A stretch of DNA of 64,000 bases from Fundidesulfovibrio terrae (GTDB taxonomy: Bacteria; Desulfobacterota; Desulfovibrionia; Desulfovibrionales; Desulfovibrionaceae), in the NCBI RefSeq assembly GCF_022808915.1, contig NZ_JAKZFS010000003.1, positions 62,001-126,000 of the forward strand, read 5' to 3'. Below the pieces are notes generated by a model. The model worked only from the letters and a program-made list of their open reading frames with translations. It did not search any database and was not told the DNA's origin. The translations under genes and the position numbers were made by a program. This document shows, one piece after another, positions 1 to 64,000 of the stretch (the stretch's first letter is position 1; the number at the start of each line of letters is the position of its first letter).

Positions 1-1
1 C

Positions 2-817
2 GGGTTGGGGCATGCCGCAACGCCCGCCCAGGACGATTTCTTTTTCGTGCAGATGTCCGACACCCATTGGGGCTTCAACAACCCCGCAGTGAACCCCGAG
101 GCCGGAACGACCCTTCAAAAGGCCGTGGCTGCGGTGAACGCCCTGGCCCGCCAACCCGATTTCATCATCTTCACTGGTGACTTGACCCATACCACGGACG
201 ACGAACAGGTACGCCGCAAGCGCCTCGGTGAATTCCGTGAGATCGTGGGAGCCCTCAAGGTGAAGAATGTCCGGTTCATGCCCGGGGAACACGACGCCGG
301 GCTGGACAACGGCAAGGCATACCAGGAGCTCTTCGGGGAAACACACTACGCCTTCGAACACAAAGGCGTGCATTTCATCGTTCTGGACAATGTTTCCAAC
401 CCGGGCTCCACCATTGGCGACGCCCAACTGCAATGGTTCGCCGCCGAACTGGGCAAGATCGACAAGAAAGCGCCGCTGGTCATCTTCACCCACCGGCCGC
501 TGTTCGACCTTGCCCCTGACTGGGACTGGCACACCCGCGACGGGGCCAAGGCCTTGGAGATGCTCAAGCCGTTCACCAACAACGTCACGGTCTTCTACGG
601 GCACATCCATCAGGTGAACCACCACGAAGCCGACGGCATCAAACACAACTCCGCCATGGGCCTCATGTATCCCCTGCCCGCCCCGGGTTCCGTACCGATC
701 AAGGCCCCCCTTCCCTGGACTCCCTCACAGCCGTTCAAGGGCCTGGGATTCCGGGGCGTGGACGCCGGCAAGGACCGGGCATACGCCCTGACCGAATACC
801 CCCTCAAGGGAGAATAG
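2..817 (+). CDS. Metallophosphoesterase, 5' end outside window
   Basis: This is a calcineurin-like metallophosphoesterase. Metal-ligand motifs appear in order: SDTHWG near the visible N-terminus, FTGDLTH, PGEHD (the family's GNHD box), IFTHRP and YGHIHQ. These chelate a two-metal centre that hydrolyses phosphoesters; the substrate cannot be read from sequence. The frame is open to the window edge, and the first usable start (TTG at 5) leaves no room before the first motif, so the real start and any export signal lie upstream. The cupredoxin gene begins five bases after the stop and the two probably share a transcript that ends at the terminator at 1217-1245. Confidence 0.85.
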   Translation, partial: GLGHAATPAQDDFFFVQMSDTHWGFNNPAVNPEAGTTLQKAVAAVNALARQPDFIIFTGDLTHTTDDEQVRRKRLGEFREIVGALKVKNVRFMPGEHDAGLDNGKAYQELFGETHYAFEHKGVHFIVLDNVSNPGSTIGDAQLQWFAAELGKIDKKAPLVIFTHRPLFDLAPDWDWHTRDGAKALEMLKPFTNNVTVFYGHIHQVNHHEADGIKHNSAMGLMYPLPAPGSVPIKAPLPWTPSQPFKGLGFRGVDAGKDRAYALTEYPLKGE

Positions 818-821
818 TCTC

Positions 822-1190
822 ATGCGCGGCATCACGATCCCATTGCTGGTCGCCTTGTTGTTCGCGGTTTGCACGGTGGCCATGACGGCCTCGCCCGCTC
901 TCGCGCAGCAGGACGAGCAGGTCGTCACGGTCACTGCGAAACAGTACGAGTTTTCCCCCCAAACGATCACTGTGAAGAAGGGAACTCCCGTGGTCCTCGA
1001 GTTGACGTCACTGGACAGGCTGCACGGATTCTCCTGCCCGGCCCTCAAGCTCCGCAGCGACATCCCCCCCGGGAAAACCACCACCGTGCGTTTCGTCCCG
1101 GACAAGGTCGGGACGTTCCCCTTCCACTGCGACAATTTCTGCGGTTCCGGTCACGAACACATGATCGGGACCATCACCGTCACCGAATAG
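822..1190 (+). CDS. Exported cupredoxin with CuA-type copper site
   Basis: A 122-residue protein with a signal peptide (hydrophobic stretch ending near SPALAQ, residues 1-29) followed by a single cupredoxin domain. The C-terminal part aligns by eye with the CuA loop of cytochrome oxidase subunit II: a histidine in RLHGF, the SDIPPG turn, then HCDNFCGSGHEHM, which gives the Cys-x3-Cys-x3-His-x2-Met spacing. All side-chain ligands of a binuclear CuA centre are present. The protein lacks the transmembrane hairpins of subunit II and no oxidase genes are nearby, so it is a stand-alone periplasmic electron carrier or copper protein. It is probably co-transcribed with the phosphoesterase. The partner is unknown. 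Confidence 0.82.
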   Translation: MRGITIPLLVALLFAVCTVAMTASPALAQQDEQVVTVTAKQYEFSPQTITVKKGTPVVLELTSLDRLHGFSCPALKLRSDIPPGKTTTVRFVPDKVGTFPFHCDNFCGSGHEHMIGTITVTE

Positions 1191-1216
1191 GAGCGCTGCA
1201 TCGCGCGCCAGATCAT

Positions 1217-1245
1217 GGGGGAGAGCAATCTCCCCCTTCTTTTTT
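1217..1245 (+). terminator. Intrinsic terminator after cupredoxin gene
   Basis: Perfect eight-base stem GGGGGAGA / TCTCCCCC with a GCAA loop, followed by TTCTTTTTT. It separates the phosphoesterase/cupredoxin unit from the exporter genes. Confidence 0.85.
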
Positions 1246-1369
1246 GCGTGCCCGGGCCGCGTTTGCGGCGGCGCGTAACCGTCAGCCCTCCCCCCGCCTC
1301 TAGACCAAGACCCGCAACTCAGCGACCGACGCCAGCCGCGCCACTCCACCGCACCATCGGAACACTTCC

Positions 1370-2527
1370 ATGCTTCACATAGCCCTGAAAATGCTCTTCG
1401 GCGACATGGGGAAATACCTGGGCATCGTCGTGGCCATCGCCCTGTCTTCCATCATCATGATCCAGCAGCCGGCCATCCTGGTGGACATCCTCAGCCAGAC
1501 CTATGGCGCCATCTCCGACATGGACCTCCCCGACATCTGGGTCATGGACCCCAAGGTGCAGTCCATCGAAGATTCCAAGCCCATGCAGGACACGCAGCTC
1601 TACCGCGTGCGCGGGGTCAGCGGAGTGGAATGGGCCGTGCCCTTCTTCAAGGGCGGGCAGAAGGTGCGCCTGGAGAACGGCGAGACCGCCCAGTGCCAGA
1701 TGAACGGCCTGGACGAGGCCACACTCATCGGCGGCCCGGCGGTGATGCTCGAAGGAAATCTCGCCGATCTGCGAATCCCCGACGCGGTCATCGTGGACGA
1801 AGCCGGAGCCAAGGGCAGGCTGGCCATGCGCACCGCCGAGGGAACCCCGATCCCTGTTAAACTGGGCGACATCCTGGAGATCAACGACAAGCGCGCCCAG
1901 GTGGTGGGCATCGCCCGGTCCACGCCGAGCTTCATGTCCCAGCCGGTGATCTTCACTACATACGCCCGCGCCAAGACCTTCGCCTTCAGCGAGCGCAAAC
2001 TCCTGAGCTTCGTGCTGGCCAAGGCCAAGCCGGACGAGAGGCCCGAGAACGTGGCCCGGCGCATCACCGCCGAGACCGGACTGGCCGCCTATTCGGCCGA
2101 GGAATTCAAGGACAAATCCCTGAACCACATCATCGAGCACACCAACATCCTGGTGAACATCGGCTTCGTGGTCGTGATCGGCTTCGTGGTCGGAACCGCT
2201 GTCACGGGCCAGATCTTCTACAACTTCACCTTGGACAACCTGCGCTATTTCGGAGTGTTCAAGGCAATGGGAGCCACGGATTCAATGCTTACGCGCATGA
2301 TCCTCCTGCAGGCGTTTCTTGTTGGTTTCGTGGGATACGGCCTGGGCGCTGGCTTGAGCGCCGCCTTCATGGCCGCCTCGGCCGGGGGCATGGGGCCCCA
2401 GCCCAAGATGACCTGGCAGCTCCTGGCCGGAAGCGGCGGCGCGGTGATGCTCATCGTGGCCCTGGCGGCCATGCTCTCCGCCCGCAGGGTGCTGAAACTC
2501 GAATCCGCCGTGGTGTTCAAGGCTTGA
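1370..2527 (+). CDS. FtsX-type ABC exporter permease
   Basis: A 385-residue integral membrane protein of the MacB/FtsX/DevC permease type. It has one N-terminal transmembrane helix (about 15-35), a large periplasmic domain, and three C-terminal helices (about 265-290, 315-345 and 355-375) that include the characteristic YFGVFKAMGA cytoplasmic coupling segment after the second helix. It should form a dimer with the ATPase encoded immediately downstream. The downstream adaptor and outer membrane genes complete a tripartite pump. The substrate is unknown. No strong ribosome site precedes the ATG; the start rests on the N-terminal helix. Confidence 0.85.
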   Translation: MLHIALKMLFGDMGKYLGIVVAIALSSIIMIQQPAILVDILSQTYGAISDMDLPDIWVMDPKVQSIEDSKPMQDTQLYRVRGVSGVEWAVPFFKGGQKVRLENGETAQCQMNGLDEATLIGGPAVMLEGNLADLRIPDAVIVDEAGAKGRLAMRTAEGTPIPVKLGDILEINDKRAQVVGIARSTPSFMSQPVIFTTYARAKTFAFSERKLLSFVLAKAKPDERPENVARRITAETGLAAYSAEEFKDKSLNHIIEHTNILVNIGFVVVIGFVVGTAVTGQIFYNFTLDNLRYFGVFKAMGATDSMLTRMILLQAFLVGFVGYGLGAGLSAAFMAASAGGMGPQPKMTWQLLAGSGGAVMLIVALAAMLSARRVLKLESAVVFKA

Positions 2528-2529
2528 CC

Positions 2530-3225
2530 ATGCACGACGCATCCATCTCGGTGTGCTGCAGGGGCGTCACCAAGTCCTTCGGGTCCGGCGAAACCAGGAC
2601 TCAGGCCCTGCGCGGCGTGGACCTGGACGTGCGCGCCGGGGAACTCTTCATGCTGGTGGGGCCCTCCGGGTGCGGCAAGACCACCCTCATCTCCGTGATG
2701 GCGGGTATCCTGGACCAGGACGAAGGCGCGTGCGCCCTGCTCGGCCAGGACATGTCCCTGCTGTCTCCCCGGGAGCGCACGGTGTTCAGGGGCAGGAACA
2801 TCGGGTTCGTGTTCCAGGCCTTCAACCTGGTGCCCACGCTCACGGCTGTCGAGAACGCCTGCCTGCCGCTGCTCATAAACGGTGTCCCCCGGACGAAGGC
2901 GCTGGACGTCGCCGCGGCCAGACTTGAAGAGGTGGGGCTTTCCGGGCGGGAGAACTCCCTGCCGCGCGATCTTTCGGGCGGGCAGCAGCAGCGCGTAGCC
3001 ATCGCCCGCGCCCTGGTCCACGAGCCGAGGCTGGTGGTCTGCGACGAGCCCACCAGCGCCCTGGACCACACCACCGGCAAGGTGGTGATGGACCTGCTCC
3101 GGTCGCTGGCCACCACGGGCGGGCGCTCCCTGGTCATCGTGACCCACGACTCCCGGATTTTCGAATACGCGGACCACATGGCCCACATGGACGACGGCCG
3201 TATCGACCGCGTCGAGACCGCCTAG
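2530..3225 (+). CDS. ABC exporter ATPase, LolD/MacB/DevA type
   Basis: A 231-residue nucleotide-binding subunit. Walker A is GPSGCGKTT (near residue 45), the Q-loop is FVFQAFNL, the signature is LSGGQQQRVAIARAL, Walker B is LVVCDEPTSALD and the H-loop is IVTHD, all intact. I choose ATG at 2530 over TTG at 2524. It lies two bases past the permease stop, so translation is coupled. It powers the preceding FtsX-type permease. Its stop codon TAG coincides with the first three bases of the repeat element at 3223-3303. Confidence 0.9.
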   Translation: MHDASISVCCRGVTKSFGSGETRTQALRGVDLDVRAGELFMLVGPSGCGKTTLISVMAGILDQDEGACALLGQDMSLLSPRERTVFRGRNIGFVFQAFNLVPTLTAVENACLPLLINGVPRTKALDVAAARLEEVGLSGRENSLPRDLSGGQQQRVAIARALVHEPRLVVCDEPTSALDHTTGKVVMDLLRSLATTGGRSLVIVTHDSRIFEYADHMAHMDDGRIDRVETA

Positions 3226-3303
3226 TGTGGCGCCCTCAAAAAAATGAAATTATTATTTTTACCCCTGAAAAACATGTTCATGTTTTTCAGGAACGCGACA
3301 CTA
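3223..3303 (+). repeat. Two-hairpin TA-bounded element, copy A
   Basis: An 81-base element that begins TAGTGTGGCGCCCTCAA and ends GCGACACTA, so its termini are near-inverted repeats with TA at both borders. It contains an AT-rich linker (AAATTATTATTTTT) and a hairpin with 13-base arms and a two-base loop (3266-3293). A longer copy in the opposite orientation lies at 49892-49998; this copy lacks about 26 bases that form the other half of the first hairpin there. It has no coding capacity. It resembles a MITE, but a conserved 3' untranslated structure cannot be excluded. Confidence 0.75.
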
Positions 3304-3426
3304 GCGTCCATGTCGCAACGCATGAGCGCGTCTTAAATAAATAATTATTATAGTGAATTACGCCAGAAATCTGTCTGAACGGATGACGAGGATGCGACAC
3401 GAGCGAGCGCATCAAGGAGGATGCCC
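3304..3426 (+). promoter_or_regulatory. AT-rich leader upstream of the adaptor gene
   Basis: An AT-rich island (about 3332-3362, many A/T runs ending TATTATAGTG) in a GC-rich background makes a promoter for the adaptor and TolC genes plausible. A strong Shine-Dalgarno AAGGAGG occupies 3414-3420. It abuts the ATG at 3421 but is six bases from the GTG at 3427, which decides the start. Confidence 0.4.
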
Positions 3427-4404
3427 GTGAGGCTCAAGAATACAGTGCTCCCGGTCCTGGCCCTGGCCGGGATTGTCATGGCCGTGGTCATATCGCTCAA
3501 GTCGGAGCGGGCCAGGTCCCAGTCCCAGGCCGTGGCCCAGCCGGCCCAGGCCCCGTTCGCCGCCTACATCGGCGGGGCCGGCATCGTGGAAGCCAATTCC
3601 AACAACATCGCCCTGGGGACGTCCGTGGGCGGGGTAGTAGCCCACGTGTACGTGGAGGCCGGGGACACGGTGCAGGCGGGCCAGGCGCTCTTCGACATCG
3701 ACGGACGTGAGGCCCTGTCGGAGCGCGAGGTCAAGCGGGCGAGCCTTCTCAAGGCCAAGGCCGCCCTCGAGGAAGCCAAGGCGTCGCTCAAGGATTATCA
3801 GACCCAGTTCGCCATTGTTCGCGACGTGAAGGACCGCCGAGCAGTCAGCGTGGACGAGGTGGAAAAACGCCGTAACGCGGAGGCATTGGCCAAGGCCAAG
3901 CTCGAGAGCGCCAAGGCGGCGGTCACGGCGTCCCAGGCCGAGCTTGCCGCGGCCGAGACCACCGTGGACCGGTTGACCGTACGCGCACCCATCGCCTGCG
4001 AGGTTCTCCAAGTGAACGTGCGGCCCGGCGAATTCGCGGCCACGGGCAGCCTCTCGACGCCGCTCATGCGCCTGGGCAACCTGGACCGCATGCAGGTGCG
4101 CGTGGACGTGGACGAGAACGACGCATGGCGTTTCGTCAGCGGCGCCAGGGGCATGGCCTACATGCGCGGCAATCGTGACATCAAGGCCGAGCTCACTTTC
4201 GTGCGGGTGGAGCCCTACGTGGTGCCCAAGTCCTCGCTCACCGGCAGCAGCACCGAGCGGGTGGACACCCGCGTGCTCCAGGTGGTCTACAGCTTCGACC
4301 GCAAGCAGCTGCCCGCCTTCGTGGGCCAGCAGTTGGACGTCTTCCTGGAGACCCCGGTGCAGACCTCCACGGCGGCCGCCTCCGACACGGGGAGCGGCTC
4401 ATGA
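3427..4404 (+). CDS. HlyD-family periplasmic adaptor of ABC exporter
   Basis: A 325-residue membrane fusion protein. An N-terminal anchor helix (about 5-25) is followed by the first half of a biotinyl-lipoyl-like domain (VYVEAGDTVQAGQALFDID), a long Ala/Lys/Glu-rich helical hairpin (about 95-180), the second lipoyl half (TVRAPIACEVLQVNVRPGE) and a C-terminal beta-barrel region. This is the DevB/MacA architecture. GTG at 3427 is preferred because AAGGAGG is correctly spaced for it. It would link the ATPase/permease pair upstream to the TolC-like protein, whose gene overlaps its last four bases (ATGA). Confidence 0.85.
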   Translation: MRLKNTVLPVLALAGIVMAVVISLKSERARSQSQAVAQPAQAPFAAYIGGAGIVEANSNNIALGTSVGGVVAHVYVEAGDTVQAGQALFDIDGREALSEREVKRASLLKAKAALEEAKASLKDYQTQFAIVRDVKDRRAVSVDEVEKRRNAEALAKAKLESAKAAVTASQAELAAAETTVDRLTVRAPIACEVLQVNVRPGEFAATGSLSTPLMRLGNLDRMQVRVDVDENDAWRFVSGARGMAYMRGNRDIKAELTFVRVEPYVVPKSSLTGSSTERVDTRVLQVVYSFDRKQLPAFVGQQLDVFLETPVQTSTAAASDTGSGS

Positions 4405-5858
4405 GACGGCTCCCGGCGATTCTCTTGGGGGTGGTCCTCTGCTTGGGCGGGTGCGTCAGCGTCGGCCCCGACTACAAGCGCCCCCAGCTCGACGCCCCGG
4501 GACGCTTCGCTGCCTGCAGGGATGCGGCCCAGGGCGACGCCCAAGCCGCGGCGGGACTCGAACAGGTCCAATGGTGGAAGAGGCTGAACGACCCGGAGCT
4601 CGACCGCCTGGTGGAAGAGGCCGTGCGGGGCAACCTGGACGTGGCCCAGGCCAAGGCCCGCGTGCTCCAGGCCCGGGCCGACGTGGGCATCGCGCGCGCA
4701 GCCCAACTGCCCGCCCTCAAGGTCGGGGGGACGACCACTTCGAGCTATTCCAACGGCGCGGCCACATCCACGGACCAGTCCCTGGAGAGCATCGCCGTCT
4801 CCCCCGGCACAACCTACCAGGCCGGGTTCGACGTCAGCTGGGAGTTGGACCTCTTCGGCGGCCAGCGGCGCAAGACCGAAGCTGCCCGGGCCACCTACGA
4901 GGCCAGTGTGGAGGATCTGCGTTCGGTGGTCCTCACGCTGCTCGGCGACGTGGCCCGCAACTACGTGGAGCTCAGGTCCGGCCAGGAGCGCCTGGCCATC
5001 GCCAAGGCCACGGCAGCGTCCCAGCAGCAGAACGTGGACGTGACCACGGAACGATTCCGGCTGGGGCTCACCAGCCATCTGGACGTGTCCCAGGCCGTGG
5101 CCCAGCACGCCAAGACCAGATCGGACATCCCCGGCCTGGAAGCATCGGTGAAACAGTCCATCCACCGCCTGGGCATCCTGACCGGCAACCCGCCAGAGGC
5201 GCTCCTGGCACGCCTCTCCCGGGCCGTCCCGCTTCCGAAGCCCGACGGGGTGTTCGCCACCGGACTTCCCTCCGGCCTGCTCAGCCGCCGCCCCGACCTG
5301 CGCAAAGCCGAGCGTCAGCTGGCCGCGGCTTCGGCCAACATCGGCGCGGCCACGGCCGGGCTGTATCCCACGTTCGACCTGACCATGGGGCTCGGAGTGC
5401 AGGGCAACGCGCTCACGAAGTTTCTGGGGCTGGCCAACTGGTATTGGAGCGTGATCCCTTCCGTGACCGCGCCGGTTTTCGACGCCGGGAAGGCCCGCGC
5501 GGACGTGAGCAGGAAAACCGCCGCCTACGATGAAAGCCTGGCCAAGTACCGCACGGCGTTCCTCACGGCCCTGGAGGATGTGGAGAACGCGCTGACGGCG
5601 CTCGCATCGGAGCAGGAAACCAAGCGCATGCTGGCCCTGGCCGTGCGGGCCAACGAGGAAGCCCTGGCCCTGGCGCGGGAACGTTACTCCAAGGGGCTGA
5701 CCAGCTTTCTGGATGTCCTGTCGTCCGAGAAGTCGCTCTACGAGGCCCAGGACAGCTTGTGCAAGTCGAGCGCCAACGAGCTTACGGACCTTGTAAGTCT
5801 GTACAAGGCCCTGGGCGGCGGCTGGAACGCGGCGGAAACGGCCGTTGCATCCCGGTGA
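4401..5858 (+). CDS. TolC/NodT-family outer membrane efflux lipoprotein
   Basis: A 485-residue outer membrane factor. A lipoprotein signal ends in the lipobox LGGC (Cys near residue 17), followed by the hallmark VGPDYKRP of the OprM/NodT group. Two repeated outer-membrane-efflux units follow (about 60-260 and 270-470), each rich in coiled-coil residues; SRRPDLRKAERQLAAA is typical of the repeat junction. It forms the trimeric exit duct for the upstream ABC exporter. Translation is coupled to the adaptor gene by an ATGA overlap. Confidence 0.88.
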   Translation: MRRLPAILLGVVLCLGGCVSVGPDYKRPQLDAPGRFAACRDAAQGDAQAAAGLEQVQWWKRLNDPELDRLVEEAVRGNLDVAQAKARVLQARADVGIARAAQLPALKVGGTTTSSYSNGAATSTDQSLESIAVSPGTTYQAGFDVSWELDLFGGQRRKTEAARATYEASVEDLRSVVLTLLGDVARNYVELRSGQERLAIAKATAASQQQNVDVTTERFRLGLTSHLDVSQAVAQHAKTRSDIPGLEASVKQSIHRLGILTGNPPEALLARLSRAVPLPKPDGVFATGLPSGLLSRRPDLRKAERQLAAASANIGAATAGLYPTFDLTMGLGVQGNALTKFLGLANWYWSVIPSVTAPVFDAGKARADVSRKTAAYDESLAKYRTAFLTALEDVENALTALASEQETKRMLALAVRANEEALALARERYSKGLTSFLDVLSSEKSLYEAQDSLCKSSANELTDLVSLYKALGGGWNAAETAVASR

Positions 5859-6050
5859 AGAACGGAGCCGGGACGCGGGCGCGCCTCCCACACGGGATGA
5901 CGGAGTGTCCGGAAGACGCCAAATGTCCCCGGAATGTCGGGAATCGTTACATGACTCTTTGGAAAGATGAAATATTGTTCATGAAACCTCTTGATGCAAG
6001 AAGCGGCCTTGGCTAAAGTGCTAAAAACCTTTCGAAAGGAGCCTATTGCC

Positions 6051-6302
6051 ATGAAGAAGCTGCTTATTGCTGGTCTCGTTTTCGCCATGTCCCTGTCCGC
6101 TGGCGCCGCCTTTGCCGCCGGAAAGGCCAAGGCCCCCAAGAAGGAAGCCCCCAAGAAGATCGAATGCTCCGTGGGCGACAAGAAGGTCATGACCGCCACC
6201 ACCGGCGAGTGCATGAAGATGGGCGGCCTGGTCATGAACTTCCCCGGACCTGCCAAGGAAGCCCCCAAGGCTGCCAAGGCCAAGAAGGCCACGAAGAAAT
6301 AA
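6051..6302 (+). CDS. Small secreted Lys/Ala-rich protein
   Basis: An 83-residue protein with a clear signal peptide (MKKLLIAGLVFAMSLSAGA..., cleavage probably after AFA near residue 21). The mature part is basic and low in complexity, with KAPKKEAPKK and AKAKKATKK flanking a short core that holds two cysteines (IECSVGD and GECMKMGG), which could form a disulfide. I chose ATG 6051 because AAAGGAG precedes it at good spacing; the frame is also open upstream. It is monocistronic with its own terminator. I recognise no family. Confidence 0.65.
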   Translation: MKKLLIAGLVFAMSLSAGAAFAAGKAKAPKKEAPKKIECSVGDKKVMTATTGECMKMGGLVMNFPGPAKEAPKAAKAKKATKK

Positions 6303-6327
6303 CACTTCTTCAGGGCTTTGATTTCGA

Positions 6328-6368
6328 CCGGCAGGGGCGCTCCGGAAGCCCCTGCCGGTTTCTTTTTT
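6328..6368 (+). terminator. Intrinsic terminator of small secreted protein gene
   Basis: An eleven-base perfect stem, CCGGCAGGGGC with GCCCCTGCCGG, nine-base loop, then TTTCTTTTTT, placed 25 bases after the stop codon. Confidence 0.9.
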
Positions 6369-6595
6369 CCGGCGTCCAGGCGCATCGCGCAACAGCGGGC
6401 AGAGTCCGCCCCCCCCTCCACCGGGATGACCGGACCGGCCATCCTGAAACGCTGCCGAAAGTCCGGATCATTACCCTTCGCCATCATCCAATCCGGTTCC
6501 AGCCGTAACCGCACCGCCCTCCGGCCCATCCATACTTAAGAAGCATCACTGCCATGCCCGGAATGGCTTTCGCAGCACCCCGCCGGAGGACGTTC

Positions 6596-6802
6596 ATGAT
6601 AATGGAACCCGAACTCGTTTTTCTCTTCACCAATGTGATGCCGGTGGTCCTGTGCGCCACGGCCGCCTACATCGCATTCAGCGGGGCCGTCTGCGCCGCA
6701 TCCTGCGTCGTCCCGGCTTTTGAGGGCATGTTCAGGTCGTCCAAGGCCAAGACGCTGCCGTTTTTCGTGATGGCCGCGTTCTTCGCAACGCTGCGCTTGT
6801 AA
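6596..6802 (+). CDS. Small hydrophobic membrane protein, unknown
   Basis: A predicted 68-residue protein. ATG 6596 has GGAGG six bases upstream, which is better than the earlier in-frame ATG at 6554. The sequence is mostly one or two hydrophobic spans (VFLFTNVMPVVLCATAAYIA and, after a charged RSSKAK loop, PFFVMAAFFATL) with two cysteines at the end of the first. No family is recognised. The 290 bases between the previous terminator and this start hold no other convincing gene. Confidence 0.4.
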   Translation: MIMEPELVFLFTNVMPVVLCATAAYIAFSGAVCAASCVVPAFEGMFRSSKAKTLPFFVMAAFFATLRL

Positions 6803-6817
6803 TCCGTCAAACGAGAC

Positions 6818-6874
6818 GGCGGCCCCTGCGGGGTGACCGATATCCCGCAAGGGCCGCCTTCGACCGGGAGAATT
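6818..6874. repeat. Hairpin repeat of ferredoxin/lut region, copy 1
   Basis: GGCGGCCC (6818-6825) pairs with GGGCCGCC (6851-6858). The region including the flank ACCGGGAGA is nearly the same as 7730-7786 in the same orientation. It lies just downstream of the minus-strand ferredoxin gene, so it may act as its transcript end, although only a weak T-rich stretch follows. Confidence 0.7.
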
Positions 6875-6912
6875 TCAGGGGGACCCTCTCCCCCCGGCTG
6901 GGACCTGCCCGG

Positions 6913-7602
6913 CTACCGGACCGCAAGTCCGTGCTTGTCTGCCACCCGCAACTCCATGCTCGTGGCCGAACTGGGGCAGACCGACACGCAGAGCCCGCAA
7001 CCGTAGCACTTTGAAGGCTCGTAGTGCATGATTTCGTCCTTCATTGTCCTGGCCTCGAAGACGCACCTGGGCTCGCATGCCCCGCAATGCACGCAGGATC
7101 CGGTGTCCGTCGCGGCGATGTAATCGGAGTGGGCGAGCATGTCGGGACGCTTGTATTGCCGCAGGAACGCCACCTCGTGGCAGCAACAGGCGCAGCAGCA
7201 GCAAAGGGCGAAAACGTGCTGTTCCGGATTGTAGATCGTCATGTGGATCAGGCCGTGGGCGTCGGCAAGCATGAGCTGTTTCTCAGCCTCTTCGAGCGTA
7301 ACCCGGCGGGCTTGGCCGTCGGCCGTTTTCTTGTCGGCCACGTCGTTTAAATAGAAGCAGACCTCGGTGGGGTTGTCGCAGCGCTCGTAGCGCTTGCGGC
7401 ACGCGCAATGGGCAAGGGCGAAGGAGCGGGAGTTGCGCAGGATTACCCTGGCCTGCTCAGTGGGAAGAATCCATTGCAGGCCGGACAGGGATTGTTTCAC
7501 AGGAATGACTTTCGAGGACGTGGGAATCTTGCCTTCCCGCATCCATTCTGAATACGTGTCGATGCGGTTGTCGAGATACTCGTCGCCCGTACGGATGTTC
7601 AT
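6913..7602 (-). CDS. Cysteine-rich 2[4Fe-4S] ferredoxin-type protein
   Basis: A 229-residue iron-sulfur protein. The C-terminal third has two ferredoxin motifs, CVHCGACEPRC and CYGCGLCVSVCP. Upstream lie HCACRKRYERCD and an unusual run ALCCCCACCCH, so up to a further cluster could be bound. The N-terminal part resembles ferredoxin-family proteins of anaerobes annotated only as 4Fe-4S binding. ATG 7602 is fixed by AAGGAG seven bases upstream; the longer open frame has no such site. It is probably a cytoplasmic electron carrier. It lies downstream of the lactate-oxidation genes on the same strand but is separated from them by two hairpins. Confidence 0.8.
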   Translation of the reverse strand: MNIRTGDEYLDNRIDTYSEWMREGKIPTSSKVIPVKQSLSGLQWILPTEQARVILRNSRSFALAHCACRKRYERCDNPTEVCFYLNDVADKKTADGQARRVTLEEAEKQLMLADAHGLIHMTIYNPEQHVFALCCCCACCCHEVAFLRQYKRPDMLAHSDYIAATDTGSCVHCGACEPRCVFEARTMKDEIMHYEPSKCYGCGLCVSVCPSSATSMELRVADKHGLAVR

Positions 7603-7729
7603 CGGGGTACTCCTTTTCGCCAACTGGCTGCTTGCAACCGTTGCCCTGGAAGTCACGTGGTTGACTCGGCCCAACCCTCTTCCCGGTATTGCGTGAAATA
7701 TCTCCTCTTAACCACCCTCTCGATAAAAG

Positions 7730-7786
7730 GGCGGCCCCAGCAGGGGGACCGATTTCCCGCAAGGGCCGCCATCAACCGGGAGATTT
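7730..7786. repeat. Hairpin repeat of ferredoxin/lut region, copy 2
   Basis: The stem GGCGGCCC (7730-7737) / GGGCCGCC (7763-7770) and the flank ACCGGGAGA match copy 1 at 6818-6874 with a few substitutions. On the minus strand the stem is followed by CTTTTAT, which fits a terminator. Together the two copies bracket the ferredoxin gene. Confidence 0.7.
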
Positions 7787-7788
7787 GC

Positions 7789-7831
7789 CGCCGCGCGTCC
7801 GCCCCGAGTCGGGCGAGCGCGCGGCGTTTTT
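7789..7831. terminator. GC-rich hairpin after lactate-oxidation operon
   Basis: CGCCGCGCG (7789-7797) pairs with CGCGCGGCG (7818-7826), with a nested CGCCC/GGGCG stem. The T run follows on the plus strand only, so on the minus strand, where the operon ends, it is a strong hairpin without a T tail. It works together with, or instead of, the repeat at 7730. Confidence 0.5.
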
Positions 7832-7839
7832 CGTGAGTG

Positions 7840-9978
7840 TTAGGACAGCAGGTCGTCGATGAGCTCGACGGTGTGCTTCACGGTGATCTTCGCGCCGTCC
7901 TTGTCCAGGCCGCCCTTGATCTGCATGACGCAGCCCGGGCAGTCCATGGCCACCATGGGCGCTCCAGTGGCCTTGATGTTGGACAGCTTGCGGGTGAGGA
8001 TGGGCTTGGAGATCTCCGGGAACTTGAGCGAGTACGATCCGCCCATGCCGCAGCACATGTCGCACTCGAACATCTCGTCGATCTGGTAGCCGGCCTGGGT
8101 CAGGAGCTCCCTGGGCTCCTTTTCGGCGTGCAGGGTGCGCTTCAGGTGGCAGGAGTCGTGGTAGGTGATCCTGCCCAGGGACTGGCCTTCCTTGAAGGTG
8201 AGCTTGCCTTCGTCCACCAGCTGCTTGACGAAGCTGGAGAAGTCCATGGTCTTGGTGGCCAGGCGGCGGGCCTTGGGCAGCATGTCGCGCTTGCCCAGGC
8301 TCTCGTAGACGTCGATGAACTCGTGCTTGAGAGCCCCGGTGCAGGTGGGGCAGGCCGAGATCACGTAGTCCACATCCTCTTCCAAGAGGGCCTTGATGTT
8401 GTCCGTGGCGTTCCCGGCGGCCACCTCGTAGGCGCCGTTGTAGCGCGCGGGCGCGCCGCAGCAGGTCTGGCCCTTGGGGAAGGTGACGTTGTAGCCGGCC
8501 TTGTTCATGATGCTCACCAGCTTCTCGCCCATGCCGGGATAGGCGAAGTCGATGAGGCAGCCAGCGTAGAAGGCCACCTTTTTGGGCAGCACGGGCTGCT
8601 TGATGGTGTCGAACACGTCGCGGAAGGGCTTGTCGGCGATGGCGGGCAGGCTGCGGAAGTCGGCCAGGCCCGAGAGGAACAGGGGCAGGTGGCGGATGAA
8701 GCCTTCCTTGGCCCCGACCAGGCCCTGGGTCTTGGAGGCCGTGCGCAGCATGGCGTGGAACAGCGGGCGGTTGTTGACCACGGAGAAGATGGCCTTCTGG
8801 ACCACGCCCTGTCCCTGCTCCTTGACCAGCCTGCGGCGGATTTCAAGGATGAGCGCGGGGATGTCGATCTTGCCGGGGCAGACCTGCTTGCAGTTGCCGC
8901 ACTGGATGCACAGGCCCTGGATGTCCTCGCTCTTCTTGAGCTCGTCGAACCAGGCGGTGAGGATGGTGCCGATGCCGCCGGTGTAGACCTTGCCGAACAC
9001 GTGGCCGCCCACCAGGCGGTAGACCGGGCAGACGTTCAGGCAGGAAGCGCAGCGGATGCACTGCAGGGCCTGCTTGAAGATGGGGTCCGCGGCCATCTCG
9101 GAGCGTTTGTTGTCCATGAGGATGATGTGCATGTCCTTCATGGAGCCGTCGTCGTTGGGGGTGGGGCCGGTGATGAGGCTCACGTAGCTGGTGAGCTGCT
9201 GGCTGGTCGCGCTCTTGGGCAGGGCCACCAGGATCGGGGCGGCGTCGGCCCAGGTGGGGACGAGCTTCTCCAGGCCCACGATGGCCACGTGGATCTTGGG
9301 CAGGCTGGTGGTCAGGCGGGCGTTGCCCTCGTTGGTGACCAGAGCGATGGTTCCGGTTTCGGCGATGGCCATGTTGCCGCCGGAGATGCCCATGTCGGCC
9401 TGGAGGAACTTCTCGCGCAGCTCCTTGCGAGCCACTTCCACCAGCTTGGGAATGTCGTTGGTCAGGCGCTCGTTGATTTCCTTGCTGAAGAGGTCGGCCA
9501 CCTCGTCGCGGGTCATGTGGATGGCGGGCATGACCATGTGCGAGGGGGTCTGCCCGGCCAGCTGAATGATCCACTCGCCCAGGTCCGTCTCGTTCACCTG
9601 GATGCCCTGTTTGACCAGGTGGTCGTTCAGGTGGATTTCCTCGGAGGCCATGGACTTGGACTTCACGATTCGTTTGACGCCCTTCTCGCGGCAGAGGTTG
9701 GCGATGTAGTCCTTGACTTCCTTGGGCGAGTTGGCCCGGAAAACCTTGGCGCCGCGCGCGGTGGCGGCCTTGGTGAACTGCTCGGCAAGCTCGTTCTGGT
9801 GCTCGGCGGCGTAGCCCTTGATGGCGGCGATGCGCTCGCGCAGCTGCTCGAAGTCGATGCCTTCGTAGGCCTTCACGCGGGCGGTGGCGTAGGCTTCGGA
9901 GAAGCGGCCCAGGGCGCCGGACAGGTTTGAGTTGTGCAGCGCCTTATCTACGGATTGTTTGAATTCGGTGTTGGCCAT
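7840..9978 (-). CDS. LutB-LutA-type fused lactate oxidation Fe-S protein
   Basis: A 712-residue fusion. The N-terminal half is LutB/LldF-like: a LUD domain (about 60-290, with DMGISGGNMAIAETGT), then two [4Fe-4S] motifs, CIRCASCLNVCP and CIQCGNCKQVCP. The C-terminal half is LutA/LldE-like with two cysteine-rich CCG modules (TCCGAPARYNG and CDMCCGMGGSY, plus CPTCTG and CPGC). Together with LutC this forms an iron-sulfur L- or D-lactate oxidising complex at the inner face of the membrane. In Bacillus LutA and LutB are separate chains; the fused form occurs in Desulfovibrio-type bacteria. ATG 9978 overlaps the lutC stop (TAATG), so translation is coupled. Confidence 0.88.
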   Translation of the reverse strand: MANTEFKQSVDKALHNSNLSGALGRFSEAYATARVKAYEGIDFEQLRERIAAIKGYAAEHQNELAEQFTKAATARGAKVFRANSPKEVKDYIANLCREKGVKRIVKSKSMASEEIHLNDHLVKQGIQVNETDLGEWIIQLAGQTPSHMVMPAIHMTRDEVADLFSKEINERLTNDIPKLVEVARKELREKFLQADMGISGGNMAIAETGTIALVTNEGNARLTTSLPKIHVAIVGLEKLVPTWADAAPILVALPKSATSQQLTSYVSLITGPTPNDDGSMKDMHIILMDNKRSEMAADPIFKQALQCIRCASCLNVCPVYRLVGGHVFGKVYTGGIGTILTAWFDELKKSEDIQGLCIQCGNCKQVCPGKIDIPALILEIRRRLVKEQGQGVVQKAIFSVVNNRPLFHAMLRTASKTQGLVGAKEGFIRHLPLFLSGLADFRSLPAIADKPFRDVFDTIKQPVLPKKVAFYAGCLIDFAYPGMGEKLVSIMNKAGYNVTFPKGQTCCGAPARYNGAYEVAAGNATDNIKALLEEDVDYVISACPTCTGALKHEFIDVYESLGKRDMLPKARRLATKTMDFSSFVKQLVDEGKLTFKEGQSLGRITYHDSCHLKRTLHAEKEPRELLTQAGYQIDEMFECDMCCGMGGSYSLKFPEISKPILTRKLSNIKATGAPMVAMDCPGCVMQIKGGLDKDGAKITVKHTVELIDDLLS

Positions 9979-10529
9979 TAGTTGTTCCCTCCCAGATCGT
10001 CGACGCAGACGACGATGAGGCGTTTGGGTCCGTGGACGCCAATGGTGAGCACGCGCTCGATGTCGGCGGTGCGGCTGGGGCCGGAGATGATGGCCAGGTA
10101 GGCGCAATCCTTGGGATGGACGGTCTCGAGGAGCGCCGGCAGGTCGGGCAGAATCTGGCCGGTGCCGATGATGGCCACGTGGATGATGGGCAGCATGGAG
10201 GCCAGGCGTTCCTTGGGGTCGGAAGAATTCTGGCAGACGCTGCCGGTGTTGGCCAGCCCCCAGTGCATCTGGGTGACGCCGATCTTGGCCTGCTCGGAGC
10301 GGTCGCGGGTGACGTCGAACGCAAGGCCGGGGAATTCCTTGGCCAGGGCGTCCTTGTCCTCGCCCACGAGGAAGGGGCAGTCAGTCCAGACGGCGTAGGA
10401 CTGCGGGGCGTCGGCGATCGCTTCCTTGCGGAAAGTTTCCTTGATGAACTCCATGGCCTCGCCCTTGGCGGCGAAGCGGTGCACCTCGGCGCTCACGGCC
10501 TCGGCCCTGGCTTTGAACAGGTCAAACAT
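9978..10529 (-). CDS. lutC: LutC-like lactate utilisation protein
   Basis: A 183-residue LUD-domain protein. The conserved end ISGPSRTADIERVLTIGVHGP is the family signature. The start ATG 10529 is set by GGAGG five bases upstream; the frame is open further upstream but without a ribosome site. It is first in a two-gene operon with the LutB-LutA fusion. LutC is required for lactate oxidation in Bacillus, but its precise role is not settled. Confidence 0.88.
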   Translation of the reverse strand: MFDLFKARAEAVSAEVHRFAAKGEAMEFIKETFRKEAIADAPQSYAVWTDCPFLVGEDKDALAKEFPGLAFDVTRDRSEQAKIGVTQMHWGLANTGSVCQNSSDPKERLASMLPIIHVAIIGTGQILPDLPALLETVHPKDCAYLAIISGPSRTADIERVLTIGVHGPKRLIVVCVDDLGGNN

Positions 10530-10936
10530 ATCAGTCCTCCGGATGTGAAGGGCGCCCGGCCTGGCCGCCCGTTTCGGCAATGGCGCGCACGCGGCGCAGC
10601 CTGTATTGAGGCGTTGTGTACGGCTTGTTTTCAAAGATATGAAAAATAATTTTCAATACCCCGTTCCGAGGTCTGAATGGCGGTTTTTGAGGGCTGAAAG
10701 GCAGAGCGAATGGCCTGCCGGGAGGGAAGACAGCTAAACTTAATTATTTTAGACAATTAATGAATCGCGCAAGGCCGTTTGGCGCGATTTTCAGGGCCAA
10801 GGGAGCGTTTCCGGACCTGAATGGAGAGAATGACTGAGGCAGAAGGCATGCCGGTCGCCCGGCGAATCGACTGCTGGATCACCGGATCGCCCCTTGGCCT
10901 GCCCTCGCCAGGGATGAAGGGCCGGAAAAGCTTGTC
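10530..10936 (-). promoter_or_regulatory. Upstream region of lut operon with AT-rich palindromes
   Basis: About 400 bases without a gene. Two AT-rich islands stand out: TGAAAA-ATAA-TTTTCA (10640-10655), a perfect palindrome with six-base arms, and TTAATT...AATTAA (10740-10760). Both are 110-230 bases upstream of lutC and could be operators or promoter elements for the operon. I could not identify a canonical -35/-10 pair, and no regulator of the LutR or FNR type is encoded beside it. Confidence 0.35.
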
Positions 10937-11680
10937 CTACAGTTCGAAATGAACCTTGAGGTCCTTGGCGTTGTAGCGGCTGACCAGGATCTCGGTGCGC
11001 TCGCGGTCGCTCATGATGAGCTTGTAGCTGCCCCCGCTCCAGGGCAGGATTTCGGCCACGTGGTTCAGGTTCACCAAGTGGCTGCGGTGGGCGCGGAAGA
11101 AGCCGTGGGGCACGAGCCGGGCCTCCAGTTCGGAGATGGTGGCCTTGACCGTGTAGCGCCCGTGGACCGCGTGCACGGTGATTTTCCCCTCCTCGCTGGT
11201 GACGAAGAAGATGTGCTTGGGCAGGGTGGGCACGATGCGCTCGCCGTCGTACAGGGGGATGCGCCGCTCGGGCTGCCCGGGGGCCGGAGCCTGGGGAGCG
11301 GCGGCGGCGTCCAGGCGCAGGAAACGCCGGGCCTTGTCCACGGCCTTGCGCAGCCGCTCCAGGGTGAAGGGCTTGAGGATGTAGTCCAGGGCGTCGAGCT
11401 CGAACGCCTTGACCGCGTGCTCCTCGTAGGCGGTGACGAAGACCAGCAGCGGCTTCTTGGGCAGGTCGCCGAAGAGATAGGACAGCTCAAGCCCCGAGAG
11501 CCCCGGCATCTGGATGTCCAGGAAGATCAGGTCCGGCTCCAGCTCCCGGATGTCCGGCAGGGCGGCGCGGCCGCTGGGGGACTCCCCCACCACCTCCACG
11601 TTCTCGATGCGTCCGAGCAGGTGCTTGAGTTCGCGGCGCACCGGGCCTTCGTCGTCGATGATGAAAACGGTCAGGTTCAT
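10937..11680 (-). CDS. LytTR-family response regulator
   Basis: A 247-residue regulator. The receiver domain (1-120) has the acidic pair DDE near 9-11, phospho-acceptor Asp55 (LIFLDIQMP) and Lys103 (DYILKPF). An Ala/Pro linker is followed by a LytTR DNA-binding domain (about 145-246) with the typical FFRAHRSHLVNL and GGSYKLIM segments. The gene overlaps the upstream kinase gene by four bases (ATGA), so the two form one two-component system. Targets are unknown; the lut operon next door on the same strand is one possibility. Confidence 0.9.
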   Translation of the reverse strand: MNLTVFIIDDEGPVRRELKHLLGRIENVEVVGESPSGRAALPDIRELEPDLIFLDIQMPGLSGLELSYLFGDLPKKPLLVFVTAYEEHAVKAFELDALDYILKPFTLERLRKAVDKARRFLRLDAAAAPQAPAPGQPERRIPLYDGERIVPTLPKHIFFVTSEEGKITVHAVHGRYTVKATISELEARLVPHGFFRAHRSHLVNLNHVAEILPWSGGSYKLIMSDRERTEILVSRYNAKDLKVHFEL

Positions 11681-13830
11681 GCGCGGGGAATGGAAAAGGA
11701 TATGGAGGTTCCCTGCCCGGGGCTGCTTTCGATGCGCAGGCCGTGCTGGGCACCGTGGATGGCCACAAGCCGGGCGTTGACGTTGCGCAGGGCCAGTCCG
11801 GTGCCCTGGGGCGGGGGCGACGCGCCGGTCTCGTCCAGGAGCGAGGCGGCCACGGAGGGTTCCATGCCCACGCCGTTGTCGCGCACGAAGATGCGCACCG
11901 CCCCGTTTTCAGGGTGCGCTCCGATGACGATCTCGCCGCCCTCCTCCTTGGGCATGATGCCGTGGCGCAGGGCGTTCTCCACCAGTGGCTGCAGGATCAG
12001 CGGCGGCACCGGGCATTCCAGGGCGGCCGGGTCGATGTCGTAGGCCACCCGGAGCCGCTCCTCGAAGCGGGCCCGCTCGATGGAGAGGTAGTCCTCGCAG
12101 TGCTCAAGCTCCTTGGACAATGGGACGCTCGCCCCGCCGGGCTTGATGTTCTTGCGGAAGAAGTCTCCCAGCTTCACCAGCAGGTCCGAGGCGGTCTCGG
12201 GGTCCGTGCGGATGTAGTGCATGATGGAAGTGATGGCGTTGAACAGGAAGTGCGGGTTGATCTGGGCCTGGAGCATCTTGATCTCCGCGTCCGTGCGCAG
12301 CTTCTTCTGGCGTTCGGACTCGAGCAGGGCCAATTCGGCCTGGCGCTTGCTGGTCACGTCGCGCACCACGGAAACCACGCACTTCTCCCCGCCTATCTCC
12401 ACCAGCTCGCCCGAGCGCTCCGCCGTGATCACCTCGCCGGACTTGAGGCGGTACTGCACCTCCTGCACGCTGGTCTTGCCCTGGAGCAGGAAGGACTCGT
12501 CGAGCTCATAGCGCTCGTCGGGGTTTGCGTAGATGCCGATCTCCATGGAGGTCTTGCCGATGACCTCCTCGCGCGTGAAGCCGGTGATGACCATGAAGGC
12601 GTCGTTGACGTCCACGTACCGGCCGTCGGGCATGCTGAGGATGGCGATCCAGTCCGGGCTGTGGCGGAAGATGCGCTCGAACTTCTCCTCCGACTCGCGC
12701 AGGCTGGCCTCGGTCTTCTTGCGGCCCTGGATGTTCACCCACAACGCCACCAGCATGCCGAGCATGACCATGAAGGCCGCGCTCACGGCCAGCACCTTGC
12801 CCCGGTGTTCCTCGTAGAACGAGGCCGGGCGGTTGATGACCAGGCTGTCTTCGGGCAGAAGGCTGGTGGAGATGCCGAAACGGCGCAGCTGCTCGTAGTC
12901 GAACATGTAGCGGTTGGTGCTCTCCTTGACCACGGGGATGTCGCGGACCTTCTCCCCGTCCAGGATGCGCAGCGCCATGCGAGCAGCCACGCTGCCCTGG
13001 TCGACACCGCTGGTCAGAAGTCCCCCCACGATGCCCTTGCCCAGGTAGAAGTCCCACACGCCGTATATGGGCACTCGAGCCTGGCGGGCCACCAGCTCGA
13101 TGGATTCGTCGTAATCGAAGGGATTGCCCGAGCGGTCGCGATTGAATGTCAGAAGCAGGATGATGTCGCCCTGGGCCAGGGAGCGGACCCGCGTGAGCAG
13201 CTCGTCCATGTCCAGGTCGTCCAGGTAGGTCACGGAGACCTTCTTCTCGAATTCCGGCAGCACCTCGGCCAGGACTTTCTTGTTGGCCAAGCCCGTGGCC
13301 GAGCGGTCGTTGATCACCACGATGCGGTAGGTTCCGGGCTGCAGGGCAAGGGCGGTGCGCAGGGTATTGCGCACGTCGTAAGCCTCCACCACGCCGGTGA
13401 AGAAATCCCTCTTGCCCGCGAGCTTGTCCTCGTCGAAGAAGTTCACCCCGCAGAACACGACCGGCGCGTTGGGAAAGAGCGTGGCCCGCTTATCCAGCAG
13501 GAACTGGAAGGCGTCGTCGTCGGAGGCGATGACCGCGTCGAAGCGCACCCGGGCGTACTTGTCTTTGAGGAAATCGGCCAGGCGGGCGTCGTCGCGGCTC
13601 TCGTGGACCCGCTTGGTGTCCATGTATTCGGTGAAGACATCCACGTGAGGGGCGGCCCCCAGCACGGACATCATGCCCGCGTCCACGCTGTCGGTCCAGG
13701 CAAGCCCCTTGTGATAGGAATGCAGCACCAGGATGCGTCTCTTATCCTGGGGGAAGGCTCCCGTGGCGCTCAGGAGCAGCATGGCGGCGACCGCCAGCAG
13801 GGCGAACGGTTTGAAGAAACGAAAACTCAT
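11677..13830 (-). CDS. LytS-like sensor kinase with periplasmic ABC-substrate-binding-type sensor
   Basis: A 717-residue membrane kinase. A signal/anchor helix (8-27) is followed by a periplasmic domain of the ABC_sub_bind type (about 32-320, beginning RRILVLHSYHKG), a second helix (345-365), a PAS domain (378-495), a His_kinase domain with QINPHFLFNAI (phospho-acceptor His527) and a HATPase (about 620-717, DNGVGM and GTGLAL). This is the LytS class, paired with a LytTR regulator. The sensor is homologous to the separate binding protein encoded at 40461-41495. It probably senses a small ligand in the periplasm; the ligand is not known. Confidence 0.87.
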   Translation of the reverse strand: MSFRFFKPFALLAVAAMLLLSATGAFPQDKRRILVLHSYHKGLAWTDSVDAGMMSVLGAAPHVDVFTEYMDTKRVHESRDDARLADFLKDKYARVRFDAVIASDDDAFQFLLDKRATLFPNAPVVFCGVNFFDEDKLAGKRDFFTGVVEAYDVRNTLRTALALQPGTYRIVVINDRSATGLANKKVLAEVLPEFEKKVSVTYLDDLDMDELLTRVRSLAQGDIILLLTFNRDRSGNPFDYDESIELVARQARVPIYGVWDFYLGKGIVGGLLTSGVDQGSVAARMALRILDGEKVRDIPVVKESTNRYMFDYEQLRRFGISTSLLPEDSLVINRPASFYEEHRGKVLAVSAAFMVMLGMLVALWVNIQGRKKTEASLRESEEKFERIFRHSPDWIAILSMPDGRYVDVNDAFMVITGFTREEVIGKTSMEIGIYANPDERYELDESFLLQGKTSVQEVQYRLKSGEVITAERSGELVEIGGEKCVVSVVRDVTSKRQAELALLESERQKKLRTDAEIKMLQAQINPHFLFNAITSIMHYIRTDPETASDLLVKLGDFFRKNIKPGGASVPLSKELEHCEDYLSIERARFEERLRVAYDIDPAALECPVPPLILQPLVENALRHGIMPKEEGGEIVIGAHPENGAVRIFVRDNGVGMEPSVAASLLDETGASPPPQGTGLALRNVNARLVAIHGAQHGLRIESSPGQGTSISFSIPRA

Positions 13831-13953
13831 GACGTGCCTTGGCTGGTCAGGATGGAAACCGCCGGGCCGGCGCGGCGGCTGGGGAGCGTCCTAGCACGAA
13901 CGCGCCCGCAAGGGAATGGCGGCAACGCCCGGCGTTGAGCGCCGGAGGCGGGC

Positions 13954-14703
13954 TCAGGCCGAGGTGGCCCCGAGCTTGGCCACGTAGCGGGCGAATTTGT
14001 CCGCCTCCTTGAACTCGGGATTCAAGCCCAGAGCCTGTTCGAGGGCCTTGGAGCACTCGCCCAGCTCCCCCATGTCGAAGTACACCCTGGCTATGTTGAA
14101 ATAGACGTTCTCGTCGCGCCCGTCGATCTCCAGGGCCTTGGAGAAATACCCCAGGGACTGGTCGAGATGGCCGTCCTTGCGCAGGCTCACGCCACAGGAG
14201 TTGAAGCGCGTGCGGTGCTCGAATCTGACCTTGGGATCACGGCACAGCAGGATGCCGATCACCCTTCCGATGCGCGTCATCAGGGCATGGAGGGCGTCGT
14301 CCTGGCCCGGCTTGCCGGGGCCCGGGATCACGATCTTTTCCACCATGAGGGCGTTCAGGGCGGAGCGTTCGACTTCGCTCAGACTGGCGAGGGAATGGGT
14401 CTGGCCGACCTCGAGCAGCTTGGCAGCCAGGCTGTCCACCACCGGTACCGGGTTCTTGCTGTAATAGAACGGCTCGGGGGTGTACGCCTTGATGAAATCC
14501 TTGGAGGCCATGGGCTTCACCATGCCCGAGGGGAGCCCGGACGTGGCCAGGGGCTGGACCTCGAAGCGCTCCTCCCCGGTCTGGCGCACATACCAGTAGG
14601 TGATGTTCTCATGGTCCGTGGTGGTAATGCCGGAACCGATTTCGCTGACCTTCCGGAGCGAATAGACGCCAAGAACCAGTGGATAGGATACGTCGCCGGT
14701 CAT
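13954..14703 (-). CDS. TPR protein of unknown function
   Basis: A 249-residue cytoplasmic protein. The N-terminal 150 residues match no family I recognise (YPLVLGVYSLRKVSEIG...). The C-terminal 80 residues are tetratricopeptide repeats beginning FNSCGVSLRKDG and including ALEIDGRDENVYFNIARVYF. This module is shared with the proteins at 46318-47130 and 49996-51096. ATG 14703 is preferred (GAGAGGGG just upstream); an in-frame ATG lies at 14730. It probably acts as a protein-interaction scaffold. Confidence 0.65.
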   Translation of the reverse strand: MTGDVSYPLVLGVYSLRKVSEIGSGITTTDHENITYWYVRQTGEERFEVQPLATSGLPSGMVKPMASKDFIKAYTPEPFYYSKNPVPVVDSLAAKLLEVGQTHSLASLSEVERSALNALMVEKIVIPGPGKPGQDDALHALMTRIGRVIGILLCRDPKVRFEHRTRFNSCGVSLRKDGHLDQSLGYFSKALEIDGRDENVYFNIARVYFDMGELGECSKALEQALGLNPEFKEADKFARYVAKLGATSA

Positions 14704-14957
14704 GATGCCCCTCTCGATGCCAACGCACATATCGGGCGCGCGTATAGGGCCGCCCCGGCCCCCGCCCAACTGCCGGGTTCGCGGCGTCCCCTTGGAATCG
14801 CTTTCCTTTTTTATCCGCGCTGCCCGGCAGGGTCAACCTGCCGGGAGGAGGGTTTCACGAAAATGATGCCCCCATGCGGTCCAAAAGAGCTTCACACTCA
14901 TTGCGCTTGACCGGCCGTGCGCATGTGCTTTCCGGGGCACCCAAGCAAGGGGAGCTG

Positions 14958-15077
14958 ATGACGGAGACATGCGTCACCCTTGCGTCACCTGCGCTGCGGC
15001 GCTATGGGATTACGGCTCCTTCCCGGCATGTCCGCAGGCCGGGACACCTACCCTACACCAGCCCGGAGGCTCCATGA
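14958..15077 (+). CDS. Possible 39-residue coupled leader ORF
   Basis: ATG 14958 has AAGGGGAG just upstream, and the frame runs 39 codons to a TGA that overlaps the start of the AhpD-like gene as ATGA. That is the usual sign of translational coupling. The peptide begins MTETCVTLAS and is otherwise Arg/Pro-rich with no recognisable family. The rest of the 370-base gap (14704-15073) holds no other candidate. It may be spurious. Confidence 0.25.
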   Translation: MTETCVTLASPALRRYGITAPSRHVRRPGHLPYTSPEAP

Positions 15078-15406
15078 GCGGCTACTACGATTCGGACGAC
15101 CTGGCCCGGTTCGCCGAGATCGGCAAGGATGCGCCGGAAATGGCGCGCAAGTTCTTCGACTACTACGCCACCGTCTTCGCCGACGGCGCGCTCAGCGAAC
15201 GGGAGAAGTCCCTCATCGCCCTGGCCGTGGCCCACGCGGTGCAGTGCCCCTACTGCATCGAGGCCTACACACGGGCCTGCCTGGAAAAAGGCTCCAACCT
15301 GCCCGAGATGACCGAAGCCGTGCATGTGGCCAACGCCATCAGGGGTGGAGCGGCCCTTGTCCACGGCGTGCAGATGCGCAACATCGCCGAGAAGATATCC
15401 CTGTAG
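15074..15406 (+). CDS. AhpD-like protein, arsenosugar-associated type
   Basis: A 110-residue carboxymuconolactone decarboxylase/AhpD-fold protein with the redox motif CPYCIEAYTRAC and a downstream HVANAIRGGAALVHG helix. Start ATG 15074 has GGAGG in front. It lies five bases upstream of an ArsS-like radical SAM gene. This pairing is the one found for the 'arsenosugar biosynthesis-associated peroxidase-like' family, so the AhpD assignment and the context support each other. The biochemical role of this protein is not established. Confidence 0.82.
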   Translation: MSGYYDSDDLARFAEIGKDAPEMARKFFDYYATVFADGALSEREKSLIALAVAHAVQCPYCIEAYTRACLEKGSNLPEMTEAVHVANAIRGGAALVHGVQMRNIAEKISL

Positions 15407-15411
15407 CCGGC

Positions 15412-16341
15412 ATGTCCCAGGCCAGTCCCAGCTTCCTCCAGACCCTGCGCGCCCATGGCCTCGAACTGTGCAAGGCGGCCGTGAACACCCTCCAGGTGAA
15501 CACGGGCTACCTCTGCAACCTGGCCTGCCGCCACTGCCATCTCGAGGCCGGGCCGTCACGCAGCGAGGTCATGAGCCGGTCCACCATGGCGGACGTGGTG
15601 GCCTGCGCCCGGCGCATCCCCTTCGAAACCGTGGACGTCACCGGCGGAGCCCCGGAAATGGTCCCGGACATCGGCGCGCTGCTTGGCGAACTCGCGCCGC
15701 TGGCCCCGCGCAGGATGTTCAGGACCAACCTTGTGGCCCTGCGCGAAAACATGGGCCTGCTGGACACCCTCGCCTCCGGCGGATGGAACCTGGCGGCCTC
15801 GCTGCCCGCCGTCAGCGGGAGCCAGGTGGAGGCCATGCGCGGGCACGGCGTCTTCGAGGCCAGCCTGGACATGCTGCGCGCGCTGAACGAGGCCGGATAC
15901 GCCTCGGGGGACGGGCTCGAGCTGCACCTGGTGGCCAACCCGGCCGGAGCCTTCCTGCCCCCGGCCCAGGAGGCTGCCCAAAAGCACTTCCAACGGGAAC
16001 TGCTCAGGCGCCATGGGGTGCGGTTCAATTCGCTCTTCGTCTTCGCCAACATGCCGCTGGGCCGGTTCAAGTCATGGTTGGAGCGCTCGGGCAATCTGGA
16101 GGGCTACACGCGCTCACTACGGGAACGCTTCAACCCCGCTGTGGTCCCGGGCCTCATGTGCCGCACCCTCGTGTCCGTGGCCTGGGACGGGACCCTCTAC
16201 GACTGTGATTTCAACCAGGCCGCCCAACTCCCCTCGTCGTCAGTCCGGCACATCTCGGAATTGGCCGCCGGCCAGCCAGGCGGCGACATCCCCACCGGAG
16301 ATCACTGCTTCGCCTGCACCGCCGGTTCCGGCTTCACCTGA
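15412..16341 (+). CDS. arsS: ArsS-like radical SAM protein (DUF3641 end)
   Basis: A 309-residue radical SAM enzyme. The cluster motif is CNLACRHCHLEAGP (near residue 35), followed by VDVTGGAPEM (SAM contact). The C-terminal region has LMCRTLVSVAWDGTLYDCDFNQ and HCFACTAGSG, which is the DUF3641 part of ArsS. ArsS proteins are linked to arsenosugar biosynthesis. The chain stops at CTAGSGFT, whereas family members that I recall continue with a further Cys (SSC); that loss is noted as a finding. No arsM or arsR is in the window. Confidence 0.8.
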   Translation: MSQASPSFLQTLRAHGLELCKAAVNTLQVNTGYLCNLACRHCHLEAGPSRSEVMSRSTMADVVACARRIPFETVDVTGGAPEMVPDIGALLGELAPLAPRRMFRTNLVALRENMGLLDTLASGGWNLAASLPAVSGSQVEAMRGHGVFEASLDMLRALNEAGYASGDGLELHLVANPAGAFLPPAQEAAQKHFQRELLRRHGVRFNSLFVFANMPLGRFKSWLERSGNLEGYTRSLRERFNPAVVPGLMCRTLVSVAWDGTLYDCDFNQAAQLPSSSVRHISELAAGQPGGDIPTGDHCFACTAGSGFT

Positions 16342-16385
16342 AACGGCGCGGTCGGCGAGTAGGCCGGTCCGGCCCGTTCAGACAC

Positions 16386-16415
16386 GAAAAAGCCCCCGCA
16401 CGCGGGGGCTTTTTC
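16386..16415 (+). terminator. Intrinsic terminator after arsS-like gene
   Basis: AGCCCCCGC and GCGGGGGCT form a stem flanked by A and T runs (GAAAAAGC...GCTTTTTC). It is symmetrical and can serve both this operon and the convergent gene at 16441. Confidence 0.92.
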
Positions 16416-16440
16416 AGTCCAGACTCGTTCTTGAAAGAAG

Positions 16441-16962
16441 CTACATGCCCAGCCACAACCTGACGGTGCTGACAGGCATGGACATGTTCCAGTTGAATGC
16501 GGCGGTGTTCCAGTCGCTGGCCACGGTGTTGGCCGGGATGACCCCGCTCACGCCCATGCGACCGTTGTAGGTCTGCAAGGACAACACGCCGTTGCTGACC
16601 GAGCCGTTGAGCTGGCCCGATCCGATGACCGTCTGCGCACCCTGGGGCTGACCATAGGTGAAATAGCCGGTGTAGGTGGTCACGCCCGTTCCGGAAACCA
16701 TGGCAGCGGCCGCGGTCTTGTCCAGGCTTATGGACCAGTCCAGCGAGTTGCTGCTGTTCTGATAGGAGAAGTTTCCGCCCGTGGACGTTATGATCAGGTT
16801 GTTTCCAGAAACGCCCCCTGTGACCGGACCCGATCCGAGCACATCGAGCTGCCTGAAATCCCCTTGGCTGAAGATCAACTCGCCGGAGTAGGTCGACTGC
16901 GCCCAAGCCTGCGATACGACCAGAACCAGAAACAACGCCGTCAGCACACCGTGTTTTTTCAT
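16441..16962 (-). CDS. Secreted protein of unknown function
   Basis: A 173-residue protein with a signal peptide (MKKHGVLTALFLVLVVSQAWA, cleavage near residue 21). The mature part is rich in Ser, Thr, Gly and Asn with alternating hydrophobic strands, which suggests a beta-sandwich or beta-barrel. There are no cysteines. Start ATG 16962 has AAGGAGG seven bases upstream; the frame is open for another 120 codons without such a site. No family is recognised. It is divergent from the HDOD gene. Confidence 0.65.
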   Translation of the reverse strand: MKKHGVLTALFLVLVVSQAWAQSTYSGELIFSQGDFRQLDVLGSGPVTGGVSGNNLIITSTGGNFSYQNSSNSLDWSISLDKTAAAAMVSGTGVTTYTGYFTYGQPQGAQTVIGSGQLNGSVSNGVLSLQTYNGRMGVSGVIPANTVASDWNTAAFNWNMSMPVSTVRLWLGM

Positions 16963-17157
16963 CTGGAATCCTCCTTCATCTTTCATATATACAGGTAATC
17001 CGTCTTCCGGGTCAACAGTGAAAAAAATGCATCGGCCTGGCGCGCCGCATCTTTGCGATTTACATTTCCCCCGCCTACGGCAATAAAAAAGAGCACCGGC
17101 CGCAACGTCCTGTTCAGCCGCCGGATACGTGAACCCTATCGACCAGGGGCGCTTCAC

Positions 17158-18372
17158 ATGTGGGATATCCTGGCCGTCTTGCTCGGCCTGACCGGACTGG
17201 CGCTCGCCGTGAAGCTCGTCATGGACCGGCGCGCACGAACGCGCCGGGATAAGGCCAACACCCCGTTCTTCCAAGACCCCCACCAGGAGGACATGTCCCT
17301 GGGAGAGGTCGACGCCGGGCACGAGACCATGTGGGCCGACTATTTCCGGGGGGACGGCGGCGTCATGGTGGCCAAGCGCGGCCTGGACGTGGAGACCGAG
17401 GCTTGGCGCGAACAGCTGTCGGCCCGCCTGGAGCTTCTCTTCAGCGGCCGCCCTCCGGAGGAGCGGCAGCCGGAACTCACCCTGGACGGCGTGCGCCCCG
17501 CCCTGCTGCAGGTGCTCGGGCGGCGCAACGAAATCCTCAGGAGCTTCGAAACGGGATACGCCGTCCTTGCGTCCCTGGGCGACCCCAACATCAGGCTCTC
17601 GGAGCTGTCACGCATCATCACGGACAATCCGAGCCTCTCGGGCAAGGTTCTCAAGTGCGTGAACTCGCCCTACTTCGGCCTGCGCGGCGCGGTCAGCTCC
17701 ATTCCCACGGCCATCCTGATCCTGGGAATGGTCAACCTGCGCAACATCATATACCGCGCGCACATGGTCCAACTGGTGGACATCGAGGACCCAAGGCTGA
17801 AGCTCTTCTTCAACCAACTCTGGGAGCACCTGACTTTCACCAGCGTATGCTGCTCGCACGTGGCGCCGGCCTTCGACGGCGTGAACCCCGGCACCCTCTT
17901 CACCATGGGGCTCCTGCACGACATCGGGCGGTTCGTCATCGCCACCTCGCCGTTGGTGGACCGAGGCCAGGACCAGACCCTGGCCTACGACCAGCGATTC
18001 TCCATCGAGGACGAGAACGAGTTGTTCGGGATCAACCATGCCCTGGCCGGGAAGCTGCTCGCCACGCGGTGGAACTTTCCGGACCGCATCTCCGCCGGGC
18101 TTGAGCACCACCACTCACCGGCCTGGACGGAATGCCAGACGCTGGGGCTCGACTCCGCCACCCTGCGCCACCTGACGGCCCTGTACGTGGCGGACAAGCT
18201 GGCTGGCGTGTTCGCATCCGGCACGGAAGAACCCGCGGATCCGCTCAACATCTCATACCACCACATGGTGGACAGAGAGCGTCTCGAAGCGGCCGTCCTG
18301 AGCCCAGCCCTGGCCCGGGACATCAAGAAGGCCCAGGAGATGGCCCTGCGCACGGCCCGCGCGGAGGAGTGA
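17158..18372 (+). CDS. Membrane-anchored HDOD-domain protein
   Basis: A 404-residue protein. One N-terminal transmembrane helix (3-22) is followed by an acidic linker and an HDOD domain (about 125-330) with LSRIITDNPSLSGKVLKCVNS, YFGLRGAVSSIPTAILILG and LHDIGRFVIA. HDOD proteins are HD-related signalling or output modules; here the metal-binding pattern is only partly kept, as is usual. Start ATG 17158 puts the hydrophobic helix at the N-terminus. Function is unknown. Confidence 0.8.
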   Translation: MWDILAVLLGLTGLALAVKLVMDRRARTRRDKANTPFFQDPHQEDMSLGEVDAGHETMWADYFRGDGGVMVAKRGLDVETEAWREQLSARLELLFSGRPPEERQPELTLDGVRPALLQVLGRRNEILRSFETGYAVLASLGDPNIRLSELSRIITDNPSLSGKVLKCVNSPYFGLRGAVSSIPTAILILGMVNLRNIIYRAHMVQLVDIEDPRLKLFFNQLWEHLTFTSVCCSHVAPAFDGVNPGTLFTMGLLHDIGRFVIATSPLVDRGQDQTLAYDQRFSIEDENELFGINHALAGKLLATRWNFPDRISAGLEHHHSPAWTECQTLGLDSATLRHLTALYVADKLAGVFASGTEEPADPLNISYHHMVDRERLEAAVLSPALARDIKKAQEMALRTARAEE

Positions 18373-18390
18373 AGCCGTCGGGGAAAGGTT

Positions 18391-18433
18391 GGAAAAAGAG
18401 AAAGGGGCCTACGGTGTGTATCCGTAAGCCCCT
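18391..18433 (-). terminator. Terminator of tRNA-fMet
   Basis: Read on the minus strand, AGGGGCTTACGG pairs with CCGTAGGCCCCT across ATACACA and is followed by TTCTCTTTTT. It lies ten bases past the tRNA end and also faces the HDOD gene end. Confidence 0.8.
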
Positions 18434-18442
18434 GTAATCTCT

Positions 18443-18519
18443 TGGTTGCGGGGGTGGGATTTGAACCCACGATCTTCGGGTTATGAGCCCGATGAGCTAC
18501 CGGTCTGCTCCACCCCGCG
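18443..18519 (-). tRNA. Initiator tRNA-fMet (CAT anticodon)
   Basis: A 77-base tRNA with encoded CCA. The anticodon loop is CTCATAA with three G-C pairs (GGG/CCC) at the base of the anticodon stem. The first base is C opposite A72, so the top pair is not formed. Both are marks of the initiator rather than the elongator methionine tRNA. The T arm reads GTTCAAATC. Confidence 0.96.
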
Positions 18520-18590
18520 TCGTTGAGAAAGAGGTTCTATGCTCGAGACACCGGAGTGTCAACGACTATTTCAAATTACTTGAAAAAAGT

Positions 18591-19088
18591 TCAGCCGCAG
18601 CACTTCTTGAACTTCTTGCCGCTGCCGCAGGGGCAGGGATCGTTGCGGCCCACCTTGGGGCCGGACGCCACCACGGGCTCGTTGGTGGACTTGACCTTAC
18701 CGTCCAGATAGCGCCACTCGCCAGCCCGCTTGCGGAAGCGGGAGCGCTCGCGCAGTTGCTGCTCCTCGCCGTCCATCTCGAAGCTGGCCACGAACTCCAC
18801 CTCGCCCTCCTCGTCGCCCTCGGCCCCGGCCTTGGTGGAGAGGATGGTCAGCCCCTTCCACGTGGCCTTCTCGGACCACTCACGCGAGCCATCCACATCG
18901 AAGGTGGCGTGCCAGCGCTGGTCCAGCGAGCGTTTCAGGTGGTCCACGTCGCACAGCACGTAGGCGGTGTAGCGCGAGCGCATGAGGGCCTCGGCAGTGG
19001 GGGCCGGGCGCGTGCCCGCGACGATGGGGCCGCAGCAGGCGGACAATTCAAGGCCGGAGCCGCAAGGACAGGGATCGTTTTCGTTCAT
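18591..19088 (-). CDS. YchJ-family SEC-C motif protein (UPF0225)
   Basis: A 165-residue protein with zinc-binding SEC-C motifs at both ends: [16 protein letters not shown] at the N-terminus and [17 protein letters not shown] at the C-terminus. The middle has the YchJ signature [15 protein letters not shown]. The size matches YchJ. The function of the family is unknown; SEC-C zinc fingers bind proteins such as SecB or ribosomal partners. It lies three bases downstream of the spermidine-synthase-like gene, so they are probably co-transcribed. Confidence 0.85.
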
Positions 19089-19091
19089 GTG

Positions 19092-20561
19092 TCACCAACC
19101 GGTTAGATAGCGTTCTACGGGTGCGAAATCGTCGGACAGGACCAGCGCCCCGGCGGTGTCCGGGGGATCGAGTCTTCTTTCGAGCCTGGCCTGTACGGCC
19201 GCGTCGGCGCTGGTCCACTGCCTGGGAGCCGTGTTCTTGAAACAGAACAGCAGGATGTTCTGCGGCTGCGTCTCGGGTGACGCGGTCCAGGCGCGCAGGG
19301 AGTGCACCTGCGGGAACACGCTCGCGTATGTGGCGAAGAAGGATTTGTAAAGCCTGGATTTCGGCCCGTCCAGAGCGGCGATGGTATTCACCACCAGTAC
19401 GCCGTCGTCCTCCAGGGCGTCGTAGAGGCGTCGCACCGTCTCAACCGTGGCCAGATGGAAGGGGATGGATGCTGCCGAATTGAACACGTCCTCCACGATG
19501 ACGTCGTAGCGCGCGCCGTTGGTATTGAGGAAGGTTCGGGCGTCCTCGTGGAGAATGCGAAGCCGGGGGCTCTCCGGGAGGAAGAAATGGGCCCTGGCCA
19601 GCTTCGTGATGCCGGGGTCCAACTCCACCACGTCCACCGTGGCCTGTTCGTGGCGGGCCAGTACATATTTGGGCATGGCGAAGGCCCCGCCCCCCAGTAC
19701 CAGCACGCGGCGCATGTCCGGCGCTAAGTGCTCGGCCAGGCTGAGGTAGCGGGTATAGTTGAGGGCCAGGGCGTCCGGATCGTCGGGATAGACACCGCCC
19801 TGGACGCCTTCGGGGCCTGTGGAGAGGGCCCGCATGGGCCGTCCTGTGCTGAAATCCAGCGAGGGATAGACCAGCACGCGCTGGTAGGGAGTGTCCACGT
19901 CCACCATGCCGGACGCCGCCTGGGCGCGATTCTCCACTGCGGCCAGCAGGTACAGGGCGGCGAAGGCCAGTCCGACCGACGCCTTGAGCGGCCATTTCCC
20001 GACGTGGCAGAGGATGGATGCCCCGGCCAACACCGCCGCCAGCAAAAACAGGATGGTGACGCTGCCGAAATAAGAGATGAGGAAGAAACCGCCAGCGAAG
20101 GTGCCCGCGATGCTGCCCAGGGTGGACAGGGCATAGAGCCTGCCCACGGTGCTGCCGGCCCGGGCGCAGTCGGTCATGCGGATGCGCGCGGCGAAAGGGG
20201 CAACCATGCCGAGCAGCGTGGCTGGCGGGGCGAAAAGAAGCGCCACGGCCTGCACCGACCCGAAATGCAGCCCGCTGCCCGACGCCTGGATCATCTCCAC
20301 CACGAAGGAGCGCGAGAAGCCGATGAGCCCCGTGCAGACCGAGGCTCCCAGGATGACCAGGGACAGGGCTTTGGGCGACGGCCGTCGGTCGGCCAGGCGT
20401 CCGCCCCACCAATAGCCCAGGGCCATGGCCGCCAGGATCACCCCGATGATGCTGGTCCAGACCACCGTGGACGTGCCGAGGGCGGGCGCGAGCACCCGCG
20501 TGGCGGCAAGCTCGATGACCATCACCACCGCGCCGCAGAGAAAAACCACCAGTTCGAGCAT
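19092..20561 (-). CDS. Membrane protein with spermidine-synthase-like domain
   Basis: A 489-residue protein. The N-terminal ~200 residues form about six or seven hydrophobic helices. The C-terminal ~270 are a spermidine synthase/SAM-fold domain with the nucleotide-binding glycine loop VLVLGGGAFAMPKYVL, acidic VDVVELDPGITKLA and DVIVEDVFNSAA. Catalytic residues for putrescine are not clearly conserved, so transfer of an aminopropyl group is uncertain. Proteins of this architecture are common and mostly uncharacterised. Confidence 0.78.
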   Translation of the reverse strand: MLELVVFLCGAVVMVIELAATRVLAPALGTSTVVWTSIIGVILAAMALGYWWGGRLADRRPSPKALSLVILGASVCTGLIGFSRSFVVEMIQASGSGLHFGSVQAVALLFAPPATLLGMVAPFAARIRMTDCARAGSTVGRLYALSTLGSIAGTFAGGFFLISYFGSVTILFLLAAVLAGASILCHVGKWPLKASVGLAFAALYLLAAVENRAQAASGMVDVDTPYQRVLVYPSLDFSTGRPMRALSTGPEGVQGGVYPDDPDALALNYTRYLSLAEHLAPDMRRVLVLGGGAFAMPKYVLARHEQATVDVVELDPGITKLARAHFFLPESPRLRILHEDARTFLNTNGARYDVIVEDVFNSAASIPFHLATVETVRRLYDALEDDGVLVVNTIAALDGPKSRLYKSFFATYASVFPQVHSLRAWTASPETQPQNILLFCFKNTAPRQWTSADAAVQARLERRLDPPDTAGALVLSDDFAPVERYLTGW

Positions 20562-20678
20562 GATCGCCGGCCCTCCCGCGCGGCGGCCTCGCGCCGCGTC
20601 CTCGTGGTCCGCCGGACCGTTCAGGAAAGGGAACCGTCATCCAAAGGCGCCCGGGATCGCCTGGACGCGCACACGTTT

Positions 20679-21587
20679 TCAGGTGCTCCCGGGCTCGCCC
20701 GGCTTGCGCCCCAGCACCACCCGGTCGTTTCCGGCCAGGTCGGGCAGCACGGCCACGCCCTCGAACCCGAAAGGGTCCGCCTCCAGCAGGTACTTCACGT
20801 CAGGCCCCTGCTTCCACCCTATCTCCAGCATGAGCACGCCGCCGGGGGCCAGGGCCTTCCAGGCGCTCGCCACCACGACCGGGTAGGCTTCCAGGCCGGT
20901 GCCCCCCCCGCCCCGGGGCACCAGGGCGGATTTCGGTTCGAAGCCGGACACCTCGGGCGACAGCGCGGCGTATTCCTCCTCGCTCACATAGGGGGGATTG
21001 GAGACGATGAGCCCGAACCCGCCCGCCGGGGCATCCAGTCCAGAAAAATCCGCCTCGACGAATTCCAGCCTGTCCTGGACCTCATGGCGGACGGCGTTGG
21101 CCCGGGCCACGGCCAGGGCGGCGGGGCTCGCGTCCAGGGCCACGCCCCGCGAGGCGGGGAACTGCGCCGCGAGCGTTACAGCCAGGCAGCCCGAACCCGT
21201 GCCCAGGTCGGCGAAGGAGAGCTCGCCCTCCTTGGGGAACAGGCGCAGGGCCTCCTCCACGACCATCTCCGTTTCAGGCCTGGGGATAAGGACGTCCGGC
21301 GTCACCTCGAAGGCCATGCTGAAAAACTCGCGCTCGCCCGTGATGTAGGCCACCGGCTCCCCCCTGCCCCGTCGGGCCACCAGGGGGCGCAGGGCGACCA
21401 GTTCCTCTTCCCTGAGAGGCCGGTCCATATCCAGGAAAAGGCCCATGCGGTTGGTGCCCAGCCCTTTGGACAGGAGTATCTGGGCCGACAGGCGCGGCGA
21501 ATCGACGTTCTTGTCGCGCAGATAGGCTTCGGTCTTGAGAAGGATGTCGCGGACGGTTGGCTGCTTGGTCATGATTGCGGGGGGCAT
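20679..21587 (-). CDS. prmC: Release factor glutamine methyltransferase PrmC
   Basis: About 300 residues of the HemK/PrmC family. The SAM-binding motif is FADLGTGSGCLAV, the catalytic motif is VSNPPYVSEEEYA, and the helical N-terminal domain includes LRDKNVDSPRLSAQILLSKGLG. PrmC methylates the GGQ glutamine of RF1 and RF2; RF1 is encoded at 28002-29075. The start is ambiguous between ATG 21587, ATG 21572 and an upstream TTG at 21611; none has well-spaced Shine-Dalgarno. Confidence 0.88.
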   Translation of the reverse strand: MPPAIMTKQPTVRDILLKTEAYLRDKNVDSPRLSAQILLSKGLGTNRMGLFLDMDRPLREEELVALRPLVARRGRGEPVAYITGEREFFSMAFEVTPDVLIPRPETEMVVEEALRLFPKEGELSFADLGTGSGCLAVTLAAQFPASRGVALDASPAALAVARANAVRHEVQDRLEFVEADFSGLDAPAGGFGLIVSNPPYVSEEEYAALSPEVSGFEPKSALVPRGGGGTGLEAYPVVVASAWKALAPGGVLMLEIGWKQGPDVKYLLEADPFGFEGVAVLPDLAGNDRVVLGRKPGEPGST

Positions 21588-21619
21588 ATCCCCCTGCCGC
21601 GTGGATTCCAAGCCATTTT

Positions 21620-24600
21620 TCAGGCTTTGGCTTCTCCGCCCCGGCCGAGGTGCTTTTTCAAGGCCGCGAACAGGACGTCGGGCATGATCGGCTTGGTGAG
21701 GTAGCCGTCCATTCCGGCCTCCAGACAGCGCTCCCTGTCGCCGGACATGCCGTGCGCCGTCAGGGCCAGGAGGATCATGGGACGTCCGGCGCGCTGCTCC
21801 CGGATGGCCCGCGACAGCTCGTACCCGTCCATGACCGGCATCTGCACGTCGAGCAGGGCCACGTCGAAGTCCTCCTCCTCGAGCATGGCCAGGGCCTCAT
21901 GCCCGCCGGAGGCGGTCTTGGATTCGACACCGGCCATCTTGAGCAGCTCGAAGGTCAGTTCGCGGTTGAGGGCGTTGTCGTCGACGACCAGGGCGCGCAC
22001 TCCCTCGAGTCCGGAGGAGTCTTCAGCATGGCCCGCGCTGTCCATCGCGCCAGGGCCCACCAGGGCGAAAGGAACGATAAAGACGAAGGTGCTGCCGGAC
22101 CCGGGTGTGCTCCGGGCGGTTATCCTTCCACCAAGCATCTCCACCAGCTTGGAGACGATGGAAAGCCCCAGTCCGGTGCCGCCGAAACGGCGGGAGGTGG
22201 AGGTGTCGGCCTGAACGAAAGGCTTGAAGACACGGCCGAGCTGTTCCGGGGACATGCCGATGCCGGTGTCGCGCACCGTGAAGGTCAGCTCCGTCCGGCC
22301 CTGCCCGTCCAGGGTTCCGGAGACTTCGACGGTCACGACCCCGGCGGAGGTGAACTTCACCGCGTTGCCCACCAGGTTGATGAGTATCTGCTCCAGCCGC
22401 AGGCCGTCGCCCACCAGGTCCGTGGGGGTGCCTTCGAGAATGTCCACGGAGAATTCCACGCCCTTCTCGCGCGCCTTGGACACGTAGATGTCCGACACCC
22501 GATCCAGGATGGTTTGCAGGTCGAACCGGGCCAGGCTCAGCTCCATCTTCCCCGCCTCGATCTTGGAAAGATCCAGGAGGTCGTTGATGACGCCCAGCAG
22601 CACGTGGCTGGCCGAGGATATCTTCGCGAGGTACTTGCGCATGTCCTCAGGCGGGTTGCGGCGAAGCGCCAGCTCCGTGAGCCCCAGGACCGCGTTCATG
22701 GGCGAGCGTATCTCATGGCTGACGTTGGCCAGGAAGTCGCTCTTGGCCCGGTTGGCAGCCTCGGCCCGCTCGCGCGCGTCGATGAGCTTGAGTTCGAGCA
22801 CCTTGCGGTCCGAGATGTCCGAAACAAGCCAGAGCACGCACGGCTCGTTGAACACGTCGATCAATGCCGCCGAACACAGCGCATGGGTCTGGCGGCCGTC
22901 CCGGGAGATCATGCCCAACTCGCGGTTGAGCACCACCCGGCTGGCCATGACTTCATCGAGCATCATCCTGCGTGCGGAAGTGTCCTGCCAGATGCCCAGT
23001 TCGGACCCCGTCCGCCCCAGTATCTCCTCGGCCGGAAAGCCGGTCAGGGAGCAGAACGCGTTGTTGACCTGCAGGATGCGGTTGTCGTGGACGGAAGAGA
23101 TGGCCACGGCCACGGGGCTGTACTGGAAGATGGCCTGGAAGCTCTGCTGGCTGTCGCGCAGTTCAGCCTCGGCCTTGACGCGTTCCTCGATTTCGACACG
23201 CAGCGATGCGGTCTGGCTGGCCACGGTGTCTTCCAGTTCCCTGCGCCGGGCCTTGAGGGCGTTCAAGCGCAGGGAGAACACGGCGTACAGGGACCCCACG
23301 GCGGCGAGAACCATCAGGCCCTTGAACCACAGGGTCCTCCAGAAGGGAGGGATCACCGTGACGGCGATCTCGAGCACTTTCTCGTTCCAGTAGCCCTCGT
23401 CGTTGCAGGCTTTCACCAGGAAGCGGTACTGGCCCGGGTCGAGGTTGGTGTAGCTGGCCCGGTGCGTGGTCCCGGCGTCCACCCAGCCGGTTTCGAAGCC
23501 GTCGAGCATATACGCGTAGCGGTTCTTGTGGGGATTGGTGAAATCCATGGCCGCGAACTCGAAGGTGAGGCTCTGGTCGCTGGGTTTGAGCACCACTGAA
23601 TACCGGCCCGGCCCGCCGGCAGGTTCGCTGGGATGGTTGTTCACGTACAGGCCGGAGAGAGCCGTCGCGGGCGCGTGCCGGTTGGGCATGACTTCGGAAG
23701 GCTGGAAGGCGTTGAGTCCGGAGAAGCTCCCGAAGAACATCTCCCCGTTGGCCCCCTTGTGGAAGGCGTTCATGTAGAATTCCACCCCGGCCAGTCCGTC
23801 GCGGCGGGAGTAGTTCCTGATCTCGCCGGTGGCGGGATCGAGGCGCGATATGCCCTTGAAGGTGCTCATCCAGAGCAGGCCCTTGGCGTCCATGGCCAAG
23901 CCCTGGATACCGTCGTCGGCCAGCCCGTCCCGCTCGAGGTAGCGCCTGCATGTTCCGCTGGCGGGATCGAAGCGGTTCAGGCCGTTGTCCGTTCCCACCC
24001 AGAGCGCTCCGGAGGGGTCCTCCAGGATGGGCGTGACCCGGTCGTTGGAGAGGCTTTCCGGATTCTTGGGGTTGTGCCGCCAGCAGGTGAATGTCTGGGT
24101 GGCTGGATCGAAGCGGTTCAGGCCCGCGTTGGTGCCGATCCAGAGCGCCCCGTCGCGGGTCTGCATGACGTGGCGGACGCGGTCATGGCTCAGGCTGGAC
24201 GGATTCTTGGGATCATTCAGGTACCGCTTGACCTTGCCCGTGTCCGGATCGATGCGGTTGAGGCCGCCCTTGCTCGTTCCGGCCCAGACGATGCCGGAGG
24301 AGTCCTCGAACAGCCACCAGATCTTGTCCTGGCTCAGGGTCTCGGGGTTGGCCGGGTCGTGCCGGAAGTGGGAAAACTTGCCCGTGGCCCTGTCCAGGAT
24401 GCTTATGCCGTTCTCCACCGTGCCGACCCAGATGCGTCCTTTGGAGTCCTCCATGACGCAGTTGACCTGGTTCTCTCCCAGGCTGGACGGATTCGCGGGG
24501 TCATTGCGGAAATGCTGGGCGAGCTTTCGGTCGCGGCCGAGTCTGGCCAGTCCCTCATAGCGCAGGCCCACCCACAGGCTTCCGTCCCGCCCCAGCCACA

Positions 24601-25765
24601 CGGCGCTCACTTCCTTGCCGGGCAGGCTGCCGGCGTCGCCCGGGATGTGCCGGTACGATGCGAACCAGCGCGATCCCGTGACCAGCTTGTTGAGCCCGCC
24701 GGAATAGGTGCCCGCCCACAGGATGCCCGACCGGTCCTCGAGCAGGGAGATCACATCGTCCTGGCTGATGGAGTCGGGGTCGTAGGGATTGTGGCCGAAG
24801 AGCTCGAACCGCCTCCCGGAGCCGTTCTCCATGAGCCGGCCCACCCCCTTGCTGGTGGCGGCCCAGACGGCCCCCCATTTGTCTCGCGCCAGCCTGAAGA
24901 CTCCCACTCCAGGCAGATGCTGCTCGAACGCCCCCGTGGACAAGTCCAGCCTGAAGAGCCCGATGACGTCGCTGACGATCCAGAGGATGTTGTTGCCTTC
25001 AGGGAATATCTGGCTGATCTGGGCGTTCGCCAGGATTTTGGACAGCTTCTCGTCAACGATGGAAACCAGCGCCCCCTTGGCCTGGTCCAGGCGGTAGACC
25101 ACCCTGTGCGACGCGGCCCACACCTGCCCCAGCTCGTCCTCGGCGATGGCCATGATTTCGCCCCCGGCCTTGCCCTGGGCGACGGGGACCAGGCGGAAGG
25201 ATCCGGTGCTCTTCTGGAATTCGGCCAGTCCAGCCGCGGTGGCCACCCGGATGACGCCCCGGCTGTCCTGATGGATGGCGTGGACCTCGTTGCTGGGAAT
25301 GCCCGACTGATTGGAGGGGTCGTGGGTGTAGCTGACGAAGGAGTCGGTGGCGCGGTCGTAGCGGCAGAGGCCGCCGCTCCTGGTGCCCACCCAGAGGGTC
25401 CCCGCGTCGTCCACGGTCAGAGCACGGATGTTGCTGTCAGGGAGCGATCCGGGACTGTCCTGGCCGCCCGGATACACCTTGAAGGTGTATCCGTCGTAGC
25501 GGTTGAGGCCCGAGTAGGTTCCTATCCAGAGAAAACCCTCGCGATCCTGGGCCAGGCAGACGGCGGAGGACTGGGAAAGTCCGTCCTCCACCCCGAAATG
25601 CTGGAATCTGGGAATGAAGCGGGATTCGGCAAGCCCGTTTCCGGGCAGGATGAGAAGCGCCAGCGCGAGCAGGAGCCAACCCGCAGCCTGCCGGAAGAGC
25701 TGGGGCCGCGAAAACGGGTAGCGGGTCGGAAAGGCTGATCTGCAAAACTGCAATGTCGTCCCCAT
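21620..25765 (-). CDS. Hybrid sensor kinase with two-component beta-propeller sensor
   Basis: A 1381-residue membrane protein. A signal/anchor segment (about 25-47) is followed by a long array of regulator-propeller repeats (about 55-700; units such as GLWVGTDNGLNRFDPASG), a Y_Y_Y domain (about 720-790), one transmembrane helix (about 800-825), a PAS domain, HisKA (NVSHEIRSPMNAV), HATPase (DTGIGMSPEQL, GGTGLGLSIV) and a C-terminal receiver domain (VDDNALNRE, Asp in LLDVQMP). It resembles the hybrid two-component systems of Bacteroides that sense oligosaccharides, but lacks their AraC output, so phosphotransfer must continue to another protein. The ligand is unknown. Confidence 0.88.
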   Translation of the reverse strand: MGTTLQFCRSAFPTRYPFSRPQLFRQAAGWLLLALALLILPGNGLAESRFIPRFQHFGVEDGLSQSSAVCLAQDREGFLWIGTYSGLNRYDGYTFKVYPGGQDSPGSLPDSNIRALTVDDAGTLWVGTRSGGLCRYDRATDSFVSYTHDPSNQSGIPSNEVHAIHQDSRGVIRVATAAGLAEFQKSTGSFRLVPVAQGKAGGEIMAIAEDELGQVWAASHRVVYRLDQAKGALVSIVDEKLSKILANAQISQIFPEGNNILWIVSDVIGLFRLDLSTGAFEQHLPGVGVFRLARDKWGAVWAATSKGVGRLMENGSGRRFELFGHNPYDPDSISQDDVISLLEDRSGILWAGTYSGGLNKLVTGSRWFASYRHIPGDAGSLPGKEVSAVWLGRDGSLWVGLRYEGLARLGRDRKLAQHFRNDPANPSSLGENQVNCVMEDSKGRIWVGTVENGISILDRATGKFSHFRHDPANPETLSQDKIWWLFEDSSGIVWAGTSKGGLNRIDPDTGKVKRYLNDPKNPSSLSHDRVRHVMQTRDGALWIGTNAGLNRFDPATQTFTCWRHNPKNPESLSNDRVTPILEDPSGALWVGTDNGLNRFDPASGTCRRYLERDGLADDGIQGLAMDAKGLLWMSTFKGISRLDPATGEIRNYSRRDGLAGVEFYMNAFHKGANGEMFFGSFSGLNAFQPSEVMPNRHAPATALSGLYVNNHPSEPAGGPGRYSVVLKPSDQSLTFEFAAMDFTNPHKNRYAYMLDGFETGWVDAGTTHRASYTNLDPGQYRFLVKACNDEGYWNEKVLEIAVTVIPPFWRTLWFKGLMVLAAVGSLYAVFSLRLNALKARRRELEDTVASQTASLRVEIEERVKAEAELRDSQQSFQAIFQYSPVAVAISSVHDNRILQVNNAFCSLTGFPAEEILGRTGSELGIWQDTSARRMMLDEVMASRVVLNRELGMISRDGRQTHALCSAALIDVFNEPCVLWLVSDISDRKVLELKLIDARERAEAANRAKSDFLANVSHEIRSPMNAVLGLTELALRRNPPEDMRKYLAKISSASHVLLGVINDLLDLSKIEAGKMELSLARFDLQTILDRVSDIYVSKAREKGVEFSVDILEGTPTDLVGDGLRLEQILINLVGNAVKFTSAGVVTVEVSGTLDGQGRTELTFTVRDTGIGMSPEQLGRVFKPFVQADTSTSRRFGGTGLGLSIVSKLVEMLGGRITARSTPGSGSTFVFIVPFALVGPGAMDSAGHAEDSSGLEGVRALVVDDNALNRELTFELLKMAGVESKTASGGHEALAMLEEEDFDVALLDVQMPVMDGYELSRAIREQRAGRPMILLALTAHGMSGDRERCLEAGMDGYLTKPIMPDVLFAALKKHLGRGGEAKA

Positions 25766-25910
25766 GCTCCGGAATGTTCCCTAAGAAACCAGACCATTGC
25801 ATGTGCCGTACACGATGTAAAGCCTCGCCCGCCCCAGCGCGGGGCGCCGGGGACGAATTCCTCATCGGAGGACGTGGCCCAGGCCCCGCGCGCACACCTG
25901 CCGCAAATCC

Positions 25911-27695
25911 CTACGCCTGTGCCGCAGGACCATCCTTGCGTGCGTCGTAACGCCCCTTGTAGGACGCGATCAACAATGCCTCGGCGACGGAATCCACCAT
26001 ATGATCCCATCCAATCAGGACGTCGGTTCCGAAACGCTGCAACGTCGCCTTGAAATGATCCCTGTCTCCGGCGAGATAGAGTTCGATTCCTCGTGACTTG
26101 CATTTCTTCACAAAGCCTTCGAGAGCATTGACGCCCGTAGAATCGATTGTTTGCGCATGGGACACGTCCAATATGAACACCCTGGGCTTCCCTGAAACCA
26201 CGTCCAGGATGTCCTGGAAGCGGTCCGCGATGCCGAAGAAGAAGGGACCGTCGATCTCGTAGACCTGGATTCCTTCCTCCAAGAGGGACTGTCCGGTGGG
26301 CAGGGGGCAGGACTCCTTGGAATAGGCCGCGTCCTCTCCGCCGGCGGAGATGTCGGCCATGCGGACCCGTTCATCCAGGTTGTCGCTCTGCGGCAGACTG
26401 CAGGAGCAGATCTCGGTCATCTCGCTCATGCGCCGCATGAACAAAAGCGCCGCCAGGAGCACGCCCACGTAGACCGCCACGGTCAGGTCGATGAGCACCG
26501 TCAGGGCGAAGGTAGTCACCAGCACGGCCACGTCGGAGCGCGGCGCACGCAGCAGCCTTGCGAACTTGCGGTATTCGCTCATGTCGTAGGCCACAACCAG
26601 GAGCACCGCCGCCAGGCTGGACAGCGGAATGGCCGAGGCAACGGGCGCGGCGGCTAGCACGAACACCACCAGGACCACGGCGTGGATGCATCCGGCAACG
26701 GGCGACACCGCCCCGGACTTGATGCTGGTCACGGTGCGGGCCACGGCCCCTGTGGCGGGGATGCCGCCGAACAGCACCGAGGCGATGTTGGCCGTGCCCT
26801 GGGCCAGAAGCTCCATGGAGGAGTCGTGCCGGTCGCCGGTCATGCCGTCGGACACCACGCAGCACAAGAGCGATTCGATACCGGCCAGCAGGGCGATGGT
26901 CATGGCGTCCGGCATCAAAGCCCTGAGCGAGGCCCAGTCCAGGGAAGGCACTACCAGGGACGGCAGCTCGCTCGGGATGCCCCCGAAGCGCGTGCCGATG
27001 GTCTCCACCGGCAGGTTGAAGGCTGCGGCCGTCACCGCGCCCACGGCCACGCCGAACACAGGGGCCGGTATCCTGGGGAAGAAGCGCCGGGCCAGCAGGA
27101 TGGCTCCGAGCGAAATGAAACCGATGCCCGCCGTCGAGAGGTCGATCGAGCCCAGCGAGGAGGCCAACAGGGCCACCTTGGGCACGAACTCGGCCGGGAC
27201 GTGCTCCAACTTGAGGCCCAGGAAATCAGTCAGCTGGCTGAAGAAGATGAGCACGGCGATGCCGCTGGTGAAGCCCGTGGTCACGGGATAGGGGATGAAC
27301 TTGATGAGCTTGCCGAGCTTGGCCAGCCCCATGACCAGAAGGATGGCGCCGGCCATGAGCGTGGTCAGCACCAGCCCCTGGTATCCGTGCCTGTCCACCA
27401 CGCCCGCGATGATGACCACGAACGCGCCGGTCGGCCCGCCCACCGCGAAGCGAGAGCCGCCCAGGAACGAAATGAGGAAACCGGCGACGATGGCCGTGAA
27501 TAGACCCTTTTCCGGCCCCACGTGGGAGGCGATGGCGAAGGCCATGGCCAGGGGCAGGGCCACCACGCCCACGGTGAGTCCGGCCAAAAGGTCTTTCGAG
27601 ACATCCTGGGCGGAAAGCCCCCTGCGTAAAACCTTGAACAATTTCGGTACGGGCCAAGCAAACTTCTCGCGCCCGCCAGTCATGCTGCGTTCCAA
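25911..27695 (-). CDS. SulP-family anion transporter with STAS domain
   Basis: About 594 residues. An N-terminal SulP membrane domain has some 11-14 helices and the conserved GLTVGVVALPLAMAFAIASH and GPTGAFVVI segments. A cytoplasmic STAS domain follows (about 470-580; ILDVSHAQTIDSTGVNALEGF). SulP proteins carry sulfate, bicarbonate or related anions; the substrate cannot be decided here. The start is uncertain: GGGAGGGG (27708-27701) is best spaced for TTG 27695, and ATG 27683 and GTG 27701 are alternatives. Confidence 0.88.
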   Translation of the reverse strand: MERSMTGGREKFAWPVPKLFKVLRRGLSAQDVSKDLLAGLTVGVVALPLAMAFAIASHVGPEKGLFTAIVAGFLISFLGGSRFAVGGPTGAFVVIIAGVVDRHGYQGLVLTTLMAGAILLVMGLAKLGKLIKFIPYPVTTGFTSGIAVLIFFSQLTDFLGLKLEHVPAEFVPKVALLASSLGSIDLSTAGIGFISLGAILLARRFFPRIPAPVFGVAVGAVTAAAFNLPVETIGTRFGGIPSELPSLVVPSLDWASLRALMPDAMTIALLAGIESLLCCVVSDGMTGDRHDSSMELLAQGTANIASVLFGGIPATGAVARTVTSIKSGAVSPVAGCIHAVVLVVFVLAAAPVASAIPLSSLAAVLLVVAYDMSEYRKFARLLRAPRSDVAVLVTTFALTVLIDLTVAVYVGVLLAALLFMRRMSEMTEICSCSLPQSDNLDERVRMADISAGGEDAAYSKESCPLPTGQSLLEEGIQVYEIDGPFFFGIADRFQDILDVVSGKPRVFILDVSHAQTIDSTGVNALEGFVKKCKSRGIELYLAGDRDHFKATLQRFGTDVLIGWDHMVDSVAEALLIASYKGRYDARKDGPAAQA

Positions 27696-28001
27696 AACCA
27701 CCCCTCCCAGGAGTCAAAAAATTCAAAAATAGTTCAATAATTTCAAGCAATTATTTGAACATAACAAAAACTTACGAAATGCGGTTCGCAGCCTACTCTC
27801 TTTTTACAAGGTTGCAAGTGGCGAGTAGAGGGGGGAGCCCGGCAGGAACAGGGGGAGTGGAGGGGGGGCTGGGATCGAACGGCTGGGTGATCCGCCATGG
27901 CCGACGGAACAAGCCAAAGGGGTGCGACGCGGCCGCAAAAAGAAAAGGCCCGGGCGAAGCCGGGCCTTGAAGCCGATGCAAAGAGGGATGAACAACCGGG
28001 A
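27696..28001. promoter_or_regulatory. Intergenic region between SulP and RF1 genes
   Basis: About 300 bases. An AT-rich island (27716-27785) with an imperfect inverted repeat, GTTCAATAATT and AATTATTTGAAC, sits just upstream of the SulP start and is the likely promoter or operator for it. The rest (27790-27935) is GC-rich with no gene I can support. Confidence 0.35.
27937..27967 (-). terminator. Intrinsic terminator of prfA operon
   Basis: On the minus strand AAGGCCCGG and CCGGGCCTT form a hairpin over a short loop, followed by TTTTCTTTTT. It lies about 35 bases after the RF1 stop codon. Confidence 0.88.
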
Positions 28002-29075
28002 TCAGGCCATGTCGGCCTGGGCCTTCAAGGCCTCGGTCTGGTAGTGGTTGGTGAGGGCGTCCATCATGTCCTCGATGTCGCCGTCCATGATCTTGTCCAG
28101 GTTGTGCAGGGTGAAGTTGATGCGGTGGTCGGTCATGCGGCCCTGGGGAAAGTTGTAGGTGCGGATGCGCTCGGAGCGGTCGCCCGAGCCCACCTGCTGG
28201 CGGCGGTTGGCCTCCACCTCCTGGCGCTGCTTTTCCTGCTCCTGCTGCAGGAGCCTGGAGAGGAGCACCTTCATGGCCTTGGCCTTGTTCTTGTGCTGGC
28301 TCTTCTCGTCCTGGCAGATGACCACAAGCCCCGAGGGGATGTGGGTGATGCGCACGGCCGAGTCCGTGGTGTTCACGCTCTGGCCGCCGGGACCGCCGGA
28401 GCGGTACACGTCGATGCGCAGGTCGTTGGGATCCAGGTGCACGTCCACCTCGTCGGCCTCGGGCAGCACGGCCACGGTGGCGGCCGAGGTGTGGATGCGG
28501 CCCTGGGATTCGGTGGCGGGCACGCGCTGCACCCGGTGGGTGCCGGACTCGTACTTCAGGCGGCTGTAGACCTTTTCCCCAGCTATGCTGACGATGATTT
28601 CCTTGTAGCCGCCGGTGTCGGAGGGCGATTCGCTCATCACCTCCATCTTCCAGCGGTGGCGCTCTGCGTAGCGCATGTACATGCGGAACAGGTCGGAAGC
28701 GAACAGGGCAGCTTCCTCGCCACCGGTGCCCGCGCGGATTTCCAGGAGGATGTTCTTGTCGTCCAGGGGGTCCTTGGGCAGCAGAAGGATCTTGAGCTCG
28801 TCCTCGAGGCGGGGAAGCTCCTCCTGGGCGGTGGCGATCTCCGCCTTGGCCATCTCGCGCATCTCGGGGTCGGAATCCTCCAGGAGGATCTTGTTCTCCT
28901 CCAGGTCTTCCTTGAGCTTCTTGTACTTGCGGTAGACGGCCACCACCTCGCCCAGGTCCGAGTGGGCCTTGGTGAGCTTGCGGTAGCGCTCCTGGTCGGA
29001 CAGGGCCTCGGGGGAGGACAGTTCCTTCTCCAGTTCCAGGAACCGGCTTTCGATGCTTTCGAGCTTGGCGAACAT
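28002..29075 (-). CDS. prfA: Peptide chain release factor 1
   Basis: A 357-residue class I release factor. The catalytic GGQ motif lies in [17 protein letters not shown]. The anticodon-like tripeptide of RF1 is in the [18 protein letters not shown] region (PAT, the RF1 form, rather than the SPF of RF2), so it reads UAA and UAG. Start ATG 29075 has GGAAG upstream; a longer open frame precedes it without support. It lies 14 bases downstream of the DUF1385 gene. Confidence 0.95.
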
Positions 29076-29089
29076 GGCTGTGCTTCCGG

Positions 29090-30019
29090 TTACTTCTGGC
29101 CGAGAGCGCCCTTGAGGGCGGCAATGGCCACCTCGATCTGGGCGTCGTCGGGTTCGTGCGTGGTGAGCATCTGCATGGCCATGCCCGGACAGGACAGGGC
29201 CTTGCAAAGGATGTTCTTATGGAACTTCCCGGAAAATTTGATGATCTCGTAGGAGATGGCGCTGATCGGCACCATGAGCAGGAACTTCACCGTGATGATG
29301 TAGACCTGCTTGAGCACGGCGTGCTGCGGAGCCCAGGTCTGCAGCAGAAGCGGCACAAGGAAGGTGTAGAGCACGATGGACACGCCCAGCACGAAGAGCA
29401 GGAACGTGGTGCCGCAGCGCGGATGCAGGCGGGAGAAGTCCCGAACGGCCTCGGGCGAAAGCTCGATCTTGTTCTCGTGCGCCCAGATCACCTTGTGCTC
29501 TGCCCCATGGTACTGGAACACGCGCCGGATGTCCGGGATGAAGGAGATGGCCGCGATGTAGCCCACGAACATCAGTAGTTTGAAAAGCCCGTCCCACATA
29601 TGGAAGGAAAGCGCCTCGGCCCCGCCCGAGAGCCCGAGCCAGTTCATGGCCAGCGAGAAGACGTGGGGGGCCACCACGAACAAGAGCAGGGCGAACCCGA
29701 TGGCCGAGGCCATGGTCAGGGCCATGGCCCAGGGCGAGATCTCGCCCTCCTCCTCGTCCAGGGACTGCTGCGCGGAGAAATTGAGGGCCTTGATGCCGTT
29801 GACCAGGGTCTCGAGCAGAATGGGGAACCCGCGCAGGAAGGGTTTTTTCAGCCACTTGGAGCGCGCAAGGGTGAACCAGGGGCGAGTCTCAACGAAGATC
29901 TCGCCGCTTGGCTTGCGCACGGCAATGGCGAGGCAGTCCTTGGAGCGGATCATCACCCCTTCCATGACGGCCTGCCCGCCGACGGTTTCGTTTGCGCCGA
30001 GCGCTCCGGATATGGGCAT
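29090..30019 (-). CDS. DUF1385 membrane protein
   Basis: A 309-residue protein with the family's N-terminal [14 protein letters not shown] and the central [34 protein letters not shown] segments. Four or so transmembrane helices lie near 95-125, 150-175, 220-245 and 250-275. Function is unknown across the family. It sits between rpmE and prfA, a common arrangement. ATG 30019 follows the T tract of a terminator-like hairpin by a few bases and has no Shine-Dalgarno, which is odd (see findings). Confidence 0.85.
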
Positions 30020-30024
30020 AATGG

Positions 30025-30053
30025 TAAGAAAAAGCGGCGCCCGGGGCGCCGCT
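30025..30053 (-). terminator. Terminator-like hairpin before the DUF1385 gene
   Basis: AGCGGCGCC (30033-30041) pairs with GGCGCCGCT (30045-30053). On the minus strand it is followed by TTTTCTTAC and then the DUF1385 ATG at 30019. It may end the rpmE transcript or act as an attenuator. Confidence 0.7.
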
Positions 30054-30232
30054 TCACGCTTATGGGCCGCAAGCCCCGTCCCCGTGCGCCGCGAAGGCGC
30101 AACGGGAATGTTGCAAGCCGGAACCACGAGTTTCGTTGGATGGAAAAGCCGGAAAGACTTTTCCACGCGGCCTCGCAAATGTCGTCCGCCGGGGCTTTTG
30201 CAAGCATGCCCGGCCCAATGCGAAGAACTGCC

Positions 30233-30254
30233 GGAAGGACCGGTTGGTCCTTCC
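30233..30254 (-). terminator. Hairpin just after rpmE
   Basis: GGAAGGACC and GGTCCTTCC form a perfect nine-base stem with a GGTT loop, 14 bases after the rpmE stop. It lacks a T tract on the minus strand, so it is a weak terminator or an RNA-stabilising structure. Confidence 0.45.
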
Positions 30255-30267
30255 CGGAAAGGGCTTG

Positions 30268-30486
30268 TTAGGCCTTCTTTTCCTCGAACTTGGCGTACTT
30301 CTTGCGGAAGCGGTCGATACGGCCAGCGGTGTCCACGAAGCGCTGCTTCCCGGTGTAGAAGGGGTGGCAGTTGGAGCAGATTTCCACGCTCACGGTTTCA
30401 CCCTTGGTGGACAGGACTTCGGCCTGGTATCCGCAGTTGCAGACGACCTTCGCCTTGAACGTCTTGGGATGGATGTCGGTCTTCAT
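30268..30486 (-). CDS. rpmE: Ribosomal protein L31, zinc-binding form
   Basis: A 72-residue L31. [21 protein letters not shown] at the N-terminus and [22 protein letters not shown] give the CxC...CxxC cysteines of the zinc-containing type. Start ATG 30486 has AAGGAG six bases upstream. The 235 bases up to the divergent thiC-like gene hold the promoters of both and a hairpin near 30664-30692. Confidence 0.95.
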
Positions 30487-30663
30487 CAAAAGCTCCTTGA
30501 TCAAATCGAAGACGGGCTCTATACACCGTGACCCAGCAGGTGGCAAGCGAAATCAGGGCCTTTTCCGCAGTGAAGGTCCGTGCTAGCTACCGGGCCCAGA
30601 AAGAAACCGTCCGCGGGGACTTACCGTCCCCCGCATGGTTATGATAGAGTAACAATCCACTCG

Positions 30664-30692
30664 GGAGACGGCAACCCGGCCCGGGTCTCCCC
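30664..30692 (+). promoter_or_regulatory. Leader hairpin upstream of thiC
   Basis: GGGAGAC and GTCTCCC form a stem with a GGCAACCCGGCCCGG loop about 30 bases upstream of the thiC start. I searched this 236-base region for the TPP riboswitch core (CTGAGA and the ACCTGAT-type segment) and did not find it. Confidence 0.35.
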
Positions 30693-30722
30693 CGTATCCA
30701 AGCCAACCCCATCGAGGTCCGC

Positions 30723-32027
30723 ATGTCTCTTACAGACAAGAACACCATTGTTTCCAAGTACCTGTCCAGTCACGGCGATACTCTCGCCACCCACGAACAC
30801 CTCGGCCTGGAGGCCATCCGCGCCGGGCTCGACGCCGGACGCATGGCCCTTCTGGCCAACCCGTCCCATAAGAATGTGTCGCCCACCCTCATCGGTCAAC
30901 CCGGCCGCGTGAAGGTGAACGCCAACATCGGCACCTCCCCCATGATCAACAATGTGGAGATGGAGATCCAGAAGCTGAAGCTGGCCGAAAAGGCCGGAGC
31001 CCACACCGTGATGGACCTCTCCACCGCCGGTGACCTGGACGAGGTGCGGGTGCGCATCCTGGAAGCCTCCCCCCTGCCGCTGGGTACCGTGCCGCTCTAC
31101 TCCGTGGCCCAGCCCTACGTTGCCCGCGGGCAGGACCCCAGCGACTTCACCGTCGACGAGCTCTTCGAGGAGATCGAGAAGGAAGCCGAACAGGGCGTGG
31201 ACTTCATGACCCTGCACTGCGGCGTCACCGCGCGCGGGGCCTCCCTCGCCTCCGACGGGCGGCGCATCCTGGGCATCGTGTCGCGCGGCGGAGCGCTCCT
31301 GGCCCGCTGGATGAAGCGGCGCAACGTGGAGAACCCACTGCTGGAGAACTATGACCGGCTGCTGAAAATCTGCCTCAAGCACAACGTGACCATAAGCCTG
31401 GGCGACGGCCTGCGCCCCGGCGCGGGAGCCGACGCCGGCGACGCCGCCCAGTGGGAGGAAGTCTCGGTGCTGGGCGACCTGGCCAAGCGCGCCGTGGAAT
31501 ACGGCGTGCAGATCATGATCGAAGGCCCCGGCCACGTGCCCCTGCACCTGGTGCAGAGCCAAATCCAGGGCATCAAGCGTCTGACCAACAACGCCCCGCT
31601 CTACGTGCTCGGGCCCCTGACCACCGACGCCGCCGCCGGGTACGACCACATCGCCGGAGCCATCGGCGGAGCCCAGGCCGCCTACTTCGGCGCTGACTTC
31701 CTGTGCTACCTCACCCCGGCCGAGCACGTCACCCTGCCCGGCCCCGAGGACGTCTGGGACGGCGTGAAGGCCAGCCTCATCGCCGCCCAGAGCGCCGAGA
31801 CCGCCCTTGGCCGCCCCTGGGCGGTCGAGCGCGACCTGAACATCTCCAAGGCCCGAGCCGCCCTGGACTGGGAGGCCATGGCCGACAACGCCCTGGACCC
31901 CTACACCCTGCGCAAGCGCCGCCAGGACTTCCACAAGGAGAAGGAGTGCGCCATGTGCGGCTCCTTCTGCGCCATCCGCATGCTGGAAGGCGTTGAAGAC
32001 GCCATGATCTGCGGCAAGAAGTCCTAG
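30723..32027 (+). CDS. thiC: Phosphomethylpyrimidine synthase ThiC, short type
   Basis: A 434-residue radical SAM enzyme of the ThiC family. Conserved segments include KVNANIGTS, MDLSTAGD, GVDFMTLHCGVT, SRGGALLARWM, MIEGPGHVPL, GYDHIAGAIGGA and LCYLTPAEH. The C-terminal cluster motif is CAMCGSFCA. It converts aminoimidazole ribotide to HMP phosphate in thiamine synthesis. The short length and the CxxCGxxCA motif resemble clostridial ThiC. The close paralogue BzaF, which makes 5-hydroxybenzimidazole for B12, cannot be excluded by eye. No other thi gene is nearby. Confidence 0.85.
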   Translation: MSLTDKNTIVSKYLSSHGDTLATHEHLGLEAIRAGLDAGRMALLANPSHKNVSPTLIGQPGRVKVNANIGTSPMINNVEMEIQKLKLAEKAGAHTVMDLSTAGDLDEVRVRILEASPLPLGTVPLYSVAQPYVARGQDPSDFTVDELFEEIEKEAEQGVDFMTLHCGVTARGASLASDGRRILGIVSRGGALLARWMKRRNVENPLLENYDRLLKICLKHNVTISLGDGLRPGAGADAGDAAQWEEVSVLGDLAKRAVEYGVQIMIEGPGHVPLHLVQSQIQGIKRLTNNAPLYVLGPLTTDAAAGYDHIAGAIGGAQAAYFGADFLCYLTPAEHVTLPGPEDVWDGVKASLIAAQSAETALGRPWAVERDLNISKARAALDWEAMADNALDPYTLRKRRQDFHKEKECAMCGSFCAIRMLEGVEDAMICGKKS

Positions 32028-32070
32028 CGCGCGGGCCGTTCTGACGACGGCTCCGACCACGACGCCATGG

Positions 32071-32111
32071 CCGCCCGGGAAAGAGACGATCTTTCCCGGG
32101 CGGTTTTCTTT
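32071..32111 (+). terminator. Intrinsic terminator after thiC
   Basis: CCGCCCGGGAAAGA pairs with TCTTTCCCGGGCGG (14 bases, five-base loop), followed by TTTTCTTT. Confidence 0.93.
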
Positions 32112-32231
32112 GGCCCAAGGGCGTGTTATCGGCAAAAGGCATTCCACGGCCCGGCCATCGGCGCGAACCGGTGGGCGACCGCTTCCCCTGACAGCCAATC
32201 CCGGCCTGGGGCCGGGCAAAGGAGACACGCC

Positions 32232-32981
32232 ATGCATACGCTCGTGCTCGTGCGCCACGGCCAGAGCCAGTGGAACCTGGAGAACCGCTTCACCGGATGG
32301 ACCGACGTCTCCCTCTCCCCCCTGGGCGAGCAGGAGGCCATGGCCGGGGCCAAGGCCATGATGGACGCTGGCTACGGCTTCGACCTGTGCTTCACCTCCT
32401 ACCTCAAGCGCGCGGTCAAGACCCTGGACATCGTCCTGGAGGCCATGGACCTCATGTGGCTGCCGGTCGAGAAATCCTGGAGGCTCAACGAGCGCCACTA
32501 CGGGGCGCTGCAGGGGCTCAACAAGGCGGAGATGACGAGTAAGTTCGGCGAGGAGCAGGTGTTCATATGGCGCCGCAGCTACGACGTGCGCCCGCCCGCC
32601 CTGGAGCACGACGACCCGCGCCATCCGCGCTTCGATCCGCGCTACGCGGCGCTCGCCCCGGACGAACTTCCGGCGGTGGAATGCCTGAAGGACACCGTGG
32701 CCCGGGTCATGCCCTACTGGCACGACACCCTGGCCCCGGCGGTGAAATCGGGCCGGCGGGTGCTGGTGGCGGCCCACGGCAACTCGCTTCGGGCCCTGGT
32801 GAAATACCTGGACGGCGTAAGCGACGAGGCCATCGCGGGGCTCAACATCCCCACGGGCGTGCCCCTGGTGTACGAGCTCGGCGACGACTTGAGGCCCATC
32901 CGGCACTTTTACCTGGGCGACCCGGAAGAGATCGCCCGCCAGATCGAGGCCGTGGCCAACCAGGCCAAGGCCAAGGCCTAA
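32232..32981 (+). CDS. gpmA: 2,3-bisphosphoglycerate-dependent phosphoglycerate mutase
   Basis: A 249-residue histidine phosphatase-superfamily enzyme. [18 protein letters not shown] at the N-terminus holds the phospho-accepting His. [16 protein letters not shown] and [15 protein letters not shown] supply the second active-site His and the substrate loop. Size and motifs match GpmA rather than the shorter CobC/PhoE proteins. It interconverts 3- and 2-phosphoglycerate in glycolysis. ATG 32232 has GGAGA upstream. The gene is monocistronic between thiC's terminator and a convergent gene. Confidence 0.92.
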
Positions 32982-32990
32982 CCCGGCGGG

Positions 32991-35900
32991 CTAGGCCTTG
33001 CGGTCCGCCTTGGGAGGAGCCTCCTCGGGGGAAACACCCTTCGGGGAAGCTTCAGGCGCGGCCTGATCCTCCGCCTGTTCCGGAGACTGCCGTGATTCGT
33101 CCGCCTGTGGCGCAGGCTCCAGCCCTGCGCGCAGCACGGGCTTTTCCGGTGCCTCCTCGCCCCGCTTTCCGGGCTTGCGCTCGGCCTTCCGCCACGCGCC
33201 CCCATCCGTGAACGAATCCCACCCCCAGCGCAGCCACTTGATGAGCGACAGGGCCATCCACAAGGACCACGCCAGCATCACCCCGCGATACCACCACAAC
33301 GACACCGACCAGACCTGGGTCGAGGGCAGCACCGCGCCCACGCGGTCGAAGTACCAGCGCAGCATGGAGTCCGTGGAGCCGTTTCCGGCGATCTTCATGG
33401 AGGGCATGCCCAGAAGCCCGGTGCGGATGGCCTCGAACAGGCAGGACAGGCCCGCAAGCGTCAGGATCACCAGACAGACCTGCACGGCGTTGAAAGCGAC
33501 CCGGCCAGACGCCGAATGACGACGGCGCAGCCCCAGGGCGATCAGCCACAGGACCGCCCCCAGGGACGCGCCCATGTCCACCTGGGTCAGGCCCAGGCCC
33601 AGCAGGAACCACTGCCTGCGGCGAAGCGGCGTCCCGGGCAGGAACCCCAGCCCCACGGCGGCCACGGCCACGGCCATGACCGCTCCCCAGATGAGAACGG
33701 CCGGAGCCATGGGGGTGTCCCCGTGCACCCGGAGAATCCAGCGGTCCCGGGGCATCTCAACGCTCACCGAGGCGTTGACGGCCGGATGGCCCAGGTCCAC
33801 CTCCGGGGTTTCCACCTCTCCAAGCGACGGGCGGGGCTGCTTCCAGCCCAGATGGATGTCCTGCCTGCCGGGCGGCAGGGCCAGTCCGATCTCACCCGGA
33901 TTCCCGCCGGACCAGGGGGCGGGCTTGCCGCCCACGGCCACCCCGGTGATTTCCGCCGTAAGGGGCACCTTGAACACGTGGCGCCCCCCGAGGGCTGAGC
34001 GCAGACGCACGTCTAGCGCGGCCGCGTCCACACGCTCGCCCGGGATCAGGCGAAGCGTCGCGGAATCGATGGTCAGGCTCTCTCCCGGAGCCGGAGCGGG
34101 CCGCGACACCGCTATGACCGCCTTCTCGCCCGGCCACGGCCGCCACAGGGGGGACCAGCGCCCGGCCTCGTCCAGGCTCGCGGACACCGGGATGCCGGAC
34201 AGCGAGCAGTCCCACACGGGCGAGGCGGTGAGCCGCCACGTCTCAACCCAGGCGGTTCCCCACGGAGCGGTGAGTTCCAGTTCCGGGGCGATCTCCAGCC
34301 GGGAACGCCAGCTCGTCTGGCTCTGGCCTGCGGCCAGGGAGACCACGGCCTTGCCGTCCTCCACGCGCACGTCCTGGTCCAGGACGGACTCGCCCGGCAG
34401 GAGCGGCACCTGGACCACCACGGGCTCGCCGGAGCGGGACAGCCTGCGCACCGTGGTCACTGCGCTCCATTCCAGCCCGAGCTCCAGGACGCGGTCCACG
34501 GCCAGAAACGTCGGGATCACCGCCGTCACGAGCGGCTTGCCGCCCTGCCCGGGGTCTTCCCGACGCGAGAACCGCAGCCCGCCCTCGAAGGTGCCGTCCG
34601 GGCCGACGCCCAACACGCTGAATCCCGGTGCATCCACCGATACCGAACGCGGAGCGAATGCCGCCCCTATACTGAAGGACACTCCCGGCGGGGCCGCGCC
34701 GGTCACCACGACCGCATGGGCTCCCGGCTCCAGCAGCACGCCCAGGCCGCCCTCGGAGGCCAGCACCGGGGCGGGCTTTCCGTCCACGCTTACGGACTGG
34801 GGCCGCCAGCCGTCGCTCACCACGGGCAGGGGCAGCACCAGACGCGCCGCTGCCCCGGTGGCGAGTGTCAGGCGCAGGCTTTTGGCGTCCAGGGACACGG
34901 CCAGGGAGGACACCCCGGCGCACGCGGGGAAGCACTCCGCCGGTGCGGTCAGGCGGGCGCGCAGCTCGTCCAGCACCTCCTTGGGCGGGACCGCGCCCGT
35001 GGCGGGCCCGGCAAGGGACGGCCCGGCAAAGGCCAGCACGAGCGCCACTGCGGCCGCCGCGCCCGTGGCCGCCTTGCCCGGCGGGTGCCAGCTCTTCCTG
35101 GCCAGCAGCACCAGAGCGCCGAGAAAAAGCACCACCCTGATGAAACACAGAATCGAAAACAGTGGCGGCCCCACCAGGATCATGCGCAACGTCTGGGAGG
35201 GCTCCACCGGGCCGTTCCAGCGGAGCGAGACCGAACGCCACGCCCAGGCGGGGATGCCCGGCCCGGTCTGCACCAGGCTTTTGGGGTCCTGCTCCAAGGA
35301 GGACGCAACGCCTTTCGACAGGAGCTGAGGCGCGTCCTTCCTGGCCTTCTCGCGCGCCAACGTGGTGGCGGCGGGCGACGGGACGGCCTGGGGCTGGGCC
35401 GGTTCCTGCGCGGGAGTGGACATGTCCTGGAAGAGCCCGGAGTGCAGGTCCTCCAGTTGCGGATAGACTCCGCTTCGTATCTGCCCGATCAGAAAAGGCA
35501 GCGCAGCCAGGATCAGGCTGACCGCCGCAGCCGCGGAAAACAGGCTGGCCAAGCGCAGGGCCTTCCGCCAGGAGTCCGGAGCGCCGGGGCGTTCCAGCGC
35601 CTTCATGACGCCAAGCCCTGCCAGAAGCACCAGCCACAGCTCGATCGGCGCGCCCGGCTCGTGCTGGGCCAGCACCAGGTAGGCCAGCAGGACTAGGGCT
35701 GCCGCCACGCCCCTGAGCTTCCAGGCTCCGGCCACCATGAGCAGGGTCAGGAAGATGTTCAGGAGGTCCCAGCGGCTCACCCAGGTCTGGCTCGCCGAGG
35801 CGGGGCCTTCCACGTGGGCCAGCCTCCAACCCGGCGGCAGCCTGACGTCCACCGCGAGCGACGAGGCCCCGGCCCGCCAGCCCGAGGCGGGAAGATCGGC

Positions 35901-37160
35901 TTGCGCGTCCGGATAGCGCGATTCGGCCGTCAGATTCACCGCCGAGTCGCGGATCTCAATGCCGCGAAGTTCCTTGTCCAGCAGCACCACCGGCAGGTCC
36001 TTGCCCGCCAGGGTGGCCCGGCCCAGCTCTCCGGGCGGGGTCATGGCCAGGGACCAGCCGCGCCGCACCGTGCCCGTCAGGATGTCGCGCGCGGTGATTC
36101 CCTTGCCGTCGAAATCCAGCCACAGGATGCGTTTGACGCCAAGCTCGTCGCCTTTCGGGCGAGCCTCGCCGCGCCTGATGACATCCAGGGACAGGGTCGT
36201 CCCCTCCTCGGCCAGGAAGGCCGGGAACTTTTTCCAGGCATCGGGCAGGTCTGTGGTCTGAGGATCGACGGAGGCCATGCCCTTGGGTTGCACGTCGCGC
36301 AACCCGGGGTCGGCGGCGAAGGCCCAGACCTCCCGGCCGAAGGGCGTTCTCACCGGCCCCAGGGCCTGGGCCTGCTCCCGGTAGCGGCCGGATATCTCGA
36401 TGTCGTAGCGCCCGGCCCCGGCCTGGACCAGCACGCGCCCGCCCGGGCCGAAGCCCACGGGAACGGGCGCGCTCACGGACATGGGCTCGGTGCCCGGGGG
36501 CAGCAGTCCGTCCAGCACCACGGTCCTGGCCCGGCCGGAAACGTCCAGGCGCGCCAGGGTGGTCACGGTGAGGGGCACGCCGTCGCGCACGAGCCGGAAC
36601 ACCTTGGTCTGGACCGAATCCTCGGGCGCAGCCCGCTCCTCCCGGCCGGAGATGTCCAGGCTCCCACCAGCGTCCAGCTTGGGCAGCGCCACCGGCACGC
36701 CGTCGATCTTGAGTTCCACCACGCCGGTGAGCGGCGACACGGCCAGGCTCTGGGGCCTGCGTTTCCAGGGCAGCACCCCGGTCAGAACATGCTCGCCCGG
36801 AGTGAGGCGAACGCCCGGCACGCCGGACTGATCGACCACGGCCACGCCCCGTCCGTCCGCCTTGACCTGTGCGGGCCAGAGGCCGGGAGCGGCCGGGAGC
36901 GGCACCGTGGACTCGGCGAACACGCGCCAGGTCATGGAGAACGACGCTCCATCGGAGTCCACCGACAGGGCCAGCCGGGTGGGAAACAGGCAACGCCTCT
37001 GGGCCGGGTCAGTGGCCAGGGGCGGGCACTGGGACTGCTCAAGGCCGTAGAGGACCCAGCCTTCCCACGGTTTCAGGTCATCGGGAAGCCAGGGGCGGTC
37101 CTGAGCGAGGCAGGGCGCCGCAAAAAGCGCCAGGAGGATGCATGCGGCCACGGATCGCAT
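32991..37160 (-). CDS. 1389-residue membrane protein of unknown function
   Basis: A giant envelope protein. It has a signal peptide (MRSVAACILLALFAAPCLA), a large non-cytoplasmic region (about 20-450), a first cluster of helices (about 455-570), a short charged segment, helices near 670-720, a second extracytoplasmic region (about 725-1125) and a C-terminal group of about six helices (1130-1320). The tail is Pro/Glu/Lys-rich and cytoplasmic. The two extracytoplasmic regions share short motifs such as L.PG.H.V.TG and appear to be diverged repeats of beta-sandwich type. I recognise no family. It is divergent from mutY. Confidence 0.75.
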   Translation of the reverse strand: MRSVAACILLALFAAPCLAQDRPWLPDDLKPWEGWVLYGLEQSQCPPLATDPAQRRCLFPTRLALSVDSDGASFSMTWRVFAESTVPLPAAPGLWPAQVKADGRGVAVVDQSGVPGVRLTPGEHVLTGVLPWKRRPQSLAVSPLTGVVELKIDGVPVALPKLDAGGSLDISGREERAAPEDSVQTKVFRLVRDGVPLTVTTLARLDVSGRARTVVLDGLLPPGTEPMSVSAPVPVGFGPGGRVLVQAGAGRYDIEISGRYREQAQALGPVRTPFGREVWAFAADPGLRDVQPKGMASVDPQTTDLPDAWKKFPAFLAEEGTTLSLDVIRRGEARPKGDELGVKRILWLDFDGKGITARDILTGTVRRGWSLAMTPPGELGRATLAGKDLPVVLLDKELRGIEIRDSAVNLTAESRYPDAQADLPASGWRAGASSLAVDVRLPPGWRLAHVEGPASASQTWVSRWDLLNIFLTLLMVAGAWKLRGVAAALVLLAYLVLAQHEPGAPIELWLVLLAGLGVMKALERPGAPDSWRKALRLASLFSAAAAVSLILAALPFLIGQIRSGVYPQLEDLHSGLFQDMSTPAQEPAQPQAVPSPAATTLAREKARKDAPQLLSKGVASSLEQDPKSLVQTGPGIPAWAWRSVSLRWNGPVEPSQTLRMILVGPPLFSILCFIRVVLFLGALVLLARKSWHPPGKAATGAAAAVALVLAFAGPSLAGPATGAVPPKEVLDELRARLTAPAECFPACAGVSSLAVSLDAKSLRLTLATGAAARLVLPLPVVSDGWRPQSVSVDGKPAPVLASEGGLGVLLEPGAHAVVVTGAAPPGVSFSIGAAFAPRSVSVDAPGFSVLGVGPDGTFEGGLRFSRREDPGQGGKPLVTAVIPTFLAVDRVLELGLEWSAVTTVRRLSRSGEPVVVQVPLLPGESVLDQDVRVEDGKAVVSLAAGQSQTSWRSRLEIAPELELTAPWGTAWVETWRLTASPVWDCSLSGIPVSASLDEAGRWSPLWRPWPGEKAVIAVSRPAPAPGESLTIDSATLRLIPGERVDAAALDVRLRSALGGRHVFKVPLTAEITGVAVGGKPAPWSGGNPGEIGLALPPGRQDIHLGWKQPRPSLGEVETPEVDLGHPAVNASVSVEMPRDRWILRVHGDTPMAPAVLIWGAVMAVAVAAVGLGFLPGTPLRRRQWFLLGLGLTQVDMGASLGAVLWLIALGLRRRHSASGRVAFNAVQVCLVILTLAGLSCLFEAIRTGLLGMPSMKIAGNGSTDSMLRWYFDRVGAVLPSTQVWSVSLWWYRGVMLAWSLWMALSLIKWLRWGWDSFTDGGAWRKAERKPGKRGEEAPEKPVLRAGLEPAPQADESRQSPEQAEDQAAPEASPKGVSPEEAPPKADRKA

Positions 37161-37229
37161 AGGGGCTCCTTTGTCGACGGCGGAAAGTGATCGTGCTATA
37201 CTTCACTTTGTTCGACTTTGGAAACCTAC

Positions 37230-38324
37230 ATGCCCGATTCATCCAGTTTTTCCGACCTGCTCTTGGAATGGTTCCGCGCAAACAAGCGCCCCCTGCCCTG
37301 GCGGCTGACCTACGACCCCTACCACGTCTGGCTCTCCGAGATCATGCTCCAGCAGACCCAGATGGACCGGGCCGTGGCCTATTTCAACCGGTTCCTGGGC
37401 CGCTTCCCCACCATCCACAACCTGGCCCGGGCCAGTGAAGACGAAGTGCTCAGGTTCTGGGAGGGGTTGGGCTACTACTCGCGGGCAAGGAACCTGCTCA
37501 AGGCCGCGCGAGAGATCGTGTCGCGCCACGCGGGCGTGATACCGGCCGACGCGGCCGCCCTGGGGGCGCTTCCGGGCGTGGGACGCTACACCACCGGGGC
37601 GGTGCTCTCCATCGCCTACAACGAGGATGTGCCCGCCGTGGACGCCAACGTGGAGCGGGTGCTGGCCCGATGTTTCGATATCGCCCTCTCTCCCAAGGAC
37701 CCGAGCGCCAAGCCGTACTTCACCGAACTCGCGGCCTCTCTCATCCCGGCCGGCCAGGCCAGGGACTTCAACCAGGCCCTCATGGAGTTCGGGGCCCTGG
37801 TGTGCACGCCGCGGGACCCGTCCTGCGCGGCCTGCCCCCTGGCGGGCGTCTGCAAGGCCCTGGCGGCCGGAACCGTGGAGGACCGTCCCGCCCTGCCCGC
37901 CGCCAAGCCCGCCGTGCACATCGGCATGGGCACGGCGGTGATCCAGCACAAGGGGCTCTTTTTCGTGCAGAAGCGCACCCCGGGGGGGGTATGGGCCGGG
38001 TTGTGGGAATTTCCGGGCGGACAGATGGAGCCCGGGGAGGAACCGGAGCAGACGGCGCTACGCGAAGTGGCCGAAGAGACGGGGTTCACGGTCCGGTCGC
38101 TGGGAAAGCTTGCGGTCATCAAGCATTCCTACACGCGCTACCGCGTGACCATGCACGCCTACCTGGCGGCATTCCCAGAGGGAGCGGAGCCTCCAGAGCC
38201 GGTGCTTACGGCGGCCACGTCCTACCGGTGGCTCCCGTTCGACGCATTGGCGAACCTGGCCTTCCCCACGGCCATGCGCAAGCTGGCCCAGGCCATGGAG
38301 CGCGACCCCAGGATAGCGCGCTAG
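37230..38324 (+). CDS. mutY: A/G-specific adenine glycosylase MutY
   Basis: A 364-residue base-excision repair enzyme. The N-terminal glycosylase domain has SEIMLQQTQMDRA (catalytic Glu), the helix-hairpin-helix GALPGVGRYTTGAV with the catalytic Asp in PAVDANVERVLAR, and a [4Fe-4S] site Cys-x6-Cys-x2-Cys-x5-Cys (CTPRDPSCAACPLAGVC). The C-terminal domain is Nudix-like and recognises 8-oxoG. ATG 37230 has GGAAA upstream. The stop overlaps the end of the convergent kinase gene by four bases. Confidence 0.93.
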   Translation: MPDSSSFSDLLLEWFRANKRPLPWRLTYDPYHVWLSEIMLQQTQMDRAVAYFNRFLGRFPTIHNLARASEDEVLRFWEGLGYYSRARNLLKAAREIVSRHAGVIPADAAALGALPGVGRYTTGAVLSIAYNEDVPAVDANVERVLARCFDIALSPKDPSAKPYFTELAASLIPAGQARDFNQALMEFGALVCTPRDPSCAACPLAGVCKALAAGTVEDRPALPAAKPAVHIGMGTAVIQHKGLFFVQKRTPGGVWAGLWEFPGGQMEPGEEPEQTALREVAEETGFTVRSLGKLAVIKHSYTRYRVTMHAYLAAFPEGAEPPEPVLTAATSYRWLPFDALANLAFPTAMRKLAQAMERDPRIAR

Positions 38325-40438
38325 GCCACGTGCGTGAGCGGCAACTTCACGATGAACCTGGCCCCTCTGCCCGGTTCGGACTCCACCGTGATGCTCCCCC
38401 GGTGGTTCTCCGAAACGATGAAAAAGGCCACGGAGAGCCCGAGTCCGGTGCCCACGCCGATGTCCTTGGTGGTGTAGAATGGCTCGAATATCCGTTTGCG
38501 GATCTCCTCGCTCATGCCGGGCCCGTTGTCCTCGATCTCGGCCACGGCGTACCCGCCCTCGGTCCTGGCGCGCAGGGTGATTCGCGGGGACGCCCCCTGC
38601 GTGGAGCGCTCCTTGAGCGCCTGGGCGGCGTTCTTGATGATGTTGAAGAACACCTGCTCGATCTCCATGGGCTGGCATTCGACCTTTTCCATATCCGGCA
38701 GGTATTCACGAACTATCTCTATCTGTCTGAAATCAAATTGTTTCTTCAGGTCATAATCGCCTCCAGCCAACTCGACGGTCCTGTCGAGCAGTTCCTCCAG
38801 GTCGCACGGAAGGAATTCCCCGCCGGATTTCCGGGAGAACCCGAGCATGTTCCTCACGATCCTGGCGGCGCGCTCCCCCGCCTCCTGCATTCCCGCCAGG
38901 AATTCATTGAGGTTGCGGCTTTTCATGTAGACCTTGAGCGCATCCAGATCGAGCCCGGCGGCCTCGGCTGCCTTGACGTTGGCGGGCAGGTCCGGGCTCA
39001 GCCTGCGGTTGATCACCTGCAACGCCTGGAGGATGGAAGCCAGGGGATTGTTGATCTCGTGGGCCATCCCGGCCGCGAGCCCGCCCACCGACAGCATCTT
39101 TTCGGTCTGGACCATCATCTCCTGGATGCGGGTGCGCTCCGTGAGGTCCTCGATGACTGCCACCACTTCCGCCGGCTGCGCCCCCCCTCTGTCCAGGGGA
39201 GCCGCGCCCAGATAGAGGATGCGGCGCCCCCCGGCGGGGAGCCTGTACCAGACCATCCTTCCCTGTTGCGGACGCACACCCGAACCGGCCTGCCCCATGG
39301 GAAGCTCGTGAAAGGCCAGGGGCTGGCCCTCCCTGGTTTCGAACCGGTCCGTCCATGTTTCCGTGTTGGAGAACGGCCCGTGCGCCAGGTCGAGGATGTC
39401 CATGGCGCGCTGGTTCAGGTAGGAGGGCGCCCCCTGTCTGTCGAATGTGGCGATGCCCACGGGGGTCGTCTCGGCCAGGGTGCGGTAGCGCGCCTCGGAG
39501 GAGCGCAGGCGGTCCATGGCGTTGCGCAGCATCCAGAGGGCCACGGCCACCAGACCGAGAACGGCGAGCGAGATGGCACCGTTGAGGGCGGCGAGGCGGC
39601 CGGCAGGACGCAACACATCTGCCGAGTCGGCCTCAACAACGAGCAGCCAGCCGGTTTCGGGGTTCCGGGCTGCCAAGGCCATGCGCTCCCTGTCTCCGGC
39701 CTGATAGCGGATCACCTGCCCCGGTTGCGAAGCGCGCAGCGCAGCGGCCGTATCCGGCGGAGGGCTGAACTCCCCATCCCGCTTCCAGGTGGGGGTGGCC
39801 AGAATCCTGTTGTTCGTGGCCAGGATGAAGGCTCCTCCGGTCTGACCGATGCTCACGTCGTTCAGGATTTCCCGGGCGACCCTGGGGATGTCCACCACCA
39901 CCGCCATGACGCCGGTGATGTTCAGTTCCGCGTCGCGCACGGGCGCTGAAACCACCATGATCGGGATGCCGGAGGTCTTGCCCCGTTCCAGAGTGTCCAG
40001 GGCCATCTTGCCGGCAAGGGAGCGGTGGAAATAGTCCCGGTCCGAGATGTTGAGAACCCCAGCCATGTTGGCTTCGGAGGCGGAAACGACGCTTCCGTCC
40101 GGGGCGGCGATCAAGGCGCGGCCGTACCCGTTGTAGTAGACCCGTTCGGCCAGACGCCGGTCCGAGGCGGCCCTGGCCGAACGTCCCAGGTAACCCTGCG
40201 TGAGGGCGAGCCGGAAGACCTCTTCCTGGCTCCAGAGAATCACGTCGGAGTCGATGCCTTTGACCTTTTCCGAAATCTCCCTGTTCAGGAAGGACAGGGC
40301 CTGGGTCATCTGGCCGATGGCCAGGGCCTCGACGGAGCGTTTCGTATGGAAATAGGAGAGCGTCGTGGTCAGGCCGACTCCCAGCATGACCACCGAAAGG
40401 ATCGGCACGAGGTAGCGCTTGTAGAAGGGAGTCCGCAT
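38321..40438 (-). CDS. Cache-PAS sensor histidine kinase
   Basis: About 705 residues (GTG 40450 is an alternative start). An N-terminal helix (about 10-30) is followed by a periplasmic double Cache domain (about 40-285), a second helix (about 290-310), a PAS domain, HisKA (GGLAAGMAHEINNPLASIL) and HATPase (DNGPGMSEEIRKRIFEPFYTTK, GTGLGLSVAF). There is no receiver domain. The gene begins about 23 bases after a periplasmic binding-protein gene, so the two probably act as a sensor pair. The response regulator is not in the immediate neighbourhood. Confidence 0.85.
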   Translation of the reverse strand: MRTPFYKRYLVPILSVVMLGVGLTTTLSYFHTKRSVEALAIGQMTQALSFLNREISEKVKGIDSDVILWSQEEVFRLALTQGYLGRSARAASDRRLAERVYYNGYGRALIAAPDGSVVSASEANMAGVLNISDRDYFHRSLAGKMALDTLERGKTSGIPIMVVSAPVRDAELNITGVMAVVVDIPRVAREILNDVSIGQTGGAFILATNNRILATPTWKRDGEFSPPPDTAAALRASQPGQVIRYQAGDRERMALAARNPETGWLLVVEADSADVLRPAGRLAALNGAISLAVLGLVAVALWMLRNAMDRLRSSEARYRTLAETTPVGIATFDRQGAPSYLNQRAMDILDLAHGPFSNTETWTDRFETREGQPLAFHELPMGQAGSGVRPQQGRMVWYRLPAGGRRILYLGAAPLDRGGAQPAEVVAVIEDLTERTRIQEMMVQTEKMLSVGGLAAGMAHEINNPLASILQALQVINRRLSPDLPANVKAAEAAGLDLDALKVYMKSRNLNEFLAGMQEAGERAARIVRNMLGFSRKSGGEFLPCDLEELLDRTVELAGGDYDLKKQFDFRQIEIVREYLPDMEKVECQPMEIEQVFFNIIKNAAQALKERSTQGASPRITLRARTEGGYAVAEIEDNGPGMSEEIRKRIFEPFYTTKDIGVGTGLGLSVAFFIVSENHRGSITVESEPGRGARFIVKLPLTHVA

Positions 40439-40460
40439 GTGCTCTCTCACGTCCGGCGCC

Positions 40461-41495
40461 TTACTGGATCACGGCTCCCGCCGCCTCGATGATCTCATAG
40501 GGGATATCGATGTGCAGGCGTTCCGCCGTCTTGAGGTTGAGCATCACTATCCCGGTGTCGTTGATGCGCATGGGCAGCGTTCCGGCGGGGACGTGATCGG
40601 ACAACGTCTTAAGGGCCATCGTTCCGGCCAGGTAACCCTGCTCGTGCGCGGACTCCAATACGCCGCAGAGGATGTCGTGCTCCAGTGCGTAGTCAGCGAA
40701 GCCCAACGTGGGCTTCACGTTCACCGAGTTGGTCCAGGCCATGACCTCCTCCGGGGACACCACCTTTCCCGTGCTCTCGTCGCGCAGCGATTGGTAGATG
40801 CCGAGCGCCAGGGCGTCCACGGTGGTCTGGCACGCGATGACCCGCCTCTGCCACTGCTGGTAGGAACCTATGACATCAATGTTTTTGATTTCCAGGGCGT
40901 AGGGGCCTCTTTGCTTCAGATCCTCCTGCATGTCCTGGATAATATAGTCCGAGGATTCGGAGGCGTCGGTCAGAAAGGCGATGCTCTGGACAGAGGGGAT
41001 CAGCCGTTTGAGCAGGGCGACCCCCTCCCGGTAGTGCCAGCGCTCGCGCACGCCCGAAACATTGGACGCGGGAAAGCCGTAAATGGACGGCGGCGCGTTG
41101 ACCCCGCAGAACACCACCTGCGGGCGCGGCTTGTCCTTGAGAAAGGGAACGACAACATACGCCTGGGCGGCGTCGTCGGCGGCGATGACCACATCGGGAT
41201 CGAAGTCCCGCATCCGGGTGATGACCTTCCCCGCCGCCTCGGTAAGCAAAGCCCTGGAGGGGGTGCGCTTGGCGTCCAGGTAGGCGTAGTCGTAAACCAC
41301 GGGGAGACTCTCGAGCGCCTCGAGTATCCCCTGGTTGATGTTCTGGGTCCAGACGTATTCGGGATTGTAGCTGTGAAGGACGAAGACGCGCTTCCAGACG
41401 ACCGGGGGCTGCGCTTCCCCAGGCGCGGCCGGAGACGGCGCCAAGGCAGCGCCGAGGACCAGGACCAAAAACATCGCCAGGATGCTTCTTCTCAC
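40461..41495 (-). CDS. Periplasmic ABC-substrate-binding-like sensor protein
   Basis: A 344-residue secreted protein with a signal peptide (MRRSILAMFLVLVLGAALA) and an ABC_sub_bind-type domain beginning KRVFVLHSYNPEYVWTQNINQGI. The same opening occurs in the sensor half of the kinase at 11677-13830. No ABC permease or ATPase is nearby, and a kinase follows at once, so it probably presents a ligand to that kinase rather than feeding a transporter. The ligand is unknown. Confidence 0.78.
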   Translation of the reverse strand: MRRSILAMFLVLVLGAALAPSPAAPGEAQPPVVWKRVFVLHSYNPEYVWTQNINQGILEALESLPVVYDYAYLDAKRTPSRALLTEAAGKVITRMRDFDPDVVIAADDAAQAYVVVPFLKDKPRPQVVFCGVNAPPSIYGFPASNVSGVRERWHYREGVALLKRLIPSVQSIAFLTDASESSDYIIQDMQEDLKQRGPYALEIKNIDVIGSYQQWQRRVIACQTTVDALALGIYQSLRDESTGKVVSPEEVMAWTNSVNVKPTLGFADYALEHDILCGVLESAHEQGYLAGTMALKTLSDHVPAGTLPMRINDTGIVMLNLKTAERLHIDIPYEIIEAAGAVIQ

Positions 41496-41541
41496 GTCCC
41501 CCCCCAGGCATCGCTGTTGCGCGGTTAGAGGCGTGGCGGCG

Positions 41542-42456
41542 TCAACCGGTTTTCAGGCTCCCCCGCAGTTCGTCGAGGTCAGTCACGCCCATGCGCTGCA
41601 TGAGGGCTGGAAGCTCCTCGACCAGCCGGAAGCTGAAGTCCGGACGGATGAAGTTGGCCGTTCCCACCTGCACCGCATGCGCGCCGACCAGGATGAATTC
41701 CAGCACGTCCAGGGCCGAGGCGATGCCGCCCATGCCCACAACGGGGATCTTCACCGCCCGGCTGGCCTGCCAGACGCAACGCAACGCAACGGGCTTGATG
41801 GCCGGCCCCGAGAGCCCGCCCACCACGTTGGCCAGGCGGGGCTTGCGGGTGCGCACGTCCACGGACATGCCCGTGAGCGTATTGATGAGCGAGAGGATGT
41901 CCGCCCCGGCCGACTCCACGGCCTTGGCCATGGCCGCTATGTCGGCCACGTTGGGCGAGAGCTTGACCATCACCGGCTTGTTTCCCGCGCGCTTCTTCAC
42001 GGCCTCGGTCACCGAGGCCGCCAGGGCCGGGTCCTGCCCGAAGAGCACCCCCCCCGCCTTCACGTTGGGGCAGGAGATGTTCACCTCCAGGGCGGCCACG
42101 CCCTCCTCGGCGGCCAGGATCGAGGCCAGCTCGCCGAACTCGTCCGGATCACAGGCGTAAAGGTTGGCCACGATGGGGGTCTCGCGCCAGGGCAGCGAAG
42201 GCAGACGGCGCTTGAGGAATGCCTCCACGCCGCAGTTCTGCAGGCCGATGGCGTTCAACATGCCCGAGGGGGTCTCGGCCACGCGGGGCATGGGGTTGCC
42301 CTCGCGGGGTTTGAGGGAGAGCCCCTTGACCACGATGCCGCCCAGGGTACGCAGGTCGCCGTAGGGGGCGAACTCCAGGCCGTAGCCGAAGGTTCCCGAG
42401 GCGGTCATGACCGGATTCTTGAGATCGAGGCCGGAAAGTTTGACGCGAAGATCCAT
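41542..42456 (-). CDS. pyrD: Dihydroorotate dehydrogenase B catalytic subunit
   Basis: A 304-residue class 1B enzyme of pyrimidine synthesis. FMN and substrate motifs include NPVMTASGTFGYG, NAIGLQNCGVEAF, NISCPNVKAGG (catalytic Cys of class 1B within the SCPN loop), VKLSPNV and GMGGIASALDVLEF. ATG 42456 follows the pyrK stop by 8 bases. It oxidises dihydroorotate and passes electrons to PyrK and NAD+. Confidence 0.92.
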   Translation of the reverse strand: MDLRVKLSGLDLKNPVMTASGTFGYGLEFAPYGDLRTLGGIVVKGLSLKPREGNPMPRVAETPSGMLNAIGLQNCGVEAFLKRRLPSLPWRETPIVANLYACDPDEFGELASILAAEEGVAALEVNISCPNVKAGGVLFGQDPALAASVTEAVKKRAGNKPVMVKLSPNVADIAAMAKAVESAGADILSLINTLTGMSVDVRTRKPRLANVVGGLSGPAIKPVALRCVWQASRAVKIPVVGMGGIASALDVLEFILVGAHAVQVGTANFIRPDFSFRLVEELPALMQRMGVTDLDELRGSLKTG

Positions 42457-42464
42457 CGAAGCTC

Positions 42465-43244
42465 CTACAAGGTGATGTCGCCGGACCAGAAGACCGGCCC
42501 CTTGGTGCAGGTCTGGACGTTGTGGCCGTCCTTGTCCGCGGCCACGCAGCCCAGGCACGCGCCCACGCCGCAGACCATGCGGTTCTCCAGCGATATCTGG
42601 CAACGCACCCCGAACTTCTTGGCCGCGGCCTGCACGGTGCGCAAGAACGGCGTGGGGCCGCAGGCCAGGGCCAGGCCGCCGGCGTGCTCGGACATGTGCT
42701 TCTCCACCAGCGCCACGAAGCGGGGGATGTCCTCGGGAGTCTTGTCCTGGAAGGACTCGCAGGGCACGAGCCGGGCCAGGTCTTCATAGGGATAGCAGGA
42801 CAGCGGCGGGCGATGCCCGAAAAGAAGCGAAAGCTGCCCCGGCGCGGGGTGCGCCGCGGTGTACTCCACGAAGGGGGCCAGGCCGATGCCCCCGGCCAGC
42901 ATGAGGGTGCGTGTTCCGGGCTCCACGGCGAACCCGTTGCCCAGGGGGCCCCATACCGTGACCGTGTCGCCTGGCTTCAGGCGCGTGAGCGCCGAGGTGC
43001 CCCGTCCGGCCACCAGGAAGTTGAACACCCACCTGTCCGGCAAGGCCCGGCAGATGGACAAAGGCCTGGCCCACAGGGGGTCGAAACCCCAGGACGGGGG
43101 GCGCAGCATGGCGAACTGGCCGGGCCTCACATCCGGGAAACCGGGGTTTTCCAACTCCAGCAGCCACAGGCCGTGCTCCAGCCCCTCCGGGCCGTGCGGG
43201 TTCAGGGCAATAACCTTCACGTCATGGCATCTGTTCAAGGGCAT
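42465..43244 (-). CDS. pyrK: Dihydroorotate dehydrogenase electron transfer subunit
   Basis: A 259-residue FAD/[2Fe-2S] protein. FAD-binding RPLSICRA, the NAD-binding LAGGIGLAPFVEY, and a C-terminal [2Fe-2S] ligand set (CGVGACLGCVA and a distal Cys in VQTCTKGPVF) are present. Start ATG 43244 has AGGAG six bases upstream; the longer frame from 43283 is not supported. It lies just upstream of pyrD in one operon. Confidence 0.92.
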   Translation of the reverse strand: MPLNRCHDVKVIALNPHGPEGLEHGLWLLELENPGFPDVRPGQFAMLRPPSWGFDPLWARPLSICRALPDRWVFNFLVAGRGTSALTRLKPGDTVTVWGPLGNGFAVEPGTRTLMLAGGIGLAPFVEYTAAHPAPGQLSLLFGHRPPLSCYPYEDLARLVPCESFQDKTPEDIPRFVALVEKHMSEHAGGLALACGPTPFLRTVQAAAKKFGVRCQISLENRMVCGVGACLGCVAADKDGHNVQTCTKGPVFWSGDITL

Positions 43245-43487
43245 GTTTGGCTCCTGGACCGAAACTACCTTCAAGGCGAGCATTAGTAAATGTTTTCAAG
43301 GAGGATCAACGCCGTCTTGTATTCCGGACGCTTTGCGGATACCGTAAGTAGGGATTGGCCGAAGAATTATCTGCGTTTCGAGGCCCTTGCCTATTGACAC
43401 TACCAGCCTCCCGCCGCATCTGACAATGGATACGGGTGAAAAGTCCCTGGACGTACCGGGAGGCGCAATTTGGACCGGAGAGCGGCG

Positions 43488-44681
43488 ATGAAGACACCGG
43501 AAGTGGGAGACAAGAGCAAGATCTTCCACAAGGGCCAGGTCATCTACAAGGAAGGCCAGTCCAGCAACGAAGCCTACATCATCAAGCAGGGGGCCGTCGG
43601 CCTCTACAGGCTCACCGGCAACAAGAGAGTCAACCTGGGCATCCTGCGCCCGGGACAGATTTTCGGCGAGATGGGCGTCATCACCGAGGAGAAGCGAACC
43701 GCCTCGGCCGAGGCCCTGGACTACACCGAGGTCATCGTCCTCGACCAGACGCTCCTGCACACCCTGCTGCTCAAAAGCCCGCGCCCCATCCAGATCATCA
43801 CCACCTACCTGGTGGAGCGCGTGCGCGCCCTCAACTCCCGCGTGTCCGACCGGCCCAGCGCCAACATCTTCGCCTCGGCCTGCAACGTGATGCTGCTGGC
43901 CTGGAAAGCGGCCGCCAAGGCAGCTCCCAAGAACGAGGCCGCGCAGATATCCACGGTGGAGCTTTCCAAGACCATCAAGGACATCCTGCTCATCTCCCAG
44001 GTGGAGATCGACGAGATATTCGACAAGCTGGAGAAGGTGCACATCATCACCATCCTGGACATCAAGGGCACCTACTTCCGCAAGGATCCCCTGCTCGGCA
44101 CCATGAAGAAGTCCAGCGAGTTCGTGAAGGAGCGTCTGCTCTCCATCCCGGACGTGGACCGCTTCGCCAGCGTGGTCAAGAACATGGCCAAGGACAACCA
44201 GGACCACTGCGGCACCGAGATGGAATTCCTCGACCTGGACGACTTCGCCAGGGAGGTCCAGGCCCAGCCGGAAACCCTGCTGAAAAAGATCGCCTACGGG
44301 GAGTTTCCCGAGAACGTCTTCTTCTTCCACAAGGCGTCCGCCCTGGCCTTCGCGGCCAAGAAAGGCCCCGAGTTCTTCCAGCGCGCCAAGCGCCCCCGCC
44401 TCAAGGTCGAAGACCTGGAAACCGTGGACGACATCGTGTCCGTGGACAACGCCACCCTGGACGAGGCCCTTTCCAAGCTGGGGTTCTACAAGGTGTCGGT
44501 GCTGGCGGCCATGGCGGGAGAGGACGCGCGCAAGAAGATATTCCACAATCTTTCCAAAAAGATAGCCACCGTGGTCAAGGAAGAGATGGAGCGCATGGGG
44601 GAACCTGACCCAGGCGAAGCCTCCGACGTGGAAGACGAGCTCATCTCCTGCATCAGGACCATGAAGGGGCTTAACGGGTGA
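43488..44681 (+). CDS. Cyclic-nucleotide-binding-like protein with FliG-C-like end
   Basis: A 397-residue protein. The N-terminal 120 residues are a cNMP-binding beta-roll (FGEMGVITEEKRTASAEA is the phosphate-binding cassette). A middle region (about 150-220) looks like a modified winged helix but lacks a clear HTH_Crp signature. Residues 310-397 (from LETVDDIVSVD to the end) align by eye with FliG-C, including KKIFHNLSKKIATVVKEEM opposite the FliG torque helix; the R281, D288 and D289 positions are Lys, Glu and Glu here. The stop overlaps the motA start (GTGA). I propose a flagellar motor regulator. The FliG resemblance needs a profile check. Confidence 0.75.
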   Translation: MKTPEVGDKSKIFHKGQVIYKEGQSSNEAYIIKQGAVGLYRLTGNKRVNLGILRPGQIFGEMGVITEEKRTASAEALDYTEVIVLDQTLLHTLLLKSPRPIQIITTYLVERVRALNSRVSDRPSANIFASACNVMLLAWKAAAKAAPKNEAAQISTVELSKTIKDILLISQVEIDEIFDKLEKVHIITILDIKGTYFRKDPLLGTMKKSSEFVKERLLSIPDVDRFASVVKNMAKDNQDHCGTEMEFLDLDDFAREVQAQPETLLKKIAYGEFPENVFFFHKASALAFAAKKGPEFFQRAKRPRLKVEDLETVDDIVSVDNATLDEALSKLGFYKVSVLAAMAGEDARKKIFHNLSKKIATVVKEEMERMGEPDPGEASDVEDELISCIRTMKGLNG

Positions 44682-45457
44682 ACATAGCAACGGTCATCGG
44701 TTTCGTCGCGGGCGTCATCATCCTGGGCACGGCGACGTTCTTCGCCACGGACTCGGCCCGGGTGTTCATCAACCTGCCGGGGCTGGCCATCGTCCTGGGG
44801 GGCACCCTGGCCTCCACCTTCATCTGTTTCCCGCTCAAGGAAGTCACCCGGGTCTTCAACATCTTCCTCACGGCCCTGAAGCGCGAGGAACTGCCCATCG
44901 GCAACTACATCGAATCCATCGTGCAGATCGCCCGCGAAGCCTCGGCCAGGGGCAAGGTGCACCTGGAGCGGGCGCTCCCCGGCATCGAGAACGAATTTCT
45001 GCAGAACGCCCTGCAGATGCTGGTGGACGGCTACTCCCGCGACGAGATCAAGGAAATCCTCGAAACGCGCATCGAGCAGACCTATCAGCAGGAGATATCC
45101 TCGGCGGGCATCTACCGCACCATGGCCAAGCTCTCGCCCGCCTACGGGCTCATCGGCACGCTCATCGGCTTCATCGGCCTGATGCAGGCCATGGGCGGCG
45201 GCGGGCTGGCGGCGCTGGGGCAGCACATGGCCGTGGCCCTCACCACCACCCTGTACGGCATCCTGCTCTCCAACCTGATCTTTCTGCCCATCGCGGTGAA
45301 GGTGGAAAAACGCATCGAGGAGCGGGTGCTGCTCATGTGCGTGATCCGCGACGGGGTGCTCTTCATCAAGGACAAGGCCCCGGCGGCCATCGTGCTGGAC
45401 AAGCTCAAGGCGTACCTGCCCCCGAGGCGCTGGGCCTCCATCGGGACGAAGTCCTAG
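44678..45457 (+). CDS. motA: Flagellar stator protein MotA
   Basis: A 259-residue MotA/PomA-type protein with four helices. The N-terminus (IATVIGFVAGVIILGTATFF) and the paired C-terminal helices with SPAYGLIGTLIGFIGLMQAM and ALTTTLYGILLSNLIFLP carry the conserved prolines and glycines. The cytoplasmic loop between helices 2 and 3 has the basic and acidic residues that face the rotor. Length is typical. GTG start at 44678 overlaps the previous stop. It forms the ion channel with MotB. Confidence 0.93.
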   Translation: MNIATVIGFVAGVIILGTATFFATDSARVFINLPGLAIVLGGTLASTFICFPLKEVTRVFNIFLTALKREELPIGNYIESIVQIAREASARGKVHLERALPGIENEFLQNALQMLVDGYSRDEIKEILETRIEQTYQQEISSAGIYRTMAKLSPAYGLIGTLIGFIGLMQAMGGGGLAALGQHMAVALTTTLYGILLSNLIFLPIAVKVEKRIEERVLLMCVIRDGVLFIKDKAPAAIVLDKLKAYLPPRRWASIGTKS

Positions 45458-45493
45458 TCCCGCGTTCTTGAAAACACGGTTGCAAGGCGGCCA

Positions 45494-46318
45494 ATGCTCA
45501 AGCTTTCCCAACTCAGAGGGCGCCTCAAGGAAGAGGACGAGGGGACGTGGTTCATCTCGCTGGCGGACCTGCTCACCCTGCTGCTCTGCTTTTTCGTACT
45601 CATGCTGTCCGTGTCCCAACTGGACCAGGAACGCTACAAGAACGTGGCCAAATCCATGGAGGACGCCCTCAAGGCCGAAAAAGCCAAGCGCGCGTCCACC
45701 CAGAGCCCAAGCCGCCCCATGGGGTTCTCCCTCAACCAGGACGCAAGCTCCAGCGGCCAGCTCTACCCCGTGATCCAGCCCGCCCTGCCCCCGCAGGTCT
45801 ACCAGACGCCTCCGGGCCCGGCCACCCAGCCCCCCATGGAGACAGGAGCGAGCCAGCAGCCCAAGACCCTGGACGAACTGGGAGCGGAACTCGGCCTGCG
45901 CTTCGCCCAGGACCCCTCCGGCGTGCAGGTGGAGAAGCGCGAGGGCGGCTATGCCGTCACCCTCAAGGGCGCCGTGCTCTTCGACCGTGGCAGCGCCGAC
46001 CTGAGCCCCACTTCCACCCATTACCTTGATTCCATCGCCACCTCCCTCAAGGGCACGCCCTACAAGGTGACGGTGGAAGGCCACACCGACAACATCCCCA
46101 TCCAGTCGTTCCTCTACCCCTCCAACTGGGAGCTTTCCGCCGCCAGGGCCTCGCGGGTAGCCCGCTACCTCGTAGACCACGGCGTGACCAAGGAACGCAT
46201 CCAGGTGGCCGGATTCGCCGACACCCGGCCCGTGGCCCCCAACGACTCTCCCCAGGGACAGCCCCTGGCGGATAACCAGGCCCGCAACCGCCGCGTGGTC
46301 GTGCTCATCAACCCCTGA
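45494..46318 (+). CDS. motB: Flagellar stator protein MotB
   Basis: A 274-residue protein. One transmembrane helix near 25-45 carries the ion-binding Asp (SLADLLTLLLCFFVLMLSVS). A Pro/Gln/Ser-rich linker is followed by an OmpA-like peptidoglycan-binding domain (about 160-274) with VEGHTDNIPIQ and NWELSAARASRVARYL. Helix and linker fit MotB, not ExbD/TolR. The stop shares a base with the next start (TGATG). Confidence 0.92.
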   Translation: MLKLSQLRGRLKEEDEGTWFISLADLLTLLLCFFVLMLSVSQLDQERYKNVAKSMEDALKAEKAKRASTQSPSRPMGFSLNQDASSSGQLYPVIQPALPPQVYQTPPGPATQPPMETGASQQPKTLDELGAELGLRFAQDPSGVQVEKREGGYAVTLKGAVLFDRGSADLSPTSTHYLDSIATSLKGTPYKVTVEGHTDNIPIQSFLYPSNWELSAARASRVARYLVDHGVTKERIQVAGFADTRPVAPNDSPQGQPLADNQARNRRVVVLINP

Positions 46319-47130
46319 TGGCATCCGACACCCTGGACCGGGGGAACGAGCCCTCCTCGCACAAGCTCAAGGGGATATTCTCCTCCCCCGCCATGCCCGG
46401 CGAGGCCCCCGACCCCGCCGTGCCCAAGCGGTACTGGTTCGCGCGCCAGATCGACGACATCACCATCAACGCCCAGCTCCTGGACGAGCACTACCTGCCC
46501 ACCCCCCGGCAGCACGTCCTGCCCAAGGACGTATTCCTGGCCGACTTCACCCTGGAGCCGGACCTGGGCTACAAGCTGCTCACCCAGCGGGTGCTCATGG
46601 GAGACTATTTCCGCAACCAGGGCCTCAACGTCGAGGCCAAGATCGAGTACCAGAAGCTTCTGCGCATCGACGAGGAGAACATCCGGGGCAACTTCGGCCT
46701 GGGCCTCGCGTATCTGGCCCTCAATCAGCTGGAAAAGGGGCGCTACGCCTTCGAGAAGCTGGTGGGCATGGAGGAAAGCTTCTCCGCCGAACACAAGCAC
46801 CTCTTCAACGAGTTCGGCATCGCCCTGCGCAAGAAGGGACTCTTCGACGAAGCCCTGGCCTTCTACAACCGGGCCAGGGCGCTCTGCGCCGACGACGAGC
46901 ACCTGCTCTTGAACATCACCCGGGCCTGGTTCGAGAAGGGCGACACGGAAAAAGCCTACGAGAGCCTCAAATCGTGCATCGAGATCAAGCCCGACTTCCG
47001 TGAAGCCCTGGCTTTCCTGGCCTACCTGCGCAAGAACCACATCTTCCCCAAGGATGCCGCCCTGAAAGCCCACTTCGACCGCGAAGTGCTGAAGCGTAGT
47101 GAATTCTCCTCGCTGGTGGGCGAGGACTGA
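46318..47130 (+). CDS. TPR protein at the end of the mot operon
   Basis: A 270-residue cytoplasmic protein translated in coupling with motB (TGATG). The N-terminal 90 residues have no family I recognise (RYWFARQIDDITINAQLLDEHYL). The remainder is tetratricopeptide repeats, including FNEFGIALRKKG, the module shared with 13954-14703 and 49996-51096. Position suggests that it assembles or regulates the stator, but that is inference. Confidence 0.7.
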   Translation: MASDTLDRGNEPSSHKLKGIFSSPAMPGEAPDPAVPKRYWFARQIDDITINAQLLDEHYLPTPRQHVLPKDVFLADFTLEPDLGYKLLTQRVLMGDYFRNQGLNVEAKIEYQKLLRIDEENIRGNFGLGLAYLALNQLEKGRYAFEKLVGMEESFSAEHKHLFNEFGIALRKKGLFDEALAFYNRARALCADDEHLLLNITRAWFEKGDTEKAYESLKSCIEIKPDFREALAFLAYLRKNHIFPKDAALKAHFDREVLKRSEFSSLVGED

Positions 47131-47234
47131 TCGCGCCCCGATCCTTGCCCCTCGCCCCCCGCGCGCGTATACGGTCCTGGTAGGTTCCCGTCTCTCACGC
47201 GCCGGACGGCCATCCAGGGAACCGAGGAGCCGCC

Positions 47235-47876
47235 ATGTCCACCATCCTCTACGTCAAGGCTTCGCCCCGAGGCCCCAGGTCCCATTCCATCGCCGTGGCC
47301 GACGTCTTCCTGGAGGCCCTTCAGGAAAAGATCCCCGAGGCCATCGTCAAAACCAGAAATCTCTTCGAGATGGACCTGCCGGCCTTCGACGGGCCGGTGC
47401 TGCAGGCCAAGTACAATGTCCTGCACGGCCTCACCCACGACCCTGCCCAGCTCAAGGCGTGGCAGGACGTGGCCGCATACGTGGACGAGCTCAAGTCCTG
47501 CGCGGGGCTGGTCATGGCCGTCCCCATGTGGAACTTTTCCATCCCCTACCGCCTGAAGCAGTACATCGATCTGATCGTGCAGCCGGGGGTGTCCTTCGAG
47601 GCGGACGGAAGCGGCGCGCGAGGGCTGATCCCGGACAAGCCGGTGTTCATCGCCTACGCCAGCGGCGGACAATACCCCCCGGGAACGGGAGCGCAGGCCC
47701 TGGACTTCCAAAAACCCTATCTTGAGACGATCCTCAATTATGTCGGCCTCAAAGACATCCGCTCGGTGCGGGTGGAGGCCACCCTGGCGGGCGAGGAGAC
47801 GGTGACGGAGCGCCGCGCGCGGGCCTTCGAGCAGGCCTTGGCCATGGCGGCGGCGTTTTTCGCGACCCGCGGATAG
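47235..47876 (+). CDS. azoR: FMN-dependent NADH-azoreductase/quinone reductase
   Basis: A 213-residue flavodoxin-fold enzyme. KASPRGPRSHSIAVAD near the N-terminus binds FMN phosphate, and AVPMWNFSIPYRLKQYID plus FIAYASGGQY are AzoR hallmarks. It reduces quinones and azo compounds with NADH in two-electron steps. ATG 47235 has GAGGAGCC upstream. It is monocistronic after the mot operon. Confidence 0.88.
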   Translation: MSTILYVKASPRGPRSHSIAVADVFLEALQEKIPEAIVKTRNLFEMDLPAFDGPVLQAKYNVLHGLTHDPAQLKAWQDVAAYVDELKSCAGLVMAVPMWNFSIPYRLKQYIDLIVQPGVSFEADGSGARGLIPDKPVFIAYASGGQYPPGTGAQALDFQKPYLETILNYVGLKDIRSVRVEATLAGEETVTERRARAFEQALAMAAAFFATRG

Positions 47877-48076
47877 CTTCGCAAGCCCCGGCAGGGCCTG
47901 GATGCGTGAGCCGGTCCGACACGCGGTCGGTTCCGCTGCCCGCGCAGGATTCTTCATGCAGTCTCGATCATTCTCGTGCCGTCGCACCCCGTCCGCAGCC
48001 ACTTGCTTGCGGCACGCATCAACTGTATAGAGAACGCGTGATGACCTAGGATGACACTTTTCAGCGGGACTGCGAC

Positions 48077-49834
48077 ATGAAGGGCTACAGGCGACTGCTT
48101 GTCATGGGAATATTGTTCAGCGTTCTCTGGACATCATTCGTCTATTATTTATACAAGAACGCACTGGACTCAGACGAAAGAAACGTCAACGACAACGCCC
48201 TTATCGAAGCCCGCATCGCATACGAGAAGGACATCACCTACCGGCGTTGGGCGGCCCAACTGGGAGGTGTTTACGTCGAGATCACGGATTCGCTGCAACC
48301 CAACCCCTACCTCGACGTTCCTGAGCGCGACGTGGTCACCGATTCAGGAAAACGCCTGACCCTGGTCAATCCCGCCTACATGACGCGCATGGTGCACGGC
48401 CTGATGGAACAATCGAGCGGCGCCAAGGGGCACATAACAAGCCTCAATCCCATCCGCCCCGGCAACGCGCCCAGGCCATGGGAGGCCGAGGCGCTCAGGT
48501 CCTTCGAGCAAGGGGTTCGGGAAACCTACTCCGTCGACCAGGAAAACGGCCAGCCGGTTTTTCGATACATGCACGCAATGGTTACGGAAAAGCCCTGCCT
48601 GAAATGCCACGCCAAGCAAGGGTATCGCGAGGGGGACATCCGGGGAGGAATAAGCGTCACCCTGCCGCTGGGCGGCTACATGGCGTCCCTGGAGAAAAGC
48701 ACTCGGGAGACCTCGCACCGCTACACCATGATTTTCGGGGCGGGCGCCCTGTTCATCCTCATCACGATGAGCGTCCTCGTCCGGCACGAGGTCCTTCGCA
48801 GCAAATCCATGCGCGACATCCGCGAATCGGAGAAGAAAGCCTGGGACAGCGAAAGGCGCTTCAAGGGCATCGTTGAGGGCGCGGGAGACGCCATATACAT
48901 CACCGACATGGCCGGCCGCATCCTCGAGGCCAACGCCGAGGCCGAAAAACAGACCGGATATTCACGCGACGAACTGCTCGCCATGAGCGCCCGCCATCTG
49001 GATACGCTTTTCTCCACTCCCCTGGCCGTGGAGGGCGTCCTCCACGATCTCAGCACCTGCAACAAGGCCTCCTTCGAAACGGTTCACCTGCGCAAGGACG
49101 GGACGGACTTCCCCGTGGATCTGCGCGTGGTGCGCCTGGAATTCGGCGAGGAGACGGTGCTGATCGCCATCGCGCGCGACATAACCGAACGCAAGCTCTC
49201 CGACCACAAGATGGAATCGGCCCTGCGGGAAAAGGAAATCCTGCTGCGGGAGATCCACCACAGGGTCAAGAACAACCTGCAGATCATCTCCAGCCTGCTG
49301 TCCCTGCAAGAGCAGCGTGCGGACAACTCGCCCGCCTCGGACGTCCTCGCGGAGAGCAGGGGCCGCATTGTGGCCATGGCCATGATCCACGAGCAGCTCT
49401 ACATATCGAACGACTTCTCCGAAATCGAGATCGGAAGTTTCCTGCACAGATTTCTGGCCAGCATACGGTCCACCTACAGGAGCAATTCCAACATCCAGAT
49501 CAGGATCGAGGCCTGCTCCGCCACGTTGATGCTCGATCAGGCCATACCGTTCAGCCTCATCCTCAACGAACTGGTCACCAACGCCTTCAAGCACGCTTTT
49601 CCAGGAGGGCGCAGCGGATCGATCGAAATCATCACGCGCCTCGTCGACGGAGATCTGGCATGCACGGTCAAGGACGACGGAGTCGGCCTGCCCGCGAGCT
49701 TCTCCCTGCCGGAAACCACGACCCTTGGGTTGCAGATCGTGTATCTGCTGGTGAACCAGTTGCGCGGTGAAATAACGGTGGAGTCGTCCGGCGGGGCGCG
49801 TTTCGAACTGCGCATCCCGTTGAAGAAGAGATAG
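48077..49834 (+). CDS. Tll0287-like heme-sensor HWE/HisKA_2 kinase
   Basis: A 585-residue membrane kinase. A helix at 6-26 is followed by a periplasmic Tll0287-like domain with a c-type heme motif, CLKCH at 174-178, and a second helix at about 217-237. A PAS domain (about 265-375) precedes a HisKA_2 dimerisation domain with EIHHRVKNNLQIISSLLSLQ, and a HATPase with NELVTNAFKHAF and DDGVGLPASF. The heme motif suggests redox, NO or oxygen sensing. No response regulator is adjacent; CheY-like 52026-52424 is a possible partner. Confidence 0.86.
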   Translation: MKGYRRLLVMGILFSVLWTSFVYYLYKNALDSDERNVNDNALIEARIAYEKDITYRRWAAQLGGVYVEITDSLQPNPYLDVPERDVVTDSGKRLTLVNPAYMTRMVHGLMEQSSGAKGHITSLNPIRPGNAPRPWEAEALRSFEQGVRETYSVDQENGQPVFRYMHAMVTEKPCLKCHAKQGYREGDIRGGISVTLPLGGYMASLEKSTRETSHRYTMIFGAGALFILITMSVLVRHEVLRSKSMRDIRESEKKAWDSERRFKGIVEGAGDAIYITDMAGRILEANAEAEKQTGYSRDELLAMSARHLDTLFSTPLAVEGVLHDLSTCNKASFETVHLRKDGTDFPVDLRVVRLEFGEETVLIAIARDITERKLSDHKMESALREKEILLREIHHRVKNNLQIISSLLSLQEQRADNSPASDVLAESRGRIVAMAMIHEQLYISNDFSEIEIGSFLHRFLASIRSTYRSNSNIQIRIEACSATLMLDQAIPFSLILNELVTNAFKHAFPGGRSGSIEIITRLVDGDLACTVKDDGVGLPASFSLPETTTLGLQIVYLLVNQLRGEITVESSGGARFELRIPLKKR

Positions 49835-49891
49835 CCAGCCAACGCTGACGGCCGAGACGCTGCGGAGAAGACGCCCGCGGCCCCGGCGCCG

Positions 49892-49998
49892 AGTGTCGCG
49901 TCCCTGAAAAACATGAATATGTTTTTAGGGATAAAAATAATAATTTCTACTTGTTGCCCTCAAGATAAATGTACATTTATCTTGAGGGCGCCACACTA
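49892..49998 (-). repeat. Two-hairpin TA-bounded element, copy B
   Basis: A 107-base element. Read on the minus strand it starts TAGTGTGGCGCCCTCAA and ends CGCGACACT. It has a first hairpin with 15-base arms (CCCTCAAGATAAATG and its complement, two-base loop), an AT-rich linker AAATTATTATTTTT, and a second hairpin of about 11 bases. It is the fuller copy of the element at 3223-3303. Its first three bases are the stop codon of the REC-TPR gene. One border reads TC rather than TA. Confidence 0.75.
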
Positions 49999-51096
49999 GA
50001 TATCCTGCATGCTGTCCAGCGTCCCCGAGGACGGCGGCCCGCCGGGCATGGCCGCGCCCTTGGGCGGCTTGAACTCGCGCCCGAACAGCTTCAGGTGGAG
50101 CTTGAGCCCCTCGGTGAAGTTGGAATTGATCCACAGGGCCTTGAGCAGGGCGTCCTGCGCCCCCTTGTTGTCGCCCATGAAGAACTGGGCCTTGGCCATG
50201 TTGAAGTGGATGTTCTCGTCGTCCGGGGTGAGCTCCAGGGCCTGGCGGTAGGCGTGCAGGGCGCCCGGCAGGTCCCCCTCCTTCCTGAGCTTGACGCCCA
50301 GCGAGTTGAAGGGGTTGGGGCTGGCGGCGTCGTACTTGAGGACCTCGATGAAGAGTTCCTTGGTCTCCTCCAGGCGGTTGAAATGGGCGAAGGTCTCGGC
50401 GGCCTTCTGGAGGTAGTTCTTGTAGCCCTCCAGGTCGCCCTTGCCCTTGTAGGCCTCGGCCAGGCCCTTGTAGGCCTCGGCGTAGAGCTCGTTTATCTTC
50501 ACGGCCTTCTTGAAGGCGATGATGGCCTGTCCGTACTTGAGCTTCACCAGATACTTGCAGCCCATGTCGTAGTATTTCTGGGCTTGGTTGTCCTCGCTGA
50601 CCAGCTCCTCGAAGGCCTCGATGGCGTCCTCGTACTTTCCGGCCGCCAGCAAGCGCTTGCCTTCGCTCAACTGGGCGTGTTCGATCTCCACGAGCCTGTC
50701 GATCTTGAGCGCACGCAGCATGTGGCGCTGGAAGGTCTCCACGGAATAGGGGCGCAGCACGTAGCCGTCCACTCCGGCGGCGATGGCCTCGAGCACGCGG
50801 TCCTTCTGGCCGTCGCCCGTGACCATGACCACGGGCGTATCTTTGAGATTCATGTTCAGGCGCAGAAGCTTCAGGAACTTCACCCCGTCCATGTCGGCCA
50901 GCTGCGAGTCGAGCACCACCAGATCCACGTCCTGCGCGCCCAGGAAATCAATGGCCTCCGAACCGGAAGAGAACTGCTGGATCATGCCCGCCCGGAGTTG
51001 CTTGACGCACTGGCGGTCACGCCGGGAATGCTCCTCCACTCCGGTGACGATGGCCACGACATCCAGCCTGACCGAGGATGCGCCGATTTCCTGCAC
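49996..51096 (-). CDS. REC domain plus TPR protein
   Basis: A 366-residue protein. The N-terminal receiver-like domain (about 10-135) has the Asp in VVLDSQLADMDG and a VTGDG loop. The second acidic residue of the phosphorylation pocket is weak (VTGVEEHSRR). The C-terminal 230 residues are tetratricopeptide repeats ending with FNSLGVKLRKEG...DDENIHFNMAKAQF, the shared module. GTG 51096 is supported by CGGAG six bases upstream. The stop TAG is the first three bases of element copy B. It probably acts as an adaptor in a signalling pathway. Confidence 0.8.
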   Translation of the reverse strand: MQEIGASSVRLDVVAIVTGVEEHSRRDRQCVKQLRAGMIQQFSSGSEAIDFLGAQDVDLVVLDSQLADMDGVKFLKLLRLNMNLKDTPVVMVTGDGQKDRVLEAIAAGVDGYVLRPYSVETFQRHMLRALKIDRLVEIEHAQLSEGKRLLAAGKYEDAIEAFEELVSEDNQAQKYYDMGCKYLVKLKYGQAIIAFKKAVKINELYAEAYKGLAEAYKGKGDLEGYKNYLQKAAETFAHFNRLEETKELFIEVLKYDAASPNPFNSLGVKLRKEGDLPGALHAYRQALELTPDDENIHFNMAKAQFFMGDNKGAQDALLKALWINSNFTEGLKLHLKLFGREFKPPKGAAMPGGPPSSGTLDSMQDI

Positions 51097-51134
51097 GAAT
51101 GGCTCCGGTATCTCGAGGGTTGCGGCAGAGAAAC

Positions 51135-51896
51135 CTACCGATTCAAGACATCATAGATGCTGTCTTCGAGTTGCGTCAACTCCGGGGTGCTGGGCAACAG
51201 GCCGAAAAGCTCCTTCACGTGTCCCCTTTCCAGAAACGCCCGGCGCGAAGGCGCGAAATTGAGGTCGAACACCCAGCTCAAAAGCAGCAGCTTGAAGTCG
51301 TTCTCGTAGCGCATGAGCGAGTAGTCTCCGATGCGCCCGGCACGTATCTGCGCAACGATCTCGCCGGAATAGCGGTCGGGCTCGTCGGCCATGTGCAGCA
51401 CAACCACGTCGGAGCGCTTGCCACCGGGACGCAGGTGCTCGAGCATGATGTTCACGATGTCCAGCTTGTCGCTGTCGCGCACGATGCGCGTGACGGTGTC
51501 CAGTCCGGCGGAGAGGCGGCCCGGAACCGCGCGCCGGTTGTGCATGGCCACCGCCCCCAGAACCAGGACGCGCAGGTCCGGATCGAGCGGAGCAAGCACC
51601 CCGCCAGCCCGGAGCGACCGCACGCCCAGCAGGGCGTGGTTGGTGGACAGGCCGTCCCGGAACGTCTTGAAGTCGCGGTATTGCGGGAAGCGCCCGGCGT
51701 CGTGGAACAGGGCCGCCAGGTGCGCCGCCTCGGCCAGGCGCGGGGCGATGTCCAGGGCGGACGTGATGGCGCGCGCCTCGGCCAGGACGTTGAGGGAATG
51801 GCGTTTCTTGAGTTCGATGTGCGAATCGTCCTCGGCGTCGCCGGTCAGAAAGCCTCGGACGTGCTCCTCGAACCAGGAAATGTGCGCTGTAAGCAC
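51135..51896 (-). CDS. HD-domain hydrolase family protein
   Basis: A 253-residue protein. The metal-binding HD pair is in LAALFHDAGRFPQYRD, with the preceding His in KKRHSLNVL and the later Asp in VRDSDKLDIVN. The pattern fits an HD phosphohydrolase of unknown substrate. GTG 51896 is chosen because AAGGGG precedes it by five bases; a longer frame from 51962 lacks one. It lies just upstream of the REC-TPR gene on the same strand. Confidence 0.75.
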   Translation of the reverse strand: MLTAHISWFEEHVRGFLTGDAEDDSHIELKKRHSLNVLAEARAITSALDIAPRLAEAAHLAALFHDAGRFPQYRDFKTFRDGLSTNHALLGVRSLRAGGVLAPLDPDLRVLVLGAVAMHNRRAVPGRLSAGLDTVTRIVRDSDKLDIVNIMLEHLRPGGKRSDVVVLHMADEPDRYSGEIVAQIRAGRIGDYSLMRYENDFKLLLLSWVFDLNFAPSRRAFLERGHVKELFGLLPSTPELTQLEDSIYDVLNR

Positions 51897-52025
51897 GTGA
51901 GCCCCTTGTGAGTGTTCTTGGCGGGCATCACTGCCCCAACCGGCGCATCTTATCAAGACCAAACCCTTGTCTCAGAGGTGCTTTCCCGGTATGGGAGTGA
52001 TGATGCCCAATGCTGGAGGGAGTAC

Positions 52026-52424
52026 ATGAAAGCGCTCGTGGTTGAAGACGATTTCGCCAGCAGGAAACTCCTGCAGAAAATCCTGGCCCCATACGGAGAG
52101 GTGGATATCGCGGTCAACGGTGTGGAGGCCATCGACGCCTTTTCCAGGGCGCTGGACGAAAACGCCCCCTACGAGCTGATCTGCATGGACATCATGATGC
52201 CGGAGATGGACGGCCAGGCCGCGCTCAAACGCATCCGGGAAATCGAGCGGTCAAAGGACATCCCCCCGGTCCAGGAAGCCAAGGTCATCATGACCACCGC
52301 CCTGGACGACCCCAAGAACGTCGTGGAAGCCTACTACAAGGGCGGGGCCACGTCCTACGTACCCAAACCCATCGACAAGCAGATGCTCCTGCACCTGCTC
52401 AAGAACCTGAGCCTGATCTCCTGA
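52026..52424 (+). CDS. CheY-like single-domain response regulator
   Basis: A 132-residue receiver domain: acidic pair EDD (8-10), phospho-acceptor Asp in ICMDIMMPEMDG, Thr in MTTALDD and Lys in VPKPIDK. Output domain is absent. The start ATG 52026 has GGAGG upstream. The stop overlaps the start of the Tim44-like gene (TGATG), so the two are translated in coupling. It could act in chemotaxis or in a phosphorelay from one of the orphan kinases in this window. Confidence 0.87.
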   Translation: MKALVVEDDFASRKLLQKILAPYGEVDIAVNGVEAIDAFSRALDENAPYELICMDIMMPEMDGQAALKRIREIERSKDIPPVQEAKVIMTTALDDPKNVVEAYYKGGATSYVPKPIDKQMLLHLLKNLSLIS

Positions 52425-53140
52425 TGAAAACGCTCCTTATCCTGGCCGCGTTCGCGCTCGCCCGGACCGCTTGCGACGCCTTGGCGGCGGATACGGCCCT
52501 GGCCCAGACCGGGCCGGGGTTCGGCATGCTGGACATCGTCTTCCTGGCCATCGCCGGATACGTGGTCTGGCGCATCATTTCCCACGTGGCGGGGCGCAAG
52601 CCGGGCGGCGACGAGGACGACAAAACCCACGATGTGCCCCCCGAAGACCGCGACGACCAGGACGGCGGCGACCGGCGCAGCCGCACCGCCCAGGCCGCCT
52701 GGGAATACCTCACCGGCGAGAAGGGCCCCGACCTCCACCCCGAGGCCGAACACGCCCCGGACGAGCCCGGCACCTTCAACGAACGCGAATTCCTGCGCGG
52801 GGCCAAGATGATCTACGGGCGCATCCGCCAGTCGCTGGCCATGCGCAATCTGGCCGACCTGCGCCAGTTCGCCGCCCCGGACATGATGCGCGAGTTCGAG
52901 CAGATCGCGAATGATAAGCCCGACCGGGAAACCCTGGTGGTGATGCTTGTCGAGGCCCGCGTGACGGACCTCAAGCGCGACGGCAAACGCACCGAGGTCG
53001 AGGTGGCCTACGACGCCACCATAAGCGACGATCCCAGGACCAACGCATCCCGCAGGGTCAGCGAGGTGTGGCGCTTCAGCCGCGACGAGACCGTGGCGGA
53101 CGCCAAGTGGCTCCTGGAGAGCATTGAAGCGACGCAATAG
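52424..53140 (+). CDS. Tim44-like domain protein
   Basis: A 238-residue protein. An N-terminal signal-like stretch is followed by a second hydrophobic segment (about 35-56) and a linker rich in Asp, Glu and Arg. The C-terminal 130 residues match the Tim44-like domain in pattern (FLRGAKMIYGRIRQSLAMRNLADLRQF, VEARVTDLKRDG, RVSEVWRFSRD). Bacterial Tim44-like proteins are membrane-associated and of unknown function. The tight coupling to a CheY-like gene is unusual. Confidence 0.75.
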   Translation: MKTLLILAAFALARTACDALAADTALAQTGPGFGMLDIVFLAIAGYVVWRIISHVAGRKPGGDEDDKTHDVPPEDRDDQDGGDRRSRTAQAAWEYLTGEKGPDLHPEAEHAPDEPGTFNEREFLRGAKMIYGRIRQSLAMRNLADLRQFAAPDMMREFEQIANDKPDRETLVVMLVEARVTDLKRDGKRTEVEVAYDATISDDPRTNASRRVSEVWRFSRDETVADAKWLLESIEATQ

Positions 53141-53188
53141 GCGGCCCTGGGCGCGGCGCAGCCGCGCCCGATTCCGACGATCCTTCCG

Positions 53189-53217
53189 GCGGGGCCTCTG
53201 AGCCCCGCTTTTGTTTT
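53189..53217 (+). terminator. Intrinsic terminator after Tim44-like gene
   Basis: GCGGGGC and GCCCCGC with a CTCTGA loop, followed by TTTTGTTTT and more T-rich sequence. Confidence 0.9.
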
Positions 53218-53238
53218 CTCTTTTTTTCCCTCACCGCG

Positions 53239-53291
53239 TTGACTTTACCTCCGGATACTACAATATGGAAAGAACACTCACAATATTGTAG
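53239..53291 (+). promoter_or_regulatory. norB promoter with inverted-repeat operator
   Basis: A TTGACT box (53239-53244) is followed by an inverted repeat: CTACAATAT (53258-53266) and ATATTGTAG (53283-53291), nine perfect bases each with 16 bases between. The left arm covers the place expected for the -10 box (CAATAT at 53261-53266 is 16 bases from the -35). A dimeric regulator bound here would block or remodel the promoter. The arms do not match the FNR/HcpR or NsrR patterns I know. Confidence 0.6.
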
Positions 53292-53307
53292 CCCTTGGAG
53301 GTCTGGA

Positions 53308-55593
53308 ATGGCGGCGACATCACAGATCCGGGAAGCTCTTTCTCCATGGTGGAAACAAGGCGTCCTCCTCACGTTGCTGATCGGATTCACCATCCAGATT
53401 CTTATTGCAGTCAAATCCTACCAAAACGCACCTCCTATTCCGGAAAAAGTGCTCGATCCGTCCGGGCAGGTGGTCTTCACCGGCCAGGACGTGATCGAAG
53501 GGCAGCAGGTGTTCCTGAAGTATGCGCTCATGGAGAACGGGACGATCTGGGGGCACGGGGCCTACCTGGGGCCGGACTACTCGGCCCAGTACCTGCACAC
53601 CCTGGGGCTTGCGGCCAACCGGTTGCTGGCGAAAAAGATATTCCAGCGCGACTTCGACACGCTTTCGGCCGAAGAAAAGGACGTCGTCTCGGCTGAATCC
53701 ACCGTGCTTCTGAAAGAGAACCGCTACGACCCGAAGAAGGACACCCTCCTCTTCACCGCCGCGGAAGCGATCTCCTTCCGTGACCAGATCGGCCTCTGGG
53801 GCGATTATTTCTCAGACACCGTGGCCAACGCCGGGCTCAAGAAGAAATACATAAGCGACCAGGGCGAGCTGCGCGCCCTGACCGCCTTCTTCGCCTGGAC
53901 GGCCTGGGTGAGCATCGCCAACCGCCCCGGCGACGACTTCTCCTACACAAACAACTTCCCCTACGAGCCCATGCTCGGCAACAAGCCTACCAGCGCGGCC
54001 GTTCTCTGGAGCGGCCTCTCCCTGATCACCCTTCTGGCGGGCACGGCCATCGTGCTGTTCTCGTTCGGAAAGTTCAACTATCTCGGCTGGAAGGGCACCG
54101 GCGAGCACATCCACCCGCACATGCTCCCAGGCGTGGCCAGCGCCACCCAGCGGGCGACCATCAAATACTTCGTGGTGGTGGCCCTGCTCTTCCTGGTCCA
54201 GGTGATGCTGGGCGGCGCCACCGCCCACTTCCGCGCCGAACCCGGCAGCTTCTACGGGTTCGATCTGGCGGCCGTATTCCCGAGCACCATCCTGCGCACC
54301 TGGCACCTGCAGTCGGCCATCTTCTGGATCGCCACCGCCTTCGTAGCCGGCGGCCTGCTGCTGGCGCAGGCGTTGGGCGAGGGGGAGCCAAAAGGGCAGA
54401 CCATCGGCATACACGCGCTCTTCTGGGCGCTGGTGGTCGTGGTGGCGGGCAGCTTCCTGGGCGAACTCCTGGGCATCAACCAGATGCTCGGGGCCATGTG
54501 GTTCTGGTTCGGCCACCAGGGCTGGGAATACCTGGAACTCGGACGCTTCTGGCAGGTGCTCCTGGCCATCGGCCTCATCGGCTGGGTGGTGATGCTGCTG
54601 CGCGCCGTGCAACCGGCCCTGCAGGACCCGGAGCGCCGCGAAGTCAGCTCGCTCTTTTTGCTGGCGGCCCTGGCCATCCCGGTGTTCTACCTGCCCGCCT
54701 TCTTCTTCGGCAGCACCACCAACTTCACCGTGGCCGACAACTGGCGCTTCTGGATCATCCACCTCTGGGTGGAGGGCTTCTTTGAGCTCTTCGTGACCGT
54801 GATGGTGTCCGTGATCTTCTTCCGGATGGGCCTGGTGTCACGGCTCACCGCCACGCGGGTCATCTATCTGGACGCCATCCTCTTCCTGGGTAGCGGCATC
54901 GTGGGCACAGGCCACCATTGGTACTGGACCGGCCAGACCAACCTGAACATGGCCCTGTCCGCCCTGTTCTCGGCCATGGAGGTGGTGCCGCTGACGCTTC
55001 TGACCCTGGACGCCTGGGATTTCGTCAAGCTCACGCACTCGGAGTGCGCAGTGTGCGGCAAGCGGGTGGACATCCCGCACAGGTGGGCGTTCTTTTTCCT
55101 GATGGCCGTGGGGTTCTGGAACTTCGTCGGTGCGGGGATTTTCGGGTTCCTGATCAACCTGCCCATCGTGAGCTACTTCGAGGTGGGCACGATCCTGACG
55201 CCCAACCACGGCCACGCAGCGCTCATGGGGGTGTTCGGCATGGAGGCCATGGCGCTCATGGTGCTGGCCTTCCGGCAGGTGCTCGACGACGAACAGTGGA
55301 AGCGGCCGGAGAAATTCGTGCGGATATCCTTCTGGGGGCTGAACGTCGGGCTGGCCCTGATGCTGGCCGGGAGTTTGTTCCCCGGCGGAGTCATGCAGCT
55401 CTATGACGTGCTGCAAAACGGATACTGGCACGCGCGCGGGCTGGATTACCTGAACCAGGACCTGGTTCGGATGATCGAATGGGCCCGCATGCCCGGCGAC
55501 GTGGTGTTCATCGCCTTCGGCGCTGTTCCCATGGCGGTGGCCGCAGTGCTGACGTATCTGGAGATGAAGCGGGGCAAGCCCATGGCGGCCTAA
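53308..55593 (+). CDS. norB: Quinol-dependent nitric oxide reductase (qNOR/NorZ type)
   Basis: A 761-residue membrane enzyme. The N-terminal extension (GQDVIEGQQVFLKYALMENGTIWGHGAYLG) replaces the NorC cytochrome and marks the single-subunit quinol type. Heme and FeB ligands and nearby residues appear in order: TWHLQSAIFWIA, FGHQGWEYLELGRFWQ, HLWVEGFFELFVT, GTGHHWYWTGQT and NHGHAALMGVFGMEAMALM. All are intact. It reduces NO to N2O at the cytoplasmic membrane using quinol. ATG 53308 has GGAGG six bases upstream. No other denitrification gene is in the window, so detoxification is likely. Confidence 0.93.
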   Translation: MAATSQIREALSPWWKQGVLLTLLIGFTIQILIAVKSYQNAPPIPEKVLDPSGQVVFTGQDVIEGQQVFLKYALMENGTIWGHGAYLGPDYSAQYLHTLGLAANRLLAKKIFQRDFDTLSAEEKDVVSAESTVLLKENRYDPKKDTLLFTAAEAISFRDQIGLWGDYFSDTVANAGLKKKYISDQGELRALTAFFAWTAWVSIANRPGDDFSYTNNFPYEPMLGNKPTSAAVLWSGLSLITLLAGTAIVLFSFGKFNYLGWKGTGEHIHPHMLPGVASATQRATIKYFVVVALLFLVQVMLGGATAHFRAEPGSFYGFDLAAVFPSTILRTWHLQSAIFWIATAFVAGGLLLAQALGEGEPKGQTIGIHALFWALVVVVAGSFLGELLGINQMLGAMWFWFGHQGWEYLELGRFWQVLLAIGLIGWVVMLLRAVQPALQDPERREVSSLFLLAALAIPVFYLPAFFFGSTTNFTVADNWRFWIIHLWVEGFFELFVTVMVSVIFFRMGLVSRLTATRVIYLDAILFLGSGIVGTGHHWYWTGQTNLNMALSALFSAMEVVPLTLLTLDAWDFVKLTHSECAVCGKRVDIPHRWAFFFLMAVGFWNFVGAGIFGFLINLPIVSYFEVGTILTPNHGHAALMGVFGMEAMALMVLAFRQVLDDEQWKRPEKFVRISFWGLNVGLALMLAGSLFPGGVMQLYDVLQNGYWHARGLDYLNQDLVRMIEWARMPGDVVFIAFGAVPMAVAAVLTYLEMKRGKPMAA

Positions 55594-55616
55594 AGTTGCC
55601 TGAGAGAGTGAACGAA

Positions 55617-55648
55617 GAAGGGGGCCGAAAGGCCCCCTTCTCGTCTTG
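55617..55648 (+). terminator. Intrinsic terminator after norB
   Basis: GAAGGGGGCC and GGCCCCCTTC with a GAAA loop, followed by a T-containing stretch (TCGTCTTG). Confidence 0.8.
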
Positions 55649-55731
55649 ATAATGTCTTGCGGCTACAATCCAGCGCAATAGGCCGCCGCGCGCCCTCATG
55701 GCATTGAGCCATGCATGTGACACGGTATGTG

Positions 55732-55760
55732 TTGACACCCGCGAAATACCCTCCTATTGT
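55732..55760 (+). promoter_or_regulatory. Sigma-70-type promoter of the GMC-fusion gene
   Basis: TTGACA (55732-55737), exactly 17 bases, then TATTGT (55755-55760). This is close to consensus, about 180 bases upstream of the start. The intervening leader (55761-55940) is less GC-rich than its surroundings and has no gene. Confidence 0.65.
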
Positions 55761-55940
55761 CGTACACGCTTGGCAATCTGTTAGCGCCCACCTGTACTCA
55801 GTACTCCGTTCCGGCTTCCAGTCTTACCAGACATCTCTCTGTACTTCGCGATGGCTTGCGTTACGGGTGGACACTCTGAACCGCCCTCCGCCCCAATCCG
55901 TTTGCCGCTTTCTGAGCCGAACAACCGAGAGGATATGACC

Positions 55941-58289
55941 ATGCTGCCCAAGCTTGACCCAAATCCGAACGTCTTTCTCAATGTCCAGCAAACCGAGTTT
56001 TCCTTCGACGTCCTCGGGCGGTGGATATGCAGCACCTGGCCCGAGGTGAGCAACAATGGCGGTGATCCGTTCGACATCGTGGTCATCGGGGCGGGCATGT
56101 TCGGCGGGTACATCGCCGACAAGCTGTACCGCCGCGCCGAGAACCTAGGCCTGCGCGTGCTGGTGCTCGACGCCGGATCATTTCTGCTTCCAGCCCACAC
56201 CCAGAACCTTCCCCGCCTGGGGCTGAACGCCCCCACCGAGCAGGTCGTGGCCTCCAACGCGCAAGACCCCGGGCCGCAAAACCTGGTGTGGGGGCACCCC
56301 TGGCACAGCAGCCAAGCCTTTCCCGGATTGGCCTATTGCCCGGGCGGACGATCGCTCTTCTGGGGTGGATGGTCGCCGCGCCTGACCAGCGCGGACCTCG
56401 GCGCGCGGCCTGCGGGCGAGGCCTCCTGGCCGGCGGATGTCGCCACCTACCTGAGCGCCAACTATGCGGCGGTGGAAACGGAGATGGGGGTGCAGCCGAC
56501 CACCGACTATATTTCCGGGGACCTCTTCAACAAATTGAAGGCCCAGTTCCAGACCGTGCTCGGTTCTGGCCAGTCGCTCGAGGAAGCGCCTCTGGCCGTG
56601 CAGGGCCAGGCCCCGGAATCCGGGCTGTTCCCGTTCGACAAGTACAGCAGCGCGTTCCTGCTCTTCGATGCCATCAGGGAAGACATCGGGAAGCGCTGGC
56701 GCAACAACATCGACGCCTGGCGACGATTGATGCTGTTGCCGCACACGCAGGTCATCGGCCTGAAAACCGTGGGCAACCGGGTCACCGAACTGGAGCTGCG
56801 GGTGGGTGGGGTGCAGCAGTTCCTGCGTGCGCCCCTGCTCTCCCCCGACTGCACGGTGATCCTGGCGAACGGCACCATCGAGGCCACCCGGCTCGCCCTG
56901 GACTCCCTGGCGCCTCCGGCGATGATCGGCGGCCGGATGGGGTCGAACCTGATGGCCCACCTGCGCAGCGACATCTCGGCGCGCATCCGACGGACGGCCA
57001 TCCCGGGCTTGCCGGCCCTCGCCACGGCGCTGGAGACGGCCGCCCTGCTGGTGCGCGGCGCCACCACCGACGGCCACGAATACCACATGCAGGTCACGGC
57101 CAGCGCCGGCGTCGCCTCCGACGTCAATCTCTTCACCTCGGTCCCGGACCTGGACCTGTTGGACGCCATCAAGGCCAATCAGGACCCGGCGTGGATTCCC
57201 ATCACCTTGCGGGCCATCGGGCAGATGATCGGCCACCCCGGCGCGCAGCCCGGAGACGCCAAGAAAAGCTGGATCGACCTGGCCTGGCAGAACGACCCCG
57301 CCACCAACCGTCCGCGAGCCTGGGTCAACCTCGATCCCTCGGACGCCGACAACGCGGCCTGGACCGAGATGGAAAAAGCGGCCCAGGATCTTCTCAACGC
57401 CATGGCCCCAAACCCGGCGGACATCCAGAACCTGAAAACAAACCGGAACAACATCGGCACGACCCACCACGAGGCCGGCACCCTGTGGATGGGTTTACCC
57501 GGACAGTCGGTGACCGACTCCTCCGGGAAATTCCACCATCTGGCCAACACTTACGTGGCCGGCCCGGCGCTGTTTCCGGTCATAGGCTCGGCGAACCCGT
57601 CCCTGACCGCGACGACCCTGGCCCGCAAGACCGCCGACGCCATCGTGACCGGCTACACCCCCGCCCCGAGTCCGGCCTTCAAGCCGCTCTTCACCGGCTC
57701 CCGCCAGGGCTGGCAGATGGCCGGCGGAGGGGATTTCCTCACCCTCTTCGGCACGATCCTGGAGGCCAGGCCCAACGGCTTGGGGCTGCTCTGGTATACC
57801 CGCGAGGTGTTCCGCAACTTCGTGCTGAAGGTGGATTGGCTCTCCTTCAACCCCACCACCAGCGTCCCGGGCGGCCGGGCGGACAACTCGGGCGTGCTGA
57901 TCCGGTTCCCGGCGCTGAACGCCAGCGACCCCGCGAACGATTGGATGCTGGCCTCCAACAAGGGCTACGAGATCCAGATCGACGACATGGGGTTCAAGCC
58001 CGACCCGATCAACCCCAATGTGGGGACGAATTTCGATCCACTGCATCAAACGGGCGCCATCTACGCCCTGGCCCCGTCCTCCACGCTGGCCTCGAAATCG
58101 GCCGGACAGTGGAACACCTTCGAGATCGAGGCCACCGCCGCGGCGATCAAGGTCACCCTCAACGGCCAGTTGGTCACCAACTACGCGATCCCGGCCAACG
58201 ACGGCCGGAATCGGGAAGGGCACATCGGATTGCAGTGCCACTCCGGAAACGTGCAGTTCCAGAACGTCATGATCCGCACATTGCCCTAA
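55941..58289 (+). CDS. GMC oxidoreductase fused to DUF1080 keto-glycoside hydrolase-type domain
   Basis: A 782-residue cytoplasmic protein without a signal peptide. The GMC part (about 1-570) has the FAD dinucleotide fold VVIGAGMFGGYIADKL, GGRSLFWGGWSPR, and the C-terminal active-site region HHEAGTLWMG with NTYVAGPALFPVIGSANPSLT. From residue 579 (AFKPLFTG) to the end it is a DUF1080 domain: NSGVLIRFP, GYEIQIDDM, TGAIYALAPS, WNTFEIEATA, LNGQLVTNY, GHIGLQCHSG. DUF1080 is linked to 3-keto-disaccharide hydrolysis and GMC enzymes include glucoside 3-dehydrogenases. ATG 55941 (AGAGG eight bases upstream) is favoured over 55935. Confidence 0.85.
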   Translation: MLPKLDPNPNVFLNVQQTEFSFDVLGRWICSTWPEVSNNGGDPFDIVVIGAGMFGGYIADKLYRRAENLGLRVLVLDAGSFLLPAHTQNLPRLGLNAPTEQVVASNAQDPGPQNLVWGHPWHSSQAFPGLAYCPGGRSLFWGGWSPRLTSADLGARPAGEASWPADVATYLSANYAAVETEMGVQPTTDYISGDLFNKLKAQFQTVLGSGQSLEEAPLAVQGQAPESGLFPFDKYSSAFLLFDAIREDIGKRWRNNIDAWRRLMLLPHTQVIGLKTVGNRVTELELRVGGVQQFLRAPLLSPDCTVILANGTIEATRLALDSLAPPAMIGGRMGSNLMAHLRSDISARIRRTAIPGLPALATALETAALLVRGATTDGHEYHMQVTASAGVASDVNLFTSVPDLDLLDAIKANQDPAWIPITLRAIGQMIGHPGAQPGDAKKSWIDLAWQNDPATNRPRAWVNLDPSDADNAAWTEMEKAAQDLLNAMAPNPADIQNLKTNRNNIGTTHHEAGTLWMGLPGQSVTDSSGKFHHLANTYVAGPALFPVIGSANPSLTATTLARKTADAIVTGYTPAPSPAFKPLFTGSRQGWQMAGGGDFLTLFGTILEARPNGLGLLWYTREVFRNFVLKVDWLSFNPTTSVPGGRADNSGVLIRFPALNASDPANDWMLASNKGYEIQIDDMGFKPDPINPNVGTNFDPLHQTGAIYALAPSSTLASKSAGQWNTFEIEATAAAIKVTLNGQLVTNYAIPANDGRNREGHIGLQCHSGNVQFQNVMIRTLP

Positions 58290-58323
58290 GCCGGGCCCTA
58301 GGCCGGGCGAAGCACTCCGCACG

Positions 58324-58346
58324 AAAAAGGGGGCCGCGCGGCCCCC
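58324..58346. terminator. Bidirectional terminator
   Basis: AAAAGGGGGCC and GGCCCCCTTTT around a GCGC loop, with TTGTTCTTT after it on the plus strand. It serves the GMC-fusion gene and the convergent aminotransferase gene. Confidence 0.9.
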
Positions 58347-58378
58347 TTTTGTTCTTTCCGTTCTCTTCTACGCGCGTC

Positions 58379-59317
58379 TCACAGCTTCACGCCGTTCTCC
58401 GCCAGGTCCTTCTTCAGAAGCTCAAGCAGGCGCCTGCTCACCGGCCCCGGTTTGCCGTCGCCCACGGGCTTGCCATTGTACTCCACCACCGAGATGCACT
58501 GCGCCGTGGTGCCAAGCACCAGCATTTCCTTGGCGGCGTAGATGTCCTCTTCGCTGATGGATTTGTAGCAGTGCGGGATCTCGCCCTGGGCCAGTTCCAG
58601 CGCGCGCAGAAGCGTCGTGCCCGAGAGCGCGTTGTCCAGCTTGGGCACGGTGATGCAGCCGCTCTCGTCCACCAGGGCGATGTTCTCCGTGGCCCCTTCA
58701 GCCAGCAGGCCCCGCGAGTCGAAGCACACCGGGAAGTCCTTGCCCTTGGCGGCGGCCTCCTTCTTCATGAGCACGTTGGGCAGGTAGTCGATGCTCTTGA
58801 TGGTGGCCAGGTAGCTCTGCTTGGCCGGGATGGACGTGCGGAACGCCGTGACGCCCTTCTCGTAGAAGGACGCGGGCTTGGGCGAGTACTGGTACGCGGC
58901 GATGTAGATGCTCGGCTCGGGGCACTCGGACGGGTCGATGCCGAATCCGCCCGGGCCGCGCCCCAGAAGCATCCTGTACAGGCCGGACGAGGTCCCGGCC
59001 GCGCGGCCGACTTCCAGCACGATCTCACGCACTTCGTCCCACGGACACGGCGGTTTGAGCCCGATGGCGTCGCCGGAGCGCCCCATGCGTGCCAGATGTT
59101 CATCCAGCAGGTAGACGCGGCCGTCCACCCATTTGACCGTCTCGAACACGCCGTCGCCCCGGTGTACCAGGTGGTCGTCCCAGGGCATGAGCATGAGCGC
59201 CGGGTCTTTGCAGACGGCGCCGATGCGGTGTTCATAGAAGGCCAGCACCTGCCCGGAACCCGGGCGGGGCGCGGCCAGCATCCTTGCCAGATATTCGGTG
59301 CTACTAAGTATTTCCAC
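58379..59317 (-). CDS. Class IV aminotransferase (branched-chain type)
   Basis: A 312-residue PLP enzyme of fold type IV. HRGDGVFETVKWVDGRVYLLDEHLARM near the N-terminus, the PLP-lysine region KSIDYLPNVLMKKEAAAKG, GLLAEGATENIALVDES and the C-terminal LVLGTTAQCISVVEYNGKPVGDGKPGP are typical of branched-chain aminotransferase-like members. D-amino acid transaminase or aminodeoxychorismate lyase activity cannot be excluded. The start is GTG 59317, and a better upstream ribosome site is not visible. Confidence 0.82.
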   Translation of the reverse strand: MEILSSTEYLARMLAAPRPGSGQVLAFYEHRIGAVCKDPALMLMPWDDHLVHRGDGVFETVKWVDGRVYLLDEHLARMGRSGDAIGLKPPCPWDEVREIVLEVGRAAGTSSGLYRMLLGRGPGGFGIDPSECPEPSIYIAAYQYSPKPASFYEKGVTAFRTSIPAKQSYLATIKSIDYLPNVLMKKEAAAKGKDFPVCFDSRGLLAEGATENIALVDESGCITVPKLDNALSGTTLLRALELAQGEIPHCYKSISEEDIYAAKEMLVLGTTAQCISVVEYNGKPVGDGKPGPVSRRLLELLKKDLAENGVKL

Positions 59318-59375
59318 GTTGGTTTCCGTTTGAGTGATTGCGGTTTGCGAATGGGAAAGAAAGGCAATCGGCGGG

Positions 59376-59415
59376 GAAAAATCGAGCCCCGCGCGTATGC
59401 ATCATACGCGCGGGG
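59376..59415 (-). terminator. Intrinsic terminator of asd
   Basis: CCCCGCGCGTATG pairs with CATACGCGCGGGG over a three-base loop. On the minus strand it is followed by CTCGATTTTT. Confidence 0.85.
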
Positions 59416-59462
59416 ACACGCTTGTAAAGCAGGGTCGTCAGAACGGCCCTAAGAGCCGGGCG

Positions 59463-60482
59463 CTACACCTTCAGTTTGCCCTTCTTCATGAGCAGCTCGG
59501 CGATCTGCACGGCGTTCAGCGCCGCGCCCTTGCGGATGTTGTCGGCCACGATCCACATGTTCAGGCCCGACTCCACGGTGTCGTCCTGGCGGATGCGTCC
59601 CACGAACACCTCGTCCTCGCCCGCGGCCATGATGGGCATGGGGTACATTTTCTCGGCGGGATTGTCGTACACCTGCACGCCGGGAGCCTGGGCGAGGATG
59701 GCCCGGGCCGCCTTGGCCGTGACGGGCTTCTCGAATTCCAGGTTCACCGACTCGGAGTGGCCGTAGAACACCGGCACGCGCACGGTGGTGGCGGTGACCT
59801 TGATGGACTCGTCGCCCATGATCTTGGCCGTTTCCTTGATCATCTTGATCTCTTCGAAGGTGTAATCACCCTCGGAGAACACGTCGATCTGGGGCAGGCA
59901 GTTGAAGGCGATCTGGTGCGGATAGACCTTCACTTCGGGGTCGATGCCGTTGAACATCTGGCGCACCTGGGTCTCGAGCTCGGTGATGGCCTTTTGGCCC
60001 GTGCCGGACACGGCCTGGTAGGTGGAGACCACCACGCGCTTGATGGTGAAGGCGTCGTGCAGGGGCTTCAAGGCAACGACCATCTGGATGGTGGAGCAGT
60101 TGGGGTTGGCGATGATGCCGTTGTGCCAGTCCACGTCGTCGGGGTTCACCTCGGGAACGACCAGGGGGCACTTGGGGTCCATGCGCCAGGCCGAGGAGTT
60201 GTCCACCACCACGCAGCCGCTCTTCACGGCGTAGGGGGCGAACTTCTTGGAGGTGGAGCCTCCGGCCGAGAACAGGGCCAGGTTCACGCCCTTGAAGCTG
60301 TCTTCGGTCATCTCGCGCACGGTGAGCTCGCCGCCCTTGAACGGGACGGTGGTTCCGGCCGAACGCGAGGACGCCAGGGCGATCACCTCGTCGGCGGGGA
60401 AATTACGGTCTTCAAGGGTCTTGAGCATCTCGCGGCCAACGGCCCCGGTGGCTCCGGCAACGGCAACGACGAGCTTGGACAT
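59463..60482 (-). CDS. asd: Aspartate-semialdehyde dehydrogenase
   Basis: A 339-residue enzyme. The NADP-binding VAVAGATGAVGREML is at the N-terminus. SAGGSTSKKFAP, the catalytic Cys in IANPNCSTIQMVVALKPL, and GHSESVNLEFEKPV are conserved. It reduces aspartyl phosphate to the semialdehyde for Lys, Met, Thr and diaminopimelate synthesis. Start ATG 60482 has GAGGAG upstream. Confidence 0.95.
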   Translation of the reverse strand: MSKLVVAVAGATGAVGREMLKTLEDRNFPADEVIALASSRSAGTTVPFKGGELTVREMTEDSFKGVNLALFSAGGSTSKKFAPYAVKSGCVVVDNSSAWRMDPKCPLVVPEVNPDDVDWHNGIIANPNCSTIQMVVALKPLHDAFTIKRVVVSTYQAVSGTGQKAITELETQVRQMFNGIDPEVKVYPHQIAFNCLPQIDVFSEGDYTFEEIKMIKETAKIMGDESIKVTATTVRVPVFYGHSESVNLEFEKPVTAKAARAILAQAPGVQVYDNPAEKMYPMPIMAAGEDEVFVGRIRQDDTVESGLNMWIVADNIRKGAALNAVQIAELLMKKGKLKV

Positions 60483-60540
60483 GGCAGGCTTCTCCTCACT
60501 GTATCCGTTAAAATATCCTGTCAAACCAGGAACATCTGTC

Positions 60541-61416
60541 CTAGTCGAATTTCAAACCCCTCACGATATCGAGGCAGGCCTGGGCCTTGTTGAGCGTATA
60601 GAGGTGCACGCCCGGCGCTCCGCGCGCGATAAGGTCCCGGCACTGCTCGCGGGCGTATGCCACGCCCAGCTCCCGAACTGCGTCGGCCCCGCCTTGGTCG
60701 TTGGCGGCCTCCAGGCGGGCGAGGTAGTCCGCCGGAAGTGTGGCCCCGCACAGGGAGAGGATGCGTTTGATGGAGGCCAAGTTCAGAATCGGCAGCACGC
60801 CCGGTAGGATGGGCACGTCGATTCCCTTGGCCCGGCACCTCTCCACGAAACGGAAATAATGGTCGTTGTCGAAGAAGAGCTGGGTGATGGCGAACTTGCC
60901 GCCCTTCTCGACCTTGAGCTTGAGATAGTCGATGTCCTGCTCCAGGCTTTCGGCCTGGGGGTGCTTCTCGGGGTATCCGGCCACGCCGATGCACAGCTCG
61001 GGGTAGGCCTTGTGGATGAACCCGGCCAGGTCCGAGGCGTGCTGGAAGGCGGCGTTCTCGGGCTTGAAGTCGGCTTGTCCCTGGGGCGGGTCGCCGCGAA
61101 GCGCCAGGACGTTATCCACCCCGGCGGCTTTGAGCCCGTCCAGGAAGGAGCGCAGATACTCCTCCGAGGCTCCCACGCAGGTGAGGTGGGCCATGGGGTT
61201 CAGGCCGAAGTCGCGAGAGAAGCGCGACACCAGCTCCAGGGTGTTGGCCTGGGTGGAGCCGCCCGCGCCGTAGGTCACGGACACGAACAGCGGGTCGAGA
61301 ATGGAGAGCTTGCCGACCTCGTAGAAGAAGGCGGGCCAGGCTTCCTTGTCCTTGGGAGGAAAGAACTCCAGGGAGATGAAACGCTTTCCCTGGGCCAGAA
61401 GATCGCTGATACGCAA
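60541..61416 (-). CDS. metF: Methylenetetrahydrofolate reductase
   Basis: A 291-residue flavoprotein of the MetF type: SLEFFPPKDKEAW, VTYGAGGSTQANTLEL, HLTCVGASEEYL, LALRGDPPQGQ, AITQLFFDNDHYFRFVERC and PGVLPILNLASIKRILSLCGA. It makes 5-methyltetrahydrofolate for methionine synthesis. In anaerobes it may also serve a methyl branch. It lies 58 bases upstream of asd on the same strand, so the two may be in one operon. Confidence 0.94.
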   Translation of the reverse strand: MRISDLLAQGKRFISLEFFPPKDKEAWPAFFYEVGKLSILDPLFVSVTYGAGGSTQANTLELVSRFSRDFGLNPMAHLTCVGASEEYLRSFLDGLKAAGVDNVLALRGDPPQGQADFKPENAAFQHASDLAGFIHKAYPELCIGVAGYPEKHPQAESLEQDIDYLKLKVEKGGKFAITQLFFDNDHYFRFVERCRAKGIDVPILPGVLPILNLASIKRILSLCGATLPADYLARLEAANDQGGADAVRELGVAYAREQCRDLIARGAPGVHLYTLNKAQACLDIVRGLKFD

Positions 61417-61446
61417 GAAAGGCTCCGTGGGAGATGGGAGTCCGGT

Positions 61447-61836
61447 TTATGCGCGGGGGTGCGCCAACAGCTCCGTGACGATGTCCCGGTCCGCTTCGAG
61501 AAAAGGCAGGTGCTCGGCTTCGGCCGGTGTCACCCAGCGAAGCCCCTGGCCTTCCATGGGACGGGGAACCCCTTTGAAATCACGGATATGAAAAAAAGAC
61601 AAGCGTACGGTGAAGCCGGGGTACTCGTGAATTTTTTCCCGCCAGAACTCCACGGACGAAACCTCGATGTCCAGCTCCTCGCGCAGCTCGCGGACCATGG
61701 CGCGGGGAGCGTCCTCGCCGGGCTCCACCTTGCCGCCGGGGAATTCCCACAGGCCCGCGTGGGACTTGCCCTCGGGACGCTTAACGCCGAGATAGCGCCC
61801 GTCGCTCCAGATGATGCCCGCCACCACGTGGATCAT
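61447..61836 (-). CDS. MutT-like Nudix hydrolase
   Basis: A 129-residue Nudix protein. The Nudix box GKVEPGEDAPRAMVRELREEL (about 40-60) has the Gx5Ex7REUxEEx pattern. Size and the GLWEFPGGK start of the box fit 8-oxo-dGTP diphosphatase or dCTP pyrophosphohydrolase; the substrate is not certain. ATG 61836 has GGAGGG just upstream. It is a separate gene 30 bases upstream of metF. Confidence 0.85.
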   Translation of the reverse strand: MIHVVAGIIWSDGRYLGVKRPEGKSHAGLWEFPGGKVEPGEDAPRAMVRELREELDIEVSSVEFWREKIHEYPGFTVRLSFFHIRDFKGVPRPMEGQGLRWVTPAEAEHLPFLEADRDIVTELLAHPRA

Positions 61837-61921
61837 GCGCCCTCCCCCGTGGCGGAGAAGACGCTCCGGCGGGCAACCACCGGCCCTATCTGCCGGAGAG
61901 AACATTCCGGGCGCGGGTGGA

Positions 61922-63886
61922 TCACACCGCCTCCCGTCGGGCTTCCAGGGCGGCGATGTCCTCTTCCAGGGCCGCCAGTTCCAGCACCAGCTCGTCGCTC
62001 TTTTCCTTGAGGACGTGGTACTCCTTGGAGAGCTCGGAGAACTTGGCGGCATCGGCATAGGTGGCCGGGTCGGCCATGACCTGCTCCACTCCGGTCTGGC
62101 GGGTGAGCACATCCTCCAGCTCGGCCTCGAGCGTGGCGTAGCGGTCCTTCTTGGGCTTGAGCTCGCGGCTGATGGCGTTTCGCTCCTCGGCCTGGCGGCG
62201 CTTCTCGGCCTGCCTGCTCTCGCGGGTTTCGGCCTTGACCTTGGGCGTGGAGGACATCCCGCACGCGGCCTTGGCCTGGTCCTTCAGGTGGCGCTCGTAG
62301 GCTTCGTAGCCGCCCAGGAACTCCGACAGGCCGTCCGGTCCCACGGTCCAGATCACCTCGGCCGCCTCGGAGAGCAGGTAGCGGTCGTGGGCCACGAAGA
62401 GGATGGTGCCCTCATAGTCGGAGAGGGCGTTGACCAGAGCCTCGCGGGTCTCCAGGTCCAGATGGTTGGTGGGTTCGTCCAGCACCAGGAAGTTGGCCCG
62501 GGCCAGGAAGAGGCTGGCCAGCACCAGCCGTGACTTCTCGCCGCCGGAGAGGTCGCGCACGAAGCGCTCGAAATAGTTTTCCCCCAGCATGAAGAGCCCC
62601 AGCACCGAGCACAGCTCCTCGGTGGAGGACTTGGGGTCCGAGAGGCGGCGTATCTCGGACATGACGGTCTCGTTGGGCCTGAGAATCTCGGTCTGATGCT
62701 GGCTGAAATAGCCCATGCGCACCATGGAGCCCATCTTCACCGATCCGCCCGAGGGCTTGAGCTCGCCGGTGATGCACTTGAGAAGAGTGGTCTTGCCCGC
62801 GCCGTTGGGACCGGCCAGGGCCACCTTCTGTCCCCGGTAGAGATTGAAGGTGAGCTTGGGCCAGAGCGATTTGCCGCCGGGGAAGGAGAACTCAAGGTCC
62901 GCCGCGGAGAGGATGTTCTTGTCGGCGCGGGCGGGCGTGGGCAGCTTGAAGTCCAGCACCTTCTGCTTGCGCTCGATGTTGGCGGCGACTTGGGCAAGCT
63001 CTTTCTGGAGCTTGTCCACGGCCTTCAATTTGCTCTGGGCCTGGCGCGCCTTGGTGGCCTTGGCCCCGAAGCGGTTCACGAAGGCCATCTGGCGGCCGAT
63101 GGCCCCGGCCAGCTGCGCGGCCTGGGCCTGCACCTGCTGCTGGGTCTGGGCGCGCCACTCGACGAAGTCGCTGAAGCTGCCGGGCCTGACCAACGGCTTG
63201 TCGCCGCCCAAAAACAGCACCTGCGTGCCCACGCGGTCCAGGAAGATGCGGTCGTGGGCCACGAACACCAGCACTCCCGGGAAGCACAGGAGGTATTCCT
63301 CCAGCCACTCGACCGCTTCCAGGTCCAGGTGGTTGGTGGGTTCGTCCAAAAGCAGCACGTCGGCACCGGCCACCAGGACGCGGGCGAGCTTGGCCCGCTC
63401 CCGCCAGCCGCCGGAGAGGAGCTTCACCGGACCCGGCCAGGCATCCTCGGTGAACCCAAGGCCCGAGAGGATGGCCTTTGCCCGGTGTTCCGGGTTGTAG
63501 CCGAGGGAGTGCTCCATCTCGGCCTGGCGGGCCGTGAGCTCCGTGAGGGCGTGCTCGTCGTGGGCCAGGTTGGCGTGTTCCCACTCGCGCCAGAACTCCT
63601 TCCAGGAGGGAAGCGCGCTCATGACCCAGGCCAGGAGCGGTTCCTCCAGGTCGGAGGAGGCCAGCTCCTGGGCCACGTAGCCCAGGCGCGCCCCGGCGGG
63701 CAGGATGACGCGGCCGGAATCCGGCTCGGCCTCTCCCGCCAACAGGCGCAAGAAGGTGGATTTGCCGCAGCCATTTGGGCCAACTACGGCAAGGCGTGTC
63801 CCTGCCACCGCCTCGAGGCTGAAATTGGCAAGGAGGTCGCGGCCGCCCAACGACTTGGAAAGATTCTGAATGGTGATTTTTGACAT
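61922..63886 (-). CDS. ABC-F family ATPase
   Basis: A 654-residue protein with two ABC domains and no membrane segments. The first has GPNGCGKSTFLRL, LSGGWRERAKLARVL and LLLDEPTNHLDLEAVEWLE. The second has GPNGAGKTTLLKC, LSGGEKSRLVLASLFL and LVLDEPTNHLDLETREALV. An extended linker (about 245-310) and a coiled-coil Lys/Glu-rich C-terminal tail (about 530-650) fit the Uup/YheS group of ABC-F proteins, which act on the ribosome. The exact subfamily is not decided. The final 114 bases of the window hold no gene. Confidence 0.9.
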   Translation of the reverse strand: MSKITIQNLSKSLGGRDLLANFSLEAVAGTRLAVVGPNGCGKSTFLRLLAGEAEPDSGRVILPAGARLGYVAQELASSDLEEPLLAWVMSALPSWKEFWREWEHANLAHDEHALTELTARQAEMEHSLGYNPEHRAKAILSGLGFTEDAWPGPVKLLSGGWRERAKLARVLVAGADVLLLDEPTNHLDLEAVEWLEEYLLCFPGVLVFVAHDRIFLDRVGTQVLFLGGDKPLVRPGSFSDFVEWRAQTQQQVQAQAAQLAGAIGRQMAFVNRFGAKATKARQAQSKLKAVDKLQKELAQVAANIERKQKVLDFKLPTPARADKNILSAADLEFSFPGGKSLWPKLTFNLYRGQKVALAGPNGAGKTTLLKCITGELKPSGGSVKMGSMVRMGYFSQHQTEILRPNETVMSEIRRLSDPKSSTEELCSVLGLFMLGENYFERFVRDLSGGEKSRLVLASLFLARANFLVLDEPTNHLDLETREALVNALSDYEGTILFVAHDRYLLSEAAEVIWTVGPDGLSEFLGGYEAYERHLKDQAKAACGMSSTPKVKAETRESRQAEKRRQAEERNAISRELKPKKDRYATLEAELEDVLTRQTGVEQVMADPATYADAAKFSELSKEYHVLKEKSDELVLELAALEEDIAALEARREAV

Positions 63887-64000
63887 AAGAAAAGTGCGCG
63901 GGGGAATATGCGCCCTCCCCAGCGCTCTGTCAAACCCCGATCCCCGGCCGCGCCAATGCGGATGCTGAGCGATCGGGCATGCCAGGAGTCCGCGTCGATG

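Follow-up and report, generated by a model that had tools for sequence, protein, structure and literature searches.

A protein of 397 residues, encoded immediately upstream of motA and motB in Fundidesulfovibrio terrae, combines an N-terminal cyclic-nucleotide-binding domain with a C-terminal FliG_C domain, and this cNMP-FliG_C protein is found with one MotA subfamily in nearly all cases. The fusion of a sensor to a rotor domain beside one stator suggests that this stator has a chemical switch of its own. Judged from the sequence, the protein may be a cAMP/cGMP-controlled FliG-C mimic and a dedicated regulator of the co-encoded MotA/MotB, holding or releasing the stator; we give this reading somewhat less than an even chance, and a clutch is one possible sign of the action. 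In the proposed mechanism, the FliG_C tail would enter the cleft that separates two cytoplasmic domains of MotA, taking the place of the rotor FliG-C, and cAMP or cGMP on the N-terminal domain would alter the presentation of the tail, so that one state would keep the stator set off the C-ring (sequestration, a stator-side clutch) and the other would free the stator. A clutch or brake between rotor and stator, as the earlier note had proposed, would be a step beyond the sequence evidence. A precedent for the docking is provided by FliG-C tethered to MotA, which docks between adjacent MotA subunits according to PMC11302681.

The regulator reading is favored by the FliG_C homology, the kept charges, the pairing with MotA, the layout of the overlap and ribosome-binding site, the intact nucleotide cassette, the cyclase domains of the genome and the presence of fliG in the linked genomes. 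A stator-specific rotor decoy, i.e., a soluble cAMP/cGMP-gated copy of FliG-C that is made together with MotAB and plugs the MotA cleft until a nucleotide signal arrives, is conceivable but on balance unlikely; if it existed, motor composition would be set by a rotor decoy rather than a PilZ brake.

Organization of the locus

The locus lies in a 64-kb window, which is the whole stretch of DNA analyzed. The span of 43488–46318 given in the earlier note agrees with the open reading frames of the cNMP-FliG_C gene, motA and motB, and the four-base overlap with motA that it described is the GTGA listed below.

43488..44681, + strand: cNMP-FliG_C gene, 397 residues (open reading frame list and Pfam)
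43518..43772, + strand: cyclic-nucleotide-binding beta-roll, residues 11–95 (PF00027 at residues 13–95)
43662..43703, + strand: phosphate-binding cassette, residues 59–72 (FGEM...RTA)
43833..44414, + strand: middle region, residues 116–309, without a fold match (PDB profile search and FliG-M comparison)
+ strand, within the middle region: possible HTH_17-like helical unit, residues about 241–290 (sub-cut-off matches of two distant homologs)
44415..44663, + strand: FliG_C domain, residues 310–392 (PF01706 and hhalign)
44520..44597, + strand: residues 345–370, equivalent to the torque helix of FliG, with K358, E365 and E366 (aligned to FliG of E. coli and to 30 FliG sequences; helix in a moderate-confidence fragment model)
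44664..44669, + strand: AAGGGG, the Lys393-Gly394 codons, 8 bases 5' of motA and likely also the motA ribosome-binding site
44678..44681, + strand: GTGA, stop/start overlap of the cNMP-FliG_C gene and motA
44678..45457, + strand: motA, PomA-type stator A subunit, 259 residues, GTG start
45494..46318, + strand: motB, B subunit of the stator, carrying plug and OmpA domains (MotB_plug E 1.2e-15, OmpA E 2.2e-22)
46318..47130, + strand: TPR-repeat gene (TPR models, Pfam), overlapping motB by one base

A match to the TPR-repeat gene with 48–79% identity follows motB in some fetched loci and is absent from others. Inspection of the 64-kb window by eye recognized no flagellar gene besides motAB, and the fliG of this genome is situated on a different contig; both points count against the regulator reading.

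The FliG_C domain and its homology to the rotor

Conservation was followed in an alignment of 34 MotA-linked members (F. terrae and 33 from fetched loci) out of 48 family open reading frames, the remaining 14 constituting the unlinked set; two of the 36 linked genomes (G050 and G109), which offer short loci only, are left out of the alignment. The resemblance to FliG-C that the earlier note had proposed for residues 310–397 is borne out by profile comparison. Pfam places FliG_C at residues 310–392 (PF01706, E 1.1e-9, 38.9 bits against a cut-off of 23.3), and hhalign of the family profile against 30 FliG sequences, a check of the kind that note had called for, superimposes residues 311–393 on FliG-C (E 2.3e-8, probability 95), with the N and M repeats of FliG scoring far below FliG-C. 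The FliG chains 4fhr, 1qc7 and 1lkv in the PDB match residues 312–393 at about E 2e-5. Both the cNMP and the FliG_C domains are present in 34/34 aligned members, the latter at E<=0.01 in every one by Pfam, and the FliG_C cut-off is also exceeded by eight of ten other or divergent copies. MgtE_N gives no Pfam match in the F. terrae protein and is matched by one distant homolog only (E 0.022).

The fragment model of residues 301–397 is of moderate confidence (pLDDT 62.4) and contains a helix at 345–370. In a Foldseek search of this fragment against the PDB, no match reached E<=0.001, and FliG chains ranked first and third (E 0.25 and 0.7), a ranking no more than compatible with FliG homology. 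The alignment-free prediction of the full-length protein has a mean pLDDT of 39.5 and was left out of all structure searches.

The FliG_C homology might also be expected of a rotor subunit, namely a FliG variant inserted in the C-ring that changes its stator-facing surface. FliG-N and FliG-M bind FliF and FliM; however, hhalign against the 30 FliG sequences finds no counterpart of either domain in residues 115–309, and a rotor subunit is very improbable. The whole-FliG model TIGR00207 gives the protein 27 bits against a cut-off of 226.7.

The nucleotide-binding domain and the middle region

The N-terminal beta-roll of the cyclic-nucleotide type, as described in the earlier note, is recognized both by Pfam (cNMP_binding, PF00027, E 1.5e-20) and among the cNMP domains of the PDB, e.g., 6hq3 (3e-13). 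Within the cassette, Glu61 is found in 48/48 and Arg70 in 45/48 family copies, and we take these two to be the phosphate-cassette residues of the cNMP-binding domain. The nucleotide cassette is thus intact and binding of cAMP or cGMP is predicted. The F. terrae genome encodes two class III cyclase domains. PilZ has no match in the protein in Pfam or NCBIfam.

In the middle region, a 26-member profile of residues 116–309 retrieves no PDB sequence at E<=10, and these 194 residues without a recognizable fold count against the regulator reading. The protein could instead be a cNMP-controlled transcription factor, with DNA bound by the middle region, a FliG_C tail that serves as a helical oligomerization or reader module, and motAB merely sharing the operon. 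The CRP-like N-terminus agrees with such a role, as do HTH_17 matches in two distant homologs only (E 0.014 and 0.041, under the Pfam cut-off) and the copies unattached to motA described below. However, neither a CRP DNA-binding winged helix nor an HTH is matched in the F. terrae protein up to E 1 (Pfam), the CRP equivalog model gives 32.1 bits against a cut-off of 266, and nothing about a transcription factor would require it to stay beside a single MotA subfamily in nearly every genome; we regard this explanation as improbable, marginally more so than the non-flagellar module considered in the next section.

The partner stator and its linkage to the cNMP-FliG_C gene

The partner MotA matches PF01618 (E 1.2e-24) and scores 160.7 bits with the PomA model (cut-off 341) versus 15.4 with TolQ, no NCBIfam cut-off being reached; all its PDB matches at E<=0.001 are MotA or PomA, with 113.8 bits for the MotA of 8ucs. 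By these profile scores, it can be assigned to the flagellar stators of the PomA/TGI4 type rather than to TolQ/ExbB. None of the other MotA paralogs listed for the family sample exceeds 37% identity to it, and hence the partner is specific. The F. terrae genome itself encodes a second flagellar-type MotA.

An ortholog of the partner MotA exists in at least 72 of the 348 genomes of the class, and the cNMP-FliG_C gene lies immediately upstream of motA in 71 of those 72; in the 72nd, the two genes are split across contig ends. In a 73rd genome, the pair is present with a frame-broken motA. Pairing with the partner MotA is one-to-one in 36/36 genomes of the family sample. Full-length relatives of the cNMP-FliG_C protein occur in at least 74 of the 348 class genomes, F. 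terrae included, and of 107 copies, 73 are associated with the partner motA, one of them (G703) assigned from contig ends. The stator link advanced by the earlier note consequently holds, and the protein is not mostly found elsewhere. The other 34 copies are unattached: 32 stand in tandem in one genus (g8), one is in G014, and one is the second copy of G023, about 1.2–1.3 kb past motB. Some unattached copies sit away from motility genes in the loci that were read, and family f6 has three copies, none with an adjacent motA. The unattached copies and those of f6 count against a dedication to the stator.

Since at most five first-look candidates per genome were scored for the class relatives, at most seven for the motA orthologs and at most four in another whole-genome search, the whole-genome searches give minimum counts. 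At least 26 of the 395 genomes sampled from the phylum have a match at E<=1e-20. Four genomes of family f1 match over the full length. Three of family f6 match up to position 196, with FliG_C found by Pfam in one (L119); the other two f6 proteins match over the full length with a second profile, which itself contains two of the three f6 proteins. In the remaining 19, the match ends at or before position 225 of 403, which is what CRP-like proteins should give. A scan of a collection of genome contigs gave no full-length relative and one partial locus in a Persephonella MAG, covering residues 314–395 only.

The position of the locus away from fliG and from any further flagellar gene recognized in the window, the second flagellar-type MotA, and the nearly exclusive partnership on the MotA side would also suit a non-flagellar rotary module, in which MotA5B2, instead of driving the C-ring, turns the cNMP-FliG_C protein or is read by it, the latter being a rotor of its own or a sensor of load. 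However, the plug and OmpA domains of MotB and the PomA type of MotA are features of flagellar stators according to PMC12505986, and a normal fliG is present in all 36 linked genomes (103/119 genomes have fliG, and 16/119 lack it at the threshold used). Such a module is improbable.

Translational coupling with motA

The cNMP-FliG_C gene and motA overlap by four bases in 27/34 pairs, by one base in four and not at all in three, including L056, and the Lys-Gly codons lie 8 or 11 bases 5' of the motA start in 29/34. Because of these four-base overlaps and of codons at ribosome-binding distance, the translation of motA looks coupled to that of the cNMP-FliG_C gene. Lys393 and Gly394 are each present in 34/34 linked copies, compared with 12/14 and 5/14 of the unlinked ones. 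The idea of K393-G394 as a functional protein motif is weakened by this spacing and by its fading in copies without motA. The idea is not entirely eliminated: in five copies, Lys-Gly stands 27 to 67 bases away from the motA start as mapped and, since in one of them (L056) the motA match begins only at residue 19, four copies keep the pair where a role as a ribosome-binding site is impossible.

The coupled layout fits co-assembly and thereby also a positive adaptor or stator chaperone, whose FliG_C tail would bind MotA and stabilize, localize or load the stator, with the nucleotide giving the timing. This explanation shares the evidence for the regulator reading up to the sign of the action, and a stator chaperone, FlgX, is known (PMC6686046). 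However, the Pfam scan finds no membrane or targeting domain in the protein, and an adaptor leaves unexplained why the tail should resemble precisely the domain able to block contact with the rotor; we consider it unlikely, somewhat more so than the decoy.

Comparison with known motor regulators

The PilZ brakes YcgR, FlgZ and MotL are second-messenger receptors acting on motor proteins, as the cNMP-FliG_C protein would be. YcgR, FlgZ and MotL utilize PilZ and c-di-GMP, whereas the cNMP-FliG_C protein combines a domain of the cAMP/cGMP type with a FliG_C tail and has no PilZ match. To our knowledge, second-messenger control at the flagellar motor operates mainly through c-di-GMP and PilZ proteins. 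Of two flagellar systems, MotL targets one (PMC8203827), and YcgR is described as contacting MotA and FliG (PMC10140304). The EpsE clutch shares the idea of rotor–stator disengagement (PMC3000366 and PMC13432727); however, EpsE resembles glycosyltransferases and has FliG as its target, whereas the cNMP-FliG_C protein would act from the MotA side via a copy of FliG-C. In the case of Pseudomonas aeruginosa, a separate organism, cAMP alters motor behavior in a MotAB-dependent manner. PMC6855561 leaves open which component of a flagellar motor responds to cAMP, and the cNMP-FliG_C protein would offer a concrete model for it. Among the open-access papers listed by literature searches, none describes the cNMP-FliG_C architecture, judged by titles and the beginnings of abstracts. 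If the regulator reading is true, a second control route to the motor would exist, in which a cAMP/cGMP-type receptor with a FliG-C copy acts on one stator through a directly testable contact.

Torque-helix residues and the candidate MotA contact

In the sequence alignment with E. coli FliG, K358, E365 and E366 occupy the positions of R281, D288 and D289, confirming the Lys/Glu/Glu replacement in the earlier note, and the charge is kept in 32, 31 and 32 of the 34 aligned members, respectively. According to PMC12505986, these three FliG residues pair with R90 and E98 of MotA. The cNMP-FliG_C protein thus shares with FliG the homologous residues 310–392 and these charges; it differs in its nucleotide-sensor N-terminus, in the lack of FliG-N and FliG-M, and at two further positions. 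K264 is lost (A341; Ala/Ser in 31/34 members, Lys in one) and R297 is reversed in charge (D374; Asp/Glu in 32/34). Therefore, the tail surface reproduces the rotor face imperfectly, and this divergence would count against docking on the stator. The two departures were absent from the earlier note.

On the MotA side, the counterparts of R90 and E98, placed by PomA position labels, are only partly kept: the Glu is invariant, and a basic residue lies one position off in 30/34. This partial retention likewise would argue against stator docking.

Lys at 358 and an acidic residue at 366 each occur in 13 of the 14 unattached copies examined. The conservation of K358 and E366 as proof of a MotA contact was dropped, because the unattached copies share both. 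The D288 counterpart at 365 is acidic in 31/34 linked versus 6/14 unlinked copies (p 0.00085), a difference in favor of the regulator reading, although the unlinked set comprises few independent lineages. Positions 326 and 329 separate linked from unlinked copies more strongly than 365.

Domain architecture and genomic setting

The cNMP-FliG_C gene opens a three-gene unit with the two stator genes, and a TPR gene (ORF and domain scan) lies directly after motB with an overlap of one base.

43488-44681, forward strand: cNMP-FliG_C gene, 397 residues, first of the unit
44678-45457, forward strand: motA, second of the unit
45494-46318, forward strand: motB, third of the unit

In Pfam scans, the window protein contains a cNMP_binding domain at residues 13-95 (E 1.5e-20) and a FliG_C domain at residues 310-392 (E 1.1e-9; 38.9 bits, cut-off 23.3). 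FliG_N is matched weakly (E 0.021), and MgtE_N is not hit. Solved FliG chains match residues 312-393 (E about 2e-5). Furthermore, when 30 FliG sequences are compared with a profile of 48 family members (34 linked to the window-type motA and 14 unlinked), residues 311-393 pair with FliG-C (E 2.3e-8); the other FliG repeats score far below it, and residues 115-309 have no counterpart anywhere in FliG. Both domains are found at E<=0.01 in 34/34 MotA-linked members, each scanned singly and the window protein included, and FliG_C exceeds its cut-off in eight of ten proteins picked to include distant and unlinked copies. Taken together, these matches show that the FliG_C homology is real, and both the N-terminal cyclic-nucleotide domain and the FliG-C-like tail proposed in an earlier note hold.

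The FliG_C domain is common to this protein and FliG, but the protein is not a FliG (27 bits vs 226.7). The window genome (3.9 Mb in 7 contigs, completeness 96.84%) encodes one true FliG, on a different contig (FliG_C 142.7 bits). A role of the window protein as a C-ring subunit is very improbable. The likeness to CRP is confined to the sensor. A role as a transcription factor is improbable. The phosphate-binding cassette is intact, with Gly60 and Glu61 in 48/48 copies and Arg70 in 45/48; two class III nucleotide cyclase domains are encoded in the window genome, so cAMP or cGMP is expected.

The MotA/TolQ/ExbB family has six matches in this genome. Among the three examined, the window MotA and one MotA on contig 1 are flagellar-type by alignment; downstream of the top-scoring match are genes that look, by eye, like TolR, TolA, and TolB. 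No further flagellar genes were recognised in the window, judged by eye from the first 60 residues of likely coding ORFs. Also by eye, one protein encoded a few kb from motAB joins a response-regulator-like domain to TPR-like repeats, and two separate proteins share a periplasmic-binding-like opening (LHSY...WT), one adjoining a kinase-like gene and the other longer; these two are possibly related sensors.

49996-51096, reverse strand: response-regulator-like domain with TPR-like repeats
40461-41495, reverse strand: protein with the LHSY...WT opening
11677-13830, reverse strand: protein with the LHSY...WT opening

Pairing with one MotA subfamily

Orthologs of the window MotA, at 58-100% identity and 319 bits or more, occur in 36/119 genomes of the family sample. 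Other MotA paralogs fall far below them, with at most 37% identity and 151 bits among the matches listed. The MotA-linked cNMP-FliG_C protein is present in the same 36/119 genomes, all of which are among the 103/119 with fliG. Across the class, the protein occurs in 74/348 genomes and 19/59 genera, within one family throughout, and the window-type MotA (E<=1e-70) in 72/348. In 71 of these 72, the cNMP-FliG_C gene is directly upstream of motA and reads in the same direction. The remaining genome, G703, has both genes at contig ends, the cNMP-FliG_C gene at the end of one contig and motA at the beginning of another, which is an assembly break at this locus (L143, G703 contig C273 start). In a further genome, G684, the motA adjoining the cNMP-FliG_C gene reads in two frames, so it was missed by the MotA search. 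With both genomes counted in, 73 of at least 107 copies go with the window-type motA; few candidates were scored per genome, so copy counts are lower bounds.

The four-base overlap with motA noted earlier follows from the coordinates and recurs in 27/34 fetched pairs, with a one-base overlap in 4/34. A purine-rich stretch precedes motA in 33/34 pairs, represented in the window by the following element.

44664-44669, forward strand: AAGGGG, the codons of Lys393 and Gly394, eight bases before the motA start

The Lys-Gly codons lie 8 or 11 bases ahead of motA in 29/34 pairs. Neither residue varies among the linked copies (34/34), and both fade in the unlinked ones (Lys 12/14, Gly 5/14); such spacing and fading suggest that motA translation plausibly accounts for much of the invariance. 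In four linked copies Lys-Gly is kept at a distance too great to serve motA translation, so this is not the whole explanation. The layout is a caution when inferring protein function from Lys-Gly or deleting the gene.

Rotor-face residues and proposed action on the stator

Alignment with E. coli FliG places R281, D288, and D289 at K358, E365, and E366, the torque-helix replacements read earlier by inspection, and charge is kept at these positions in 32, 31, and 32 of 34 members. K264 corresponds to A341 (Lys in 1/34) and R297 to D374 (acidic in 32/34). The stator-rotor contacts named in the available part of PMC12505986 are R90/D288-D289 and E98/R281, so three contact charges are kept and two further rotor-face charges are lost or reversed. 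K358 and acidic 366 were considered as a signature of MotA contact and rejected, since unattached copies keep both (13/14 each). Position 365 is acidic in 31/34 attached vs 6/14 unattached copies, a difference that comes from few lineages and is exceeded at other positions.

The window-type MotA contains an invariant Glu (34/34) at the PomA E96 position, with a basic residue nearby in 30/34. It is homologous to the MotA of structure 8ucs (113.8 bits). According to PMC11302681, which reports that structure, FliG-C tethered to MotA inserts between neighbouring subunits of MotA, with as many as three FliG-C per stator; the MotA cleft is thus open to FliG-C that is not part of the C-ring. The domains, pairing, gene overlap, and cassette are established. 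On the simplest view, the FliG_C tail would bind the window-type MotA at the site of rotor FliG-C and compete with the rotor, and nucleotide gating of the tail may sequester or release this stator. We give this regulator acting through MotA, with sequestration, slightly under an even chance. An adaptor or chaperone for the stator is unlikely, albeit the strongest of the alternatives. A non-flagellar module is improbable, to a shade lesser degree than a transcription factor.

As a proposed soluble second-messenger receptor acting on the motor, the protein resembles YcgR, FlgZ, and MotL, but domain scans find no PilZ domain, so it is not a member of these brakes. In the available part of PMC13432727, a review from 2026 on how motility is suppressed, c-di-GMP brakes and the EpsE clutch are covered, and the text on cAMP deals with gene expression via CRP. 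In Pseudomonas aeruginosa, cAMP alters the motor in a MotAB-dependent manner, through a direct target that the authors report as not yet identified (PMC6855561); for a different lineage, the cNMP-FliG_C protein is at most a candidate of that kind.

Copies away from motA

The 34 unattached copies comprise 32 in genus g8, as tandem pairs in 16/17 genomes, one in G014, and one in G023, where the second copy lies about 1.2-1.3 kb past motB. Loci L061, L063, L065, L067, L069, and L071 hold such tandem pairs, with the architecture of the window protein but no motA; the window-type MotA has no match within roughly 6 kb on each side of six fetched pairs. Neighbours were read by eye for two of the tandem pairs and for the copies in G014 and G023; apart from the G023 site, none was recognised as a motility gene.

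In addition, three genomes of another family in the phylum, f6, encode a protein of about 404 residues (phylum sample, 395 genomes).

L125, 3725-4939: distant cNMP and FliG_C protein in a chemotaxis-type cluster
L126, 4891-6105: distant cNMP and FliG_C protein in a chemotaxis-type cluster
L127, 6440-7690: distant cNMP and FliG_C protein in a chemotaxis-type cluster

The one scanned (L119) contains cNMP_binding and FliG_C (46.5 bits), and the proteins match the family profile, which includes two of them, at full length in 3/3 genomes of that class. By eye, a CheA/CheB and GGDEF response-regulator cluster flanks the genes on one side and a histidine kinase on the other. In G159 fliG is on the same contig, and in G194 a FliG end is, as judged by eye. 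No motA is adjacent in the three neighbourhoods; thus, the architecture predates the MotA pairing or spread between families. Meanwhile, short ORFs matching the C-terminal part of FliG adjoin the normal fliG in two genomes (G023:C56:30904-31311, 182 aa; G024:C91:20643-21068, 171 aa) and are possibly stand-alone FliG-C proteins.
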